In this document: in pieces, positions 1-64,000 of the stretch | How positions within the stretch are numbered: the stretch's first letter is position 1 | Layout of the letters: each line of letters starts with the position of its first letter | From: Elusimicrobium sp. | GTDB lineage: Bacteria; Elusimicrobiota; Elusimicrobia; Elusimicrobiales; Elusimicrobiaceae | Length of the DNA: 64,000 nt | Direction: 5' to 3' | Assembly: GCA_015062115.1 (NCBI GenBank) | Contig: SUVG01000003.1 | Location: 1 to 64,000, forward strand | Notes under the pieces: model-generated | Seen by the model: the letters and a program-made list of their open reading frames with translations, nothing else | What the model was told of the DNA's origin: nothing | Databases searched by the model: none | Program-made: the position numbers and the translations under genes

Positions 1-517
<517 letters not shown>

Positions 518-526
518 AATTAATTA

Positions 527-552
527 CCTTTAAATCGCAAGCGGTTTAAAGG
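527..552 (-). promoter_or_regulatory. Processing-type hairpin just upstream of 16S
   Basis: A 26-nt inverted repeat can form a 12-bp stem (one G-U pair) closing on a 2-nt loop, about 10 nt upstream of the mature 16S 5' end. A second short hairpin (TCGCT/AGCGA) sits at 560-572. Both lie in the transcribed rRNA leader. Helices here are usually part of pre-rRNA processing or folding, and that role is inferred from position only. Confidence 0.5.
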
Positions 553-711
553 TCCTCAATCGCTAACAGCGAGCTGTTGACATTTGACTCTACTTACTTT
601 TGAATTAACTTGGTGTCATAATATAGTATATGACTTACTTTAATGAGCCTTGAACTGTTAAACCTTGCGGTTTTTCCGGTTCAAATCGCCCATTCGCACA
701 TTGCTGTCAAA

Positions 712-724
712 TTTTCAGAGAGCA
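712..724 (-). promoter_or_regulatory. boxA-like antitermination element in the rRNA leader
   Basis: The minus strand reads TGCTCTCTGAAAA, close to the bacterial rRNA boxA (E. coli TGCTCTTTAACA; many others TGCTCTTTGAAAA). It lies about 195 nt upstream of 16S and downstream of all six predicted promoters, where NusB/S10-dependent antitermination sites occur. nusB is present at 13891-14304. Identification is by motif and position. Confidence 0.55.
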
Positions 725-808
725 AAAATTCCTCGTTGCTGTTTTTCAAATTGAAAAAAGCAGTGGAAATTTTTATTAACTTCTTTGCGCTGTAAAAGCT
801 ACAAAGAT

Positions 809-838
809 ATTATAACAAAATTTACTTCGCTTTGTCAA
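809..838 (-). promoter_or_regulatory. rRNA promoter P1 (most gene-proximal)
   Basis: On the minus strand the -35 box is TTGACA (833-838) and the -10 box is TATAAT (809-814), both perfect consensus, with an 18-bp spacer. It points toward 16S. It is the first of six similarly built promoters between 809 and 1535. Confidence 0.8.
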
Positions 839-895
839 GCCTTTTATTAAAGACTTTCTTCAACTACTCGGCTTGTCAATTCTTACTACTCTTAT

Positions 896-924
896 ATTAA
901 AGCATATTTTTTTGAGTTTGTCAA
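896..924 (-). promoter_or_regulatory. rRNA promoter P2
   Basis: Minus strand TTGACA (919-924), 17-bp spacer, TTTAAT (896-901). The bases right after the -10 box, ATAAGAGTAG, are identical to those after P4, so the two share an initiation region. Confidence 0.75.
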
Positions 925-979
925 GCGATTTTTTCAAATCTTTCAAACTGCCTGTTGCCTGCTTTCTGGCCACATTTAT

Positions 980-1008
980 ATTAAAGCATATTTACAACTA
1001 ATTGTCAA
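980..1008 (-). promoter_or_regulatory. rRNA promoter P3
   Basis: Minus strand TTGACA (1003-1008), 17-bp spacer, TTTAAT (980-985). The -10 region (AATATGCTTTAATATAA) is the same as in P2, which suggests a local duplication of a promoter unit. Confidence 0.75.
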
Positions 1009-1258
1009 GTCTTTTTTATACTTCTTGATTATCCAAGGAAGTCATGGCCGCTAAGGACCGAAGGGTTAAGACTGACGGTATTATTTATTTTTGTTTTTAT
1101 GTTCGTGTAAAACTAACTTGATCCGCTGGGCTCAGTCCATCGGCTGCCTTTTCTAATATAAGGTGATGTTTCGCTGCAGAAAAGTTTTCTGTTTACAACT
1201 GTTATAAAAACGAAAGAAGTTTTTTGTTTGTTAAAAGATCAGTTCTGACTACTCTTAT

Positions 1259-1287
1259 AGTCTAGCAAAAAAAGACAGAAATGTCAA
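1259..1287 (-). promoter_or_regulatory. rRNA promoter P4
   Basis: Minus strand TTGACA (1282-1287), 17-bp spacer, TAGACT (1259-1264), followed by ATAAGAGTAG as in P2. It lies about 250 bp upstream of P3. The stretch between (1020-1250) has no recognisable gene. It holds a short element resembling part of the RNA at 2750-2917. Confidence 0.7.
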
Positions 1288-1375
1288 GACCCATTTTTCT
1301 ATTTTTTCAAAAACATGAAAAAGGGCTCTTGAAAACTTCCGTGGAAACAAAGCCTTTTTTGTTTCCTATATAACT

Positions 1376-1404
1376 AGTATATCTAATTTTGTTTTATTTG
1401 TCAA
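1376..1404 (-). promoter_or_regulatory. rRNA promoter P5
   Basis: Minus strand TTGACA (1399-1404), 17-bp spacer, TATACT (1376-1381). Same orientation and architecture as P1-P4. Confidence 0.7.
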
Positions 1405-1505
1405 CTCTTTTTTTCTCCGTCGATAAAAAGAGTTTTTCTATGCTTTCTTTTTTGATTCTTTGCAAAAAAGAATAACAAAAAAATATACTCGTTATTTCTA
1501 TATAA

Positions 1506-1535
1506 AGGATACCAAAATCTTTCTCTTTCCGTCAA
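1506..1535 (-). promoter_or_regulatory. rRNA promoter P6 (most distal)
   Basis: Minus strand TTGACG (1530-1535), 18-bp spacer, TATCCT (1506-1511). It is the weakest match of the six, and lies about 990 bp upstream of the 16S 5' end. Confidence 0.5.
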
Positions 1536-1663
1536 CTTTTGCTTTTCTTTTAACATTTTACCGTACGCGCGCGTATGCGCGCTCATATATTTAAGTATTC
1601 CTCTCCAAAAAGTTTCGGCATATTATTCATACCTTTTCGGCGGAAATTTGCTATCTTATATGT

Positions 1664-2671
1664 ATGGATACGGAAACTCTTTTGAAAAACACTTCCCGCA
1701 GTTTGTACCTCAGCGTACAAGTTTTGCCTAAAGCAATGCGCCCGGCTTTTTCCATTGCCTATTTGCTTTGTCGGTACGCCGACACCATTGCAGACACCGC
1801 TATCCTGCCCCTTCATCGTCGGCTACATTGGATTGAACAATTCAAATCCCTTGTCGTAGAGCAAGATTCCAAACAAATAGAACAACTTATTCGGGAAATT
1901 GACGGAGCCTCCGAAAACCCGTATGAAAAAGAACTTATCAAACAACTCCGCCCGTGTTTAGAGGCCTTTAACCGCATTTCCGCCAAACAAAAACCTTTAA
2001 TTTTGGAAGTGGTGCAAGCCGTTTGCGAAGGAATGTGCTTGGACTTAAACTTTTTCCCGCAGGAAACAGAACCAAAACCCAAGGCGTTTCCGTCTCATAA
2101 CGAATTGGAACATTATTGCCGGCTGATGGGTGGTATGCCCGGATTGTTTTGGAGCAAACTTATTTATACTACCTCTTGTATTCGTATGCCGGAAGAAAAA
2201 TTTTACGAACTGGGCAAGTACATCGGAGATGCTTTGCAAATTGTAAATATTTTGCGTGATATTCCCAAAGATTTACGCATCAACCGTTGTTATTTCCCGC
2301 TGAAAGATTTAGCAAAAGAAGGTCTTTGCGAAACAGATTTATTAAGCGGGGAAAACTCCGCACGGTTTGAACCCATTAAAAATAAATGGATTTTGTGGGG
2401 GGTAGAAAGATTAAAAAGCGGGAAAAAATACTTCCGCCAACTCCCCAAATGGCAATTCGGCCAACGCGCAGCGGTGGCCTGGCCTATGCTTTGGACGGCG
2501 GACAGCCTTTTCAAACTTCGCGAAGAAAAAGATTTGCTAAACCCCCAAAAACGCGTCAAAATATCCCGCAAAATTATTTATTTCACCATATTCTTAACGC
2601 CTTTTATTTTAATCAGCAACACTTTATTTGAAAAGTGGCTGGATAAAAAACTGCGTAAGTTCTCTCGGTAG
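1664..2671 (+). CDS. Squalene/phytoene synthase family protein
   Basis: A 335-residue head-to-head prenyl synthase of the squalene/phytoene synthase family. Both Asp-rich, Mg-binding motifs are present: DTIAD at 40-44, and the second region around 188-203 (GDALQIVNILRDIPKD). The early RSLYLSVQVLP segment also fits the family. A hydrophobic C-terminal segment (about 303-320) should anchor it to the membrane, as in squalene synthases. It stands alone, with no neighbouring isoprenoid, carotenoid or hopanoid gene, so the product (squalene, dehydrosqualene or phytoene) cannot be told from the window. No Shine-Dalgarno precedes the ATG. A TATCTT -10-like box ends exactly 6 nt before it, so the mRNA may be leaderless. 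Confidence 0.88.
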   Translation: MDTETLLKNTSRSLYLSVQVLPKAMRPAFSIAYLLCRYADTIADTAILPLHRRLHWIEQFKSLVVEQDSKQIEQLIREIDGASENPYEKELIKQLRPCLEAFNRISAKQKPLILEVVQAVCEGMCLDLNFFPQETEPKPKAFPSHNELEHYCRLMGGMPGLFWSKLIYTTSCIRMPEEKFYELGKYIGDALQIVNILRDIPKDLRINRCYFPLKDLAKEGLCETDLLSGENSARFEPIKNKWILWGVERLKSGKKYFRQLPKWQFGQRAAVAWPMLWTADSLFKLREEKDLLNPQKRVKISRKIIYFTIFLTPFILISNTLFEKWLDKKLRKFSR

Positions 2672-2715
2672 AAGTTTTCCCCATATCAAAAAAGACCTAT
2701 GTATAAAAATAGGCC

Positions 2716-2743
2716 TTGAAAATAAAACAAATATCCTTATAGT
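2716..2743 (+). promoter_or_regulatory. Promoter of the ncRNA at 2750
   Basis: TTGAAA (2716-2721), 16-bp spacer, TATAGT (2738-2743). It predicts a transcript start near 2750, just ahead of a highly structured non-coding segment that ends in an intrinsic terminator. Confidence 0.6.
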
Positions 2744-2749
2744 ATGTGT

Positions 2750-2917
2750 AAGTACTTAGGGATCGCCCGACTTCCTTGGTTGCAGTTGTGAAGGTACAGC
2801 GTACTTTCCTATTGCTTAAGACCCGGATACGGAGCCCCCTTAGGAACGAGGAACATAAGTCATGATGATGACACTAATGAGCTAAACCCCCGAAATAATA
2901 TGCGGGGGTTTATTTTT
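2750..2917 (+). ncRNA. Structured non-coding RNA, family not identified
   Basis: A segment of about 168 nt with its own promoter and a strong rho-independent terminator, and no plausible ORF. Foldable elements by eye: a 15-bp hairpin at 2782-2815 (one bulge, one U-U mismatch, loop AGC); a CCG-GATA-CGG mini-hairpin at 2823-2832; GTCAT-GATG-ATGAC near 2859-2872; a longer pairing between ACTTCCTTG (2770-2778) and CGAGGAA downstream; and a possible closing stem between AGTACTTAG and CTAATGAGCT. It does not carry the signatures of SRP RNA, tmRNA, RNase P RNA or T-box leaders. 6S RNA is the best known alternative in size and long-range pairing, but I cannot show it. The next gene (mazG) is convergent, so it is not a riboswitch leader for that gene. 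Confidence 0.6.
2883..2917 (+). terminator. Rho-independent terminator of the ncRNA
   Basis: Perfect 10-bp stem TAAACCCCCG (2883-2892) / CGGGGGTTTA (2903-2912) with a 10-nt loop, followed by TTTTT. Read on the minus strand, the A-rich 5' flank could also let it work for mazG. Confidence 0.85.
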
Positions 2918-2954
2918 GCGGTTAAAATTATGTGGTAAGGTTTTTAGAAAGAAA

Positions 2955-3338
2955 TTATTTTTCTGCCCGTTCCTTCTTTTTCATTTCCTTCCACAAGGCG
3001 AGCGCTTCTTCGGGGGTGGAGGCTTTGGCTCCGTCGCCGAACACATGCGGGTGGCGGCGGTGAAGCTTATCATACAAACCGGTGATAACATCTTCTATCG
3101 TAAATTTCCCCTCTTCAGCGGCAATTTGGCTGTGAATCAACACTTGCAACAAAACATCGCCCAACTCTTCCTTCATGTTTTCGTCATCTTTATTGTTAAT
3201 AGCATCGATAAGTTCCTGCGCTTCGTTCTGCAAACATTTAATCAGGGTTTCGTGTGTTTGTTTTTTATCCCACGGGCAACCGTTCGGCCCGCGCAAAATA
3301 GCAAAAGTTTCCACCAAATCGTTAAAAGTAGGTTTCAT
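2955..3338 (-). CDS. mazG: MazG-family nucleoside triphosphate pyrophosphohydrolase
   Basis: Hydrolyses (d)NTPs to NMP and pyrophosphate, usually as house-cleaning. The 127-residue product holds a single MazG domain with the family signature: GCPWDKKQTHETL near the N-terminus, and the metal-binding pattern built from NEAQELIDAI and EELGDVLLQVL. E. coli MazG is a tandem-domain protein of about 263 residues, so this is the single-domain form. I chose the ATG at 3338 over an in-frame start at 3368 because AGAGG lies 7-8 nt upstream of it and the family starts close to this point. It is convergent with the ncRNA and divergent from the next gene. Confidence 0.9.
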   Translation of the reverse strand: MKPTFNDLVETFAILRGPNGCPWDKKQTHETLIKCLQNEAQELIDAINNKDDENMKEELGDVLLQVLIHSQIAAEEGKFTIEDVITGLYDKLHRRHPHVFGDGAKASTPEEALALWKEMKKKERAEK

Positions 3339-3367
3339 TTGTAGCCTCTTGGAAAAAATGGTATACA
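3339..3367 (+). promoter_or_regulatory. Possible promoter of the secreted protein gene at 3376
   Basis: TTGTAG (3339-3344), 17-bp spacer, TATACA (3362-3367). The predicted start falls at or within 2 nt of the ATG at 3376, and there is no Shine-Dalgarno between, consistent with a leaderless message. The match to consensus is moderate. Confidence 0.4.
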
Positions 3368-3375
3368 TTTATTAT

Positions 3376-4713
3376 ATGAAAATAAAATTCTGCCGATACA
3401 TTGTTTTAGCTGTTTTGTTTTTATTCCCGTCGCTGGCTTTTGCACAGTTGACGGTTGTGCGTACCGACGGAAATAAAGTGTATATTGATATTTCTTCTTT
3501 GTCCCGTTCTGTACAAACCGGAGACACTTTCAAAGTTATTTTGTCTTCCGAAAAATTAACCAACCCCACTACCGGCAAAGAATTGGGCCTTGTTCATAAC
3601 TATTCTGCCGAGGGGAAAATCACGGAAGTGCAACCTTTGTATGTGGTGGGAGAACTCCCTTCCGCCGAACAAATAAAAGTGGGGCAAGAAGCGGTGTTAG
3701 AAAACAAAGAACCCTCCAAAAACCCCGAAGAAAAAGGCCTTTCCAAACCCGCTAACAAGTCGAAAAAAACGACTTCTGTTTCTTCACGCAAAACCATTGT
3801 CTACGAACCGGTTGAGCAAGAAATCATCAGCCTGACGGAAGCCGATATTACCGCTCCGCGTGCCCGCAACTTGGTTACGCTTTCCAAAAAAGGACAAGTA
3901 ACCGTGTGGAACCGTCAAGGCGAAACCTTACAGGAAGTTTTGTCTTATCAAATTGCAAAAAATAAAACGCCGCTAACTATCTCGGCCGACCGCGTACGCG
4001 ATTGGAAATTGGCCGAAATTTTTGTTTCGGTGTACGATAGCGCCCGCGAAAGAATTTCTACCATCGTTTTAGAAAACGCAAACGGACAATTAAAAGAAAT
4101 TGACTCGTTGCCTTATTTCGTAAAAGAATTAGGTTGCGGAAGCGATAAAGACATCTTCGCCCAAAAACCCTTCGTTTCGGGTTCTCGCCCGGGCAACGCG
4201 CGCGAAGTAGATTATGAAAGAGGCAGTTTTAGGCTCGACGATGACACCTTGCGCACACAACGCAACTGGCTGACGGGGGTAAATCGTTACGATATTACCA
4301 AAGACGACTCCGATAACTTTATTTATACCTCTTCCAACGGTAAAATCCGCATGACTTTGCCTCTTGGGAAACGTGCCGAAAGCAAAGATATTTTTGCAAC
4401 GGCTCCAAATCGTGTAAAATATAAACAGGAAGTTTTAGAATTCTATCCTTCTTTACAAGTTTTCGGGCCGGACGGGCGGGCTACTATCGCCGCTGTGGAA
4501 AACACCGCCAAAATGGGGTTACTTTCCGATACTTTCGGCCAATATCAGTCCGGAAAAATTCATTTCTTGACCTTCGAAAAAGGTCGCTTAAACATTACCG
4601 ACACCGTAGAATTGGACGGTTTTGTTTATGATACTGCCTGCACGAACACAACCGTTTTAACGGCTGAAGTTCTTCCGGACGGAAACAGCAGTGTCGTAGA
4701 AATTTCAAAATAA
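3376..4713 (+). CDS. Secreted protein of unknown function with FlgT-like N-terminal domain
   Basis: 445 residues. A signal peptide is clear (basic MKIKFCRY, hydrophobic core, LAFA cleavage site followed by Q). The next 90 residues resemble the SH3-like C-terminal domain of the flagellar/Curli-associated FlgT family: 'GNKVYID', 'GDTFKVI', then 'LTNPTTGKELG' and a GKITEVQPLYVV segment. A low-complexity Lys/Ser/Pro linker follows (about 112-140). The remaining 300 residues are beta-rich with repeated strand-turn patterns reminiscent of a propeller, but I recognise no named domain. No flagellar genes are nearby, so no motility role is claimed. It probably acts in the periplasm or at the outer membrane. 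The start is set by the signal peptide. Confidence 0.75.
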   Translation: MKIKFCRYIVLAVLFLFPSLAFAQLTVVRTDGNKVYIDISSLSRSVQTGDTFKVILSSEKLTNPTTGKELGLVHNYSAEGKITEVQPLYVVGELPSAEQIKVGQEAVLENKEPSKNPEEKGLSKPANKSKKTTSVSSRKTIVYEPVEQEIISLTEADITAPRARNLVTLSKKGQVTVWNRQGETLQEVLSYQIAKNKTPLTISADRVRDWKLAEIFVSVYDSARERISTIVLENANGQLKEIDSLPYFVKELGCGSDKDIFAQKPFVSGSRPGNAREVDYERGSFRLDDDTLRTQRNWLTGVNRYDITKDDSDNFIYTSSNGKIRMTLPLGKRAESKDIFATAPNRVKYKQEVLEFYPSLQVFGPDGRATIAAVENTAKMGLLSDTFGQYQSGKIHFLTFEKGRLNITDTVELDGFVYDTACTNTTVLTAEVLPDGNSSVVEISK

Positions 4714-4728
4714 TTTAGGAGAAATACT

Positions 4729-5421
4729 GTGCAACAATCAAACGAACAAATCAATGTGTTAGACAAGGGCTTCGTGCGCTTGGTAGATTTTATGGGAGGA
4801 GACCAACGCGCCGTGCAATCTGCCCGGGTGTCTTTCGGTGCGGTTTCCAAGGGCGAAGAACAAGACAAACGCCTGATTAAATACTTAATGCAACATGCCC
4901 ACCATACTCCGTTTGAGCACTGCTATTTCCAATTTCATATCTGCTGCCCGATTTATGTAGCACGCCAATGGATGCGTCATCGCTGGGGTTCTTACAACGA
5001 AGTAAGCGCCCGTTACACCGAAGTAAAAGACGAATTTTATATCCCCGAACAGTTCCGCGGACAGGATACCAAAAACAAACAAGGTTCCGTGGCTGATTCT
5101 CAACTTGATAATGAAGCCCTTCGCAAAATTTACGAAGAAAGCATCGAAGCCTCTTATGCGGCTTATCACAAGTTAATCGAAGCCGGCGTGGCGCGCGAAA
5201 TGGCGCGCGGCGTACTGCCGGTTTGCCAATACACTCAATTTTACTGGAGCGTCAACGCCAGAAGTTTATTCAACTTCCTTTGCCTGCGCATGGATAAACA
5301 CGCACAAAAAGAAATCCGTGTATATGCAGACGAAATTGCCAAAATCGTAGCGGAAAAAATGCCGTGGTCGTGGGAAGCCTTTGAAGCCTTGAATAAACAA
5401 CTGCCGTTGGGCTCTGAATAA
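4729..5421 (+). CDS. thyX: FAD-dependent thymidylate synthase
   Basis: Makes dTMP from dUMP using methylene-THF, NAD(P)H and FAD. The diagnostic ThyX motif RHRWGSYNEVSAR is intact at residues 83-95 (RHR plus the Ser/Asn/Glu/Ser/Arg positions). Length (230 aa) is normal. Translation starts at GTG (4729), supported by AGGAG 8 nt upstream. No thyA was seen in the window. It sits 15 nt after the secreted-protein gene and 25 nt before glgC, so these may be co-transcribed. Confidence 0.97.
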   Translation: MQQSNEQINVLDKGFVRLVDFMGGDQRAVQSARVSFGAVSKGEEQDKRLIKYLMQHAHHTPFEHCYFQFHICCPIYVARQWMRHRWGSYNEVSARYTEVKDEFYIPEQFRGQDTKNKQGSVADSQLDNEALRKIYEESIEASYAAYHKLIEAGVAREMARGVLPVCQYTQFYWSVNARSLFNFLCLRMDKHAQKEIRVYADEIAKIVAEKMPWSWEAFEALNKQLPLGSE

Positions 5422-5446
5422 AAATTCGTCTTACTAGGGGAACCTC

Positions 5447-6658
5447 ATGAAAATACTGGGCATGATTATGGCCGGAGGGAAGGGGGAACGGCTTTATCCG
5501 TTAACAAAAGACCGCTCCAAACCTTCTGTTCCGTTCGGCGGTAAATACAGAATCGTGGACTTTGTGCTTTCCAACTTCGTTAACTCGGGGATTTTTTCCT
5601 CGTATGTGTTGGTGCAGTACCTGTCCCAAAGTTTAATTGAATACCTGCGCACCTCTTGGAGAAGCGAAGGCATCATCGGCGACCATTTTTTAACCTGCGT
5701 ACCGCCGCAAATGCGTTTGGGTGAAATTTGGTATCGCGGCACGGCGGACTCTGTGCGCCAAAACATCAATTTGGTAAAAGATTTCGCACCGGACTTGGTA
5801 GCCATCTTTGGGGCGGATCATATTTACCGCATGGATATCCGCCAAATGATTGATTTTCACTTGAAAAACAAAGCGGATGTTACCGTAGCAGCCAATACCG
5901 TATCTATCCAAGAGGCTACCGCCTTTGGGGTGCTGGGAGTGAACAAAGAAGGGCGCATTGTCCAGTTTGATGAAAAACCTGCCAATCCCACCCCGATTCC
6001 GGGCAACCCGAAAGCCGCTTTTGCCTCTATGGGCAACTATATTTTTAACACCGATGTTCTGTTGCAAGTGCTCCAAAAACGCTTCTGCGATGTGCCCGCC
6101 TTGGACTTCGGCAAACATATTTTGCCTAAAATTCTAACGGACTACAGAACTTTCGCCTACGATTTCCAAAGTCAAGTTTTACCGGGGGCCAAACCCTACG
6201 AAGAACAAGGTTATTGGAGAGATGTGGGAACGATTGAGTCCTTCTGGCAAACCAATATGGATATGTTGGGCCCGACCCCCAAGTTGGATCTCAACAACCC
6301 CGCTTGGCCCATCAATACCACGCTTAACCGCGTTCCCGCTACCAAATACTTGGGAGGGACGGTAACCAATTCCATTGTCGGGGCCGGCTGCGTTATCCAC
6401 CCGAAAGCCAAAATTAAAAACTGCGTTATCAGCGATAGCGTAATTATCGGCGAAGGGGTGGAAATGGAAGGCTGCGTAATTATGGATAACTGCGAAATTA
6501 AAGCAGGCGCCAAACTTAAAAAAGTAATTATGGACCGCTTTAATACCATCGCCCCGAAACAAACCATCGGCATCAATGTAGAAGCAGATGCGCAAAAATA
6601 CTACATTGACCCGTCGGGTATTGTAGTTATCCCGCGCGGTAAAAATAAATTCTTATAA
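5447..6658 (+). CDS. glgC: Glucose-1-phosphate adenylyltransferase
   Basis: Makes ADP-glucose for glycogen synthesis. The N-terminal nucleotidyltransferase signature (AGGKGERLYPLT, then KPSVPFGGKYRIVDF) starts at about residue 9. The ADP-glucose pyrophosphorylase sugar-binding region (DGYWRDVGTIESFW-like: EEQGYWRDVGT) is near 250, and the C-terminal third is a left-handed beta-helix. Length (403 aa) fits. The ATG follows AGGGGA. An intrinsic terminator begins 4 nt after the stop. A GH13 glycosidase at 43.8 kb may act in the same glycogen economy. Confidence 0.96.
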   Translation: MKILGMIMAGGKGERLYPLTKDRSKPSVPFGGKYRIVDFVLSNFVNSGIFSSYVLVQYLSQSLIEYLRTSWRSEGIIGDHFLTCVPPQMRLGEIWYRGTADSVRQNINLVKDFAPDLVAIFGADHIYRMDIRQMIDFHLKNKADVTVAANTVSIQEATAFGVLGVNKEGRIVQFDEKPANPTPIPGNPKAAFASMGNYIFNTDVLLQVLQKRFCDVPALDFGKHILPKILTDYRTFAYDFQSQVLPGAKPYEEQGYWRDVGTIESFWQTNMDMLGPTPKLDLNNPAWPINTTLNRVPATKYLGGTVTNSIVGAGCVIHPKAKIKNCVISDSVIIGEGVEMEGCVIMDNCEIKAGAKLKKVIMDRFNTIAPKQTIGINVEADAQKYYIDPSGIVVIPRGKNKFL

Positions 6659-6662
6659 TCAC

Positions 6663-6695
6663 AAGCGCGGCCCTTAAAAGCCGCGCTTTTCTTTT
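6663..6695 (+). terminator. glgC terminator abutting the phoH start codon
   Basis: Perfect 9-bp stem AAGCGCGGC (6663-6671) / GCCGCGCTT (6680-6688) followed by TTCTTTT. The last T lies directly before the phoH ATG at 6696. It therefore ends glgC transcription, or else lies inside a phoH leader. Confidence 0.85.
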
Positions 6696-7640
6696 ATGAT
6701 AAAAACCCTAAAACTTAAAAACCAAGAAGAAATTTTAATTGCCCTGGGTATTCAGGATCGCAAGTTGAAGGCTTTGGAAAAAAACTTCAAAGTGACTGTC
6801 TTTGTTAAATATGATGAAGACGGAAACGGCGCTTTGTTATCCGTCAAAGGGACAAACTCCCGCGTGGATAAAGCCTTAGCCAAACTCCAAAAAGACCTGA
6901 CTCTTAATGATGACAAACGCCCGCTGGATACCACCCAGGACACAATCCCTTTTGCTAATAATGTGGTTTTCCGCCCCGAACACGCCCGCCCCATAGAAGC
7001 CCGCAGCGAAAACCAAAAAAAATACATAGAGGCCGTTTTTGCGCATGACTTGGTTATTTCTTCCGGGCCTGCCGGAACGGGCAAAACTTTTTTGGCCTGT
7101 GCGTGTGCTTTGCGTGCTTTGGAATTGGGCCTTGCCCAACGCATTGTAGTTACACGCCCGATTGTGGAAGCAGGAGAAAAGTTAGGGTTTTTGCCGGGAG
7201 ATATTGAAGAAAAAGTAGATCCCTATTTGCGCCCGATTTATGATTCCTTTTACTCAATGTTGGGCATGGAGAAATTTAATTCTCTTAAATATAATAATAT
7301 TTTGGAAATTGTCCCCCTGGCTTATATGCGCGGACGCACATTGGAAAAAGCTTTCATCATTTTAGATGAAGCCCAAAATACATTGCCCGCCCAAATGAAA
7401 ATGTTTTTAACCCGCATGGGGGTAGGCTCTAAAATGATTGTAAACGGCGATTTAAGCCAAATAGATTTGCCCAACAAAAAAGAAAGCGGCCTCCTGCATG
7501 CCTCCGCTGTTTTGTCTAAGGTGGAAGGAGTAGCGTTTGTTGAATTTTCCGGGCAAGATGTGGTGCGCCATCCGCTTGTAAAAGATATTGTGGCCGCCTA
7601 TGATAAATGGGATAAAAAACACGCCAAGGAAACAAAATGA
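6696..7640 (+). CDS. phoH: PhoH-family ATPase
   Basis: A 314-residue P-loop ATPase of the PhoH family, linked to RNA metabolism and commonly next to ybeY, as here. Walker A is GPAGTGKT (124-131) and Walker B is ILDEAQN (222-228). The N-terminal 80 residues are the usual PhoH KH-like domain. The start is unusual: the ATG lies immediately after the glgC terminator T-run and has no Shine-Dalgarno. A TATAAT at 6654-6659 could start a transcript near 6666, which would place the hairpin in the leader, but no -35 box is visible. The 3' end overlaps ybeY by 4 nt (ATGA). Confidence 0.93.
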   Translation: MIKTLKLKNQEEILIALGIQDRKLKALEKNFKVTVFVKYDEDGNGALLSVKGTNSRVDKALAKLQKDLTLNDDKRPLDTTQDTIPFANNVVFRPEHARPIEARSENQKKYIEAVFAHDLVISSGPAGTGKTFLACACALRALELGLAQRIVVTRPIVEAGEKLGFLPGDIEEKVDPYLRPIYDSFYSMLGMEKFNSLKYNNILEIVPLAYMRGRTLEKAFIILDEAQNTLPAQMKMFLTRMGVGSKMIVNGDLSQIDLPNKKESGLLHASAVLSKVEGVAFVEFSGQDVVRHPLVKDIVAAYDKWDKKHAKETK

Positions 7641-8077
7641 TTTCTCATATCTTCTATCAAACCGATATTCCCCGTTATTTACGCAAAACGGGACTATTCA
7701 AAAAAGCACTTGAAAAAGGGCTTAAAAACTACGCGAAACAAAACATAGAAGTAAATGTTATTTTTGTGGACGAAAAAGAAATTTTACGGGTGAATAAATC
7801 TTTCTTAAATCACCATTATGTAACCGATGTAATTTCCTTCAACCACGAAAAACCGCCCTTTGAAACAGACGAACCTTGGGCTTTTGGGGATATTTTTGTA
7901 TGTTACCAAGTAGCACGCAAAAACGCCAAGGCCTTCGGCCATACTTATCTGCAGGAAATGATGATGTATGTAACCCACGGGGCACTACACTTAAGCGGCA
8001 TGGACGACCACGACCCACAAGACCGCGCCGAAATGGATCGTCAAGCAGAAAAAATAATCAGCCAAGTTCTTAGTTAA
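7637..8077 (+). CDS. ybeY: Endoribonuclease YbeY (16S 3'-end maturation)
   Basis: Zinc-dependent endoribonuclease for rRNA maturation and ribosome quality control. The metal-binding motif is present as HGALHLSGMDDH, one residue longer than the usual HGxLHLxGYDH spacing. The extra Asp in the loop should be compared with homologues. Also seen are the upstream family features VNKSFLNHHYVTDVISF (near 53-69) and GDIFVC. 146 residues is normal. Translation is probably coupled to phoH through the ATGA overlap. The 3' end overlaps the convergent pilin gene by 8 nt. Confidence 0.94.
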   Translation: MISHIFYQTDIPRYLRKTGLFKKALEKGLKNYAKQNIEVNVIFVDEKEILRVNKSFLNHHYVTDVISFNHEKPPFETDEPWAFGDIFVCYQVARKNAKAFGHTYLQEMMMYVTHGALHLSGMDDHDPQDRAEMDRQAEKIISQVLS

Positions 8078-8534
8078 AAATATAATCTGAGCCGCTTTTT
8101 GTGCCCATGGTTTTGCAAATACTTTCGCCTTTTGTGCTGTAAAAACGGCAAACCATTTTCCCGTTTTCTAACTTCACAATAGCGTAATTTGTTTGGAAGG
8201 GAAGGCGGTTGCAAACGGCAATAGCGTCCGTCCACACGCCACCGGCAGGACGACAGACAAAGTTCTTTGTTTGGAAACCCGGGATATTGTTACTTTGATA
8301 AATTACTTTTTCGCCGGGGAAATCAAAATCCAGTTTAGAAATATCTTTAGCGTAAGTGCCGTTTGCCAAGTGATACAAGGTTTCGGCATCTGCAATCGCG
8401 CGCACCAAAGTGGCCGCTTCCGCCGCGCGGCTTTTTTCAACCGATTTTTCGTATTGAGGAAGAGCCACGGCGGACAAAATACCAATGATAAGAACTACCA
8501 CTAACAATTCTATTAAAGTAAACCCTTTGTTCAT
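8070..8534 (-). CDS. Type IV pilin-like prepilin
   Basis: A 154-residue prepilin with a very short class III signal: MNKG, cleavage expected between G4 and F5, then the hydrophobic FTLIELLVVVLIIGILSAVA helix with Glu at +5 of the mature protein, then a globular domain with Cys pairs (CRPAGG, CNR, CRF, CKT). Start supported by AGGAG 9 nt upstream. It is a lone pilin with no assembly ATPase or prepilin peptidase nearby. A paralogue with the same N-terminus lies at 16320-16742. The role may be pilus fibre, pseudopilus or DNA uptake (comEC is in the window). Confidence 0.92.
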   Translation of the reverse strand: MNKGFTLIELLVVVLIIGILSAVALPQYEKSVEKSRAAEAATLVRAIADAETLYHLANGTYAKDISKLDFDFPGEKVIYQSNNIPGFQTKNFVCRPAGGVWTDAIAVCNRLPFQTNYAIVKLENGKMVCRFYSTKGESICKTMGTKSGSDYIFN

Positions 8535-8635
8535 AAATACTCCTGTATGATTTTTATAAAAAGCAAAAATTTTGTATTTTTTCGCTTAGAGGTATTGTAT
8601 AAAAACGATAGAGAAAAGAAAAGATAAGTATTTTT

Positions 8636-9199
8636 CTATCCGTTAAAGCGGTTCATGGCTTTTTCCAACCCTTCCTTCAAATACACTTCCAGGGCATCTA
8701 CGGCACGCGTCAAAGCCTCTTTCAATACGGACTCGTCCGTTTTGGAGAAATTGGATAAAACGAAGTTGGCCAAATCAAAGCGATCCGGTTTGGGGCCAAC
8801 CCCCAGGCGCAGGCGGGGAATATCTTGCGTGCCGAGTTGCTCTATCACGCTTTTCATTCCTTTTTGTCCGCCGGCCGAACCATTTTTGCGGATACGGAGT
8901 TTGCCCGTATCCAAAGAGATATCATCAAAACAAATTACGCAATTTTGCGGCGCAATTTTATAAAACCGGGCAAGGCTGGAAACAGCCCTGCCCGATTCGT
9001 TCATATAGGTTGTCGGTTTGAGGAGGAAAACATCTTGCCCCCCTACAGAAACCTTTGCATAGTCCCCTAAGTTTTGCCAGGCCTTCCAATCGGCTCCCCA
9101 CTTTTCGGCGACTTCGTCCAACACCATAAAACCGGCATTGTGCCGCGTACGCGCGTATTGAGAACCGGGATTTCCTAACCCAACCAAGAGGTATTGCAT
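8636..9199 (-). CDS. pth: Peptidyl-tRNA hydrolase
   Basis: Recycles tRNAs by cleaving peptidyl-tRNA. Conserved residues are visible: GLGNPG with N10, catalytic H20 in TRHNAGF, N67/E68 in TYMNESG, D92-D93 in CFDDISLDTGKLRI, and GSAGGQKGMKS. Length (187 aa) is standard. It lies 3 nt after rplY, a common bacterial pairing, in the order glmU-prs-rplY-pth. Confidence 0.97.
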   Translation of the reverse strand: MQYLLVGLGNPGSQYARTRHNAGFMVLDEVAEKWGADWKAWQNLGDYAKVSVGGQDVFLLKPTTYMNESGRAVSSLARFYKIAPQNCVICFDDISLDTGKLRIRKNGSAGGQKGMKSVIEQLGTQDIPRLRLGVGPKPDRFDLANFVLSNFSKTDESVLKEALTRAVDALEVYLKEGLEKAMNRFNG

Positions 9200-9202
9200 A
9201 AA

Positions 9203-9853
9203 CTATTTGCCTTTGGTCAAGTTGCCTTCGGCGTCTTTTTTACCTTTGGTGGAAGAGCTGGCGGGTTGAGCAGCATCATCAGCCACATCGGCGGCATCCT
9301 CTTTTTGTACCGTCAAGAACACCACAGGGGCTTCTTTATCGGTTACGAGTTCAACACCTTCCGGCAAATTGATATCTCCGGCCAACAAACCTTTGTTGAT
9401 GGTTACGCCGGTGATGTCCACCACGATTTCGTGCGGGATAGCACTTACCAAGGCGCGGACTTCGAGTTGGCGCAAGATGTGTTCCACCATGGCACCATAT
9501 TGGGCCACATCGGCGGGGGTGCCTTCCAATTTAAGCGGAACGACTACGTCCATGGTATCTTTCATGGCTACGCGTTGGAAGTCAGCGTGGATCGGGTTAT
9601 CGGTTACAGCGTGGTATTGGATTTCTTTTACGAGCACCAATTCTTTGGCACCGTTCAAGTCCATTTCCACAATAGTGTTTTTACCGGCTTTTACGATTTT
9701 TTCCAAATCTTTTACGCTCACGATAATGCTGACGGGTTCTTTATGGCCGCCGTACACCACGGCCGGGATTTTCTTCTCCGCACGAATTTGGGAGAGGGTC
9801 CCTTTCACGCCGATCCCTTCGCGGGTAACGGCAGTAATGCTTACTTTTTCCAT
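9203..9853 (-). CDS. rplY: 50S ribosomal protein L25 (CTC type)
   Basis: Binds 5S rRNA. The 216-residue product is the long CTC form: an N-terminal L25 domain (GIGVKGTLSQIRAEKKIPAVVYG) and the C-terminal TL5 beta domain (PHEIVVDITGVTINKGLLAGDINLP split across 150-185), then an Ala/Asp/Lys-rich tail. The start is the ATG at 9853, because GGAGG lies 6 nt upstream. The longer in-frame start at 9877 has no such support. Confidence 0.95.
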   Translation of the reverse strand: MEKVSITAVTREGIGVKGTLSQIRAEKKIPAVVYGGHKEPVSIIVSVKDLEKIVKAGKNTIVEMDLNGAKELVLVKEIQYHAVTDNPIHADFQRVAMKDTMDVVVPLKLEGTPADVAQYGAMVEHILRQLEVRALVSAIPHEIVVDITGVTINKGLLAGDINLPEGVELVTDKEAPVVFLTVQKEDAADVADDAAQPASSSTKGKKDAEGNLTKGK

Positions 9854-9885
9854 TTTATTCCTCCGAATTTTATACAAAATTCTTA

Positions 9886-10830
9886 TTAGTTAAACATATC
9901 GCTGATGGAGCGACCGTCGTGGTTGCGCTTAATGGCGTCCGCTAATAAATAAGAGACGGACAACACATCCACTTTCGGGCCTAAATCCCGGATAGGCAAA
10001 GAGTCGGATATAATCAACTTTTTGATATCGGAATTGTTAATTCTTTCCATCGCGTTGCGCGACAACAAACCATGCGTGCAAACCGCATAGATTTCACGAG
10101 CGCCGCGCTCTTTGATTTTTTGGGCAACGGTGGTAAGAGTACCGGCCGTGTCCACAATGTCATCAAAAATGATTGCTACTTTATCTTTTACATCGCCGAT
10201 AACATTATATACCACTGCTTCGTTGGCTTTGGGGCGGCGTTTATCGATAATAACAAGCCCCGCATCCATACGGGCGGCAAATTTGCGGGCGCGTTCCACA
10301 CCGCCCACATCCGGCGAAATAACCACAATATCTTCGCGGTTAAAATCTTTGAAATAGTCCAAGAACACTTTGCGGGCACGCAAGTGATCCACGGGGATAT
10401 CAAAAAATCCCTGAATTTGACCGGCGTGCAAATCGACCGTCATAATACGGTCGGCACCGGCTTCGGTGATTAAGTTGCTGGCTAATTTAGCCGTAATCGG
10501 TACACGCGGGGAAGCCTTGCGGTCGGCACGGGCATAACCGAAGTAGGGAATAACGGCCGTAATTTTACCGGCACTGGCGCGTTTGAACGCGTCAATCATA
10601 ATCAAAAGTTCCATCAAACTTTCGTTGACGGGCGGGCAAGTGGGCTGAATGATATAGCAATCATGCGCACGCACACTTTCCAAAATTTGCACATCAATTT
10701 CGCCGTCGGCAAATCTTTCTACACGCAATTTACCCAAATCCATATTCAGGTGGCTGCAGATTTTTTGCGCGAGGGCAAAGTTGGCATTGCCGGAGAAAAT
10801 ACGCAAGTCCCCGTTTACGCTTTTAGTCAT
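9886..10830 (-). CDS. prs: Ribose-phosphate pyrophosphokinase
   Basis: Makes PRPP from ribose-5-phosphate and ATP for nucleotide, His and Trp synthesis. The family sequence DLHAGQIQGFFDIP, the flexible-loop Lys/Arg region (YARADRKASPR) and the PRPP-binding IIFDDIVDTAGTL are all present. 314 residues from the ATG at 10830, which overlaps the glmU stop (CATGACTAA) and has AAGGTG 10 nt upstream. A GTG 12 nt further upstream is a weaker choice. Confidence 0.96.
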   Translation of the reverse strand: MTKSVNGDLRIFSGNANFALAQKICSHLNMDLGKLRVERFADGEIDVQILESVRAHDCYIIQPTCPPVNESLMELLIMIDAFKRASAGKITAVIPYFGYARADRKASPRVPITAKLASNLITEAGADRIMTVDLHAGQIQGFFDIPVDHLRARKVFLDYFKDFNREDIVVISPDVGGVERARKFAARMDAGLVIIDKRRPKANEAVVYNVIGDVKDKVAIIFDDIVDTAGTLTTVAQKIKERGAREIYAVCTHGLLSRNAMERINNSDIKKLIISDSLPIRDLGPKVDVLSVSYLLADAIKRNHDGRSISDMFN

Positions 10831-12226
10831 GTTTTTTAACACCTTTTTTTTCTAACACTACCTGGCGCGCACGGGCAATGCCCAAAGATTCCGCCGGAAC
10901 TTCTTTGGTAATGGTGGAACCTGCGCCGATTTTTGCATATTCGTGCACCGTTACAGGTGCTACAAAATTGACATTGGAGCCCACAAATACATGGTCGCCA
11001 ATCACCGTTTGGTGTTTATTTACCCCGTCATAGTTACAGGTGATGGCTCCGGCCCCTACATTTACACCGGCTCCCATTTGAGTATCGCCGATATAACTGA
11101 GATGATTAACCTTGGAACCTTCCCCGATAACCGATTTTTTAATTTCGGAAAAATTCCCTACTTTTGCACCTTTTTTAAGAACCGATTTCGGGCGCAAGTG
11201 TGCATACGGCCCGATTTGGCATGTAGATTCTATTTCCGATTCTTCAATATAAGTTCCCATTTTCAGGACGACATTGTCCCCGATAATAGAATCTTTAATA
11301 TAGACATTTCCTTCAATATAGCAGTTCTTACCGATAACCGTTTTGCCGGAAATATAACACCCGGGACACACCCACGTATCTACGCCGATTTTTACTTCGG
11401 GGTCGATATATACTTCTTTCGGGCGAACCAGTGTAACCCCTTCTTCCATCAAACGGGTGGCTACACGGTCACGCAAGATTTGTTCGGCTTCGGCTTGTTG
11501 AACTTTGCTGTTAATCCCCAAGGCTTGCTGGTAATCATCACTGCCGAAAACCAACACCGGAAGATTCATTTGTTTAATAAGGGCCAATGTATCGGTTAAA
11601 TAAAATTCGTTTTTAGGGCCTTGAGGAGTCAGTTGAGTAAGGGCTGTTTGCAAAGATTTGGACTTGAACACATACATACCGGAATTGATTTCACGAATTT
11701 TGGCCGTGTTCTCATCGGTATCCGTTTCTTCCACAATGTTATCAAAACTGCCGTCTTGCGCACGGATAATGCGCCCGTACCCTTTGGGGTTGGGAACGGT
11801 TACGCCCAACACCACACACCCGGCTTCGTTCGCATCGAACGCGTCGTCCATGCGGGCAAGCGTTTCCACACGCAAAAGCGGAGTATCCCCGTTTAGAATC
11901 ATTACTTTTTCAAATTTTTGAATTAAAGGAAGAGCTGCTTTTACGGCCGAGGCAGAGCCGGATAAATCGGTTTGGTGCACAAAAACAACGGGCGCAGTAA
12001 TACCCCAATCGGACAAATGTTCTTTTACTGCGTTAATGACTTGTTCGGCTTCGTGGCCCACAACAATACCTATAGCCGAAGGATTTAACGCTTGCGCCGC
12101 TTTCAAGATATGTGCAATGATAGGAGTTCCGCAAACCACATGAAGCGGTTTGGGAAGGGGAGATTTCATGCGCGTGCCTTTACCGGCAGCGAGAATAAGT
12201 ACACACAGATTTTTTTTGGCTACCAT
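10823..12226 (-). CDS. glmU: Bifunctional UDP-GlcNAc pyrophosphorylase / glucosamine-1-P acetyltransferase
   Basis: Makes UDP-GlcNAc for peptidoglycan and lipopolysaccharide. The N-terminal uridylyltransferase domain begins with LILAAGKGTRMKSPLPKPL. The C-terminal half is a left-handed beta-helix acyltransferase domain with hexapeptide repeats and the SYIGDTQMGAGVNVGAG segment. 467 residues, standard. It is first in a glmU-prs-rplY-pth operon, with a sigma70-type promoter at 12284-12312 and a leader of about 50 nt. It links to the cell-wall recycling operon at 19-24 kb. Confidence 0.97.
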   Translation of the reverse strand: MVAKKNLCVLILAAGKGTRMKSPLPKPLHVVCGTPIIAHILKAAQALNPSAIGIVVGHEAEQVINAVKEHLSDWGITAPVVFVHQTDLSGSASAVKAALPLIQKFEKVMILNGDTPLLRVETLARMDDAFDANEAGCVVLGVTVPNPKGYGRIIRAQDGSFDNIVEETDTDENTAKIREINSGMYVFKSKSLQTALTQLTPQGPKNEFYLTDTLALIKQMNLPVLVFGSDDYQQALGINSKVQQAEAEQILRDRVATRLMEEGVTLVRPKEVYIDPEVKIGVDTWVCPGCYISGKTVIGKNCYIEGNVYIKDSIIGDNVVLKMGTYIEESEIESTCQIGPYAHLRPKSVLKKGAKVGNFSEIKKSVIGEGSKVNHLSYIGDTQMGAGVNVGAGAITCNYDGVNKHQTVIGDHVFVGSNVNFVAPVTVHEYAKIGAGSTITKEVPAESLGIARARQVVLEKKGVKKHD

Positions 12227-12283
12227 TTTGTTTAACTCTTGCCTAAAAAAGAATCTAACTTGTTAGAAACAAATTATATATAT

Positions 12284-12312
12284 ATTATACCAAAATCCTG
12301 CACTATAGCCAA
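12284..12312 (-). promoter_or_regulatory. Promoter of glmU-prs-rplY-pth
   Basis: Minus strand TTGGCT (12307-12312), 17-bp spacer, TATAAT (12284-12289). Start predicted near 12277, giving a leader of about 50 nt before the glmU ATG at 12226. Confidence 0.6.
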
Positions 12313-12406
12313 GCAAAGGAATCGGTACTTCCTGCCCTAGGCCCGGCATTAAATATATTTTACCATTTATACTTACAGGCAGGAACAACTTTTTCAACAA
12401 ATAAAC

Positions 12407-12431
12407 AACCCCTGCCTTTTGGGCAGGGGTT
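12407..12431 (-). terminator. Terminator of infC-rpmI-rplT
   Basis: Inverted repeat AACCCCTGCC (12407-12416) / GGCAGGGGTT (12422-12431), 10 bp with a 5-nt loop. It lies downstream of rplT. On the minus strand it is followed by TTGTTTATTTG rather than a clean U run, so it may be a moderate terminator. Confidence 0.7.
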
Positions 12432-12458
12432 TTAGCAAATACTTGTTAAACCAAACGC

Positions 12459-12806
12459 TTAGGCGGCTTTTACCACGTCCACCAATTTCTTGAAGGATAC
12501 GGGGTCTTTAATCGCCATTTCGGACAACATTTTGCGGTTAAGCGTAATGTTGGCTTTGGCCAAGCCGCTGATGAATTTGGAGTAAGACAAACCTTCTTCT
12601 CTTACCGCGGCGTTAATGCGGGTGATCCACAATTGGCGGTAGGTGGTTTTTTTGTCTTTGCGGTCCACATAAGCGTGCACGCCGGATTTGTCCAGCTGCT
12701 GGGTGGCCATGCGTAAGCGGCGGGATTTATCTCCGTAATAACCGCTTGCTCTTTTCAATACTTTTTTCTTTCTTGCGTGTCTGGCAACGCTGAATTTAAT
12801 TCTCAT
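12459..12806 (-). CDS. rplT: 50S ribosomal protein L20
   Basis: 115 residues, basic and typical of L20 (RHARKKKVLKRASGYYGDKSRR near the N-terminus split at about 9-30; LWITRINAAVREEGLSYSKF in the middle). Last gene of the classic infC-rpmI-rplT operon. SD AGAGG is present. In E. coli, L20 represses this operon. No obvious L20-binding pseudoknot was worked out here. Confidence 0.98.
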   Translation of the reverse strand: MRIKFSVARHARKKKVLKRASGYYGDKSRRLRMATQQLDKSGVHAYVDRKDKKTTYRQLWITRINAAVREEGLSYSKFISGLAKANITLNRKMLSEMAIKDPVSFKKLVDVVKAA

Positions 12807-12817
12807 GTTCTAACCTC

Positions 12818-13024
12818 TTATTTGGCCATGGGGAGATATTTTTCCAAGATCTTCCCTTTGTTGGACTCGGGCGTAATGACGCCGGTCTTTCTCATACCGT
12901 GTTTAATGGAGGCAGAAACAGGCGTTAACAAGTGTTTTCTGCCGGCTTTTCTGTGGGTGAATTTACCCGTGGCGGTTTTTCTAAAGCGTTTTTTACCGCC
13001 GCTGTGGTTTTTCAATTTAGGCAT
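12818..13024 (-). CDS. rpmI: 50S ribosomal protein L35
   Basis: 68 residues, highly basic, with the L35 pattern [17 protein letters not shown] and [17 protein letters not shown] lies 8 nt upstream. It sits 11 nt before rplT and about 100 nt after infC. Confidence 0.97.
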
Positions 13025-13124
13025 TTTAGTATCCTTTTATTTAATTGATGTTTTTTACACTACCTATGCCGGGAGCCGGTCAAGCCCCGCACACAGTCAC
13101 AACAAAAAACACCTAAAAATCTGT

Positions 13125-13670
13125 TTATTTATCGTTTTTGGGTACAAAGGTCATGGACATACGGTTACCCATCTGTTGAAGGCCACCGTCTACGTTGGCT
13201 AAAGGTTCCAAACGTTTGGCGGTGTCGTTCAAAATTTGTATGCCAATATCTTTGTGTTGGTTTTCGCGACCGTGGAATACCACTACGAAACGAACCATAT
13301 CTTTTTTGCGCAAGAAATCTTCAATCTGGCGCACTTTTACATCTAAATCATGCGGAGCAATGCGCGATTTGATGCGCAATTCCTTCATGGTTACTTTGGC
13401 TTGTTTCTTTTTGGCTTCCGCCGCTTTCTTTCCCTGTTCGTAAACATACCGGTTGTAATCGAGTATCTTACACACAGGAGGTTGGGCGTTGGGAGAAATT
13501 TCCACTAAGTCCAACTCTTGTTCTTTGGCCAGTGCAATTGCTTCTGCAATGGGTTTAATACCAATCATGGTACCGTCGGAATCAATCACGCGGACTTCCG
13601 CCGCGCGAATATTCTGGTTTCTGTTGTACAAGTCTTTCTTGTAAGTTCTTCTGTTATCGAATCTGGCCAT
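13125..13670 (-). CDS. infC: Translation initiation factor IF-3
   Basis: 181 residues with both IF-3 domains: N-terminal NQNIRAAEVRVIDSDG and C-terminal KELRIKSRIAPHDLDVKVRQ plus VVVFHGRENQHKDIG. It starts at a normal ATG (13670), not the rare AUU used for autoregulation in enterobacteria, with only a weak SD. It is preceded by a good promoter and a GTTCC/GGAAC hairpin in a leader of about 38 nt. Confidence 0.97.
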   Translation of the reverse strand: MARFDNRRTYKKDLYNRNQNIRAAEVRVIDSDGTMIGIKPIAEAIALAKEQELDLVEISPNAQPPVCKILDYNRYVYEQGKKAAEAKKKQAKVTMKELRIKSRIAPHDLDVKVRQIEDFLRKKDMVRFVVVFHGRENQHKDIGIQILNDTAKRLEPLANVDGGLQQMGNRMSMTFVPKNDK

Positions 13671-13714
13671 TTATCTGTTCTTTCAAAAAAATCGTTCCGC
13701 TCGGGAACACTATT

Positions 13715-13744
13715 ATTATAGCATCTTCCAATACAAATAGTCAA
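13715..13744 (-). promoter_or_regulatory. Promoter of infC operon
   Basis: Minus strand TTGACT (13739-13744), 18-bp spacer, TATAAT (13715-13720). The short leader contains the hairpin GTTCC-CGAGC-GGAAC (13695-13709). The IR starts almost at the predicted +1. Confidence 0.7.
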
Positions 13745-13890
13745 TTTGAGGCGGCATAAAAATTCCCTCAAAAAGGTCTTTTATAAATTATACTATTTCC
13801 GGGGCCCGTACTAAAAGTTCTCTGCAAGAAACGAGAGAAATTTGCTAAAATACTAATAACTTCTTTATAAATTTTCGCAAGGGGATCATC

Positions 13891-14304
13891 ATGAGCAACA
13901 GAAGAATGGCCCGGGAATGTGCCCTGCAATCTCTTTATTACGCCGACAACTTAGTCACTGCCGACGAAAACAATAATGTTTCTCGTTATGCGGCCGATTT
14001 TAAGAAAGATTTAGGGGATTTCTTCCCCTTCTGTGAAGACTTGATAACGGGAACGACCGCCAATCTTCAGGAAATCGACAAACTCGTTTCCGCTTATGCC
14101 AAAAATTGGACGGTTGCCCGCATGTCCGCGGTGGATCGCTCCATCTTGCGTATGGCCACTTACGAAATGGTCTTCAGCCCGGAACGCACCCCCGTGCCTG
14201 CCATTATTGACGAAGCCATTGAACTCGCCAAAAAGTACTCTACGGAAAATTCCAGCAAATTCATCAACGGTTTGTTGGACCAACTGAAAAAAGAGCGCAA
14301 ATAG
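13891..14304 (+). CDS. nusB: Transcription antitermination factor NusB
   Basis: 137 residues, all-helical NusB domain (RRMARECALQSLYYADN at the start; RSILRMATYEMVF and PAIIDEAIELAKKYSTENSSKFINGLLD at the end). It binds boxA with S10 during rRNA transcription, and a boxA-like element is present at 712-724. SD AAGGGG precedes the ATG. First gene of a pair with ligA. Confidence 0.96.
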   Translation: MSNRRMARECALQSLYYADNLVTADENNNVSRYAADFKKDLGDFFPFCEDLITGTTANLQEIDKLVSAYAKNWTVARMSAVDRSILRMATYEMVFSPERTPVPAIIDEAIELAKKYSTENSSKFINGLLDQLKKERK

Positions 14305-16299
<1,995 letters not shown>

Positions 16300-16319
16300 A
16301 AGATCTTCAGGAACTGTGT

Positions 16320-16742
16320 TTACGAAACAGTACGCACTGTGTAGTAGAAAGTATCGCCGGGGTCCTTATAAGAGAATGTTCCATACTCCGCACATACCTT
16401 TTGTGCCAATTCACCCCAAGCAATACATTCCACTTTGTAAAAATTAGGATTTATTTTCAACTCAAAAGTTATTCCGCCAGAATGTTTCATCATACAAACC
16501 GCAGTGCCACACGTCCACTTGTCACCGACATCTATCGTCAAATCTTCAACATTCAATGCATAACTACCATTAGCTAACTTATATTCAGCTTGGGCTGTCT
16601 CCATGGCTTTTAACATTGGCATCATTGAAGCCGCCCGCGACTTCAAAACCGATTTTTGATACTGAGGAAGAGCCACTGCAGACAATATACCAATGATTAA
16701 CACTACAACCAAAAGTTCTATCAAAGTAAAACCCTTTTTCAT
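16320..16742 (-). CDS. Type IV pilin-like prepilin (second copy)
   Basis: 140 residues from the ATG at 16742, fixed by AAGAGG upstream and by the prepilin motif (MKKG cleaved before FTLIELLVVV, Glu +5). The N-terminal 30 residues are nearly the same as in the pilin at 8070-8534, while the globular part differs (Cys pairs CGTAVCMM and ECIAW...VCAEYG). The longer in-frame extension to 16937 is not part of the gene. The paralogue pair fits a lineage with many lone pilin genes. Terminal assembly genes are not in the window. Confidence 0.92.
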   Translation of the reverse strand: MKKGFTLIELLVVVLIIGILSAVALPQYQKSVLKSRAASMMPMLKAMETAQAEYKLANGSYALNVEDLTIDVGDKWTCGTAVCMMKHSGGITFELKINPNFYKVECIAWGELAQKVCAEYGTFSYKDPGDTFYYTVRTVS

Positions 16743-16957
16743 ACAAAACCTCTTATAAACAGATTTACGGCAAGCAAACAACATTTTAATTCTTTCTGCC
16801 TGCCGATTAGGTACATTGTAAGAAAAAAAAAACGGGTCAAGCCTTGGGCGAGAAACCCTCTTTTTTACGACCCCAAAAAAACAAAAAAGTAGTCGCCCCG
16901 AGGCGCGTTTTATAAACCGGGTAAAAGCGGGCCTCACATAAAACTATCAATTATTTT

Positions 16958-17635
16958 TTAATGGCCGGCATGAGTAAAGGAAGAATCTAACACTCCCGGC
17001 AACAGTTGGGCGACCCCGTCAATCATAAACTGCATGGCAATCGCGCACAAAATCATACCCATAAAACGAATCACAATTTGAGTTCCGTTCGTGCCGATTT
17101 TATTAAAAATATAACGGGAACTGACAAGAACTACCCCCACAATTACCGAACACAAAAACAGCATGGCCAGCATCACAATGCCCATGGTGATGGATGTGGT
17201 TTTTTCCGCATACAAAATAACCGTGGTAATAGAACCCGGCCCGATAAAAAGCGGCATGGCCACCGGCACCAAAATATGGCTCAAACGATTGCGTGCCTGA
17301 TCAAAAGTGCCGCTACTGCTGGCGGCGGTTTCAATGCCGTGGCTTTCAAATTTTCCTTTCCCTTGTAACATGCGAAGCCCAACTATCAAAATAATAATCG
17401 ACCCCGCTAAACGGAAAGCCGGAATGGTAATACCAAAAGCAGTAAGAATTCGGTTCCCAAAAATAAAAAATATGGCCATCAAAATAAAAATAGATAAGGC
17501 CATCAAAATGGCTACCGCACGCTGTACATTGGGGGGCTCATTTTCTACATGTTCCAAAAAAATCGGCACGTTTCCAATCGGGTTCAAAATAGCAAGCATA
17601 CCGATAAATGAGTTAAAAAGCAAACTCCATTCCAT
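16958..17635 (-). CDS. MarC/UPF0056 family inner-membrane protein
   Basis: 225 residues with six predicted membrane helices and the family sequence NPIGNVPIFLEHV near residue 18 plus AFRLAGSIIILIVGLRML in the middle and PLFIGPGSITTVI. Function in this family is not settled: MarC was once linked to multidrug resistance without firm support. AGGAG lies 14 nt before the ATG, a long spacing. The terminator-like hairpin at 17711-17738 lies upstream, so it is probably transcribed alone. Confidence 0.9.
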   Translation of the reverse strand: MEWSLLFNSFIGMLAILNPIGNVPIFLEHVENEPPNVQRAVAILMALSIFILMAIFFIFGNRILTAFGITIPAFRLAGSIIILIVGLRMLQGKGKFESHGIETAASSSGTFDQARNRLSHILVPVAMPLFIGPGSITTVILYAEKTTSITMGIVMLAMLFLCSVIVGVVLVSSRYIFNKIGTNGTQIVIRFMGMILCAIAMQFMIDGVAQLLPGVLDSSFTHAGH

Positions 17636-17710
17636 GGTTATTTACATTCTCCTGTAAAGAAAAATAGCCTGCTTCAAAGCAGACATATCTAAACTATAAA
17701 AATAGTATAT

Positions 17711-17738
17711 AAAAAACCCGCATAAAGCGGGTATTTTT
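17711..17738 (-). terminator. Terminator downstream of the tRNA-Val fragment
   Basis: CCCGC (17717-17721) / GCGGG (17727-17731) with A and T runs on both sides, so it could act in either direction. On the minus strand it follows the duplicated tRNA 3' end at 17742-17765, mirroring the arrangement of the intact tRNA and its own terminator. Confidence 0.65.
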
Positions 17739-17741
17739 CTT

Positions 17742-17765
17742 AAATGGTGGGCAGTACAGGATTTG
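17742..17765 (-). pseudogene. Duplicated 3' end of tRNA-Val (tRNA remnant)
   Basis: 24 nt identical to 17953-17976, that is, the 3' half of the T arm, the acceptor 3' strand and the encoded CCA of the intact tRNA-Val 211 bp away. After this the match stops, apart from a CCTTCC that recurs as if 9 nt were deleted. It cannot fold as a tRNA. Such duplicated tRNA ends are left by integrase-mediated insertion or by local duplication. No integrase gene lies in the 190 bp between. Confidence 0.65.
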
Positions 17766-17887
17766 CCTTCCAATAAAATCCCTGACGGTGTTTTTTTGCA
17801 GGCCGGGCTCGCGGTTTTTGCCTCTCGCTTTTTACACAAATAACACACGCTCAAACAAAAACATCGCTGCGCCTTTCAAATCCTGCC

Positions 17888-17909
17888 GCGCATAAAGCAG
17901 TTTATGCGC
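17888..17909. repeat. Perfect inverted repeat, 9-bp arms
   Basis: GCGCATAAA (17888-17896), loop GCAG, TTTATGCGC (17901-17909). It lies between the tRNA remnant and the intact tRNA-Val terminator, outside any gene I accept. No T-run follows closely, so it is not a standard terminator. Function unknown. Confidence 0.6.
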
Positions 17910-17923
17910 TACAGCCCTAGAAC

Positions 17924-17950
17924 AAAAAACCCACACAATGTGGGGTTTCA
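17924..17950 (-). terminator. tRNA-Val terminator
   Basis: CCCACA (17930-17935) / TGTGGG (17939-17944) with a short loop. On the minus strand it is followed by TTTTTTG, directly downstream of the tRNA CCA end. Confidence 0.7.
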
Positions 17951-17955
17951 AAAAA

Positions 17956-18030
17956 TGGTGGGCAGTACAGGATTTGAACCTGTGACCTTCCGCGTGTGAG
18001 GCGGACGCGCTACCGCTGCGCCAACTGCCC
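17956..18030 (-). tRNA. tRNA-Val (anticodon CAC)
   Basis: 75 nt including an encoded CCA. Acceptor stem GGGCAGT/ACTGCCC, D arm, anticodon stem TCCGC/GCGGA around loop CTCACAC (anticodon CAC, reads GTG), and T arm with GGTTCAAAT. Discriminator base is A. A TATAAT -10 box at 18047-18052 lies upstream on the minus strand. Confidence 0.96.
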
Positions 18031-18153
18031 TTAAAATCTATAATTTATTATAGCAATTTATTCATTGCTTTGGAAGATTTTTCTTTTTCCGGCACGCAAA
18101 ACTCCTCTTTTGTTTTGCCGTAACTTTGCTATACTAAAAACAAGAGGAACTTT

Positions 18154-19170
18154 ATGGCATCTAAAAACATATTGGAAAAATTTGCTCCCATCAATAATAT
18201 CTGCCTGATGATTTTAGCAGGCTGTGCGGCTACTTGGGTTTTGGTTTATACCAAAACGATGCTGATGCCGTTTGTCATTGCGTTATTTATTTCTATGGTA
18301 GCCGGAACCCTGGCCAACAAAATGAAAAAGAACTGGAACGTGCCTTATACCTTGGGGCTTATCATCAGTTTTTTGGCTTTTTTGGCTATCATCACCTCGT
18401 CCGTGTTATTCATCTCCGGTTCTATTGAAAGTTTTGTGGCCGGAGCCGATATCTACGGTGAACGCGTCAGCGACAGCATCGATTGGGTACTTTTGCAAGC
18501 ACAGAAATACGGAGTAAATGTAAATGCCCAATTCGTGGCAGACACCGTGGCCAAATTACCCGTTTTTAATATGGTAAAAAGCGTGGGAAGCACCTTGGTA
18601 TCTATTCTTACCAACTTAATGCTGATTACCTTGTTTGTTATCTTTATTTTCATGGGTAAAGCGACCGAAAACAAACCTTCTTTGGTAAGCAATGTTCAAC
18701 AGCAAATTTCCTTTTATTTGATTATTAAAATTTTTGTTTCTCTTTTAGCGGCCGGATTTACCTGGATTGTGTTGGCCTCCGTCAAAACGGAATTGGCTTC
18801 CATGTTAGCCGTGCTTACTTTTGTACTTAATTTTATTCCCAATATCGGCCCGTTTATTGCTACCATATTACCGGCGCCGGTGCTCTTTTTACAATACGGT
18901 TTCGATTGGCATATCCTGATTGTGCTGGCCCTGTTGACGGCGATTCACTTTGTTATCGGCAACATTTTGGAAACCAAATGGCTCGGCAAAAGCATGGATT
19001 TGGATCCCATTGTTGTGATTGCCTGCTTAATTTTTTGGGCCCTTGTTTGGGGGGTGATGGGGGCACTTCTTGCCGTGCCGATGACGGCTATTATCAAAAT
19101 TATATTAGCCAAAAACGAAACCACCAAGCCTTTGGCTGATTTGCTTTCCGGTAAATATTCTTTCAAGTAG
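18154..19170 (+). CDS. AI-2E/PerM family transporter-like permease
   Basis: 338 residues with about eight hydrophobic segments in the AI-2E exporter (PerM/YhhT) arrangement: two N-terminal helices, a soluble region of about 100 residues (SFVAGADIYGERVSDSIDW...), then a C-terminal membrane block containing FIPNIGPFIATILP, a family hallmark. Substrate is unknown; members are linked to autoinducer-2 export or Na+/H+ exchange. SD AAGAGGA precedes the ATG. It ends 7 nt before the ampG-like gene and may lead the cell-wall recycling operon. Confidence 0.9.
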   Translation: MASKNILEKFAPINNICLMILAGCAATWVLVYTKTMLMPFVIALFISMVAGTLANKMKKNWNVPYTLGLIISFLAFLAIITSSVLFISGSIESFVAGADIYGERVSDSIDWVLLQAQKYGVNVNAQFVADTVAKLPVFNMVKSVGSTLVSILTNLMLITLFVIFIFMGKATENKPSLVSNVQQQISFYLIIKIFVSLLAAGFTWIVLASVKTELASMLAVLTFVLNFIPNIGPFIATILPAPVLFLQYGFDWHILIVLALLTAIHFVIGNILETKWLGKSMDLDPIVVIACLIFWALVWGVMGALLAVPMTAIIKIILAKNETTKPLADLLSGKYSFK

Positions 19171-19177
19171 AGGGTAT

Positions 19178-20470
19178 ATGCAAAAAAATCCGTGGGCGTT
19201 TATCCCTTCCCTTTATTTTGTGGAAGGGCTTCCGTATATTTTAATCAATGTCGTTTCGGCGGCCCTTTATACCAAAATGGGTATTCCGAACGACATTTTT
19301 GCTTTTTGGACGGGCTTTTTATATCTTCCGTGGACGCTTAAAATGTTTTGGAGTCCGCTGGTGGACGGTCGTTCCACTAAACGCAAGTGGTTGCTTGCCT
19401 GTCAGTTTTTATCCGCCTTTATTTTCTTTTTTATTGCGCTTTGTTTAAGGTGGAATTCCTTTTTTGCCGCTTCGCTGGGAGGTTTTATGGTAGGAGCGTT
19501 TATTTCCGCCACTTATGACATAGCCACCGACGGCTACTATATGCTGGCATTATCCCCGGAGCGCCAGGGATATTTCATTGGAATCCGTACTATTTTTTAC
19601 CGTTTGGCTATGATTTTCGGCGGAGGAACTCTGCTGATGCTCATTGGCCTGTTGGAAACTTCTACCCAAAGCGTTCCTTTGGCGTGGAGCCTGGGCATGG
19701 GCGGAATAGGCCTTCTTTTTCTCCTCTTTGCTTTTTATCACGCCTGGATACTTCCTCTCCCCGAAGAAGACAAACCCGCCGTTTCTACCGGGGAAAAACC
19801 TGTTTTTGCGGAAGTTTTCAAAACTTACTTTTCCCAAAAAAAGATTGCTTACATTTTGCTTTTTATTTTGCTTTACCGTTTGGGCGATGCCATGTTGGAA
19901 AAAATCATCACGCCTTTTTTAATCGGCGAGCCCGAAACGGGAGCCTTGGGTTTAACCACCACCCAATTGGGTTTTATTAAGGGAACGCTCGGTTTGGCGG
20001 CCGTTATCGCCGGGAATTTGACGGGCGGCTTTTTGCTTGGGAAATTCGGTTTCAAAAAATGTATTTGGCCGTTTGCGCTCGTGCTTATTTTGCCGAATTT
20101 CTTTTATGTGTATATGGCTTACTGCACGCCGTCTGTCACCACGGTGGCCGCATTGATTACCTTGGAACATTTCGGCAACGGTTTGGCCCTCATGGCCTTT
20201 ATGGTATTTATTATGTATGTTTCCCAAGGAAAGTACAAAACTTCCCACTATGCTATTTCTACCGGGATAATGGCTATCGGCATGATGCTTCCTTCCATGC
20301 TTTCGGGCAAGTTACAAGTGGCGTTGGGGTACAAACATTTCTTTGTGGCGGTGGCTGTTTTAAGCGTATGTATGTTAAGCGTTATTCCGCTTACCTTCAA
20401 AATAAAATCAATTGAACAAACCGAACAATCTTTCAAAAAACATAAAATGTCCTTGGCGGACGCGGAGTAA
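19178..20470 (+). CDS. ampG: Muropeptide permease, AmpG-like (MFS)
   Basis: 430 residues, 12 predicted membrane helices, AmpG/PAT-type major facilitator: SLYFVEGLPYILINVVSAALY at the start (split at about 12-31), then WTGFLYLPWTLKMFWSPLVD, and ATDGYYMLALSPERQG in the cytoplasmic loop. AmpG proteins import GlcNAc-anhydroMurNAc(-peptides). The substrate is inferred from the downstream murQ-anmK-nagZ genes, which form the rest of that recycling route. Start follows AGAGGG; 7 nt after the AI-2E gene and 2 nt before murQ. Confidence 0.9.
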   Translation: MQKNPWAFIPSLYFVEGLPYILINVVSAALYTKMGIPNDIFAFWTGFLYLPWTLKMFWSPLVDGRSTKRKWLLACQFLSAFIFFFIALCLRWNSFFAASLGGFMVGAFISATYDIATDGYYMLALSPERQGYFIGIRTIFYRLAMIFGGGTLLMLIGLLETSTQSVPLAWSLGMGGIGLLFLLFAFYHAWILPLPEEDKPAVSTGEKPVFAEVFKTYFSQKKIAYILLFILLYRLGDAMLEKIITPFLIGEPETGALGLTTTQLGFIKGTLGLAAVIAGNLTGGFLLGKFGFKKCIWPFALVLILPNFFYVYMAYCTPSVTTVAALITLEHFGNGLALMAFMVFIMYVSQGKYKTSHYAISTGIMAIGMMLPSMLSGKLQVALGYKHFFVAVAVLSVCMLSVIPLTFKIKSIEQTEQSFKKHKMSLADAE

Positions 20471-20472
20471 AC

Positions 20473-21357
20473 ATGAACAAAATTTCTCCAACCGAACAGA
20501 TAAACCCCCTTACCAAAGGGTTAGATAAAATGACCCCTCTGCAAATTGCCCGCGCTATCAATGCGGAAGATTTTACCGCGGCCAAAGCCGTTAAAAAAGC
20601 CCATAAACAAATCGCGCAGGTAATGGTAATGGCCGCACAAACGCATGCTTCGCGCAAAAAAATTATTTTTATCGGAGCGGGAACCAGCGGACGCTTGGGC
20701 ATTTTGGAAGCGGTGGAGTGCGTGCCCACTTTTGGAGTGAAACCTTCCCAAATTATCGGCCTTATTGCCGGCGGAAAGAAAGCCGTTTTCCGCTCGCAGG
20801 AAGGCGCGGAAGACGATGATAAACAAGGAGCCAAAGAAATTACCCAAAAAGCACGCAAGGGAGATTTGGTTATCGGCTTGGCTGCCAGCGGAAAAACCCC
20901 GTATGTACAAGGAGCCTTAAAAGCTGCCCAAAAATTAGGAGCGCAAACGGCTCTTGTTTCCTGCAACCCGTATGCCCCTGCCGAGTATGCCCAAGTGCAT
21001 ATTTGTTTGGAAACGGGCCCCGAAGCCTTAAGCGGTTCCACCCGCATGAAGGCCGGCACGGCTACCAAACTCGCACTCAATGCCATTACCACAGGCGCCA
21101 TGACTTTGTGCGGCAAAACGTACGGCAATTTAATGATAGATGTTCAGCCCTCCAATAAAAAATTGGTTGCGCGCGCCGTCCGCCTGATTTGCCAAGTAGC
21201 CCAAACGGACGAAAAAACAGCTATATCTCTGTTAAAAAATTCCGGCAAAAGCGTAAAAACAGCCGTTGTGATGCACAAGAAAAAAGTTTCGCGCCAAGAA
21301 GCCAACAAACTTCTTCAAAAACACAAAGGATTTTTAACGGAGGTTATCGATGACTAA
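20473..21357 (+). CDS. murQ: N-acetylmuramic acid 6-phosphate etherase
   Basis: Cleaves the lactyl ether of MurNAc-6-P to give GlcNAc-6-P and D-lactate. 294 residues with the MurQ start (TEQINPLTKGLDKMTPLQIARAIN, split) and a SIS domain with IFIGAGTSGRLGILEAVE near 55-72 and the catalytic-loop region QEGAEDD. The C-terminal SGSTRMKAGTATKLALN segment is also typical. SD GGAG overlaps the end of ampG. It overlaps anmK by 8 nt. Confidence 0.97.
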   Translation: MNKISPTEQINPLTKGLDKMTPLQIARAINAEDFTAAKAVKKAHKQIAQVMVMAAQTHASRKKIIFIGAGTSGRLGILEAVECVPTFGVKPSQIIGLIAGGKKAVFRSQEGAEDDDKQGAKEITQKARKGDLVIGLAASGKTPYVQGALKAAQKLGAQTALVSCNPYAPAEYAQVHICLETGPEALSGSTRMKAGTATKLALNAITTGAMTLCGKTYGNLMIDVQPSNKKLVARAVRLICQVAQTDEKTAISLLKNSGKSVKTAVVMHKKKVSRQEANKLLQKHKGFLTEVIDD

Positions 21358-22438
21358 AATTGCTCTGGGCCTGATGAGCGGCACCAGTGCCGACGGGCTG
21401 ACCGTTTGTGCCGTTTATCCAAAACCTTTCCAAATTCTTTGTTTCAAAAACTATGCCTATCCCGCATCGTTACAAAAACGGCTTTTATCCGCCTATCAAC
21501 TTACCGCTCCGGAATTAAGCGCGCTTCACTACGAGTTGGGGGCTTTGTATGCACGGCTTGTAAAAAAATTTTTGAAAGAATTTTCTGTTTCTCCTAAAAA
21601 TTTATGTGTTATCGGCTCTCACGGACAAACGGTTTATCATGGCCCGCACGATAAAGTACCCAATACTTTACAAATAGCAGATGCCTCTGCTCTTGCGTGC
21701 GAAATAGGAGTGCCCGTCGTTAGTGATTTTCGCGCCAAAGATATTGCTCTTGGCGGAGAAGGGGCCCCCCTTATGCCTTTTTTTGATGAATACATTTGGG
21801 GCAAAAGAATCCCAAAAATCTTATTGAATATCGGCGGAATTTCCAATTTTTCCGTAGTGGGGAAAGGCCAACAGACCGCAGGCTTTGATGTCGGCCCGGG
21901 AAACACTTTAATCGATTTGGCATGCCAACACTTTTTCCGCAAACCTTTTGATAAAGACGGCCACCTTGCCGCACGCGGAATACCCGATAAAACCCTTGTC
22001 GGAAAATTGTTAAAGCAAAAGTTCTTTTCGCAAAAACCGCCGAAAAGTTTGGACAAAAATGCCTTCGGAACAGATTATTTAAAAAAATATTTCAAAACAA
22101 CGCTCCCACAAAATCCATACGATTTAATGGCCACCCTTACTTATTTTACCGCGGCCGCCATTGCCAAAGCCGTAAAAGACTTTGTGCCCGCAAAGGCTCA
22201 ACGGGAATTGGTTGTTTCCGGCGGGGGGTGTTATAACAAAACCCTTCTTAATTACTTAAAAGAACTTTTACCGCATCTGAAAGTAAGCACCACTCTTTCT
22301 TATCACATAGATCCGCAAGCCAAAGAGGCCGCCGCGTTTGCCTTGTTTGCGTGGTTAACTTTGCAGAAAAAAATAAATCATTGTGCGCGCGCCACGGGAG
22401 CCCGCAAAAATACCATTTTAGGAAAAATTACCCTATGA
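21350..22438 (+). CDS. anmK: Anhydro-N-acetylmuramic acid kinase
   Basis: Opens and phosphorylates 1,6-anhydroMurNAc to MurNAc-6-P, feeding MurQ. 362 residues with GLMSGTSADG at the N-terminus (usual MSGTSxDG; the following D of MSGTSxDGxD is T here), GSHGQTVYHGP, NIGGISNFS and FDVGPGNTLID. ATP/sugar-kinase fold. Overlaps murQ by 8 nt and nagZ by 4 nt, so translation is probably coupled. Confidence 0.96.
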   Translation: MTKIALGLMSGTSADGLTVCAVYPKPFQILCFKNYAYPASLQKRLLSAYQLTAPELSALHYELGALYARLVKKFLKEFSVSPKNLCVIGSHGQTVYHGPHDKVPNTLQIADASALACEIGVPVVSDFRAKDIALGGEGAPLMPFFDEYIWGKRIPKILLNIGGISNFSVVGKGQQTAGFDVGPGNTLIDLACQHFFRKPFDKDGHLAARGIPDKTLVGKLLKQKFFSQKPPKSLDKNAFGTDYLKKYFKTTLPQNPYDLMATLTYFTAAAIAKAVKDFVPAKAQRELVVSGGGCYNKTLLNYLKELLPHLKVSTTLSYHIDPQAKEAAAFALFAWLTLQKKINHCARATGARKNTILGKITL

Positions 22439-23847
22439 AAAAGGAAAGACTTGTCCACCCCGGATTTTGGTTTGATAAAACCCCGTTGGAAGAGGCCCTT
22501 GCTCTTGCCGAAAGAGGAGTGGGAGGGTTTTGCATTTACGGCGGAACGCGCGAACAAATAAAACAATTTACCCAAGCGGTACGCAAAGTTTCTGTTTATC
22601 CTCTCCTCATTTCCGCCGATTACGAAGACGGGTTAGGCCGTTGGGTGGCAGATGCGGAACTGTTGCCTTCCAACTTGGCTTTGGGGGCGGCAAACGATGA
22701 AACCCTTTCTTTTGAAAAAGGACTTTTAACGGCCCGACAAGCCAAAAGTTTGGGGGTAGATTGGGTCTTTGCCCCGGTAGTAGATTTGGCGGATAATCCG
22801 CTAAACCCCATTGTTAATACCCGCTCGTTCGGGGAAGATACGGCTTTGGTTACGCGCCTGGCAGCGGCATTTATGAAAGGGCTTAATCAAGGCGGGGTAT
22901 TAAACAGCCTGAAACATTTTCCGGGGCATGGCGATACTCAAACCGATTCTCACCTGGCTCTTCCGCTATTAAGTAAAACATTGGAAGATTTGCGCCAAAA
23001 AGAATTAAAACCGTTTCGGGAATTGTTGCCTCTGGCCGACAGCGTGATGATAGGACATTTGCTTTTCCCGCACTTAGATCCCGAACACCCCGCTTCTCTT
23101 TCCAAAATTTTGGTAAGAGACTTACTGCAAAAAGAAATGGGTTTTGAGGGTTGTGTGATTACGGACGCACTCCTTATGAAAGCGTTGGGAGACGAGAAAC
23201 AAGCCGCTTTGTTGGCTTTACAGGCGGGAGCGCATATTTTACTGGCACCGGAAGACCCTTTTGGCCTATTAGATTTTTTGGCAGAACAAAAAATTACGGA
23301 CGAAATTCTTGCGCGTTCCGAAAAAATTCAAAACGATTTGTGCCAAAAAGTATCCCAAACCCCCGCCCCCAAAGAAGAAGCCTTTGCTCCCAACGCGCTC
23401 TCCCGACAAACGGCCCAAAAAGCCCTGGTGCAAACGGGGGATTTTCCTTCCTTAAAGCCGGGAGATACTGTATATTATGTGGAAATCGGGCGCAGTCCAA
23501 CCGTCAGTGCAGAACCTTTTTTGAACACCCTTATCCAAAAGGGAATTCAAGTGAAAAAATGGGAAGGGAAAGGCGATAACCTGATGATTTTATGCTTTCG
23601 GCGTTACCAAGCCTTTCAGGGGAAAATAGAATTGGAAGAAGAGGATATTTTACTCGCAAGAAAAGCCGCCGAAACCGCCCGGAACAGCGTTTTTGTCGCC
23701 TTCGCCAGCCCTTGGGCGGCCAAAAGCCTGCCGCAAGCCAAAAGCACACTTTTGACCTTTTCCCCCGCCGCACCGTTTCAAGTATTTGCGGCAGAGGTTT
23801 TGCTAGGAGAAAAAACTCCCGCTGGGAATCTTCCTTTCCGCCAATAA
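22435..23847 (+). CDS. nagZ: Beta-N-acetylglucosaminidase (GH3), NagZ-like
   Basis: Releases GlcNAc from GlcNAc-anhydroMurNAc. 470 residues from the ATG at 22435, which overlaps the anmK stop (ATGA) and has AGGA upstream. GH3 signatures: ADYEDGLGRW, NTRSFGED, the catalytic loop KHFPGHGDTQTDSH, and the predicted nucleophile Asp in VITDALLMKAL. There is no signal peptide, which fits cytoplasmic recycling. It is longer than E. coli NagZ (341 aa) and carries a second C-terminal domain (about 340-470), as in Bacillus NagZ. Confidence 0.94.
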   Translation: MKKERLVHPGFWFDKTPLEEALALAERGVGGFCIYGGTREQIKQFTQAVRKVSVYPLLISADYEDGLGRWVADAELLPSNLALGAANDETLSFEKGLLTARQAKSLGVDWVFAPVVDLADNPLNPIVNTRSFGEDTALVTRLAAAFMKGLNQGGVLNSLKHFPGHGDTQTDSHLALPLLSKTLEDLRQKELKPFRELLPLADSVMIGHLLFPHLDPEHPASLSKILVRDLLQKEMGFEGCVITDALLMKALGDEKQAALLALQAGAHILLAPEDPFGLLDFLAEQKITDEILARSEKIQNDLCQKVSQTPAPKEEAFAPNALSRQTAQKALVQTGDFPSLKPGDTVYYVEIGRSPTVSAEPFLNTLIQKGIQVKKWEGKGDNLMILCFRRYQAFQGKIELEEEDILLARKAAETARNSVFVAFASPWAAKSLPQAKSTLLTFSPAAPFQVFAAEVLLGEKTPAGNLPFRQ

Positions 23848-23875
23848 AAAACCCCCTTTAACGGGGGCTTTTTAT
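23846..23875. terminator. Bidirectional terminator between nagZ and guaD
   Basis: CCCCC (23852-23856) / GGGGG (23863-23867) flanked by A6 on the left and T5 on the right. It lies between convergent genes and so can serve both. Confidence 0.8.
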
Positions 23876-24364
23876 CTAGTATTTTGTTTTATCTGTTTTA
23901 TTATCCCAATTGTCAAAAGGTTTTTCTTTTTCGTCCAAGGCAATACAAACCGTTTTAATGGCCCTTTCTTTTACGGGCAAAACAACTTCTTTATAAATAA
24001 AATTATCATCAAACCCGTGTTTGGCAGCAATAATTCTGTCCGCCGCAAAATAAAGGGCTTTCGGGCGGGCCCAATAGATAGCCCCCAAACACATAGGGCA
24101 CGGTTCGCACGAAGAATAAATAATACAATCTTTGAGTTCAAAAGAGTTTAATTTTTTGCACGCTTTGCGTATGGCATCTACTTCCGCATGACGGGTGGGA
24201 TCGTTGGTAGATGTTACCTGATTGCATCCTCTTGCCACAATTTTACCGTTTTTTACGATAACCGCCCCAAACGGCCCCCCTTTGCCGGTGGCTACGCCTT
24301 TTTCAGCCAATTTAATGGCTTCCTTCAAAAATTTTTTATGCTGTAAAAGTTCTTGGGCTTCCAT
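23876..24364 (-). CDS. guaD: Guanine deaminase-like nucleobase deaminase
   Basis: 162 residues, cytidine-deaminase fold. Zinc site HAE in PTRHAEVDAIRKAC and PCPMC in SCEPCPMCLGAIYWARP. The body closely follows Bacillus guanine deaminase, including GGPFGAVIVKNGKI, GFDDNFIYKEV and a C-terminal aromatic tail (KTKY) of the domain-swapped family. Predicted to convert guanine to xanthine. TadA is less likely, given the C-terminal extension. SD GGAGG precedes the ATG. Confidence 0.88.
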   Translation of the reverse strand: MEAQELLQHKKFLKEAIKLAEKGVATGKGGPFGAVIVKNGKIVARGCNQVTSTNDPTRHAEVDAIRKACKKLNSFELKDCIIYSSCEPCPMCLGAIYWARPKALYFAADRIIAAKHGFDDNFIYKEVVLPVKERAIKTVCIALDEKEKPFDNWDNKTDKTKY

Positions 24365-24394
24365 AATATTTCCTCCCTCGTCCCCCCATTATAA

Positions 24395-26260
24395 CTAATT
24401 TTCAATAAAAATAGTTTGGTTTAGTTTGCCGGAGAAAACACCGTTTTCCGTCTTTATAAAAAACCCCTTAAAACCCACGCAAACTTCCTTCCCGCCAGAA
24501 GAAACACAATAAGAAACATCTTCTTTCCCGTTTCCGCTATAACCTTTGTTTGTCCACAGGCGTCCGCTTTTTGTTAGATGTTCCCCCCATACTATTTTCA
24601 CTTTTGTTTTGCCAAAAGAAATTTCTTCCCCCGGCCAATAGCCTCCGCCGAAGGGAGAAATTATTTGCTTGGCATCGTATAAGGCGGAAGGATATTTCCC
24701 TTCTTTATCCGTAAACAAAAAATGTGCATCGGCTTGGGCAAACCCTGTTTTGTGCAAAGCACGGGATATTTTTTCGGGCGGGATATCCTTCCCGCCGAAT
24801 AAAAACACCCGGCCGTCGCGCGTGGATAAAATAACGGCGGGTTTGTGCCACTCGTTTAATAAATAAATTTTCATTTCGGGAGAGAAAAAGAACTGACTTC
24901 CCCACACTAAAACAATCGCCGTCAAACAAAGCCCCGTTCCCCGACGGAAAAAGCCTTTTACCGGTAAATTTAACACCCAAAAAAGGCCGATGTAATACAT
25001 GATAACCGAACCTGTGTTCCATGCACAAACAGGCAACGCCGAAAAAGGGAAGGAAGCAAAAAAGAGTGTAAGGGCTTTGAAAATTTCCAACAAATAAAAA
25101 CAAGGGCCATACAACAAAACACCTACACCGCAAAAAGAAAAGAGTGCATACAAAAAACTAATACTCATAATCACGGAAGAAAGCGGAACCAAAAAGATAT
25201 TGGAAAGCAGTCCTGCCAGAGAGACCTTGTAAAACACATTAGTAAACACGGGAATTAACGCCAATTGACTGGCAAGCGTAGCCAGAAAAATATGAAAGAA
25301 AAATTTGCCCGCACGGGGCCATGAAGAGCGCGCGGGGTAATTGGTTAAACAAAGTACAATGGCAAAAGTGGCTAAAAAAGACATTTGAAAACCTGTCTCG
25401 AATAAAGCCGAAGGATTCCACCCCACAATTACCAAACAGGAAATAAACAACCCCTGCAATACCCCGCTGTTCCTCCCGAACAAATATCCCAAACATGCAC
25501 AAAGCGTCATTATATACGCACGCACTAAAGGAGCATCGGCCCCTGCCATACAAGTATAAGCACCCGCCACAAACAAGGACACCAATAGCGCCTTGCGCCT
25601 GGGCAAGCAGATTAAGCCGCAAAGACCCAATGTAATAAGGGTAACAAATCCCACATTTCCGCCCGATGCCACCAACAGATGAATCGCCCCGCTGTCCTGA
25701 AACGCACTGTAAATGGCAGGGGGCAAATCGCCTTTTTCTCCCAGCAAAATACCACCCGCGATGGCAGCCAACTCCGGCGGAAAGGACTGTTGAAAAACCT
25801 GCAAAATGTTACGGCGGAGTTCCCGCACTCCGCGCCAATAAAAAGGAGCCTCTTTTTCGACGCGGACTTGAGAACCTTTTATTTCCGTAAAAATATTTTT
25901 ATACGCCAAATAACGCCGCCAATCAAAATTTCCCAGCAAATCTATTCCATAGGGTTGTTGCAAATGACCCGTTATTTCCAGCGTATCTTTCCATTGGGGA
26001 GAAAAGTTTTTCAGGCGAGCGTAAACATACCCTTCCCCTTCCTGTCCGTTTACCGACAGCACTTTTAATACTACATTTTGCGTATCTTTTTTGGTGACGG
26101 CAAAACTTTCCACGCGCCCCACAAGGGTAACTTCTTTTAGAAAGATAAAATGGAAAATGTCCCGCCGGGAAGGAGCGGGACTATAGAGAAAAGAAAGGGT
26201 TAACAAAACAACCGCCAACACCCATAAAAGCGGCCTTTTATAGAGGTTTAAATGAATCAA
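24395..26260 (-). CDS. comEC: ComEC/Rec2-family DNA-uptake channel, degenerate C-terminal domain
   Basis: 621 residues. N-terminal DUF4131-type region with two hydrophobic segments, then the polytopic Competence domain (GILLGEKGDLP, HLLVASGGNVGF, ARAYIMTLCACLGYLFGR-like segment, FQMSFLATFAIV). The C-terminal 160 residues stand where the metallo-beta-lactamase domain of ComEC normally is, but I find neither the DVGQGD opening nor an HxHxDH metal motif, so it looks degenerate or replaced. Starts at TTG overlapping recR by 4 nt. With the two pilin genes it suggests DNA uptake, though other com genes are not here. Confidence 0.85.
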   Translation of the reverse strand: MIHLNLYKRPLLWVLAVVLLTLSFLYSPAPSRRDIFHFIFLKEVTLVGRVESFAVTKKDTQNVVLKVLSVNGQEGEGYVYARLKNFSPQWKDTLEITGHLQQPYGIDLLGNFDWRRYLAYKNIFTEIKGSQVRVEKEAPFYWRGVRELRRNILQVFQQSFPPELAAIAGGILLGEKGDLPPAIYSAFQDSGAIHLLVASGGNVGFVTLITLGLCGLICLPRRKALLVSLFVAGAYTCMAGADAPLVRAYIMTLCACLGYLFGRNSGVLQGLFISCLVIVGWNPSALFETGFQMSFLATFAIVLCLTNYPARSSWPRAGKFFFHIFLATLASQLALIPVFTNVFYKVSLAGLLSNIFLVPLSSVIMSISFLYALFSFCGVGVLLYGPCFYLLEIFKALTLFFASFPFSALPVCAWNTGSVIMYYIGLFWVLNLPVKGFFRRGTGLCLTAIVLVWGSQFFFSPEMKIYLLNEWHKPAVILSTRDGRVFLFGGKDIPPEKISRALHKTGFAQADAHFLFTDKEGKYPSALYDAKQIISPFGGGYWPGEEISFGKTKVKIVWGEHLTKSGRLWTNKGYSGNGKEDVSYCVSSGGKEVCVGFKGFFIKTENGVFSGKLNQTIFIEN

Positions 26261-26850
26261 AGTTTGGTGCGTCCTTTGAGGGAATATCCCAACGTCATTT
26301 CGTCAATATAATCGATATCTCCGCCGAGAGGAACCCCATAACCGATACGCGTTACCTGCTCCACAAGACCACGGAGTAAATCGGCCAAATAGAGGGCGGT
26401 AGTTTCGCCTTCGCTATCCGGGTCGGTAGCGATAATCACTTCGCGCACGGGTGTTTTGGCATTGTGAATACGATCCAACAATTCCCGCACTTTCACTTGC
26501 TCGGCCCCGCGCCCTGCCATGGGAGAAATAGCCCCATGAAGCACATGATAAAGGCCCTTAAAGGCTCCGGTTTTTTCGATAGATTCAATATCTTGCGGAT
26601 CTTCCACTACGCATAAAACGCTGTGGTCTCTGTCGGGGTCTTGGCAGATTTCGCAAATATCGTTTTCACAATAGGAAAAACAAACTTGACATAATTTAAT
26701 GTCTTGCTTAACAGACAAAAGGGCATTGATAAACTCTTCCGTTTCCCCTTGGGGGGCACGCAAAAAATAGGCAGAAAAACGCTCCGCCTGGCGCGGACCC
26801 ACGCCGGGTAATCTTCTTAAAGCACGGACGAATCTATCTAAACTTTTCAT
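26257..26850 (-). CDS. recR: Recombination protein RecR
   Basis: Acts with RecO/RecF in loading RecA at gaps. 197 residues: helix-hairpin-helix LPGVGPRQAERF near the N-terminus, C4 zinc finger (CQVCFSYCENDICEICQD), Toprim domain (IIATDPDSEGETTALYL). Placed directly after dnaX, the usual pairing. The ATG at 26850 matches the family start. A TTG at 26862 with GGGGA upstream is a possible alternative and would overlap dnaX by 8 nt. Confidence 0.95.
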   Translation of the reverse strand: MKSLDRFVRALRRLPGVGPRQAERFSAYFLRAPQGETEEFINALLSVKQDIKLCQVCFSYCENDICEICQDPDRDHSVLCVVEDPQDIESIEKTGAFKGLYHVLHGAISPMAGRGAEQVKVRELLDRIHNAKTPVREVIIATDPDSEGETTALYLADLLRGLVEQVTRIGYGVPLGGDIDYIDEMTLGYSLKGRTKL

Positions 26851-26854
26851 ACAA

Positions 26855-28663
26855 TCAGCCAATCAGTTCCCCGGAAATAATTTCCAACACCCCTCTCACT
26901 TCTTCGGGGGCATCTTCGGCAGATACAAAAGAGTTTTCGGCAACTGCATCTTTTTCGAAACTGGCCGCCACAAAAGGTTCTTCGGCCGATATTTCGGCAA
27001 CGGGGGCAGAGGTCTCTTTGGCGGAATTTTCTTTTTTAGTAACGGGCGTTACGGAAGCGGGTTTTGCGCTCGGCGTCATCGTGTTTTCTTGCGCGGAAGC
27101 CAACTTAAATTTAATGGTTTGCCCGGATATTTTTTTGGCGGCGGCTTCCAAATCGGCCAGTTTATATTGCGCCGGGATTTGATAAAACTCTTTCCCTGCC
27201 GCAAAACAAAGAGTCCACTCCTCTTCCCCAAAATTTACGGTACAGTTTGTCATCACGTCGTAAACAAACGGGTTCTTTTCAAAATGTTTCAACATTTTTT
27301 CCCACAGTTGGCGCGATGTAAGGTTAGCAGGCTTTTCGGTTGCAAGAACGGGTTTTTCCTGCCGAACGGGAAGCGGGTTTTCCTGTACGGGGGACGCGGT
27401 AGATTTCGGGGCCGCATATGATGCTGCCGGTTTTGTTACCGCTTCCGCGCGGGGGGCAGGTTTAGAAACGGGAGTTTGCCGAAAAGAGGAATTCGTCGGC
27501 CCGGAAGGAACACCTGTTGTAGCGCGTTCTAAGGCTTCCAAGCGGCGGATAAAACCTTCAATGTCCAAGCAACTGTCCATCACCGTAAAAATGCCCACTT
27601 CCGCACTTACCAAAGCATTATCGGAAAATTTTACTTCTTCGATTACTTTATTGATTTTGCGGGAAACCTGCGCCAAAAAACCGGGGCTTACTTCTTTTAT
27701 CAATTCTTTAGCCCCGCCGAAAGGCTCTCCGCCTTGCCCGAGGGAAAAATAGAACAAATCTCCCAGGGCGTTTTTCAAATCTTTTAAGAAAGAGTTTGCA
27801 TCAAAACCTTCGGCCTTGAGCGTTTCGAAAACTTGGTGCAGGGAAGAATTATCTTTATGAATCAAGGCACCGACGGCTTGTTTAATTAAATCTTCCGGAG
27901 TAAGGCCCAGCATTTCTCCCAACAGTTTTTCATCAATGCGTTCGCCGGAATAGGCAATGGCGCGGTCTAATAAAGTCAGCGCATCACGCATGGCTCCGCC
28001 TGCATTTTTGGCAATAATTTTAGCCGCACCGGGTGTTAAATCGATATTTTCCGCACCGGCCAAATCAAGCAAATGCGTGGTGATTTCATCAAGCGTAATC
28101 GGGCGGAAACGAAAGGTTTGGCAGCGGCTGACAATCGTGGCGGGCACTTTGTGTTTTTCCGTCGTGGCTAAAATAAAAACCACATGGGCCGGGGGCTCTT
28201 CTATTGTCTTCAAAAGAGCATTGAAGGAACTGGAAGAAAGCATGTGGACTTCGTCCAAAATAAAAACCTTGAAGCGATCTCTGGAAGAGGCAAGGGCCAC
28301 GGTGTCGATGATAGCTTCGCGTACTTTTTCCACTTGGGTATTGCTGGCGGCGTCCAATTCCAAAACATCTAAGTCCGCACTTTGGGCAATCTCCAAACAT
28401 TGGGGACATTTGCCGCACGGTTCAGGCGTCGGTTTATCGCCGTTCCCCGTGCAGTTTAACGCCTTGGCTAAAATACGGGCCGTGGTGGTTTTACCGCAGC
28501 CGCGCGGCCCGTAAAACAAATAAGCATGGGCGATGCGACCCAACTTGAGGGCATTTTGAAGCGTTTTGGAAATACTTTCCTGACCAACCATATCCTCAAA
28601 TTTTTGGGGACGATATTTGTTGGCTAAACTGACATATTGTTTTGTTTCTTCAAAATTTTCCAT
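26855..28663 (-). CDS. dnaX: DNA polymerase III subunit gamma/tau
   Basis: Clamp-loader ATPase. 602 residues: Walker A GPRGCGKT (52-59), zinc ligands C71, C83, C86, C89, Walker B/SRC region (LDEVHMLSSSSFNALLKTIEEPP, split), sensor ILATTEKHKVPATIVSRCQ. A Pro/Ala/Lys-rich linker (380-440) leads to a C-terminal tau-like domain. SD GAGGG precedes the ATG. It is followed without a gap by recR and comEC. Confidence 0.97.
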   Translation of the reverse strand: MENFEETKQYVSLANKYRPQKFEDMVGQESISKTLQNALKLGRIAHAYLFYGPRGCGKTTTARILAKALNCTGNGDKPTPEPCGKCPQCLEIAQSADLDVLELDAASNTQVEKVREAIIDTVALASSRDRFKVFILDEVHMLSSSSFNALLKTIEEPPAHVVFILATTEKHKVPATIVSRCQTFRFRPITLDEITTHLLDLAGAENIDLTPGAAKIIAKNAGGAMRDALTLLDRAIAYSGERIDEKLLGEMLGLTPEDLIKQAVGALIHKDNSSLHQVFETLKAEGFDANSFLKDLKNALGDLFYFSLGQGGEPFGGAKELIKEVSPGFLAQVSRKINKVIEEVKFSDNALVSAEVGIFTVMDSCLDIEGFIRRLEALERATTGVPSGPTNSSFRQTPVSKPAPRAEAVTKPAASYAAPKSTASPVQENPLPVRQEKPVLATEKPANLTSRQLWEKMLKHFEKNPFVYDVMTNCTVNFGEEEWTLCFAAGKEFYQIPAQYKLADLEAAAKKISGQTIKFKLASAQENTMTPSAKPASVTPVTKKENSAKETSAPVAEISAEEPFVAASFEKDAVAENSFVSAEDAPEEVRGVLEIISGELIG

Positions 28664-28665
28664 AA

Positions 28666-29106
28666 TTACCCTCTAAATTTTGATTGCGCTTTGCGTACTG
28701 CGTGATTGTAATCTAAACTGATTTTTCCCGGCCCCAAAATAGAAGACGGAAGAAGCGATGCCACTAACAAAACAAGAAGCATCACATAAAATTTGTTAAT
28801 TTCTCCGGCAAAAAACACATACCCCAGGATAAGCGCGCACACAATGGCGGCACAGGCAGAAAAACGGGTAAACCACCCCAGAATCAGAAGCAACGATAAA
28901 AACAACATGGCCACCACCATGCTTACTCCTAACGGAACGGGCAAAGGCAGGCCGATTGCCGTGGCGTTATATAAAAATTCACGGTAAAAAAGAAGACAAC
29001 CGATTGCCATATACAAAAGCGTACCGCCCGCCAGCAAGCGGGTTAAAAAAACGGTCAAAGAGAATTTATCTTCGTCTATATTGCAATGCAGATTCATTTT
29101 TCTCAT
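28666..29106 (-). CDS. DoxX-family membrane protein
   Basis: 146 residues with four predicted membrane helices. The family pattern is seen in the first helix region (RLLAGGTLLYMAIGCLL) and the C-terminal GPGKISLDY, a DoxX hallmark. Function is unclear; members are linked to respiration or redox protection. It lies 2 nt before dnaX on the same strand, downstream of the outer-membrane gene. CAGGAG is 11 nt upstream of the ATG. Confidence 0.82.
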   Translation of the reverse strand: MRKMNLHCNIDEDKFSLTVFLTRLLAGGTLLYMAIGCLLFYREFLYNATAIGLPLPVPLGVSMVVAMLFLSLLLILGWFTRFSACAAIVCALILGYVFFAGEINKFYVMLLVLLVASLLPSSILGPGKISLDYNHAVRKAQSKFRG

Positions 29107-29121
29107 ACGGTTTGTCTCCTG

Positions 29122-29976
29122 CTAAAATTCTACCTCTGCCGAAACCGAAAAAAAGGTTTTGCGGGTTTCTTTCCTTTTTGGCTCAAACACTTCCACCCCG
29201 GCCGAAAAATCAACTCCCCATAAGTGTAAGTGCGCCCCGGCGCTGACCGCGGCAGCGGCATCGTTCAATGTGGCGTATCGGTATTGCGCCCATGCCAAAT
29301 AGGGTGTTATTAAATCGGTTTGATAACTTACCCGCAAAGCGGCTGTTTCTTTAATAAAACCCTGTAGCACAGCCGTCATAAACGGAACATCTGCCCAACT
29401 AAACGATATGTTTTGCGGGGCACTGTTCTTATATTTTATCACTTTATGCCACACCGCGTTAAACCGCCACTGTTTTAAGTCGGCACCGGCTTCTATTTGG
29501 GCGGAAGTTTCTACCTGGGAAAAAGGCCCGGAGGCTAAATCAACCCCTTGTTCGTCCACATAACTTTTGTAACGAATTTGCCCCGCTTGAAACCCGACAT
29601 AAGGATTTGTGAAAGATCCCAAACGGTAAAACGGAATCCACTTGGCATCCGCTAAGTAACCAACTGCCTGATACCCCAATGCTTTGGGTTGCCAAAAACC
29701 TTCCGTGCCTACCAGCCACGCGTCCGACAATTCATACAAAGCCTTCAGGCCGTAGCGCGAGGTAGAACCGGCCTCATCGATGTCTTTGTCCGACATACGG
29801 TAATACCCGTAAGAGGGAACCAGAAAGAAGCCGTTATCCAAATTCCAATCGTATGCGGCGCGCACCGCCACATACCCGCGTTCTCCGTTTACCCCCGAAA
29901 AACTAACCTGCCCGTAGCAGAACGCACACGGGCAGATTAGTAGCAGTAAACTGATTAACGCTTTTTTAAGCCACAT
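29122..29976 (-). CDS. Predicted outer-membrane beta-barrel protein
   Basis: 284 residues with a signal peptide (MWLKK, hydrophobic LISLLLLICPCAF, cleavage near CYG-Q). The mature part is made of alternating amphipathic strands rich in Tyr/Trp/Gly and ends in Phe (AEVEF), as outer-membrane barrels do. I recognise no specific family. Its ATG overlaps the stop of the upstream deoxyhypusine-synthase-like gene by one base (TAATG), with no own SD, so it should be translated by coupling. Confidence 0.75.
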   Translation of the reverse strand: MWLKKALISLLLLICPCAFCYGQVSFSGVNGERGYVAVRAAYDWNLDNGFFLVPSYGYYRMSDKDIDEAGSTSRYGLKALYELSDAWLVGTEGFWQPKALGYQAVGYLADAKWIPFYRLGSFTNPYVGFQAGQIRYKSYVDEQGVDLASGPFSQVETSAQIEAGADLKQWRFNAVWHKVIKYKNSAPQNISFSWADVPFMTAVLQGFIKETAALRVSYQTDLITPYLAWAQYRYATLNDAAAAVSAGAHLHLWGVDFSAGVEVFEPKRKETRKTFFSVSAEVEF

Positions 29977-31052
29977 TATTTTTTGGCTTTTTTCGCTTTC
30001 AAAGCCGCCACTTTGGCATCTTCGTCTTGCAAGAATTTGACATAGTTAGAGGCTTTGCGTTTTTTCCAGGCACCCTTGTGGTAGCCGTACCCGATAATTA
30101 ACGGGATAAGCGTGGTGCATTCGCCATAGACCATTTGTTCCAAGGCGGTGGAAACTTTACCCCAAGAAGAGGCTTCTTTGAGGGTGGAACCGGAAAGGGC
30201 CCCGTCGCGCACGTCGGCTACCGTGATTTGTACGGCATATTTGTGCATGGGGGAATCCGCACCCAAGATTTCAGCCGCTACTACGGTGTCTTGCGCAAAG
30301 TTTTTCGGTACGCCGCCGGACCACATCATAAGACCGGTTTCTTTGGCTTTGATTTTGATTTTGGTAAGTTCCAAGAAGTCTTTAGCGCTGTCGATGGAAA
30401 CATGGGCTTCCGGATGTTCCGTTTGGTGGGCTACGAAGCCGAACCCGGCAGAGCAGTCGGAGAAGGCCGGCACAAACACGGGCACGCCGTATTTATAGGC
30501 ATTATAGACGATAGAATCTTTACCTTTGCCTTTCTTTTCCAACCATTTACCCATTTCCCAGATAAATTCGCGGGAAGAGTACGGGCGGGGTTCCAAGGAG
30601 TTGCAAATTTTGTAGATGGTTTCGTCGCAATCTTTCAATTGGTCTTCGTCGATATAGGTATCGTAAATGCGGTCGATGTGTAAATCGCGCAACAAGTTAT
30701 CGTCTTGGTTGTAGGGGGTGCCGATGTAGTGTTTATACCCAAGGGCTTCAAAAAAGTCTTGGTCTACAATGTTGGCGCCGTTGGAAACAATCGCGTCAAC
30801 CATGTTGTTTTGAATCATATCCACCACTACTTTCTTCATGCCGGCGGATACTAAAGAACCCGCGATGCACAAAATGACAGAGCATTTCTTGTCGGAAAGC
30901 ATCATGTTATAGATTTTGCTCGCTCTGGCCACTTCGCGGGACGCATAGGCCATGCTCCCAAAGGCTTCCACCATAGGAACCACATTGTATTTTTTCAAAT
31001 CAATGTGTTTGATGGTATCTTTGAGAAAGTCTTTTTTGGTAAGTTTTGCCAT
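29976..31052 (-). CDS. Deoxyhypusine synthase-like enzyme (polyamine transfer)
   Basis: 358 residues of the deoxyhypusine synthase family. NAD/spermidine-site features include SGANIVDQDFFEALG, MMWSGGVPKNF and SSWGKVS; Lys299 of WGK aligns with the catalytic Lys of human DHS. Bacteria have no eIF5A substrate, and bacterial members are thought to act on free polyamines (homospermidine synthase-like). No other polyamine gene is nearby. The C-terminal tail is Lys/Ala-rich. SD AGAGGTG is present. Co-transcribed with the outer-membrane gene. Confidence 0.9.
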   Translation of the reverse strand: MAKLTKKDFLKDTIKHIDLKKYNVVPMVEAFGSMAYASREVARASKIYNMMLSDKKCSVILCIAGSLVSAGMKKVVVDMIQNNMVDAIVSNGANIVDQDFFEALGYKHYIGTPYNQDDNLLRDLHIDRIYDTYIDEDQLKDCDETIYKICNSLEPRPYSSREFIWEMGKWLEKKGKGKDSIVYNAYKYGVPVFVPAFSDCSAGFGFVAHQTEHPEAHVSIDSAKDFLELTKIKIKAKETGLMMWSGGVPKNFAQDTVVAAEILGADSPMHKYAVQITVADVRDGALSGSTLKEASSWGKVSTALEQMVYGECTTLIPLIIGYGYHKGAWKKRKASNYVKFLQDEDAKVAALKAKKAKK

Positions 31053-31204
31053 TTCTTTTTACACCTCTGCTGGATTTATTGTACTTCTATTTAGTAAATT
31101 ATATTAAATAACAACTAATTTTCATAGGGGAAAATATTAAAAATTCGCTCTGTTTTTCCGCCGGAAATTTTTGCATCACTTTTCACCGCCTAAGGAGGGC
31201 TTTT

Positions 31205-32452
31205 ATGTACCCGAATTTACAACAAACAGACCCTGCCGTTTTTGATGCCGTAACCAAAGAACTTTCCCGCCAACGCGAAAAATTGGAATTGATTGCTTCG
31301 GAAAATTTCACTTCCTTGGCCGTTATGCAAGCCCAAGGCTCCGTGCTGACCAATAAATATGCCGAAGGGTACCCGGCCAAACGCTACTATGGCGGCTGTG
31401 AACATGTGGACACGGTGGAAACGTTAGCCATTGAACGCGCCAAAGAACTCTTTGGGGCGGAACATGCCAATGTGCAACCTCACTCCGGAGCCCAAGCCAA
31501 CATGGCCGTTTACTTTGCCTTGCTTCAACCGGGCGATACCGTTTTGGGCTTAAATCTTTCCCACGGGGGGCACTTAACTCACGGGCATCCGCTCAATTTT
31601 TCCGGCAAACTGTACAACATTATTGCCATGAATGTCCGCCCCGACACGGAAGAAATAGACTACGAGGAAGCCGCCAAACTGGCCGCCGAGCATAAACCGA
31701 AACTTATTTTAGCCGGCGCTTCCAACTATTCCCGTATTTTCGATTGGAAGCGTTTACGCGAAATTGCCGACTCCTGCGGGGCTTATTTAGCGTGCGATGT
31801 GGCCCACTATGCCGGGCTTATTGCCGCCGGAGAATACCCCAACCCCGTTCCCTATGCCGATGTGGTTACCACCACTACACACAAAACTTTACGCGGCCCG
31901 CGCGGCGGCCTTATTTTGTGCAAAGAAAAACTGGCAAAAGCCATCAATTCTTCTGTTTTCCCCGGTGTTCAGGGCGGGCCTCTTATGCATGTAATCGCGG
32001 CAAAAGCGGTTTGCTTTGGCGAAGCCTTGAAACCCGCGTTCAAAGCCTATCAACACCAAGTTAAACTAAACGCGGCGGAACTGGCCAAGCAACTCTCCTC
32101 CCGCGGATATCGTTTGGTAGCGGGAGGGACGGACAGCCATGTAATGTGTATTGATTTGCGCTCTAAAGGCATTACGGGCAAAGTGGCGGAAGCCGCTTTG
32201 GACAAAGCCGGCATTACCGCTAACAAAAACACGATTCCTTTTGACCCGGAAAAGCCGTTTGTAACCAGTGGGTTGCGTATCGGAACCCCGGCGGTAACCA
32301 CACGCGGTATGAAGGAAGAACACATGGCACAAGTAGCCGCTTTTATTGACGAGGCTATCTGCCACCATGATGACGAAAAACACCTCGCAAACATAGCGGA
32401 AAAAGTAAAAACATTTTTGCAAGATTTTCCGCTCTATGCACAATTAGGCTAA
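31205..32452 (+). CDS. glyA: Serine hydroxymethyltransferase
   Basis: Interconverts serine and glycine with THF, supplying the methylene-THF used by ThyX. 415 residues. PLP-binding Lys227 lies in [14 protein letters not shown], and the N-terminal [13 protein letters not shown] and [13 protein letters not shown] segments are typical. Excellent SD AAGGAGG at 31192-31198. Single gene with its own terminator. Confidence 0.98.
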
Positions 32453-32458
32453 TCTTAT

Positions 32459-32487
32459 ACCCCCGCAATCAGGCGGGGGTTCTTTTT
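32459..32487 (+). terminator. glyA terminator
   Basis: Perfect 8-bp stem ACCCCCGC (32459-32466) / GCGGGGGT (32473-32480), 6-nt loop, followed by TCTTTTT. Confidence 0.88.
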
Positions 32488-32607
32488 CATTACACAAACC
32501 GAAAGACCTATTGTGTTCTGGGTCTAATGGCCCTGTTTTATGCGTGCATAAAAAAATACAATATTATCATAGCTGGATGCGCTAATGATTTTTATTGTTA
32601 ATTTTTT

Positions 32608-33930
32608 ATGAAGAAACTTTTTTTATTTTTCATTTTATTATCTTTTTTGGTACCCGCAGGCTCCGCCCAAAAAGCCTTGCCAACCGTTGGGAAGGCTCTT
32701 TCTAAAGAGGCGATCCAAAAAGCGGCATCGTCCACTGTTTCTGCCACTAGTATTCTTTCCGAAGTCGCAAATATCCCTGTCTCTGCCGCGGACACACCCA
32801 CCTTACAAAATTTTACCCAACCGGAAATTCGCCCCATGCCTTTACCGCAACACTCCCGCTCTATCGTCATGGCACCCGTTCGTCCTTTTTTGGAAGATGC
32901 CACCTTGCCGGAAATGCCGGACGCTCCGGGCCGCACGGGAAAAACGATATTGCCTTCTTTAGATCATTTGAAAAAGATTTTTTCTTTTCGGGAAAAACAG
33001 GCCGAGAAAAAACGCATGGCCGAATTTGACAGCCGCGCGGACGAGTCGGTCATCGCTATTCAAGATAGCGCCGATGATATGTACGGGGCAACTCCTTTTA
33101 CCGCAACGGCCTTTGTAATTGAAGAAGAATTTGAAGGGAAAAAGTATCTTTGGGGGGTTACCTCCGCCCATGTACTTAATGTGTTGGGGCCCGATTTCTA
33201 TGTGCATATCCCCGGCTTCCCTTTGCCATGGAAAAGCAATGTATCTTTTATGGGAGACCCCGGTATGGCCGACATAGCCATTTTCCCGATTCCGGAAGGC
33301 CAAGAATCGTGGCTAAACCCTATCCCTTTGGCCGATAAAGACCCCGAAGTGGGAGAAAAACTGCGCTCTTTCGGATATTTTAACGGCGGGTTTCATGTTG
33401 TACGCAACAGAGAAGTACAAGAAGTAACAAAAGGGAGAATCATTACTTCTTTGGAATTTAATACCACTGAAAGAGGCGGTGCCTGCGGAGGCCCGCTATT
33501 GAACACAAAAAACGAAGTGGTAGGTATCCACTGCGGAAGTTCCAGCAAAAAACAAATCAGTTTTGTGGTTCCCGTTTGGCAGTTAAAAGATTTATTGACC
33601 GCTTATCGTAACGGCGGGCGCGCCATGAAAAAATTAAAATTCAGAAATCATGAAATCGGTGAAATAAACATCAACCAATATATTTCCAGCATTAGGGTCT
33701 TTTCTAACGGAGAAAAAATCGACGAGTTCGATACCACCCACCAAGCCAAAAGCATCGATTACGAACATTTGGAAGATTTAGTTTATGCCGAAGGAGCCGA
33801 CCGAATAGAAGTTAACCTTAGCGGACAATATAACCCGCAAAAACCTTATTCGTTAAAACAATTTTCCTACTCGGTGGTTTATCTCCCCTTTGAAGAAAAA
33901 GTTTTTATAGAAAGCCCCTCCAAACCTTAA
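32608..33930 (+). CDS. Secreted chymotrypsin-fold protease with cysteine nucleophile
   Basis: 440 residues. Signal peptide MKKLFLFFILLSFLVPAGSA, then an Ala/Ser/Pro-rich region of about 120 residues, then a trypsin-like domain (about 145-335). Triad by motif: His188 (TSAHV), Asp222 (MADIAIF), and Cys293 in GGACGGPLL, where S1 proteases have GDSGGPL. The codon is TGC, so Cys is encoded. The GxCGG form is that of viral 3C-type cysteine proteases, so activity with Cys is plausible, but an inactive protein is also possible. The C-terminal 110 residues are of unknown fold. No SD precedes the ATG. Stands alone. Confidence 0.8.
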   Translation: MKKLFLFFILLSFLVPAGSAQKALPTVGKALSKEAIQKAASSTVSATSILSEVANIPVSAADTPTLQNFTQPEIRPMPLPQHSRSIVMAPVRPFLEDATLPEMPDAPGRTGKTILPSLDHLKKIFSFREKQAEKKRMAEFDSRADESVIAIQDSADDMYGATPFTATAFVIEEEFEGKKYLWGVTSAHVLNVLGPDFYVHIPGFPLPWKSNVSFMGDPGMADIAIFPIPEGQESWLNPIPLADKDPEVGEKLRSFGYFNGGFHVVRNREVQEVTKGRIITSLEFNTTERGGACGGPLLNTKNEVVGIHCGSSSKKQISFVVPVWQLKDLLTAYRNGGRAMKKLKFRNHEIGEININQYISSIRVFSNGEKIDEFDTTHQAKSIDYEHLEDLVYAEGADRIEVNLSGQYNPQKPYSLKQFSYSVVYLPFEEKVFIESPSKP

Positions 33931-33934
33931 AACA

Positions 33935-33965
33935 AAAACCTCTTCTTTTCGGAAGAGGTTTTTTA
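33935..33965. terminator. Bidirectional terminator between protease gene and Sel1 gene
   Basis: Perfect 11-bp stem AAAACCTCTTC (33935-33945) / GAAGAGGTTTT (33952-33962) between convergent genes, with A- and T-rich flanks suited to both directions. Confidence 0.88.
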
Positions 33966-33967
33966 CT

Positions 33968-35092
33968 TTAATTTTCCAGTAAGGCTTTGGCAGATGCGTT
34001 GCCGTTTTGGGCGGCCCTTAAAAGCCATTTCTCGCCGGCTTTTTTATCAACCGGAACACCCAACCCTTTCCAATAAATTTGTCCCAACACATATTGGGCG
34101 GCCGTATGTTCCTTTTCTGCCGCATCGCGGAAAAATTTGATTGCCAACTGTACCGAACGGTGAGTTCCCTGCCCTTGCATCAGCATAAAGCCCGTCATGT
34201 ATTGGGCTTGGGGGTAACCGCCCTCGGCGGCATTGGAAAACCAAGCAAAAGCATCTTCGTATTTCGGGGGATTTTCTTTATAAGAGCGTTCACCCAAAAG
34301 ATATTGGGCAAGCGGGCTTTTCTTTTCCGCCGCCGCGCCTAATAATTCCAAGGCTTTGGCTTCGCTCTTTTCCACCCCCCACCCGTTTTGGTATAGTTCG
34401 GCCAATTCGCATGCCGCCTCGGCAGATTGGTTTTCTTCCCAAGCGGCCGTAAGCCAAAAAACGGCTTGTTCGTCATCTCGCAAAATGGGAAATCCCGTAC
34501 GATACGCCCGGCCTGCTTCTAGACGGCTGGCGGCATTTCCTTGCTTGGCCAAAGCCAAAGCATCTAAAAAGTTTTGAATTTGTAAAAAGAGTTCCGGGTT
34601 CTCTTTTTCGGTCTGTTGCACAAGAGCCTGTGCTTTTTTATCCCCGTTTTGAGCGGCCAAAAAGCGCCAGTATAGCGCTTGCGCAGGGTGGACGGGCAAT
34701 CCGGCCAGCCCTTGTTCGTAAAAGCGTCCTAATTCGGATTGGGAAGCGGCATAGCCGGCCCGTGCGGAAAGTTGCAAATAGGTAAGGGCTTCTTCCAAAT
34801 CTTGCGGAACAAGCACTCCGGTGATGTAAAGTTGGGCTAACAGCCACGAGGCTTCGCTGCTGCCGTCCACGGCGGCTTTGCGGTACCACTCCGCAGCCTG
34901 CGTGCCGTTTTGCGCAGTTCCTTCCCCCGCGGCATACAGTTTGCCCACCGAAAGGGCCGCGTTCATATCTCCTGCTTGGGCGGCGGCGAGCGTTTTGGCA
35001 AACATTTTTTGTTGCGGAGTTTTATAAAAAGCAAAACGATACACTAACCCTGCAATCAATAAACAAACCGCTAATTTTATTATTGTCTTCAT
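33968..35092 (-). CDS. Sel1-like repeat (TPR-related) protein
   Basis: 374 residues. An N-terminal hydrophobic segment (about 5-23) gives a signal anchor or signal peptide, so the rest lies in the periplasm. It is followed by about eight Sel1 repeats of some 36 residues, recognisable as A...LG..Y..G.GV..D...A..W...AA..G...A units (for example ALSVGKLYAAGEGTAQN and AQYVLGQIYWKGLGVPVD). Probably a protein-interaction scaffold. No enzymatic motif. SD AGGA is present. Confidence 0.88.
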   Translation of the reverse strand: MKTIIKLAVCLLIAGLVYRFAFYKTPQQKMFAKTLAAAQAGDMNAALSVGKLYAAGEGTAQNGTQAAEWYRKAAVDGSSEASWLLAQLYITGVLVPQDLEEALTYLQLSARAGYAASQSELGRFYEQGLAGLPVHPAQALYWRFLAAQNGDKKAQALVQQTEKENPELFLQIQNFLDALALAKQGNAASRLEAGRAYRTGFPILRDDEQAVFWLTAAWEENQSAEAACELAELYQNGWGVEKSEAKALELLGAAAEKKSPLAQYLLGERSYKENPPKYEDAFAWFSNAAEGGYPQAQYMTGFMLMQGQGTHRSVQLAIKFFRDAAEKEHTAAQYVLGQIYWKGLGVPVDKKAGEKWLLRAAQNGNASAKALLEN

Positions 35093-35116
35093 TTATCCTG
35101 TTCCCTTGTTTTCAAA

Positions 35117-35144
35117 AAAGGGAGGCTTTTTTCGGCCTCCCTTT
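35117..35144 (-). terminator. Terminator downstream of the band-7 gene
   Basis: 10-bp stem AAAGGGAGGC (35117-35126) / GCCTCCCTTT (35135-35144) with T-run on the minus strand. It is likely the end of transcription for the band-7 gene and possibly the whole ATP synthase operon. Confidence 0.8.
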
Positions 35145-35168
35145 CATTTTTCTTACTTCAAAAAGGCC

Positions 35169-35978
35169 TTATTTTACCATCACAAACGGCATTTGTTCGC
35201 CACCCATATAGTGGGGCATTTTGCCGTCCCATTTTTCAATGGCTTTTAATTGGGCTTCCACCTGGCGGAGTTTAATTAAGTTATCGGAAACCACTTCGCG
35301 TTGCAAACGCAAAGATTTGGCTTCGGCTTCTGCCTGTAAAATTTTCTGCTCGGCTTCTTTTTTTACTTTTTCTACCAAATTCGTAGCGCGTTTGGCTTCT
35401 TGTTCCGCAATTTGTTTTTCTTCTACCGCTTTTAAGAATTGGGGAGAAAACTCAAAGTTGGTAATGGCAATATCGGAAACGATTACTTCTTTTTCCGCCA
35501 TTTTGGCTTTTAAGATTTCATCCAGTTCTTTGGCTACTTGCGTGCGGTTGGAAATCAAACTGTCGGCCGAGTATTTGGCAATAACGGCTTTTGTCCACTC
35601 TTCCACCATGGGTTTTAATACGGTGGAGGTGTATTCCGTACCCAAGTTACGGTAGATAGATTCTATCGTGTCCGGCAATACACGGTGGTTAATAGCCAAG
35701 GTAAGCCCTACGGTCTGTAAGTCTTTGGAGAAGGCTTCCGTATTAAAAGAGTCTTTTTTGATGCGGACGGAGAATTTTTCGATATCATCTACGAGCGGCA
35801 ATTTGAAATGCAACCCTTCTCCATATGCTCCTACTAATTTACCGAAACGCAATTTTACCGCTACATTTCCGGCAGAGACCGTAAAATACGAACCTAACGC
35901 ACAAATAGCCAATAAAAAAATAATTACCGGCAAAATCAATTTTTGGGGCTGAAAAGACCCGGGAGTAATTTGTCTCAT
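35169..35978 (-). CDS. Band-7 / SPFH (prohibitin-like) membrane protein
   Basis: 269 residues from the ATG at 35978, chosen for GGAG 8 nt upstream rather than an in-frame start at 36056. One N-terminal membrane helix (KLILPVIIFLLAICALGSYF), then an SPFH domain of prohibitin type (AGNVAVKLRFGKLVGAYGEGLHFKLP, split) and a long charged coiled coil with QIAEQEAKRATNLVEKVKKEAEQ-type heptads. HflC/HflK or prohibitin-like scaffolds usually control membrane proteases such as FtsH. It lies 80 nt after atpC, so it may be read with the ATP synthase genes. Confidence 0.87.
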   Translation of the reverse strand: MRQITPGSFQPQKLILPVIIFLLAICALGSYFTVSAGNVAVKLRFGKLVGAYGEGLHFKLPLVDDIEKFSVRIKKDSFNTEAFSKDLQTVGLTLAINHRVLPDTIESIYRNLGTEYTSTVLKPMVEEWTKAVIAKYSADSLISNRTQVAKELDEILKAKMAEKEVIVSDIAITNFEFSPQFLKAVEEKQIAEQEAKRATNLVEKVKKEAEQKILQAEAEAKSLRLQREVVSDNLIKLRQVEAQLKAIEKWDGKMPHYMGGEQMPFVMVK

Positions 35979-36059
35979 GTTTTCTCCTTTTGTTTTTCTC
36001 ATAGGGAATCTTTTTAACTGTTTCAAAATTCCCGGAGATTTTCTCTCCGGGAACAAAAA

Positions 36060-36473
36060 CTACATATGACGCCGTTTTACTTTCATGCGCGCAATAGATT
36101 GCTTAATTTCTATTTCCGCGAGTTCAAAGTCGATATCGGCATCTTTATTGGAAAGGGACGCTTTCGCCGCTTTTATTTTTTGTTGTTCGGCTTCTTCGTC
36201 GATTTCTCCCGCGAGTGCAGCACTTTCCGCAAATACATTTACCACATCGTTGAGCACTTCCACAAACCCTCCGAGCGCGGCAAATTCTTCTTCCTTCCCG
36301 TCCTTTTTGTAACGCAAGGAGCCCATGCCCAGTTGCACAATCGTTTGAATGTGCCCGGGCAGGATACCCATTTCCCCTAAAGCGGCAGGCAAAATAACCA
36401 TGTCCACTTCCAAATCGGAAATAAGTTGTTTCTCCGGCGTAATCAAATTCAGGGTCAGTTTTTTCTGTGCCAT
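36060..36473 (-). CDS. atpC: ATP synthase epsilon subunit
   Basis: 137 residues: N-terminal beta-sandwich (LTLNLITPEKQLISDLEVD; GEMGILPGHIQTIVQL) and a C-terminal helical hairpin. Forms the central stalk with gamma. Last of the atp genes, 3 nt after atpD. Confidence 0.95.
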   Translation of the reverse strand: MAQKKLTLNLITPEKQLISDLEVDMVILPAALGEMGILPGHIQTIVQLGMGSLRYKKDGKEEEFAALGGFVEVLNDVVNVFAESAALAGEIDEEAEQQKIKAAKASLSNKDADIDFELAEIEIKQSIARMKVKRRHM

Positions 36474-36476
36474 AGA

Positions 36477-37907
<1,431 letters not shown>

Positions 37908-38813
37908 TTAACTGTTTAGAGCCTCGGCCCCGTTCACAATATCTAAAATTTCGTTTGTAATACCGGCCTGACGAACTTTATTAAGTTTTAAGCCCAGGGC
38001 ATTGATCAGTTCCCCCGCGTTTTTGCTGGCTGCGTCCATGGCATTCATGGTAGCCGCCAAGTTAGCGGCTTGCGATTCCAACAAAATGCGATACATATTG
38101 GCTTTTACCAAACGGGGAACCAACATACCAAAAATTTCCTGCAGTCCCGGTTCAAAGATAAAATCTCCCGCTTCCTTTTTAACGGAAGAATCGTTGAGCC
38201 CGAACGGCAACATTGCTTGTTCCACAAGGCTTTGGCTGGCAAGCGATTTGAAGTTGTTATAAATCAACTGTACCGAGCCCAAATTTTCCTGATAATACGC
38301 CTTTAAGACGGCTTCGCCCAAAAGTTCGGCATGAGCATAAGACACTTTGGGAAAAATGCCCACGCTTTCGTACACAACTTTCAAATTCGGCATTTTAAGG
38401 CGGGCAAAAAAGTCGCGCCCTTTTTTCCCGATAGCGAACACGAAGATTTGTTTGCCTTGTTGCTCTTTAATAAATTGCAACGCCGCACGCAACACTACCG
38501 CGTTGAAGGAACCTGTCATGCCTTTGTCCCCGGTAATTACCAATAAACCTACTTTGTTTTGATCCCCGGTTTTGTTGACAAAGAAACGGCTGGCCCAACT
38601 TTCGCTACCGTCTTCCGGTTGAGGCAAAGCAAGAACATCTTGTTTCAAATCGTCCACCATTTCCAACATTTTATTGGCGAACGGACGGGCGGCCGTCATC
38701 AAATCTTGCGCTTTGCGTATGCGGGCGTTTGAAATCATTTTCATCGTCTGCATAATCTGCTGCGTAGATTTGATGGCTTTTATATTTTGCCGTATGTCCC
38801 TAAGTGATTCCAT
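37908..38813 (-). CDS. atpG: ATP synthase gamma subunit
   Basis: 301 residues, rotor shaft. N-terminal RDIRQNIKAIKSTQQIMQTMKMIS (split) and C-terminal AMDAASKNAGELINALGLKLNKVRQA are the conserved coiled-coil helices. SD AGGA. It starts 9 nt after hldD rather than after atpA. Confidence 0.97.
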   Translation of the reverse strand: MESLRDIRQNIKAIKSTQQIMQTMKMISNARIRKAQDLMTAARPFANKMLEMVDDLKQDVLALPQPEDGSESWASRFFVNKTGDQNKVGLLVITGDKGMTGSFNAVVLRAALQFIKEQQGKQIFVFAIGKKGRDFFARLKMPNLKVVYESVGIFPKVSYAHAELLGEAVLKAYYQENLGSVQLIYNNFKSLASQSLVEQAMLPFGLNDSSVKKEAGDFIFEPGLQEIFGMLVPRLVKANMYRILLESQAANLAATMNAMDAASKNAGELINALGLKLNKVRQAGITNEILDIVNGAEALNS

Positions 38814-38822
38814 GAGAAGTTC

Positions 38823-39758
38823 CTATTTATTGCGCCCTTCCAAAATAGCCACATAATCGGCAATACCGGCTTCCAAGGAATAGTCCGGCTCATAGCCCAA
38901 TTTTTCTTTGGCAAGGGTCATATCCGCTTGGGTTTTTAATTGGAAGAACGGATACGGGTTGTCAATGTATTCCGGTTCCAAGTTGGTGCCCAATTCTTTG
39001 TTTAAGCAATTGATAATGGTGTTGTAGTCGCGAGCAATACCGGTAGCGGCATTGTAAACACCCGTTTCTTTACCGTTATTCAAGGCGCACAAGTTGATTT
39101 TGACGATATCTTTTACATACACAAAATCGCGTTGTTGTTCCCCGTACTTAAATACACGCGGGCGTTTGCCTTCTTTCATTTGTTTGTAAAGTTGATACAC
39201 CATGCTGGCCATTTTGCCTTTGTAATACTCACCCGGCCCATAGACATTGAAATAACGCAAACCGATAATGGTCATATCGTTATTATCTTCGGTAAATTGG
39301 CGGGCCACATTATCCATGATGGCTTTGGAAAAACCATACACATTTTCGGGGTGGGTCGGCTGCGTTTCCACGTTCGGGGCCGGAGCATTACCGTAAGTGG
39401 CGGCGGAAGAAGCATAAATTACTTTTTTAATATCGTTTTCCGCAGCAAAAGCCAACAGATTTTTGAAGGCTTCCACATTTTGTTCCATCATGGCTTTTTG
39501 ATCCATAACGGTGGTATCGGTAATGGCGGCTTCGTGGAAGATAGCATCAAAGTACATATCGTGCGGCACGCATTCAAACAAATCGGCCGTAATAACATCA
39601 CCTTTGAAACCGATTAAGTTTTTGAAGTTCCCGTTTTTGGAGAAATCGTCCAACACGGTTACTTCATGCCCTTGGGCTTCCAAGGTTTTAGCAATGTTGC
39701 TACCGATAAAACCGGCTCCGCCGGTAACCAAGTATTTCTTTTTGGCTTTGTTTTCCAT
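38823..39758 (-). CDS. hldD: ADP-L-glycero-D-manno-heptose 6-epimerase
   Basis: Final step in making the activated heptose of the lipopolysaccharide inner core. 311 residues, extended SDR: NAD motif TGGAGFIG, catalytic ASSAATYG and YGFSK, then RYFNVYGPGEYYKGKMASM and QQRDFVYVKDIV, which are specific for HldD rather than GalE. Set inside the ATP synthase operon between atpA and atpG, with 9-nt gaps on both sides and its own SD (AGGAG). kdsC at the right end belongs to the same core pathway. Confidence 0.9.
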   Translation of the reverse strand: MENKAKKKYLVTGGAGFIGSNIAKTLEAQGHEVTVLDDFSKNGNFKNLIGFKGDVITADLFECVPHDMYFDAIFHEAAITDTTVMDQKAMMEQNVEAFKNLLAFAAENDIKKVIYASSAATYGNAPAPNVETQPTHPENVYGFSKAIMDNVARQFTEDNNDMTIIGLRYFNVYGPGEYYKGKMASMVYQLYKQMKEGKRPRVFKYGEQQRDFVYVKDIVKINLCALNNGKETGVYNAATGIARDYNTIINCLNKELGTNLEPEYIDNPYPFFQLKTQADMTLAKEKLGYEPDYSLEAGIADYVAILEGRNK

Positions 39759-39767
39759 GAAATTCTC

Positions 39768-41835
<2,068 letters not shown>

Positions 41836-41838
41836 GGA

Positions 41839-42333
41839 TTATTTGGCTCTCACTTCTTCCAATACGCGATCCACCGCTTGGCGGGTGGCGTCTTCGCTCA
41901 TCTGCTGTTGCAATACTTTTTCGGCAGCGAGCATGGCGGTACGGACAATTTCTCCGCGAACATCTGCCAAGGCTTGGTTTTTTTCCGCTTCAATTTGTGC
42001 TTTAGCCTGTTCTACCAAGCGTTCGGCATTGGCTTTGGCTTCCGCCAACAGTTGATCCCGTTGGGTTTCGCCCGTTTTTACCGCTTCCGCAATTTTTTTT
42101 GCGGCGGCATCGGTAATTTCTGCCAATTTCGCGTCTAATTCCCGTTTAAGATTTTCGGCCGATTCGCGGGCTTCCTGCGCTTGTTTTTTGTCGTCGGCAA
42201 TTTGTTGTTCGCGTTTTTCCAGCATACCGATAATGCTGCCCCACGCAAACTTTTTAAGCAAATATACCAGCAACAAAAAGTTACAAACGGTAAGGATAAA
42301 AACCCCGTAATCGGGTTTTAACAAATCTTCCAT
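41839..42333 (-). CDS. atpF: ATP synthase b subunit
   Basis: 164 residues: one N-terminal membrane helix (FILTVCNFLLLVYLLKKF) followed by a long charged alpha-helix (residues about 35-160) forming the peripheral stalk. Only one b-type gene is present, so the stalk is likely a homodimer. Confidence 0.94.
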   Translation of the reverse strand: MEDLLKPDYGVFILTVCNFLLLVYLLKKFAWGSIIGMLEKREQQIADDKKQAQEARESAENLKRELDAKLAEITDAAAKKIAEAVKTGETQRDQLLAEAKANAERLVEQAKAQIEAEKNQALADVRGEIVRTAMLAAEKVLQQQMSEDATRQAVDRVLEEVRAK

Positions 42334-42352
42334 AGATTTCGCCTATCTAAAA

Positions 42353-42580
42353 TTACATTACCAAGTTGAGCAAGCAGATAACCAAACCCAACATAGCGGC
42401 ACCTTCCAACAAGGCAGCGATAATAATCATCGTGGTGCGCAAGTCAGAACCGGCTTCGGGTTGGCGGGCAGTACCTTCCAAGGCAGCCGTACCGATTTTA
42501 CCTAAACCGAGAGCGGCACCGATTACGGTAAGTCCGGCACCGATACCGGCGGCGATATATTTAAGTGCTACGAGTTCCAT
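42353..42580 (-). CDS. atpE: ATP synthase c subunit
   Basis: 75 residues, two helices joined by the polar loop ARQPEA. The ion-binding Glu is in LLEGAAMLG of helix 2. The helix-1 position that is Gln in Na+-type rotors is Lys (GLGKIG), and the residues after the Glu are Gly-Ala rather than Ser/Thr. This points to proton rather than Na+ coupling. SD AGGAG. Confidence 0.96.
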   Translation of the reverse strand: MELVALKYIAAGIGAGLTVIGAALGLGKIGTAALEGTARQPEAGSDLRTTMIIIAALLEGAAMLGLVICLLNLVM

Positions 42581-42627
42581 AGTTATTTCTCCTTTTGGGC
42601 AAAAGCCCGATTGATAGATTTTTCAAA

Positions 42628-43389
42628 TTAGTGCGTATGTATGACCGATCCGGCAAAGATGGCCGTTAAAAGCGTAAATACATACGCCTGTAAAAACGCC
42701 ACCAAAAGTTCCAAACAAGTCATAAAAATTTCCAGCCCCATGGCAGGGAACAACGCCCCCACCCCGGCGGCAATATGCATTTTCCCAACAATAAAAATAA
42801 TCAAAAGCAAGCACAACAGTACCATGTGCCCCGAGAGCATATTGGCAAACAAACGAATTGCCAATACGCAAACTTTAATGACGGTACTGATAACTTCCAA
42901 CGGGAAGATAAGCGGAACAAGCCATGCCGGCGTACCGGAAGGAACAAACCCTTTCAAAAAGCCGATAAAACCGTGATATTTTAGACCGCTGTACAAAATA
43001 AGTCCGCCGGAACAAACAGCCAACGCGGCGGTAACGGAAATGTTGGAAGTAGCCGTGCGCATATTGGGAATCATACCCGCTAAGTTAACGCACAAGATGA
43101 ACATAAAAAGCGTACAAAAATACGGAAGCATACCGCGCCCTTCCTGCCCCATATTGGGAAGAACAAGCCCGTCGCGAATAAAAGAAACATATTCTTCCAT
43201 AAGCGTGGTAAGCAAGCGCCCGGCCCGGCTTTTATGCGGGCGCGAAACCCAATAAAGCCCTAATACTAACAAAACACTTACGGCCATAATGGTAACGGAA
43301 TGTGTGGTAATGGGGAGGCGGAACCCGCCGAGCACAATGCCCCAATCGTGGTCTAAAATATGGTGAGAAATAATTTCAGCGATATCCAT
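42628..43389 (-). CDS. atpB: ATP synthase a subunit
   Basis: 253 residues, polytopic. The essential Arg is in AIRLFANMLSGH (helix 4), followed by the C-terminal FLQAYVFTLLTAIF. Overlaps atpZ by 14 nt. Confidence 0.96.
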   Translation of the reverse strand: MDIAEIISHHILDHDWGIVLGGFRLPITTHSVTIMAVSVLLVLGLYWVSRPHKSRAGRLLTTLMEEYVSFIRDGLVLPNMGQEGRGMLPYFCTLFMFILCVNLAGMIPNMRTATSNISVTAALAVCSGGLILYSGLKYHGFIGFLKGFVPSGTPAWLVPLIFPLEVISTVIKVCVLAIRLFANMLSGHMVLLCLLLIIFIVGKMHIAAGVGALFPAMGLEIFMTCLELLVAFLQAYVFTLLTAIFAGSVIHTH

Positions 43390-43633
43390 CTTTGCTTTCT
43401 GCCTTTTTTGTATTTACGCGCGCGGTTTGCATTTCTTTGGCGGCACGCAAAATAATATAAAATCCAAGTACAAACCCGACACATACCCCCGCTAATAAAA
43501 ACCACGGCGAAGTTCCGCATTTTTTATCGAGCCAAAAACCGAACCAGGCTCCTAAAATTTCACTCACGGCAAATTCGGCACCTAAGGTAGTAATGGTTAC
43601 ATGATCCTGCTTAGAAATAGGCCCCAATGCCAT
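43376..43633 (-). CDS. atpZ: AtpZ/AtpI-type small membrane protein of the ATP synthase operon
   Basis: 85 residues with two hydrophobic segments in the AtpZ/AtpI pattern (GAEFAVSEILGAWFGFWLDKK, split; then LLAGVCVGFVLGFYIIL). Such proteins help in c-ring assembly or Mg2+/Ca2+ movement. First gene of the operon. SD GGAG 6 nt before the ATG. A TATAAT box near 43678 could be the operon's -10, but its -35 is weak. Confidence 0.82.
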   Translation of the reverse strand: MALGPISKQDHVTITTLGAEFAVSEILGAWFGFWLDKKCGTSPWFLLAGVCVGFVLGFYIILRAAKEMQTARVNTKKAESKDGYR

Positions 43634-43721
43634 GGCGTTCTCCGGGTATAAATACCGAGTGAAAAGTATATGCTAATATTATAAAAAATTTTACTCTTAA
43701 AAACTACTCTCTTTATTGTAT

Positions 43722-43752
43722 AAAAAACCCCACCGTAAAGGCAGGGTTTTTT
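43722..43752 (-). terminator. Terminator of the GH13 glycosidase gene
   Basis: 7-bp GC-rich stem (two G-T pairs) flanked by AAAAAA/TTTTTT. It separates the glycosidase gene from the downstream ATP synthase operon on the same strand. Confidence 0.7.
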
Positions 43753-43769
43753 CTGTTTTTGAATCTTAC

Positions 43770-45224
43770 TTAAATGCCGAAAGTGAATATTTTACTTTCG
43801 TACGGTTTTAGTACGATTTCGTATCCTTCCGCTTGCATTTGGGGAGAAATCGTTATCCTTTCCCCTGAAAATTCTTCTACCAAGCCTTCTTGCTGTTGCA
43901 TGCCTTTTACGGACAGCCGCCCTTTGGCAGAATGTTCGCTGTAGTTAATAACAATCAATTTACCCGTATTCATCTGTTTCCACTGCCAGGATAAAATACT
44001 GCGGAAGGAATCGTCCCCGGAGGGGGAAACCTCTTTCAAACTCCATTGTCCTCCGTGGAAAGCCGGAGCGGACGCCATTTTCAACAAGCGGTGATAGTGA
44101 GAGCGCACTTCTTCGTTTGTTTCAAAAGAATCGCACACATATTGAATCGGCATACGGGCCGGGCGGCCTAAAATTTGGAACAAGTGGAACAAGCGCGCCC
44201 CGGGCAAAGTGGAGATAATCGTGCTGGCCGCGAGCGATTTTTCCTTCCCGAAAGCTTTTAAAGATTCTTCTTCATCGTGGTTGGAAGTAAAGCGGATAGA
44301 GCGTTTTTGATATAAATGCTCCGCTCCCAAGTGGGCTCTGATGCTTTCCGGATTGGAAAAGCGCAGACGGTCGTAGAGCACTTTATCGTAGGTATAGTCA
44401 AAACCCATTTCCTGGATATCCCACTCTAAACCCCAATACACTTCGGCAATAAATACAAATTCGTGGTAGTTTTCGCGTACCGCCGCCAAAGCACGGCTCC
44501 AAAATTCTTCCTTCGGCAGTTCCCCCCCTACAAATTCCCACCAGGTATCGCGGTGAACTTTGTTGAGGGAAAGCATGGCCATATCGCAACGAACGCCATC
44601 GCACATTTGCGCCACTTTTAATAAATTGTTGATGACAAATTCCCGCGTTTCGGGATTAAAATAATTCAGTTGTGCCGTATCCGTCCAAGGGGCAAAATAC
44701 GGGTCGCGCCCATGGGCAATATACACACCGTTGGAATTTTTGAAAAACCAATCTTTGTGCGTATGAGGTTCTTGGGTGCCTGTATTGATAAAATACTCCG
44801 GATGTTCGCTAACGGCAGGGCAGTCTATCGCCAAGTGATTGCCCACAAAATCCAAGAACAGGGAAATGCCTTTTTGGTGCATTCTTTCACGCAGGGTTTG
44901 CAAAGCACTGTTTCCGCCTAAAGATTCATCTACTTCATACTCGTAAACGGCATAGGGGGAGGCGGTAATATCTTCGGGGACAAAATCGGGTTTAATGGTA
45001 CGGACTTGATCCTGAATATCTTTACAATCACGCGCAATTTGTTCTGCGGCGGGGCTTTTTTTCCAAACGCCCATTAACCAAATGGCATCGAAACCTGTTT
45101 CTTTGGTTGTATTCAAAAATTCTTCCGGAATATCGGCCAGCGTAAAAGAGCGGCCGTATTGCGCGTTTAGCCGTTGAAGCCAAGAACGCGTATTGATTTC
45201 TAAGATATGTGGATTTGTTCTCAT
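43770..45224 (-). CDS. Alpha-amylase family (GH13) glycosidase, cytoplasmic
   Basis: 484 residues without a signal peptide. A GH13 TIM barrel: beta4 nucleophile in DGVRCDMAML, acid/base Glu in FIAEVYWGLEW, and the transition-state Asp in FTSNHDEE. The beta2 region DFVGNHLAID is also typical. A C-terminal beta domain closes the protein. The exact activity (glycogen, malto-oligosaccharide or sucrose-type substrate) is not readable from motifs. Likely acts in glycogen turnover together with glgC. Strong SD GGGGGAG. Confidence 0.88.
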   Translation of the reverse strand: MRTNPHILEINTRSWLQRLNAQYGRSFTLADIPEEFLNTTKETGFDAIWLMGVWKKSPAAEQIARDCKDIQDQVRTIKPDFVPEDITASPYAVYEYEVDESLGGNSALQTLRERMHQKGISLFLDFVGNHLAIDCPAVSEHPEYFINTGTQEPHTHKDWFFKNSNGVYIAHGRDPYFAPWTDTAQLNYFNPETREFVINNLLKVAQMCDGVRCDMAMLSLNKVHRDTWWEFVGGELPKEEFWSRALAAVRENYHEFVFIAEVYWGLEWDIQEMGFDYTYDKVLYDRLRFSNPESIRAHLGAEHLYQKRSIRFTSNHDEEESLKAFGKEKSLAASTIISTLPGARLFHLFQILGRPARMPIQYVCDSFETNEEVRSHYHRLLKMASAPAFHGGQWSLKEVSPSGDDSFRSILSWQWKQMNTGKLIVINYSEHSAKGRLSVKGMQQQEGLVEEFSGERITISPQMQAEGYEIVLKPYESKIFTFGI

Positions 45225-45337
45225 GGCGATACTCCCCCCTATAATTCTTATAGCACTTTACAACCAACTTGTAAACTTTTTTCACTTTACACAGAAAAAA
45301 GCCTCTTTGGAAGAGAAAAAAAGGGTTATTTCAGCGC

Positions 45338-45370
45338 AAAAAAATCCCCGCCCGGGAAACCCGAACGGGG
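45338..45370 (-). terminator. gyrA terminator
   Basis: CCCCG/CGGGG outer arms with an inner CGGG/CCCG stem (45346-45370), followed on the minus strand by TTTTTTT (45338-45344). It closes the dnaA-dnaN-dciA-gyrB-gyrA run. Confidence 0.82.
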
Positions 45371-45393
45371 AAATTTTCTCTCAAAACGAGCCG

Positions 45394-47913
45394 TTAGTTA
45401 TTTTCCGGTTCATTTTCTTCCTCGTCTTTTACGACGGGAGCGATGCGGGCAATTTTGTCGCCCTCTTCCAGCTTCGCCAAGGTAACGCCTTGAGCGTTGC
45501 GGCTGACGGAGCGGATATCGGCACAGCGAACGCGAATCGTCATACCTTTTTCGGTTACAATCATCAAGTCTTTGCTTTCATCTACCAACTTGATACCGAC
45601 CACGGAACCGTTGCGCGCACTGGTTTTAATGGTAATTACACCCATACCGCCGCGGTTTTGGCGTTTGTATTCGCTAAACTCAGTGCGTTTACCGAACCCG
45701 TTTTCACAGACGGACAACACATCGGGTTGCGGTTCATCGTTCGGGGCGTGTTCCATACCTACCACCACATCGCCGCTGGCTAAGTTAATGGCACGGACAC
45801 CTTTTGCCGGGCGACCCATGCTGCGTACTTGGTTTTCATCGAAACGGATAGATTTACCGTTTTTGGTGGCTACGATAATATCGGATTTACCGTGCGTGGT
45901 TTGTACGCCTACAAGCACATCGCCTTCTTCCAAACCGATAGCAATAATACCGGAACGGCGGATATTGGCAAACTCGCTGAGTTCCACGCGTTTAATCGTA
46001 CCGAAACGGGTACACATCGTAAGGTAGGTGTTTTCGCAATGTTTGGGGTCAAAATCTTCAATAGCAACGGCAGAGGTTACTTTTTCTTCGCCCGTTAATT
46101 GCAAGAGGTTTACAATCGCCTTCCCTTTGGACATACGGTTTCCTTCGGGGATTTCGAAAGCACGCAAAGCAAACACACGGCCGCGGTTGGTGAACATCAA
46201 GATAGTGGCGTGAGAAGAAGTGATGAATAAGTGTTCCATAAAGTCTTCTTCCTTCGTTTTGCTACCGATGATACCTTTACCGCCGCGGTTTTGGCTCTTA
46301 TAGGTGGAAAGCGGAATACGTTTGGCGTAGCCGTCGTTGGATATAGTGATAACCACATCTTCCTTCTCGATTAAATCTTCCATGGAGAAGTCCGTCATGT
46401 CCGGGCCGATTTCGGTGCGGCGTTCATCGCCGTAGGTTTTCTTCAGCTCGGTTAATTCTTCCACGATGATATCCAAAATGCGTTGCGGATTGGCCAAAAT
46501 GGCTTGTAATTCTTCAATCAGTTTCAGCAGGTCTTTGCGTTCGTTTTCAATAGCCAAAGCGGAAAGTTGCGTCAACTGGTGGAGTCTCATATCCAAGATG
46601 GCTTGGGCTTGTACTTCGGATAAAGTAAAGCGGCTCATCAAGGTAAATTTAGCTTCGGTCGGGTCTTTGGCATTACGGATAATGGCAACAACCTCGTCCA
46701 TGTTGGCAATAGCCACTAACAAACCGGACAATACATGTTCGCGGCGTTGGGCTTTGTTCAAATCGAACTTCGTGCGGTTGGTGATGATTTCCTTGCGGTG
46801 TTTTACATAGGCTTTCATCACTTCCTTTAAGGAAAGCACGCGCGGGCGGCCGTCCACAATTGCCAACATATTCACCGGGAAAGAGGTTTGAAGTTGGGTG
46901 TGTTTGTAGAGGTGGTTTAAGACCACTTGAGCGTTGCCGTCGCGTTTTACTTCGATTACCAAGCGCATACCGCGGCGATCGGACTCGTCACGGATATCGG
47001 AAATATCGGTAATCTTTTTATCGCGCACCAAACCGACAATGTTTTCAATCAAAGAGGTTTTGTTTACTTGATACGGAATAGCCGTTACGATAATAGCTTC
47101 GCGGCCGTTTTTGCGTTCTTCGATTTCCGTGGTGGCTTGTACTTTTACACTGCCGTGGCCTGTTTCGAAGTATTCATAAATACCTTTGGTTCCGCGGATA
47201 ATAGCACCCGTCGGGAAGTCCGGCCCTTTAATAATTTTCATCATTTCTTTGGTGGTAATATCGGGGTTTTTGATATATTCGATAATACCGTCGCAGACTT
47301 CGGCCAAGTTGTGGGTAGGAATATTGGTAGCCATACCTACGGCAATACCGGAGGAACCGTTTACGAGCAAAGCCGGGAATTTGGCGGGAAGCACGGAAGG
47401 TTCCATTAAAGAACCGTCGTAGTTGGGAATCATTTTAACGGTATCTTTATCCAAATCTCCCAACATTTCTTCGGAAATTCTTTGCAAACGGCACTCCGTA
47501 TAACGCATAGCGGCGGCGGAGTCTCCGTCGATAGAACCGAAGTTTCCTTGTCCGTCAATTAAGGTTTCTCGGATAGAAAAATCTTGCGCCATACGCACCA
47601 GCGTATCGTACACGGCCGTATCGCCGTGCGGGTGATATTTACCGAGCACATCCCCCACTACGCGGGCAGATTTTTTGTAGGGTCTGTTATATTTCAAACC
47701 CATTTCGTTCATGGAATACAAAACACGGCGGTGTACCGGTTTTAGACCGTCGCGCACGTCCGGCAAGGCACGCCCTACAATTACGCTCATGGCGTAATCG
47801 ATGTAGTAAGAGCGCATTTCGCCGGCGATATCGCGTTGTTGAATATTACCAAATAAGTCCACATTTACATTAACATTTTGGACTTCCGGTTGATTGTTGT
47901 TTTCTTCACTCAT
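45394..47913 (-). CDS. gyrA: DNA gyrase subunit A
   Basis: 839 residues. Catalytic Tyr138 in RYTECRLQ. The quinolone-determining region reads [17 protein letters not shown], with Thr99 at the E. coli Ser83 position. The C-terminal beta-pinwheel contains a GyrA box of the form QNRGGKG, which marks GyrA rather than ParC. It ends in an acidic tail ([12 protein letters not shown]). SD AGGAG; directly downstream of gyrB. Confidence 0.97.
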
Positions 47914-47946
47914 TATAAAAATCTCCTGTTACGGATAAATCGTCAG

Positions 47947-47971
47947 GTGCCGGCGGTATAAACACCGGCAC
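47947..47971 (-). other. Intercistronic hairpin between gyrB and gyrA
   Basis: Inverted repeat GTGCCGG (47947-47953) / CCGGCAC (47965-47971) in the 63-nt gap. There is no U-run after it on the minus strand, so it is more likely an mRNA-processing or stability element than a terminator. Confidence 0.45.
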
Positions 47972-47976
47972 TAAAA

Positions 47977-50794
<2,818 letters not shown>

Positions 50795-50795
<1 letters not shown>

Positions 50796-51904
50796 TACGC
50801 TCTCACCGGCATAATGACATATTTGAAAACATCTTCCCCTACCGGTTCAATTAACACAGGTTGAGAAGCATTTACAAAAGAAAAAGATACTTTTTCCGTA
50901 CCGATATTTTTTAATACATCAATGATATATTGAGGATTAAAAGCGGCATCAAAAGTTTCCAAATTATATTCCACCGGAAGTTCTTCCGTAAAATCCATTT
51001 TTTGGGAATTGGAAGAAATTATCAAGGTATTGTTTTCCAGTTTATATTTCACCACACTGCCAAATTCGCCGGCGCACAAAGCGGAACGACGGGTACAGGC
51101 TAAAAGTTCTTTGGAAAATACCTCAAAAGTAATATTTTTCTTAGTAGGAATTACTTGATTATAATTAGGGAAATTCCCTTCAATTAAACGAGAAATAAAA
51201 GTGGTTTCGTTCATAATAAAACTGACTTGGTTGGAAGACACATTTATTTCGATTTTACTGTCTTTGGCCGGTTTGGCAATACCGATAAAACGGCATAATT
51301 CGTTTAAGATTTTAGTGGGAATAATAATTTTAAATTCTTGGCTTCCCGGTAATGCTTCGTGGCTGGCTACAGCCAAGCGTCCGCCATCGGTGGCTACAAT
51401 TTCAAACTTATCGGCAGTGTTATTCCACAAAAGACCGTTCAAAATATAGCGGGTTTCTTGTGTAGAAGCGGAAAACGCTGTTTTTTCAATCATTTTTTGA
51501 AGTTTAATAGGATCTAATAAAATACTGTTTTCGCGTTTTACTTCGGGAATAGCGGGATATTCGGATTTAGGAGTACCGATGACCCAAAATTTACTTTTAC
51601 CGGATTTAATATGAAATTTATTATTTTCATCGGAATAAAGGCTGATTTCTTTATCATCAGATAAGTTCTTGATGATATCAGAAAATTCCTTCATAGGAAC
51701 AGTAATACTACCTTCTTCTTCCACCTCGGCATTTACATAGTGAACGGTTGCCATTTCCATATCGGTACGGACGAATTTTAATTTTCCGTTTTGTGCTTCA
51801 AGTAAAAAGTTATGCAATATCGGCGCCGGAGTACGGGAAGATACGCTGGTGGAAACAATTTGAATGCCTTCCAATAAGGTGGACTTAGTAATATTTATTT
51901 TCAT
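50795..51904 (-). CDS. dnaN: DNA polymerase III beta subunit (sliding clamp)
   Basis: 369 residues with three clamp domains; ends in KYVIMPVRA, the typical (VM/LM)P(V/M)R C-terminus that contributes to the clamp. SD AGGA. Lies downstream of dnaA. recF does not follow: dciA starts at the stop codon. Confidence 0.97.
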
Positions 51905-52089
51905 ATTTATATTCCTAGTAATATATCCTGTTTATTGTGTGGATAATGTTTATTGCCCTATACGGTTTTTGGGGGCCCGTTGTGAACAACACGTTTTTTT
52001 TATCCACAATATACACTTCTAAAAAATTTATCCTTCGGGTTACGGCTTTATTAGGGGTATTATCCACTAATTTTTACTTCTTATCCACA
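51905..52089. other. Predicted oriC, dnaA-dnaN intergenic part with DnaA boxes
   Basis: Three perfect DnaA boxes (TTATCCACA or complement): 51938-51946 (reverse), 52000-52008 and 52081-52089; the last lies inside the 3' end of dnaA. A one-mismatch box is at 52060-52068 (TTATCCACT). AT-rich between boxes. Box clustering next to dnaA, plus divergence of gene direction around this point, support an origin. The dnaN promoter should also lie here, but I could not fix it. Confidence 0.75.
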
Positions 52090-53447
52090 GCCTTAATATC
52101 CAAGATAATTTGATTTATTTCGGCTGCAAAAAACGGATCTGTTTCTATTTTGTTCTTTATCAGGTCGCGCGCATGAACAACTGTGCTGTGATCGCGGTTA
52201 AATTCCCGGCCGATTTCCGGCAGAGAAAGATCAGTCAGTTCCGTAGTTAAAAACATGGCAATTTGGCGCGGCCAGGCAATCGATTGGGTTTTTCGTTTGG
52301 AATTAAAATCTTCCATACGAATATTGTAATGTTTAGCCACTATTTTTTTAATTACATTTACATTGATTGAAAGGGTATTTTCTGTTACCAAAATATCGGA
52401 AAGAAGTTCTTTGGCTACAGGGATAGTGGGGGTAATACCCTGCATATCACAATATGCTTTTAAGCGAAGTAAAGAACCTTCCAATTCGCGTACGTTGCTT
52501 TGTATACCTTCAGCAATAAAAGAGATAACATCATCGCCTATATTAAAACCGTTAGAATCTCTTTTTTGGCGTAAAATGGCAATACGCGTTTCCAAACTGG
52601 GGCGTTTAATTTCGGCAATAATACCCGATAATAAGCGGGAAGAAAGGCGTTCGTCCCACTCAAGTTGTTGGGGGGTTCTGTCCGATGATAAAACAATTTG
52701 TTTACGACTTTCAAACAAAGCATTAAAAGTGTTAAAAAATTCAATCGTACATTGTTCTTTACCCGATACAAACTGAATATCGTCCATTAAAAAACAATCT
52801 AACGAACGGTATTTTTTACGGAAACTTTCCGAAGATTTGTTTTGTAAGGCTTCAATATATTCGCTCACAAACTCTTCACCGGACATATAAAGTACTTTTG
52901 CATTAGGGTTATTTTCGATAATTTTATTTCCCAACGCATGAAGTAAGTGTGTTTTTCCTAATCCGGGAGAAGAATAAATCACTAACGGGTTATTTTCCCT
53001 GTTTCCCATTTTAAGGGCCGCTGCCTGAGCTGCCTTATAAGCAAAACGGTTAGAGGGAGATTCAATAAAATTTTCAAAAGTATAAGAGGTATTCAACCGC
53101 GCCGCAAATTGGTTTCGTTTGGTGGCGGTAGAATTTTGTGCGGGGGGGAGAGTGGATAAAATACTTTCAGCTGAATTTATTACAGGGGCAGATTGTTGCT
53201 GTGAAACGGTATATACAACCGTAATATCCGCGCCTAAATGTTTCAAAAAAGCATCTTTAATAATATGTTCATAACGTTCCCGAATTGTTTTTCCCCAAAA
53301 TTGGTTGGGTAAAAGTATAGTTAATACGTTTTCCTTATATGTTAATTGCGCGGGCCGCAACCACATATCATAAGTGTCTCTGCCAATAATATTTTCTATA
53401 TCTTGAAAAACAGGAACTAATTGAGGGTACGATTTTAAATTATCCAC
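52074..53447 (-). CDS. dnaA: Chromosomal replication initiator DnaA
   Basis: 457 residues: domain I (helicase contact), a variable linker (82-120), AAA+ domain with Walker A PGLGKT (161-166, in the form [11 protein letters not shown]), [11 protein letters not shown] Walker B, and C-terminal DNA-binding HTH with [15 protein letters not shown]. Starts at GTG (53447), which lies inside a perfect DnaA box. A promoter TTGACC-17-TAATAT is 27-34 nt upstream. Confidence 0.97.
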
Positions 53448-53448
53448 A
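53440..53448 (-). promoter_or_regulatory. DnaA box covering the dnaA start codon
   Basis: Perfect TTATCCACA on the plus strand; on the minus strand TGTGGATAA contains the GTG start codon of dnaA. Binding here could affect transcription or translation start of dnaA (autoregulation). That role is inferred. Confidence 0.7.
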
Positions 53449-53480
53449 GAAATGCCGCCATATAAAAGATGATAATCTAA

Positions 53481-53509
53481 ATATTACCACTTATTAAAAC
53501 ATAGGTCAA
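53481..53509 (-). promoter_or_regulatory. dnaA promoter
   Basis: Minus strand TTGACC (53504-53509), 17-bp spacer, TAATAT (53481-53486). Start near 53474, leader of about 27 nt to the GTG. Confidence 0.65.
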
Positions 53510-53713
53510 ATAAAAAAAGTAAAAATAGGGTTTAAATTGCTAAAATACCTGTAAATTACGATTTTTTAAAAAAATAGCAGGGTTTGCCTATAAATTTATT
53601 AAAACTTAAAAAAATAGTGTTTTTATGGAAAAAAAGTGCTTTATAATCAAAATTTATTTAATTTAGAAACTAGTTAAATTTATACCTTGTATGTACTTTT
53701 TGTATTTTTATAA

Positions 53714-53741
53714 TTACAAAAGCAGTAAAATATGTTATATT
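53714..53741 (+). promoter_or_regulatory. Promoter of the dfx-fprA-flavin reductase-rubredoxin operon
   Basis: TTACAA (53714-53719), 16-bp spacer, TATATT (53736-53741). Start near 53748, leader of about 36 nt. The region is so AT-rich that chance matches are likely. Confidence 0.45.
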
Positions 53742-53783
53742 ATTATTAGGAATAATTACTAATAAAAAAATAAAGGGGGCATT

Positions 53784-54170
53784 ATGGCTCAAGTAAATGA
53801 AGTGTATAAATGTGCTGTTTGTGGTAATATTATAGAAGTAGTGCATGGCGGTGCAGGTGAATTGGTATGCTGTGGACAACCGATGAAAAATCAAATTACC
53901 GGTACTTCCGACGGAGCAGCCGAAAAACATGTGCCTGTGGTAGAAAAAGTAGAAGGTGGTTATTTGGTAAAAGTAGGCAGTGTGGAACATCCTTCTACGC
54001 CGGAACATTACATTGAATGGATTGAACTGATTTGTGAAAAATGCGGAAAAGTACAACGCAAACACTTAAAACCGGGAGATAAACCTGAAGCCTTTTTTAA
54101 GACGGACGCCGAAAAAGTAATTGTGAGAGAATACTGCAATTTACACGGTTTATGGAAATCTGAAAAATAA
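53784..54170 (+). CDS. dfx: Desulfoferrodoxin (superoxide reductase, two-iron type)
   Basis: Reduces superoxide to hydrogen peroxide without making O2. 128 residues: N-terminal desulforedoxin-like iron site (C10, C13, C29-C30) and the SOR site with E47/K48/H49, H69, H75 (EHYIEW), C118 and H121 (CNLHG). Strong SD AAAGGGGG. First gene of an oxygen-defence operon; rubredoxin at 55941 is its likely electron donor. Confidence 0.96.
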
Positions 54171-54189
54171 AGTTAGGAGACGATAGTAT

Positions 54190-55386
54190 ATGATGCAAGC
54201 GGTAAAAATTACAGATAAAGTTTATTGGGTGGGGGCAATTGATTGGAATATACGTGATTTTCACGGTTATTCCACTAAAAAAGGAACTACTTATAATGCC
54301 TATTTGGTAATGACGGAAAAACCCACTTTAATAGACACGGTGAAAAAAGAATTTTACGGGGAAATGATGGAACGCATTAAAAGCGTAATAGACCCCAAAG
54401 ACATTAAAATTATTATTTCCAACCACTCGGAATTAGATCATGCCGGGGCTTTACCGCAAACAGTAGATGCTATCAATCCGGAAGAAGTATATGTATCGGA
54501 TATGGGTTTTAAGGATATTACGGCCCAGTTCCATTGTGATCTAAAATTAAAAACCGTTAAGACGGGAGACAGAATTGATATTGGGGGAGATACAATCTCT
54601 TTTGTGGAAGCGAGAATGTTGCACTGGCCGGATAGTATGTTCTCTTATTTGGAAAAAGAAAATGTATTGTTTACCAACGATGTATTCGGTATGCACTATG
54701 CCACCAGCAAACTCTTCGACGATGAAAATGAAGAAAGATTGTGGCTCTATGAAGCGGAAAAATACTATGCCAACATTGTACTTCCTTATTCGGATATTGT
54801 ACTTCGCTTTTTGGCTCAAGTGCAAAAAATGGGATTATCTCCCAAAATTATTGCTCCCGACCACGGTTTTATTTGGAGAAAAGATCCTTCTAAAATTGTG
54901 GAATTATATGCTAAATGGGCGGCTCAGGCTCCTAAAAATAAAGCGTTGGTTGTCTATGATACTATGTGGGGAAGCACCGAAAAAATGGCCACCTATATTG
55001 CCGACGGATTACGCGAAGGGGGGACTATTGTTAAACAACTTTCCATGCATAGTAATCACAGAAGTGATGTGGCTACCGAGATTTTAGATGCTTCCGCTTT
55101 AATTATCGGTTCTCCGGTATTAAACAGCCAAATTTTTCCTGCGATGGCCGATGTTTTATGCTACTTAAAAGGACTTCGTAAGAAAGGGCTTGTGGGGGCG
55201 GCTTTCGGTTCTTACGGGTGGAACGGATCCCCGGTAGATGAACTAACTAAAATACTGGAAAGTATGAATGTGGAAGTAGTATCCCCGGCTATTAAATCTC
55301 CTTTTGTTCCCGACGAGAATATCAAAAAAGCTTGCCGTGAATTAGGGCTTTTAGTCAGCCAAAAAATTGCTGAAAAATTAAAATAA
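54190..55386 (+). CDS. fprA: A-type flavodiiron protein (O2/NO reductase)
   Basis: 398 residues: N-terminal metallo-beta-lactamase-like diiron domain with H79-x-E81-x-D83-H84 (NHSELDHAG), H145 (MLHWPD) and D164 (TNDVFG), then APDHGFIW; C-terminal flavodoxin domain (VVYDTMWGSTEKMA, about 254 onward; FGSYGWNG). Reduces O2 to water (or NO to N2O) using electrons from rubredoxin. SD TAGGAG. 19 nt after dfx. Confidence 0.96.
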   Translation: MMQAVKITDKVYWVGAIDWNIRDFHGYSTKKGTTYNAYLVMTEKPTLIDTVKKEFYGEMMERIKSVIDPKDIKIIISNHSELDHAGALPQTVDAINPEEVYVSDMGFKDITAQFHCDLKLKTVKTGDRIDIGGDTISFVEARMLHWPDSMFSYLEKENVLFTNDVFGMHYATSKLFDDENEERLWLYEAEKYYANIVLPYSDIVLRFLAQVQKMGLSPKIIAPDHGFIWRKDPSKIVELYAKWAAQAPKNKALVVYDTMWGSTEKMATYIADGLREGGTIVKQLSMHSNHRSDVATEILDASALIIGSPVLNSQIFPAMADVLCYLKGLRKKGLVGAAFGSYGWNGSPVDELTKILESMNVEVVSPAIKSPFVPDENIKKACRELGLLVSQKIAEKLK

Positions 55387-55398
55387 AGGTATATTTGT

Positions 55399-55908
55399 AT
55401 GGCGGCAAATGAAATAAACGAAGGGTTAAATTATATTACTTACGGGTTGTATATTGTTACTTCGGTCGACGGAGAAAAGAAAAACGGACTGATTGTAAAT
55501 ACTGTTTTTCAGGTAACCGCGCAACCGGCACAAGTGGCTATTTCCGTTAATAAAAATAGTTTAACGCATGATATTATTACAAAAAGCCGTGTATTTGCCG
55601 CTATGCCTCTTGAACAGGAAAGCACTTTACCTTTTATCGGTATTTTTGGTTTCCGTTCGGGGAAAACCTTTGATAAATTTTCTAAAGTTCCTTATAAAAC
55701 CGGCTTTTTAGGTTGCCCGATTGTTACGGAACATACACTTTCTTATATGGAAGTGGAAGTAAACAATACGGTAGATTTAGGAACTCACACCTTGTTTATC
55801 GGAGAAGTAAAAGATGCCGGCGTGTTAAAACAAGGCCAAGCCCTTACATATGATTATTATCATCATGTGATTAAAGGCAAAACACCTGCGGGTGCAACAC
55901 ACTCATAA
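55399..55908 (+). CDS. Flavin reductase-like FMN protein (Hrb/flavoredoxin type)
   Basis: 169 residues, flavin reductase domain of the split-barrel family ([39 protein letters not shown] in two parts; [11 protein letters not shown]). It resembles the N-terminal part of high-molecular-weight rubredoxin (Hrb), which passes NAD(P)H electrons to flavodiiron proteins. Here the rubredoxin part is a separate gene 32 nt downstream, so the two products together would equal Hrb. Between fprA and rubredoxin in one operon. Confidence 0.88.
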
Positions 55909-55940
55909 ATTTAGAAGTAAAAAATCTGGAGGAAATTACT

Positions 55941-56102
55941 ATGGTAAAATATATTTGTGAAATTTGCGGTTATACGTATGATCCTGCTATCGGTGATCCG
56001 GAAAACGGAGTACCGGCCGGAACCAAATGGGAAGACTTAAAAGAAGATTGGGTTTGCCCTGTTTGCGGGGTAGGTAAGGACCAATTTAAGCCTGAAAATT
56101 AA
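55941..56102 (+). CDS. Rubredoxin
   Basis: 53 residues: [44 protein letters not shown]. The two CxxCG iron ligand pairs are intact (C6/C9, C39/C42). Small electron carrier serving the superoxide reductase and flavodiiron protein upstream. SD GGAGG lies 8 nt before the ATG. Last gene of the operon; a weak hairpin terminator follows. Confidence 0.96.
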
Positions 56103-56155
56103 ATTTTGAGGGTATTTTGAAAAAAACGCTTAAAATTTAAGTATTTTTTTGAAAT

Positions 56156-56187
56156 AAAAAAAGGGACTCTTTTTAGGGCCCCTTTTT
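56156..56187. terminator. Terminator between rubredoxin and the lipoprotein gene
   Basis: A-rich AAAAAGGG paired with CCCCTTTTT across a loop, between convergent genes. Runs of A and T on each side suit both directions. Confidence 0.6.
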
Positions 56188-56200
56188 GTAATGACTGATG

Positions 56201-56515
56201 TTAATATCCATAAACATTACGGCAAGAATAAGCATAGGTTAACTTATAATCATAAATACTGTCTATCCAAACAATATTTTTAATACCTGCTTCTTTTATT
56301 GCACCTATTAAGGTATCCGGTGTTTTTGTTTTATGCCAGGGCCAAGGAATTACTCCTAATAACAAAAACGAACAAGAAGATCCTTTTTTTAGTTCTTCTG
56401 TTTGTTTGAAATAAACCTGTTGAGCATCTAGTTGTAATGAGTATTGTGTGGTTCCGTAAAGACCACAACCGCTCATTAAACCTATGCAGAGTAGTAGTAT
56501 GATTATTTTTTTCAT
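56201..56515 (-). CDS. Small lipoprotein, TRL-like
   Basis: 104 residues. Lipoprotein signal with lipobox LMSGC (Cys17). The mature part keeps the layout of TRL-like lipoproteins: a KKGSSCSF segment, a short LGVIPWPW stretch, then DTLIGAIKEAGIKNIVWID and an ending CRNVYGY. Function of that family is unknown. Start supported by AAGGGG upstream. Single gene. Confidence 0.65.
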   Translation of the reverse strand: MKKIIILLLCIGLMSGCGLYGTTQYSLQLDAQQVYFKQTEELKKGSSCSFLLLGVIPWPWHKTKTPDTLIGAIKEAGIKNIVWIDSIYDYKLTYAYSCRNVYGY

Positions 56516-56577
56516 AAATATACCCCTTTACTAAAGAGTAAAGAGGGAAAACTTCTACTACAAGTAAATAAATATAC

Positions 56578-56583
56578 TATAAT
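56578..56583 (+). promoter_or_regulatory. -10 box of the glycosyltransferase gene, 6 nt from ATG
   Basis: TATAAT at 56578-56583, followed by 6 nt and the ATG at 56590. Transcription would begin at the start codon. No Shine-Dalgarno is present. The -35 region is poor. Confidence 0.5.
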
Positions 56584-56589
56584 AACAAT

Positions 56590-57702
56590 ATGAAAATTCT
56601 ATATGTTATTACTTCTACAGATGTCGGCGGTGCAGAAAAAGCACTGGCTGATTTGGTTATTGAAACCGCAAAGGAAAATCGGGTGCAGATTGTTTGCCTA
56701 AAAAAGTTGGGGCCCGTGGCGGAAGAATTAAAACAAAAAGGAATAGAAGTAATTTCTTTGGAAATGAAATGGTATTCCCAGCGTGGGGTTATAAAAAAAA
56801 TAGCGGAAATTATAGATACTTTTAAGCCGGATTTGGTTCATGCTATGCTTTACCGGGCTATTGAATATACGCGTATTGCTATAGCCGGAAAAGGAATCAA
56901 ATTGCTCACGACTCCCCATTTTGATTTATCCAAAAAAAATATTTTGTTAAGATATACAGACCGTATGTTAAAAGATTTAGACACTCTCACGGTGGCGGAA
57001 TCTTTTTCAACGGCCAAATATTTGGTTGAAAAGCAAAAATATCTTAAAAATAAGGTTTTTTTACTTCCAAACGGAGTAGATAAAGAGGTTTTTTTTCAAG
57101 ATAAATCAGCCCGGGAAAAGATGCGCAAGCAGTATGGATATTCTCCCGAAAATATTATTTTTATTAGTGTAGCCCGTTTGGAACCGGTAAAAGATCCTTT
57201 AACTTTGTTGCAATCTTTTAGAAATGTCCATCGTTCTTGTCCTCAAGCCAGGTTGGTGTATGTGGGAGAGGGAAAAGAGAGAAAGAAAATAGAAGATTAT
57301 ATTAAACAGAGTAATTTAGAAGAGGCTGTACTTCTTGCCGGAGAACAGAAAAATATCAGCAGTTGGCTGAATATGGCTGATATTTTTATACTTACCTCTG
57401 TGGAAGAAAGCCTTCCTCTTTCTTTATTGGAAGCCTTACATGTAGGCCTGCCTTGTATAGTCAGTAAAGTGGGGGATATGCCTCTTTGGGTAGAAAACGG
57501 AAAGAACGGTTTTGTGTGTAAACCGGGTGAAATAACCCTGTTTAGTTGCTTTATGAGTGAGTTGATTTTAGATGAATCAAAAAGAGAGAAAATGTCCTCT
57601 TATTCTTTGAAACTTTCTCAAAGGGTTACCTATACTTCCCAACAGTATCAACAAATTTATCAACAAGTTTTTAATAATAGTTTTCACGTGAAAACAAATT
57701 AG
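56590..57702 (+). CDS. Family 4 glycosyltransferase
   Basis: 370 residues, GT-B fold of the GT4 group: N-terminal ITSTDVGGAEKALADL, C-terminal nucleotide-sugar site with FISVARLEPVKDPLTLL and SVEESLPLSLLEALHVGLPCIVSK (the E-x7-E type motif). Acceptor and donor are unknown. No membrane segment. The 3' end contains a parS-like palindrome, encoding SFHVKTN. No SD; possibly leaderless. Confidence 0.9.
   Translation: MKILYVITSTDVGGAEKALADLVIETAKENRVQIVCLKKLGPVAEELKQKGIEVISLEMKWYSQRGVIKKIAEIIDTFKPDLVHAMLYRAIEYTRIAIAGKGIKLLTTPHFDLSKKNILLRYTDRMLKDLDTLTVAESFSTAKYLVEKQKYLKNKVFLLPNGVDKEVFFQDKSAREKMRKQYGYSPENIIFISVARLEPVKDPLTLLQSFRNVHRSCPQARLVYVGEGKERKKIEDYIKQSNLEEAVLLAGEQKNISSWLNMADIFILTSVEESLPLSLLEALHVGLPCIVSKVGDMPLWVENGKNGFVCKPGEITLFSCFMSELILDESKREKMSSYSLKLSQRVTYTSQQYQQIYQQVFNNSFHVKTN
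57680..57695. promoter_or_regulatory. parS: parS-like palindrome 1
   Basis: GTTTTCACGTGAAAAC, a perfect 16-bp palindrome identical to the one at 58679-58694. It shares the TTTCACGTGAAA core with the bacterial parS consensus TGTTTCACGTGAAACA, differing at two symmetric outer positions on each side. It lies in the last codons of the glycosyltransferase gene, 1.1 kb from parA-parB and about 4-6 kb from oriC. Confidence 0.8.
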
Positions 57703-57710
57703 GAGTTGTT

Positions 57711-58679
57711 ATGGAATTGCGTTTATTTATTGTCGCGTGTATTATGTATGCTTTTACGCTTGCCACGCGTTACTTCAAAAAGAAAAAAGAGAAAAAATTC
57801 TTTAATTCTTTTGCATGGTGGCATTGTTTATTTCTTTTTCTTATCCTAAGTTGTGCGGTGTATGTTGCCCTGTTTGTGATGGGAGGGGGAACAGGGGAAC
57901 CCATGTCCGTATCAAAACTTTCCATCGGTTTGGTAGGAGCATTAGTCTGTGCGGTTTACGGGTATTTTAAGAGCCAAAAAGCCAATGAAAAAGAAAAAAA
58001 TGCTATCCTTAAAGCAGACTTAGAATGGAGTAATACGGTTTATTTTGCCGGTTTTGTGGCTTCTTTTGTTATGTTTTTCTTTATTCAGGCTTTCCAGATT
58101 CCTTCCGAATCTATGTATAATACTTTAATAAAGAAAGACCATTTGTTTGTAAACAAAGCTGCTTATGGTTTCCGTATTCCTTTTACAAATATCCGCTTTG
58201 GTGAATTTAATAAAATTAAACAAGGGGATATTATTGTATTTCAATTTCCCGCCAAAGATCGCAAACAACAAAACTGCGGGGGTTCCCAGTATGGCAAAGA
58301 TTTTGTAAAGCGCGTTATTGCTATGCCGGGGGATACGGTACAAATCATTGATGGCCACCCTTGGGTAAACGGACAAAAACTTCCCCAACAAGACTATGAG
58401 TTGTATGATGATGTGGAGAGAGTTTCTTATCAAGAAGAGGAAGATCCTGCGCTTTATCAACAACTTTGGGAAGAACACCAATTAGACCAATACTTAGGTA
58501 TTTACTTAAGAGATTCTTTAGGGCCTGTAAAGGTGCCGGAAGGCCATTATTTTGCTATGGGGGATAATCGTGATAATTCTTGCGATTCCCGTTTTTGGGG
58601 GCCGGTTCCCAGAGAGAACATAAAAGGAAAAGCCTGGTTTATTCATTGGCCTCTTAACCGTATTCGTATGATTAAATAG
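57711..58679 (+). CDS. lepB: Signal peptidase I
   Basis: 322 residues. Catalytic Ser134 in QIPSESM and Lys200 in FVKRVIAMPGD, plus GDNRDNSCDSRFWGPV in the C-terminal box. It has an unusually long N-terminal part with about four membrane segments before the catalytic domain (the last at 108-127). An insert with Glu/Gln-rich sequence (228-255) lies within the catalytic domain. SD TAGGAG. Flanked by the two parS-like sites. Confidence 0.95.
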   Translation: MELRLFIVACIMYAFTLATRYFKKKKEKKFFNSFAWWHCLFLFLILSCAVYVALFVMGGGTGEPMSVSKLSIGLVGALVCAVYGYFKSQKANEKEKNAILKADLEWSNTVYFAGFVASFVMFFFIQAFQIPSESMYNTLIKKDHLFVNKAAYGFRIPFTNIRFGEFNKIKQGDIIVFQFPAKDRKQQNCGGSQYGKDFVKRVIAMPGDTVQIIDGHPWVNGQKLPQQDYELYDDVERVSYQEEEDPALYQQLWEEHQLDQYLGIYLRDSLGPVKVPEGHYFAMGDNRDNSCDSRFWGPVPRENIKGKAWFIHWPLNRIRMIK

Positions 58680-58694
58680 TTTTCACGTGAAAAC
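58679..58694. promoter_or_regulatory. parS: parS-like palindrome 2
   Basis: Second copy of GTTTTCACGTGAAAAC, starting at the last base of the lepB stop codon and 999 bp from the first copy. It sits between lepB and the parA promoter, so ParB bound here could also affect parAB expression. Confidence 0.82.
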
Positions 58695-58697
58695 CCA

Positions 58698-58726
58698 TTG
58701 ATTTTTTTGCCCAAATCATGTTAAAT
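58698..58726 (+). promoter_or_regulatory. parA-parB promoter
   Basis: TTGATT (58698-58703), 17-bp spacer, TTAAAT (58721-58726), about 27 nt before the parA ATG and 4 bp after parS-like site 2. Confidence 0.55.
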
Positions 58727-58752
58727 ATTAGTATATTCTTTTTGGAGGAATT

Positions 58753-59586
58753 ATGGGAGAAATTGTAGTCGTTGCCAACCAAAAAGGCGGAGTGGGTAAA
58801 ACCACCACTTCTATTAACCTTTCTTATGCGTTATCCTGCTTAGACCAAGAAGTTCTCTTGGTTGATTTTGACCCGCAGGGAAATGCAGGTTCCGGACTGG
58901 GAGTAGATGTTGCGGACGGAGAAAAATCTGTCTATCATCTTATTACCAAAACTGCCTCTTTTGAACAAGTAGTGCGCCAAACTTCCAGCGAAATGTTAGA
59001 TGTCCTCCCGGCTTGTAAAAACTTGGCCGGTGCGGAAGTTGAACTGGTAAATGTTCGCGGGCGCGAAAACATTTTGAAAGACACTTTGGCCCCGCTGAAG
59101 GAAATGTACGATTATATTATTATTGACTGTCCGCCTTCTTTGGGCCTTTTAACCTTAAATGCTTTGATGGCGGCCGATAGCATCATTACACCTGTTCAGT
59201 GTGAGTTTTATGCCATGGACGGTTTGGCTCACTTTATGGGAACCGTTAATAAAATCAAACAATTTCTGCATCCTAAACTTAAAATGGACGGCGGTGTTCT
59301 TACTATGTATGATTCCCGCATGAATCTTTCCAAACAGGTTTTTGCGGAAGTAAGCCGCTATTTTGGTGATAAAGTATATAAAACTCCTATTCCTCGCAAT
59401 ATTCGCTTAGCGGAAGCCCCCAGTTTCGGCCAGGCTATTTTCGATTACGACCCTGCCTGTCGCGGTGCCAATGCATATATTCAATTAGGAATTGAGTTTT
59501 TGGTTCGCCGCGGCGCCAACCCGGAAATGTATAAAGACTTTAAGATGACGGGCGAAATGCCTGTAAATTATGATTTTGGAGGATAA
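58753..59586 (+). CDS. parA: Chromosome-partitioning ATPase ParA/Soj
   Basis: 277 residues, Walker-type ATPase: deviant Walker A KGGVGKTT (11-18), VDFDPQGNAGSGLG, and IIDCPPSLGLLTLNAL. Chromosomal type, without an N-terminal HTH. Moves ParB-parS complexes. SD GGAGG. Followed at once by parB. Confidence 0.97.
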   Translation: MGEIVVVANQKGGVGKTTTSINLSYALSCLDQEVLLVDFDPQGNAGSGLGVDVADGEKSVYHLITKTASFEQVVRQTSSEMLDVLPACKNLAGAEVELVNVRGRENILKDTLAPLKEMYDYIIIDCPPSLGLLTLNALMAADSIITPVQCEFYAMDGLAHFMGTVNKIKQFLHPKLKMDGGVLTMYDSRMNLSKQVFAEVSRYFGDKVYKTPIPRNIRLAEAPSFGQAIFDYDPACRGANAYIQLGIEFLVRRGANPEMYKDFKMTGEMPVNYDFGG

Positions 59587-59587
59587 G

Positions 59588-60493
59588 ATGTCCAGACTGG
59601 CATTAGGAAAAGGCTTAGATGCCCTTATTAAACAAACCCAAGAAGTGGTACAAATGACCACGCAAGAAGCCGCCCAAGTAGTAGAAACTTCTTCCGGAGC
59701 GGCTGTTGCTAAAATTGCCGTAAATAAAATTGTTCCCAACCGTTTTCAACCCCGTCGCGTATTTGATGAGGAAAAACTGCAAGAATTGGCGCAATCTATC
59801 AAAGAACATGGCCTTACCCAACCAATTGTGGTGGTGTATGACGCCGGATTGGATAAATACGAAATTGTGGTGGGGGAACGCCGTTTCCGTGCCACGCAAT
59901 TAGCCGGTTTAACTGAAATTGATGCTATTGTCCATAAACATCTGGGCGATAAAGAAATGTGCGCGCTTGCTCTTATCGAAAATATCCAGCGCGAAGACTT
60001 AAACCCCATCGAAACGGCCCTTGGGTATCGCAACTTAATGAATAAGTTTTATATTACCCAAACAGATTTAGCCTCTTATTGCGGCAAATCTAAAGCGGCT
60101 ATTTCCAATTCCTTGCGTCTGTTGGACTTGGAGCCCGAAATTCAGCAAGCCTTGCAGGAAGGGACTCTGTCCGAGGGGCATGGACGCGCACTTTTAATGG
60201 TAACAGATCCCGCCAAACGCGATCTTCTCTTTAAGAAAATGAACGGAAGCAAAATGTCCGTCCGCCAAGCGGAAGAAGCGGCCCGTGCATTGATGTTTCC
60301 GGCAAAACCCTCCGCAAAACAAACAAAACCTGCGGAAGTGGCTTCTTTTGAAAACGACTTGCAATCTGCTTTGGGTACCAAAGTGGAAGTAAAATATGGC
60401 AAGAACATCAAAAAAGGTACTTTGGTAATTCATTATCATTCTTTAGATGAATTGAATAACATTGCAAGCCGCTTAAAAAACAAAATGTTGTAA
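59588..60493 (+). CDS. parB: Chromosome-partitioning protein ParB/Spo0J
   Basis: 301 residues from the ATG at 59588 (GGAGG overlaps the parA end). N-terminal RLALGKGLDALI, the CTP-binding ParB box IVVGERRFRATQLAG, then the HTH region (YCGKSKAAISNSLRLLDL) that reads parS, and a C-terminal dimer domain. The two parS-like palindromes upstream are its likely targets. Confidence 0.96.
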   Translation: MSRLALGKGLDALIKQTQEVVQMTTQEAAQVVETSSGAAVAKIAVNKIVPNRFQPRRVFDEEKLQELAQSIKEHGLTQPIVVVYDAGLDKYEIVVGERRFRATQLAGLTEIDAIVHKHLGDKEMCALALIENIQREDLNPIETALGYRNLMNKFYITQTDLASYCGKSKAAISNSLRLLDLEPEIQQALQEGTLSEGHGRALLMVTDPAKRDLLFKKMNGSKMSVRQAEEAARALMFPAKPSAKQTKPAEVASFENDLQSALGTKVEVKYGKNIKKGTLVIHYHSLDELNNIASRLKNKML

Positions 60494-60510
60494 AAAAGTG
60501 TTTTTTAGTT

Positions 60511-60546
60511 CCCCGCATTCTAATTGGAGTGCGGGGATTTTTTATA
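60511..60546 (+). terminator. parB terminator
   Basis: 10-bp stem CCCCGCATTC (60511-60520) / GAGTGCGGGG (60527-60536), followed by ATTTTTTTA. Confidence 0.88.
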
Positions 60547-60681
60547 CCGAAAATATCATAGAGAAATTAAAACAAAAAACCCTTAAAAAATAAGGATAAT
60601 TTTTAATAATGGGCTTATTTTTGTTTTTTGAAAGGGGGGGAATATGCCGGGAAGGCTTATTTCGTTTTTACCTGTTACCCC

Positions 60682-60710
60682 TTGAAAAAATCTTTTTTAT
60701 TCGCTATACT
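60682..60710 (+). promoter_or_regulatory. Promoter of the small RNA at 60717
   Basis: TTGAAA (60682-60687), 17-bp spacer, TATACT (60705-60710). Start predicted at 60717-60719, exactly at the base of a long hairpin. Confidence 0.65.
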
Positions 60711-60716
60711 ATTGAT

Positions 60717-60787
60717 GTGAGATAATCAGCGGCGAGGGTGTTTGCCAGAAATGGCCTCTCTCATTTTGCGTTGATTATCTCTTTTTT
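60717..60787 (+). ncRNA. Candidate small RNA, about 70 nt, single long hairpin
   Basis: The predicted transcript is one structure: a 13-bp outer stem (60719-60731 with 60769-60781, one G-T pair), then GAGG/CCTC pairing, and an inner GCCA-GAAA-TGGC hairpin with a GNRA tetraloop (60744-60755). It ends in TTTTTT, so the RNA would be its own terminator. No ORF or SD inside. It has a good promoter. The segment lies between parB and mgtC terminators, so it is an independent unit. No known family recognised. Confidence 0.6.
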
Positions 60788-60811
60788 ATTCCCAAAAAAG
60801 GTTTTAAGCAA

Positions 60812-60850
60812 ACAAAAAACCCCAAGGCCAAAAGCCTCGGGGTTTTTGCA
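60812..60850 (-). terminator. mgtC terminator
   Basis: 9-bp stem CCCCAAGGC (60820-60828) / GCCTCGGGG (60834-60842) (one G-T or A-C position) with TTTTTTG after it on the minus strand. Confidence 0.82.
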
Positions 60851-60859
60851 AAGTTTTAC

Positions 60860-61489
60860 TTATTTATACAAACTGTGGACTTCCGGCATTTCCAAAAGTT
60901 CTTTTGTTACATTTTGAAATTCATGTCCGGTAAAAGTTGCCACGATGCTAACATGGAATCGGTTGTCTTGTTTGGAAACTTCTTTTTTAAGAATCGTTAC
61001 ATGTTGCTTTTCAATTTGTGTGGCAATTTTATTGACCACTTCCCATTTCGGTTCACAAGTGATGTAAATAGTGTCGTAGTGTTTTACGAACTCTACCAAT
61101 TTCACGGTTTTGCGAACCCCTAACTGCACCAGTAAAATGGAAGCCGCACAAATAGCCGCCCATACATATTGGCCGTATCCTACTGCCATCCCGATAGCCG
61201 CCACCAACCACACGCCGGCGGCTGTTGTTAAGCCGGAAATTTTATTTCCGTCCCGCAGGATAGATCCCGCGCCGATAAAACCCACACCCGTAACAATCTG
61301 TGCGGAAATACGGCCCGGATCGCCGCCGAAAGAGCCCATATATTCGGATAGGAGTGTAAACAAAGTGGCTCCCAGGCAGATTAAACAATACGTAGCATAT
61401 CCGGCAGGCTTATCGTGGTATTGTCTTTCCATGCCCAAGGCTCCGCCGAAGATTAACGCTAAAATTACTTTAATTAAAATTTCTTCCAT
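60860..61489 (-). CDS. MgtC/SapB family membrane protein
   Basis: 209 residues from the ATG at 61489. Family start EILIKVILALIFGGALGMERQ (split at about 3-23), then GFIGAGSILRDGNKISGLTTAA, four to five membrane helices, and a soluble ACT-like C-terminal domain. MgtC-type proteins act in Mg2+ homeostasis or inhibit the ATP synthase in some pathogens. No SD at a useful distance. A TATGAT -10 box ends 6 nt before the ATG, so it is probably leaderless. A TTG start at 61516 was not chosen. Confidence 0.88.
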   Translation of the reverse strand: MEEILIKVILALIFGGALGMERQYHDKPAGYATYCLICLGATLFTLLSEYMGSFGGDPGRISAQIVTGVGFIGAGSILRDGNKISGLTTAAGVWLVAAIGMAVGYGQYVWAAICAASILLVQLGVRKTVKLVEFVKHYDTIYITCEPKWEVVNKIATQIEKQHVTILKKEVSKQDNRFHVSIVATFTGHEFQNVTKELLEMPEVHSLYK

Positions 61490-61495
61490 ATCCTT

Positions 61496-61525
61496 ATCAT
61501 ACAATACACGAGGCAAAAAAGTAAA
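61496..61525 (-). promoter_or_regulatory. mgtC promoter (leaderless type)
   Basis: Minus strand TTTACT (61520-61525), 18-bp spacer, TATGAT (61496-61501), then exactly 6 nt before the ATG at 61489. Confidence 0.55.
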
Positions 61526-61540
61526 CCGTAAAATAGTGCA

Positions 61541-61568
61541 AAAAAAACCCCGGTTTTCCCGGGGTTTT
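61541..61568 (-). terminator. Terminator of the outer-membrane protein gene at 61586
   Basis: CCCCGG (61548-61553) / CCGGGG (61559-61564) with AAAA before and TTTTTTT after on the minus strand. Confidence 0.82.
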
Positions 61569-61585
61569 CAAAAGAAGCGTAAAAC

Positions 61586-62221
61586 TTAAAAACGGCAACC
61601 GAGTTTAAGCATCACATTTACATAATGCAAGCGATCTTTGCCGAATTGGGTTCTTACTTCGTCGGCGGCTTCTACCAAATAGTAGCGGCCTTCAATACCG
61701 AAGATAACGGTTTCGTCGATATCAAATTCCAACCCCAAACCGATCATTTGCGCAAAGTCGGTTCCGTCGGTGGTGACATGGGAGCCGTCATCATTTTTTT
61801 TGCGGGCAAAAATATGGCCGGCGCCAACACCGAACGGAATATATACGCGGGTGGCTTGAGACGGGAAGAAGTTCACACGACCCGTTACCAAAGCGGTGGC
61901 AATACCGGTGCGGTAGTAAGATTGACCGGTGCCATTGCTAAATTTGTCGCCGTCTCCCAGTTGGGCATAGTTTGCGTCCAAACCCAAAGCAAAAACCGGG
62001 ATAACATTGCGGGTAAAACCGATACCGGCCGTCCAGCCTGTTTGGCCCAAGTCCACTTGTTGGCTTTTATAAGTCCAAGAATCTTGGGGGATATTCATAC
62101 CGCCGTAAAATTCTACGCGGGTGGTGTTTTTGCGCAAGCCGTATTCTTGCAAACCGTAGTAATCTTGCGCTACGGCGGGCAAGGCGAACAGCAAAGCACA
62201 CAAAGCTAATAATTTTTTCAT
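61586..62221 (-). CDS. Outer-membrane beta-barrel protein (OmpA-like barrel)
   Basis: 211 residues. Signal peptide MKKLLALCALLFALPAVA cleaved before QDYYG. About eight amphipathic strands with Tyr/Gly-rich patterns (GGMNIPQDSW, WTAGIGFTRNV, FGVGAGHIFARKK, GLGLEFDIDETVIFGIEGRYY in two parts) and a C-terminal Phe (LGCRF). It fits the 8-strand porin family (OmpA/OmpX type) without a peptidoglycan-binding domain. SD AGGAG. Confidence 0.85.
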   Translation of the reverse strand: MKKLLALCALLFALPAVAQDYYGLQEYGLRKNTTRVEFYGGMNIPQDSWTYKSQQVDLGQTGWTAGIGFTRNVIPVFALGLDANYAQLGDGDKFSNGTGQSYYRTGIATALVTGRVNFFPSQATRVYIPFGVGAGHIFARKKNDDGSHVTTDGTDFAQMIGLGLEFDIDETVIFGIEGRYYLVEAADEVRTQFGKDRLHYVNVMLKLGCRF

Positions 62222-62266
62222 ATTACTCCTATTTGTTGAAGGTGTTACCTTTTTATTTTAAAAATT

Positions 62267-62863
62267 TTACAACCCTTTTACAATACGCATCTGGCGTTGC
62301 GGACTTTTGAAAGAACCGTCTTTGTTTGCTTGTACGATTTTTTCCCACTCGCCGCGCGCTTTTAAGATTTGTTCCGCAATATCGCGTACGGCGGCCTTTC
62401 CTCCCGAGCGGGGGGAAGTGTAGAGGGCTAACTCTTTTACTTCGGGGATACTGTTTTGTACGGCTAAGGGAAGGCCTACTTTTTCCAACACGCCCAAGTC
62501 AATTAAATCATCACCGATAAAGGCAACTTCTTCGGGTTGGATATTATATTCCTTTTGCAAAAATTCAAGGGCTTTTTGTTTAACGGAAGTATTATAAAAC
62601 AAAAATTCCATGCCCAAAATTTTTGCCCAGTATTCCAGGGTATTGCTGCTCCCGCGGGAAATAATACCCGTGCGGATACCGCAGGTGGTTAAATACATCA
62701 GCCCCATGCCGTCTAAAGATTCAAAGTGTTTTATTTCGTGCGTAACACCTTCGTTATCGGTAAAAAAACTGATGGTGCTGTCCGTCATTACGCCGTCCAC
62801 ATCGGTCAGGAGCACTTTTATTTGTTTGGCTTTTTGAATAAAAAGAGGAGAAATATTGTTCAT
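62267..62863 (-). CDS. kdsC: 3-deoxy-D-manno-octulosonate 8-phosphate phosphatase (KdsC)
   Basis: 198 residues, HAD subclass C0. Nucleophile Asp21 and Asp23 in LLTDVDGVMTD, second motif IISRGSSNTLE, metal site AFIGDDLIDLGVLE. Removes phosphate from KDO-8-P in lipopolysaccharide synthesis. The C-terminal part is somewhat longer than in E. coli. No SD. Its TATAAT (62874-62879) puts the start within about 4 nt of the ATG. Confidence 0.93.
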   Translation of the reverse strand: MNNISPLFIQKAKQIKVLLTDVDGVMTDSTISFFTDNEGVTHEIKHFESLDGMGLMYLTTCGIRTGIISRGSSNTLEYWAKILGMEFLFYNTSVKQKALEFLQKEYNIQPEEVAFIGDDLIDLGVLEKVGLPLAVQNSIPEVKELALYTSPRSGGKAAVRDIAEQILKARGEWEKIVQANKDGSFKSPQRQMRIVKGL

Positions 62864-62873
62864 ACTGATATTT

Positions 62874-62912
62874 ATTATACCTTTATTTTGCCCCTGCTAA
62901 AAATTATATAAT
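62874..62912. promoter_or_regulatory. Divergent promoter pair between kdsC and the CsgG-like gene
   Basis: Minus-strand TATAAT (62874-62879) for kdsC, 10 nt before its ATG, and plus-strand TATAAT (62907-62912) for the CsgG-like gene, exactly 6 nt before its ATG. The -35 boxes are poor. Both messages would have no leader or almost none. Confidence 0.5.
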
Positions 62913-62918
62913 AAGCAT

Positions 62919-63599
62919 ATGAAGAGATTTTTGGCACTGGCATTTTGCTGCCTTTTCTTTTTAATGGGTTGTACACCTAAAACGGTCATCAGTTCCACTT
63001 ACGATTTTGACCAAGTACAACGCATCGGCATCATGTCGTTTGAAAACCGCTATGCCGCTTTGCGCGGGGTGGAAAATCTGTTTGCCAAATATTTCATCTC
63101 TTCCGGATTTAAGGTGGTGGAACGCGCCCAGTTGGAAAGCGTGTTAAAAGAGCATAACATTTCCGTTTCCGGGTATTTATCACCGGAAACAACCCGCCAA
63201 ATCGGCCGTATTTTAGGGGTGGATCTTTTGTTGATCGGTGAGGTAAGTTCTTATACTCCAGCCCGTACCGAATTAACGATGACGGCTACCCGCCGCACGG
63301 AAGCACGCCCCGTTTACACGCAAGATGTTATGCAACTGCCCGACGGTACTTATGTGGGATATACCCGCAATGTGGGAACGACCGTTTCTCACTCTACAGA
63401 TGTAAGACCGACGGAATATGTTATCAATGCGCAAGTGGGTATTATCGCCAAATTGGTAGATGTGGAAACCGCGGAGATTGTATGGATTGGTTCTTTCGAT
63501 GAATCTTCCTCCAGCGCGCTCGACGCGGCAGACTATATTGCCCGCAGTTTGGTAAAAAGTTTTACCAAAGAACTCGCCAAGAGACAGGACATCAAATGA
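62919..63599 (+). CDS. CsgG-family lipoprotein
   Basis: 226 residues. Signal with lipobox LMGC (Cys18). The rest follows the CsgG/LpoB-like pattern: RIGIMSFENR, LFAKYFISSGFKVVERAQLESVL, IGRILGVDLLLIGEVSSY and INAQVGIIAKLVDVETAEIVW (each under the family's fold). It may be an outer-membrane assembly or stress lipoprotein. No curli genes nearby. Its end overlaps the next ORF by 4 nt (ATGA). No SD; probably leaderless. Confidence 0.8.
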   Translation: MKRFLALAFCCLFFLMGCTPKTVISSTYDFDQVQRIGIMSFENRYAALRGVENLFAKYFISSGFKVVERAQLESVLKEHNISVSGYLSPETTRQIGRILGVDLLLIGEVSSYTPARTELTMTATRRTEARPVYTQDVMQLPDGTYVGYTRNVGTTVSHSTDVRPTEYVINAQVGIIAKLVDVETAEIVWIGSFDESSSSALDAADYIARSLVKSFTKELAKRQDIK

Positions 63600-63850
63600 A
63601 AGCCACCCCCCAACCTTTTGCCACCACTTCGGTCTCTTTCTTGTTTAGAGCTTTCTTTGCTCTGACAAAATTGGCTTTTATTTTGCTTTTTTTGGTGGTA
63701 GGGGCCTTGGTGGCGGGGCAGAGTTCCGTGGCGCCTGTCAGCGCGCGTTTGCTCACTTCTTACGGTATGGAATATGCCGTTAAAACCCTTAAACCTTACC
63801 GGCATTATTTTCCGGAACCGTTTTTAATAAATTTAGAAAAACAGAAATAA
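63596..63850 (+). CDS. Small single-pass membrane protein, unknown function
   Basis: 84 residues with one hydrophobic segment (AFFALTKLAFILLFLVVGALVAG). The rest is short and basic with Pro/Tyr near the end (YRHYFPEPFL). Overlaps the CsgG-like gene by 4 nt and lies 9 nt before serS, so it belongs to a three-gene unit. I recognise no family. ATG overlap and the hydrophobic helix support it being real. Confidence 0.65.
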   Translation: MKATPQPFATTSVSFLFRAFFALTKLAFILLFLVVGALVAGQSSVAPVSARLLTSYGMEYAVKTLKPYRHYFPEPFLINLEKQK

Positions 63851-63859
63851 AGAGGACTT

Positions 63860-64000
63860 ATGTTAGACATTAAAAATATCGTTGCAAACCCTGAAGAAGT
63901 AAAAAAACGCTTGGCCCTTCGCAAGCCGGAACTTGCCGACCAAGTAGAAGAAGTTCTTACCAAATATACCGCTTACAAAGCCGTTTTGGCCCGGGTGGAG
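63860..64000 (+). CDS. serS: Seryl-tRNA synthetase, N-terminal part (truncated by window edge)
   Basis: 47 codons present: MLDIKNIVANPEEVKKRLA matches the strongly conserved SerRS opening (MLDIK-I--NPE-V), followed by the start of the N-terminal coiled-coil arm. The SD AGAGGA lies 4-5 nt before the ATG. The gene continues past base 64000. Confidence 0.92.
   Translation, partial: MLDIKNIVANPEEVKKRLALRKPELADQVEEVLTKYTAYKAVLARVE

Follow-up and report, generated by a model that had tools for sequence, protein, structure and literature searches.

The stretch of Elusimicrobium DNA analysed here (64,000 nucleotides, hereafter the window) holds a candidate small RNA gene made up of a promoter, an RNA body and a terminator (Table 1). 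Upstream of it lies a squalene/phytoene synthase gene (1664-2671, PF00494) and downstream a MazG gene (2955-3368, minus strand, PF03819), so that the initial annotation was right in placing the RNA between two unrelated genes, the second of them convergent. As it had also claimed, no ORF of at least 60 aa covers the RNA body, or indeed the 2716-2917 unit. Elsewhere in the window, a 16S rRNA gene occupies positions 1-517 of the minus strand, where it is cut by the end of the stretch.

Table 1. Features of the candidate RNA gene, in window coordinates
Feature	Position	Strand	Composition or basis
RNA gene locus	2716-2917	+	promoter, RNA body and terminator
Predicted promoter, sigma-70-type, TTGAAA-16-TATAGT	2716-2743	+	TTGA -35 and spacer conserved in homologues
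RNA, about 168 nt	2750-2917	+	start inferred 7 nt past the -10; end at terminator T-run
Rod domain, about 90 nt	2755-2843	+	RNAalifold, pair counts, tree-based compensatory test
Rod closing stem	2755-2761/2837-2843	+	RNAalifold consensus
Rod middle stem	2765-2781/2820-2835	+	RNAalifold consensus
Rod apical stem, 3-nt loop	2782-2797/2801-2815	+	RNAalifold consensus
Invariant core, 5' strand, UUGGUUGCAGUUG	2776-2788	+	mostly paired, hardly varying (49 sequences)
Invariant core, 3' strand, with unpaired bulge directly before AGACCC	2808-2824	+	conservation, pairing probability, fold
Single-stranded purine-rich element, GGAA(A/C)GAGGAACA(U)	2844-2856	+	conserved, predicted unpaired on average
Small hairpin, GUCAU-GAUG-AUGAC	2859-2872	+	GTC...GAC in 49/50 homologues
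Putative mini-ORF, ATGATGATGACACTAATGAGCTAA (MMMTLMS*)	2862-2885	+	ATG-to-TAA frame in 50/50 homologues
Intrinsic terminator, 10-bp stem, 10-nt loop, T5	2883-2917 (stem 2883-2892/2903-2912)	+	fold and conservation

The TTGAAA-16-TATAGT promoter of the initial annotation is present at the expected place. A promoter scan within the window alone performed near chance (4 found, 3.1 expected), and what makes this promoter convincing is instead its conservation among homologues: the TTGA of the -35 element was found upstream in 50 of 50 distinct homologues, and in 44 of them 16 nt separate it from the best -10 element. (These 50 come from 53 matches, less L028, which is cut, L103, whose RNA is identical to that of L072, and one more duplicate.) The perfect 10-bp terminator with T5 also held up, its nine modelled pairs showing no variation at all in 28 of 28 sequences. 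In the window and its homologues the terminator hairpin (2883-2912) is unusually constant, with an invariant stem and a loop most of which is nearly so, and this constancy may point to a second role for the hairpin. The RNA as delimited in Table 1 has a predicted folding energy of -54.8 kcal/mol (z = -3.55), and just one of 200 shuffled sequences was equally stable. With a conserved promoter and a terminator of its own, independent of its neighbours, the gene is built as a stand-alone small RNA.

The family appears to be confined to a single genus of gut Elusimicrobiaceae. When we searched 340 Elusimicrobiota genomes with R1, a covariance model built on the rod, 59 of the 66 genomes of the same genus (its own included) gave matches of 98-122 bits, and the only others, two in a distant family at about 21 bits (E 0.05 and 0.07), were set aside as chance-level scores. 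G020 is among the genomes that the model missed, but blastn detected a truncated copy of the RNA there at a contig end; G005 contains two different copies (G005:C25 and G005:C129, sharing 87% and 82% identity with the copy in the window), through either true duplication or a mixed bin. A blastn search of 61 genomes with 173 bases matched 32, namely the source genome and 31 of 36 of the same genus, and none of the 24 genomes of a second family. Pattern scanning of 84,980 species genomes returned 45 stretches, for which the named hosts were all of Elusimicrobia type, Candidatus Avelusimicrobium excrementipullorum being one named carrier. Beside crtB in sister genera (L111-L114, filters off) we found no relative beyond chance (best 14.0 bits, E 0.077); either the need for its function is not widespread, or its evolution is too rapid for recognition in those genera. 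A mobile-element origin was discarded, there being no plasmid or phage matches; two IMG/VR contigs fit the loose pattern but not the covariance model and were attributed to chance.

The genes that flank the RNA change from genome to genome. Counting ORF groups present in at least four loci, the upstream gene across 46 loci is crtB-like in 22, sodium:alanine-symporter-like in 18 (the one member tested matched PF01235) and mazG in three, with none listed in the remaining three. The downstream gene is a convergent mazG in many loci, a prepilin-like ORF in others and an unrelated ORF elsewhere; it is mostly convergent to the RNA, and in L038 a same-strand 787-aa ORF begins 108 nt downstream. Two loci, L031 and L037, have the RNA turned round while the gene pair on either side is unchanged. 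A structured RNA with a terminator at its end could in principle regulate the gene downstream in cis, as leader or attenuator, but that gene is the convergent MazG gene here and a different one among the homologues, and the inversion of the RNA in these two loci also speaks against such a role. We therefore reject attenuation on the neighbour changes and regard any leader function as extremely improbable: in agreement with the initial annotation, the RNA is autonomous and belongs to neither neighbour. As a separate matter, the prepilin-like ORF adjoins the RNA gene in 10 of the 46 loci (L039, L040, L046, L052, L053, L059, L061, L063, L072 and L074; the one member tested has the N-methylation motif PF07963), as though insertions favoured this place between the genes.

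The RNAalifold consensus of 28 sequences consists of the closing, middle and apical stems of a rod plus the terminator, with 96.9% of cells paired (rows L028 and L030, at contig ends, were left out of A1 and A2). Changes on both sides were seen in 16 of 42 pairs, compared with a mean of 9.5 in shuffled alignments, and none of 500 shuffles reached either this count or the covariation score of 0.254 (0.109 in shuffles). When the pairing partner was slid by 1-3 columns as a control, at most 51.1% of cells were paired and at most seven pairs were changed on both sides. The number of further pair types was not in excess over shuffles (96 of 500 reached the observed value). Because kinship among sequences inflates tests of this shuffle type, we repeated the analysis on a tree of the 50 distinct sequences, on the branches of which 35-38 compensatory double changes occur over 19-20 pairs; 60 simulated data sets, matched for the substitutions on each branch, gave a mean of 1.8 and a maximum of 5. 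On the same tree, about 70% of single changes retained the pair, versus 34% in the null. The covariation that the initial annotation had proposed to look for is there when pairs are pooled. When every column pair was tested against a tree-based null, none was significant individually (best E = 0.4), although several of the top pairs were pairs of the model; the covariation support is decisive in the pooled tree test only.

Two of the helices originally drawn are present: the 2782-2815 hairpin, although with interruptions, and the GTCAT/ATGAC hairpin, whose arms hardly vary and therefore give no covariation signal. The proposed ACTTCCTTG/CGAGGAA pairing is possible in the window sequence alone, but finds no support: UCC 2773-2775 pairs with GGA 2825-2827 instead, with compensated changes at two of these three pairs in homologue L027, and CGAGGAA is predicted to be unpaired on average.

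Mean pairwise identity is 79% in the RNA and 60% in the promoter stretch, against 24% upstream and 18% downstream, which we take as background. In a conservation and pairing profile of 49 sequences (L042, at a contig end, was left out), the least variable positions of the rod are 2778-2788 and 2808-2824, nearly all of which are paired; the next conserved block after this core is the purine-rich element, which is unpaired on average.

Rfam 15 gave no gathering-level match at the RNA locus in a scan of the 64-kb window, nor at five homologous loci, and at E values up to 10 there were only sub-threshold matches, mostly over the terminator. The best of these (isrJ, on the other strand and over the terminator, Yfr10 and Leu_leader) scored below gathering level and were dismissed as terminator-based. 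As had been suspected from the lack of their signatures, the models for tmRNA (RF00023), SRP RNA (RF00169, RF01854), RNase P RNA and 6S RNA are all without a match at the locus, and we rejected tmRNA, SRP RNA and canonical 6S RNA as its identity; the genome's own tmRNA is at G000:C2:210962-211308. We also found no paper describing this RNA in the open-licence PMC literature. From the Rfam scans, distribution, covariation, promoter and neighbours, then, the existence of an RNA gene as a sequence-level entity seems to us close to certain, and the central claim of the initial annotation, that of an independently transcribed, structured, uncatalogued and lineage-specific RNA, is well supported as far as sequence goes; the regulatory role that it also proposed is putative.

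The initial annotation had also weighed whether the RNA might belong, in strongly diverged form, to a known family, with 6S RNA as its main alternative; this finds no support here. According to PMC8876501, 6S RNA is a rod of about 200 nt in which two arms flank a central bubble, and our RNA, likewise stand-alone and rod-shaped, is of similar size; in addition, no 6S RNA elsewhere exceeded the RF00013 cut-off in eight Elusimicrobiaceae genomes. For 2680-2960, RF00013 gave no match even at E values up to 10; in the source genome (G000) it gave none at E 0.001 and just one chance-level match (15.3 bits) away from the locus, and we found no paper on 6S RNA in Elusimicrobia in the open-licence PMC literature. 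However, the missing match weighs little, since the model reached its cut-off in just 4 of 14 control genomes. The architecture of the fold is a stronger argument: the covariation-supported structure has no large central bubble of the 6S type, the interruptions of the rod being a few nucleotides each (the largest is a bulge of about 5 nt), and unlike 6S RNA ours continues for 74 nt beyond the closing stem in a 3' tail with a hairpin and the terminator. The Ms1 RNA of Actinobacteria, which PMC9130861 reports to bind the core of RNA polymerase, is similar in that it too is structured, stands alone and has been described from a single phylum; our RNA is not known to bind the polymerase core, and the two were compared here through the Rfam scan. 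We consider a polymerase-binding RNA of diverged 6S or Ms1-like type unlikely, with only a slight chance of being correct.

Antisense pairing is the commonest mode of action among bacterial sRNAs, and Hfq-independent small RNAs from intergenic regions form a general class with their own promoter and terminator. Our RNA resembles this class in having both, in being conserved in close relatives only and in exposing a conserved single-stranded arm, and it might act in trans, free of Hfq, by pairing its GGAAAGAGGAACA arm or another unpaired stretch with mRNAs. Against this, Hfq was found in none of eight genomes (and in 5 of 14 controls), perfect complements of the arm were not enriched in 26 genomes (82, self-matches included, versus 113 for a reversed control pattern; the test covered one exact 11-mer), and in G015, G021, G076 and G082 the single match lies inside the RNA gene itself. 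Short or imperfect seeds are usual for antisense RNAs, which makes an antisense reading with short seeds possible. Unlike in that class, though, the invariant positions are mostly paired rather than in an exposed seed, and on balance we think antisense action doubtful, if worth keeping in mind.

A protein-binding RNA is favoured by the concentration of invariant positions in a paired, bulged helix (2778-2788/2808-2823), by the lack of a recurring perfect antisense target and by the failure to find Hfq. Selection has frozen paired positions that a simple antisense RNA would not need, from which we infer a ribonucleoprotein function, and a frozen helix would be expected if the folded shape itself is what is recognised; such helices could instead owe their constancy to tertiary contacts or to an alternative fold. 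In our working model, the housekeeping RNA polymerase would transcribe the gene, the transcript would end at its own terminator, and the RNA would work in trans as a ribonucleoprotein, with the invariant helix and bulge of the rod serving as docking site for a putative protein partner other than Hfq and the exposed GGAAAGAGGAACA arm contacting a second partner. We hold this whole scheme of an autonomous, genus-specific ribonucleoprotein RNA tentatively, at a little under even chances.

The 3' part of the RNA could also be read as coding: beyond the structured domain a mini-ORF (M-x-M-T-x-M-S-stop) would be translated, and as its stop codon falls within the terminator's foot, ribosomes on it could affect termination or RNA stability. 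An in-frame ATG-to-TAA stretch of 5-7 codons behind an AGGA is present in 50 of 50 homologues, whereas a start codon occurs in the other two frames in just 9 and 1 of the 50, and by eye length changes in the alignments are of 3 nt within the frame and of 1-2 nt just upstream. The distance from the Shine-Dalgarno motif to the ATG, however, is 8-16 nt and mostly at least 9, which is long compared with the genes of the window (16 of 51 genes have an SD-like 5-mer, in 13 of them at 4-7 nt, and the other 35 show none), and four sequences have ATA in place of the first ATG, their one remaining ATG standing at 16 nt. The repeated AUGs are equally well explained by the hairpin arms and a possible CAU/AUG pairing, and there is no constant downstream gene to control. 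Such a dual-function RNA seems to us improbable, and the composite of a genus-wide protein-docking rod with an M-x-M-T-x-M-S frame whose translation tunes the RNA's own termination or lifetime slightly more so.

The protein-binding RNA that we favour may have an unusual partner, given that neither SRP proteins nor Hfq were found in the lineage. The M domain of Ffh (PF02978) was detected in none of 119 Elusimicrobiota genomes (the source genome and 118 others; none of the 103 of high completeness) and in 14 of 14 controls, and SRP RNA models reached their cut-off in none of eight genomes. PMC7987157 already notes that SRP homologues occur in few Elusimicrobia, but reports one Ffh and one FtsY accession.

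We found no small-RNA study of this phylum in the open-licence PMC literature, and the locus adds to it a well-supported, uncatalogued RNA family, for which the alignment and pair table are sufficient to build a family model and to design probes. The RNA is present in nearly every searched species of a gut genus, and its core consists of base pairs that do not vary.

What the first reader, a model, noticed from the sequence alone, without database searches (positions are those of the whole stretch)
32608..33930. Secreted chymotrypsin-fold protease with cysteine in place of the catalytic serine
Seen: signal peptide, His188 (SAHV), Asp222 (ADIAI) and a GGACGGPLL loop with Cys293 encoded by TGC where S1 proteases have GDSGGP. 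Known: viral 3C-type proteases use Cys in GxCGG within the same fold, while cellular S1 proteases nearly always use Ser. The gene also has a C-terminal 110-residue region of unknown fold. Inference: a bacterial, periplasmic or secreted Cys-triad protease of the trypsin fold, or a pseudoenzyme.
Basis: partly seen in the sequence, partly recalled or inferred. Interest (0 to 1): 0.7.

Follow-up and report, generated by a model that had tools for sequence, protein, structure and literature searches.

The report
Secreted bacterial trypsin-like cysteine protease family
This gut bacterium carries one gene of a large family of exported trypsin-shaped proteases whose cutting residue is cysteine instead of serine, an arrangement otherwise known mainly from RNA viruses, and the swap is fixed across the whole family rather than a stray mutation.

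Summary
The ORF at 32608-33930 encodes a 440-residue exported protein with a Trypsin_2 (PF13365) domain and a His188-Asp222-Cys293 triad. The window comes from a gut Elusimicrobiaceae genome with one copy of this gene and a separate ordinary Ser-type paralogue. Congeners carry up to 13 copies in tandem arrays of 1-7 genes at about eight conserved chromosomal addresses. The window copy sits at one of them (glyA / Sel1-repeat gene); four related species have that junction empty. Of 172 family domains read, 167 have Cys at the nucleophile and none has Ser; 154 have an intact His-Asp-Cys triad. dN/dS is about 0.2 in close pairs, and 60 of 153 members have no other Cys in the mature protein. Related Cys domains sit inside giant proteins of a sister genus and one more distant genome. 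A conserved His in G-I-H-x-G-S matches the S1 His213 of V8 and 3C proteases and predicts P1 Gln or Glu. AlphaFold and Foldseek give an HtrA-like chymotrypsin fold plus a C-terminal beta domain without a PDB match. Proteolysis, substrate and biological role are inferred, not shown.

The parts
32608..33930 (+). gene for the 440-aa exported Cys-triad chymotrypsin-fold protein
   Evidence: ORF; Pfam Trypsin_2; only full copy in its genome
32608..32667 (+). predicted signal peptide, residues 1-20, ending ...PAGSA|Q
   Evidence: sequence; A20 and Q21 conserved in 134/147 and 134/145 family members
32668..32958 (+). low-confidence, length-variable N-terminal segment, residues 21-117
   Evidence: AlphaFold pLDDT mostly 46-65; low column occupancy in the family
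32959..33033 (+). helix before the protease core, residues 118-142
   Evidence: AlphaFold model
33043..33609 (+). chymotrypsin-fold protease domain, residues 146-334
   Evidence: AlphaFold pLDDT mostly above 90; Foldseek HtrA/DegP; PF13365 at 167-307
33169..33171 (+). catalytic His188
   Evidence: H in 148/151 members; aligned to catalytic His of Deg2
33271..33273 (+). catalytic Asp222
   Evidence: D in 141/152, N in 10; aligned to catalytic Asp of Deg2 and V8
33472..33474 (+). Arg289, four residues before the nucleophile, conserved
   Evidence: R in 129 of 172
33484..33486 (+). nucleophile Cys293 (TGC) in GxCGG
   Evidence: C in 167/172, S in 0
33529..33531 (+). His308 in GIHxGS, equivalent of S1-pocket His213
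   Evidence: H in 115/153; aligned to the GIHWGG of V8 protease; role of His213 in PMC5508998
33625..33909 (+). C-terminal beta domain, residues 340-434
   Evidence: seven strands, AlphaFold pLDDT 82.6 alone; no PDB match better than E = 1.1; kept throughout the family
33934..33963 (+). intrinsic terminator-like hairpin after the gene
   Evidence: pattern scan
31205..32452 (+). glyA, left border of the conserved array address
   Evidence: Pfam SHMT; same neighbour in about 20 loci
33968..35092 (-). Sel1-repeat gene, right border of the conserved array address
   Evidence: Pfam Sel1; its cluster occurs in 24 loci

Best explanation
The gene encodes a Sec-exported endopeptidase of the chymotrypsin fold that uses a Cys293-His188-Asp222 triad. 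After signal peptidase I removes residues 1-20, the protease would act in the periplasm or outside the cell. Cys293 attacks the scissile bond, His188 acts as general base held by Asp222, and the backbone NH groups around G291-C293 form the oxyanion hole. His308 shapes an S1 pocket of the V8/3C type, so cleavage after Gln or Glu is predicted. The C-terminal beta domain probably binds the target or positions the enzyme. It belongs to an Elusimicrobiaceae-centred family that descends from Ser-type Trypsin_2/HtrA-like enzymes by probably one Ser-to-Cys change, then expanded by tandem duplication and turnover at fixed chromosomal addresses. That turnover fits variable external substrates better than a housekeeping task. 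Shown: sequence, predicted fold, conservation, arrays, empty sites. Inferred: activity, specificity, location beyond export, and biological role.
For: Triad present and aligned to solved proteases. Cys in 167/172 domains and Ser in none; His-Asp-Cys intact in 154. His, Cys, Asp and the flanking Gly columns are among the seven most conserved of 333 columns. In the tree subset His has 0 and Asp 2 changes against a median of 28 per column. dN/dS 0.13-0.29. 60 of 153 members have a single Cys in the mature part. AlphaFold core pLDDT mostly above 90 with Foldseek matches to HtrA1 (TM 0.76 by target length) and DegP/DegQ. S1 His in 115/153, aligned to V8 GIHWGG; His213 is common to Glu-specific and 3C/3CL enzymes (PMC5508998). 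Conserved A|Q cleavage site. Array addresses and empty sites. Ser/Cys tree.
Against: No activity, substrate or localisation data. The S1 position equivalent to residue 190, usually Ser or Thr in Glu/Gln enzymes, is Glu288 here and variable in the family. A few paralogues have broken triads, so part of the family is drifting to non-catalytic roles. Tree support near the base of the Cys group is moderate (92/76 and 85/89), with two long Ser rows attached there.
Confidence: 0.77

Rival explanations
1. Pseudoenzyme family: the Ser-to-Cys change abolished proteolysis, and the domain is kept as a binding module in the periplasm or outside.
For: Broken triads occur in some paralogues: H-N-C in 10, and Q-D-W, H-N-A, S-D-H, H-D-Y singly or in pairs. 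Swapping Ser for Cys in an evolved Ser hydrolase usually cuts activity (PMC6642262 abstract).
Against: Triad columns are among the most conserved in a family with about 14% mean column identity. A binding module would not need His, Asp, Cys and both glycines together. Several decayed copies (A, H) fall in one paralogue group, the H-N-C group of the glyA array, which shows what relaxed constraint looks like.
Confidence: 0.13
2. Cys293 is a structural or regulatory thiol (disulfide or metal ligand) rather than a nucleophile.
For: This protein has a second Cys, 309, near the active site in sequence; 37 of 153 members share it.
Against: 60 of 153 mature proteins have only one Cys, and Cys293 lies exactly on the catalytic Ser column of Deg2 and V8.
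Confidence: 0.03
3. The Cys nucleophile is used mainly for acyl transfer or self-processing (transpeptidation, autocleavage, maturation of large surface proteins) rather than for cutting foreign proteins.
For: Related Cys domains are built into proteins of 1056-3968 aa in a sister genus, as viral 3C domains are built into polyproteins.
Against: The window protein and its congeners are stand-alone exported proteins, and their neighbours are mainly housekeeping genes with no shared large substrate.
Confidence: 0.07

Closest known systems
Trypsin_2 / HtrA-type serine proteases (Pfam PF13365; DegP, DegQ, HTRA1, Deg2)
   Same: fold, triad order, D-I-A and GxxGGP loops; best Foldseek and profile matches
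   Different: Cys nucleophile instead of Ser; a different C-terminal domain in place of PDZ; S1 His as in V8
V8 / glutamyl endopeptidase group of exported bacterial proteases (1wcz, 1qy6)
   Same: exported chymotrypsin fold; GIHxG S1 motif aligned residue for residue
   Different: those are serine enzymes (PMC5508998); no extra C-terminal domain of this kind (general knowledge); nucleophile here is Cys
Picornaviral 3C and 3C-like cysteine proteases (Pfam PF00548)
   Same: GxCGG nucleophile loop, S1 His, Cys nucleophile in the same fold; weak Pfam match around the nucleophile (E 0.038 for this protein, 0.0031 for the best relative)
   Different: below the family cut-off; cellular, exported, stand-alone; overall closer to bacterial HtrA enzymes, so the likeness is most simply convergence
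Trypsin-like domains inside giant exported proteins (IgA1 protease 7uvk; Elusimicrobiaceae giants)
   Same: PA-fold domain within very large proteins; the Elusimicrobiaceae Cys domains are the nearest relatives found outside the genus
   Different: the window protein is compact, with one protease domain and its own C-terminal beta domain

Membership tests
PF13365 Trypsin_2 / PA-clan peptidase fold | profile match above the curated cut-off | tested here: met
   40.1 bits against 27.6; 16 of 16 closest relatives match at E <= 0.01
PF13365 Trypsin_2 / PA-clan peptidase fold | double beta-barrel fold | tested here: met
   AlphaFold core mostly above 90 pLDDT, Foldseek to HtrA1/DegP; a prediction, not a solved structure
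Serine endopeptidase of the HtrA/Do type | Ser nucleophile | tested here: not met
   Cys in 167/172, Ser in 0
Serine endopeptidase of the HtrA/Do type | NCBIfam Do/HtrA curated score and PDZ domain | tested here: not met
   12-19 bits against cut-offs of 250-800; no PDZ in Pfam, C-terminal domain all-beta without PDB match
Picornain 3C family (C3) | PF00548 score above cut-off | tested here: not met
   14.4 bits against 22
Picornain 3C family (C3) | Cys nucleophile in GxCGG with S1 His | tested here: met
   C293 in GACGG and His308 in GIHCGS; kept family-wide. Likeness of mechanism, not shown descent
Glutamyl endopeptidases (V8 type) | S1 His213 equivalent | tested here: met
   His308 aligned to V8 GIHWGG
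Glutamyl endopeptidases (V8 type) | Ser or Thr at position 190 | tested here: not met
   Glu288 in the window protein, variable in the family
Any cysteine protease | thiol-dependent peptide hydrolysis | not testable with these tools
   needs purified protein

The most novel reading that the evidence does not exclude
This is a cellular family of chymotrypsin-fold cysteine proteases, exported and expanded in gut Elusimicrobiota, that arose from bacterial Ser enzymes by one nucleophile switch and converged on the Cys nucleophile plus S1-His arrangement of viral 3C proteases, probably with P1 Gln specificity. It would give natural Ser and Cys relatives in one lineage for testing whether the nucleophile itself sets Gln against Glu preference.
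Probability: 0.55. Interest if true: 0.75.

Novelty: new variant of a known kind. Interest (0 to 1): 0.66.

Why it matters
From general knowledge, chymotrypsin-fold proteases with a Cys nucleophile are described essentially from viruses; searches of the open literature held here found no described bacterial family, though most subscription papers are not held. A large bacterial family with fixed Cys would show that the Ser-to-Cys switch succeeded in a cellular lineage. It would also supply both states in related enzymes for testing why viral Gln-specific enzymes are Cys and Glu-specific ones Ser, a hypothesis stated as unverified in PMC5508998. An enzyme that cuts after Gln or Glu could also be a useful sequence-specific protease. 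Strictly anaerobic gut life, where thiols stay reduced, may be what lets an exported Cys protease persist (inference).

Tried and rejected
Sequencing error or isolated mutation: rejected by family-wide Cys. Horizontal capture of a viral 3C gene: no relatives in phage records or IMG/VR contigs, one weak Ser-protease match in plasmids, and the best structural matches are HtrA enzymes; RNA-virus genomes were not searched by sequence. Type IX secretion link (C-terminal domain as sorting signal, SprA-like neighbour): the large neighbour c37 showed no SprA match in Pfam and the C-terminal domain has no PDB match; dropped. Functional neighbour: flanking genes at the different addresses are mostly housekeeping genes, so guilt by association gave nothing. 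Cys assignment in giant protein L188: its motif reads GNCGLGFSGG and the Cys call is probably an alignment slip; not counted. Defence system: the PADLOC RT-Protease_XI match covers only its trypsin-like part; no reverse transcriptase is present. The first genome-contig scan with the single protein found nothing; the alignment scan worked.

Full report
Observation. One ORF, 32608-33930 on the + strand, encodes 440 residues starting at ATG. The quoted motifs are present: SAHV with His188, ADIAI with Asp222, GGACGGPLL with Cys293 encoded by TGC at 33484-33486. Pfam Trypsin_2 matches at 40.1 bits, over its cut-off; picornain 3C matches only weakly, below its cut-off. A terminator-like hairpin follows the gene (33934-33963) and another follows glyA upstream (32459-32480), so the gene is probably transcribed alone.

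Origin. The window lies in a 1.44 Mb, 96% complete genome. The hits in named collections are mostly uncultured Elusimicrobiaceae and Elusimicrobiales MAGs (one from yak rumen, one from horse faeces), among them the MAG UBA1436. NCBI lists the genus Candidatus Avelusimicrobium in that family; that it is this genus is my guess.

The family. A search of relatives found matches in many same-genus genomes, up to 13 in one; a profile search of 66 congeners found strong family hits in roughly 47 of them, counted by eye from the best E-values. The window genome has one full copy and one ordinary Ser-type paralogue of 260 aa with SPSSSGSP. I fetched 60 loci and extracted 153 members, later 172 domains including further loci. 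At the nucleophile 167 are Cys, none Ser, and five are W, W, A, H and Y. The triad is intact His-Asp-Cys in 154. Cys is encoded by TGC in 131 and TGT in 17 of 148; both codons are one change from Ser codons. His188, Asp222, Cys293, G291, G294 and G310 are among the most conserved of 333 columns. Sixty of 153 members have only one Cys in the mature part, which argues against a general disulfide role. dN/dS is 0.13-0.29 in the pairs where it could be computed; the pairs with the window gene are near saturation.

Ser relatives and direction of change. Outside the genus, the strong profile hits are domains inside giant proteins of one sister genus (handles G133, G239) and of one more distant genome (G242); these are His-Asp-Cys, except one Ala-Asn-Ala domain and one Ser domain in the same giants. 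G133 is a single contig of 1,643,562 bases, which from memory is the size of the Elusimicrobium minutum Pei191 genome. HtrA enzymes, the single-copy paralogue of about 260 aa and the giants of another genus carry Ser; one giant domain there (L188) is ambiguous. A tree built without the nucleophile column groups 61 of 62 Cys rows, the remaining one being L188; two long-branch Ser rows attach near the base. One Ser-to-Cys change is the simplest reading; support at the base is moderate.

Arrays. Family genes occur in runs of 1 to 7 per locus at about eight recurring addresses, counted by eye from shared neighbours. The window address, glyA on one side and a convergent Sel1-repeat gene on the other, recurs in about 20 loci with 1-4 copies; further neighbours on both sides are conserved too. 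In four congeners without strong family hits (loci L208, L212, L213, L214) glyA and the Sel1 gene are immediate neighbours, that is, the site is empty. The window gene groups with the glyA-address copies of its congeners. Paralogues differ: one group of the glyA array has Asn for Asp and Glu for the S1 His, and contains the decayed copies with A and H.

Structure. AlphaFold on the family alignment gives pLDDT above 90 for most of residues 121-400. Foldseek finds HtrA/DegP/DegQ and HTRA1, the last with TM 0.76 by target length over about 205 columns. Profile alignment to Deg2 (4fln) pairs His188, Asp222 and Cys293 with the catalytic His, Asp and Ser; the V8 alignment (1wcz) pairs Asp222 and Cys293 and places GIHxGS on V8's GIHWGG. 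The C-terminal domain alone is predicted as seven strands with pLDDT 82.6 and has no PDB match better than E = 1.1.

Mechanism. Export by Sec is supported by the conserved signal peptide and A|Q cleavage site. The reaction would be Cys-His-Asp hydrolysis. His308 corresponds to His213 (chymotrypsin numbering), which PMC5508998 describes as common to glutamyl endopeptidases and 3C/3CL proteases; hence the prediction of P1 Gln or Glu. The same review raises, as unverified, that Cys enzymes prefer Gln because of the nucleophile. Against a simple copy of that pocket, position 190 is not Ser/Thr here, and Arg289 is conserved instead. Role: turnover of copies points to variable external substrates (diet, host or competitor proteins), but nothing here identifies them.

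Literature. Five searches of the held open-access library found no description of such a bacterial family. Absence there is weak evidence, because most subscription papers are not held. The collection-wide genome scan used one peptide motif only, so members elsewhere could have been missed.

Verdict. The finding is bigger than one gene: a lineage-specific, exported, probably active Cys-type chymotrypsin-fold protease family.

Noticed in passing
window 32608-32670 and family members: The residue after the predicted signal-peptide cut is Gln in 134 of 145 family members, like the Bacteroidetes Q-rule (PMC5837995), which that paper reports as absent from related phyla. A rough count of other exported proteins in these loci did not show clear general Gln enrichment, apart from cases such as window 61589-62221.
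   Followed up: partly
L182, L183, L190 and L189: Giant proteins of 1056-3968 aa carry one to four trypsin-like domains, mostly Cys-type, and few other recognisable Pfam domains; one copy in L182 has lost its triad (Ala-Asn-Ala).
   Followed up: partly
window 29976-31052: A deoxyhypusine synthase homologue (310 bits) sits next to glyA in this bacterium and in many congeners; its substrate is not known here.
   Followed up: no
L059 3909-5033 and L067 6032-7156: Nearly identical family members with triad Gln-Asp-Trp in two species, dN/dS 0.145, which suggests a constrained non-catalytic member.
   Followed up: no
window 33532-33534: Cys309 follows the S1 His in this protein and in 37 of 153 members; a possible redox partner of Cys293.
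   Followed up: no
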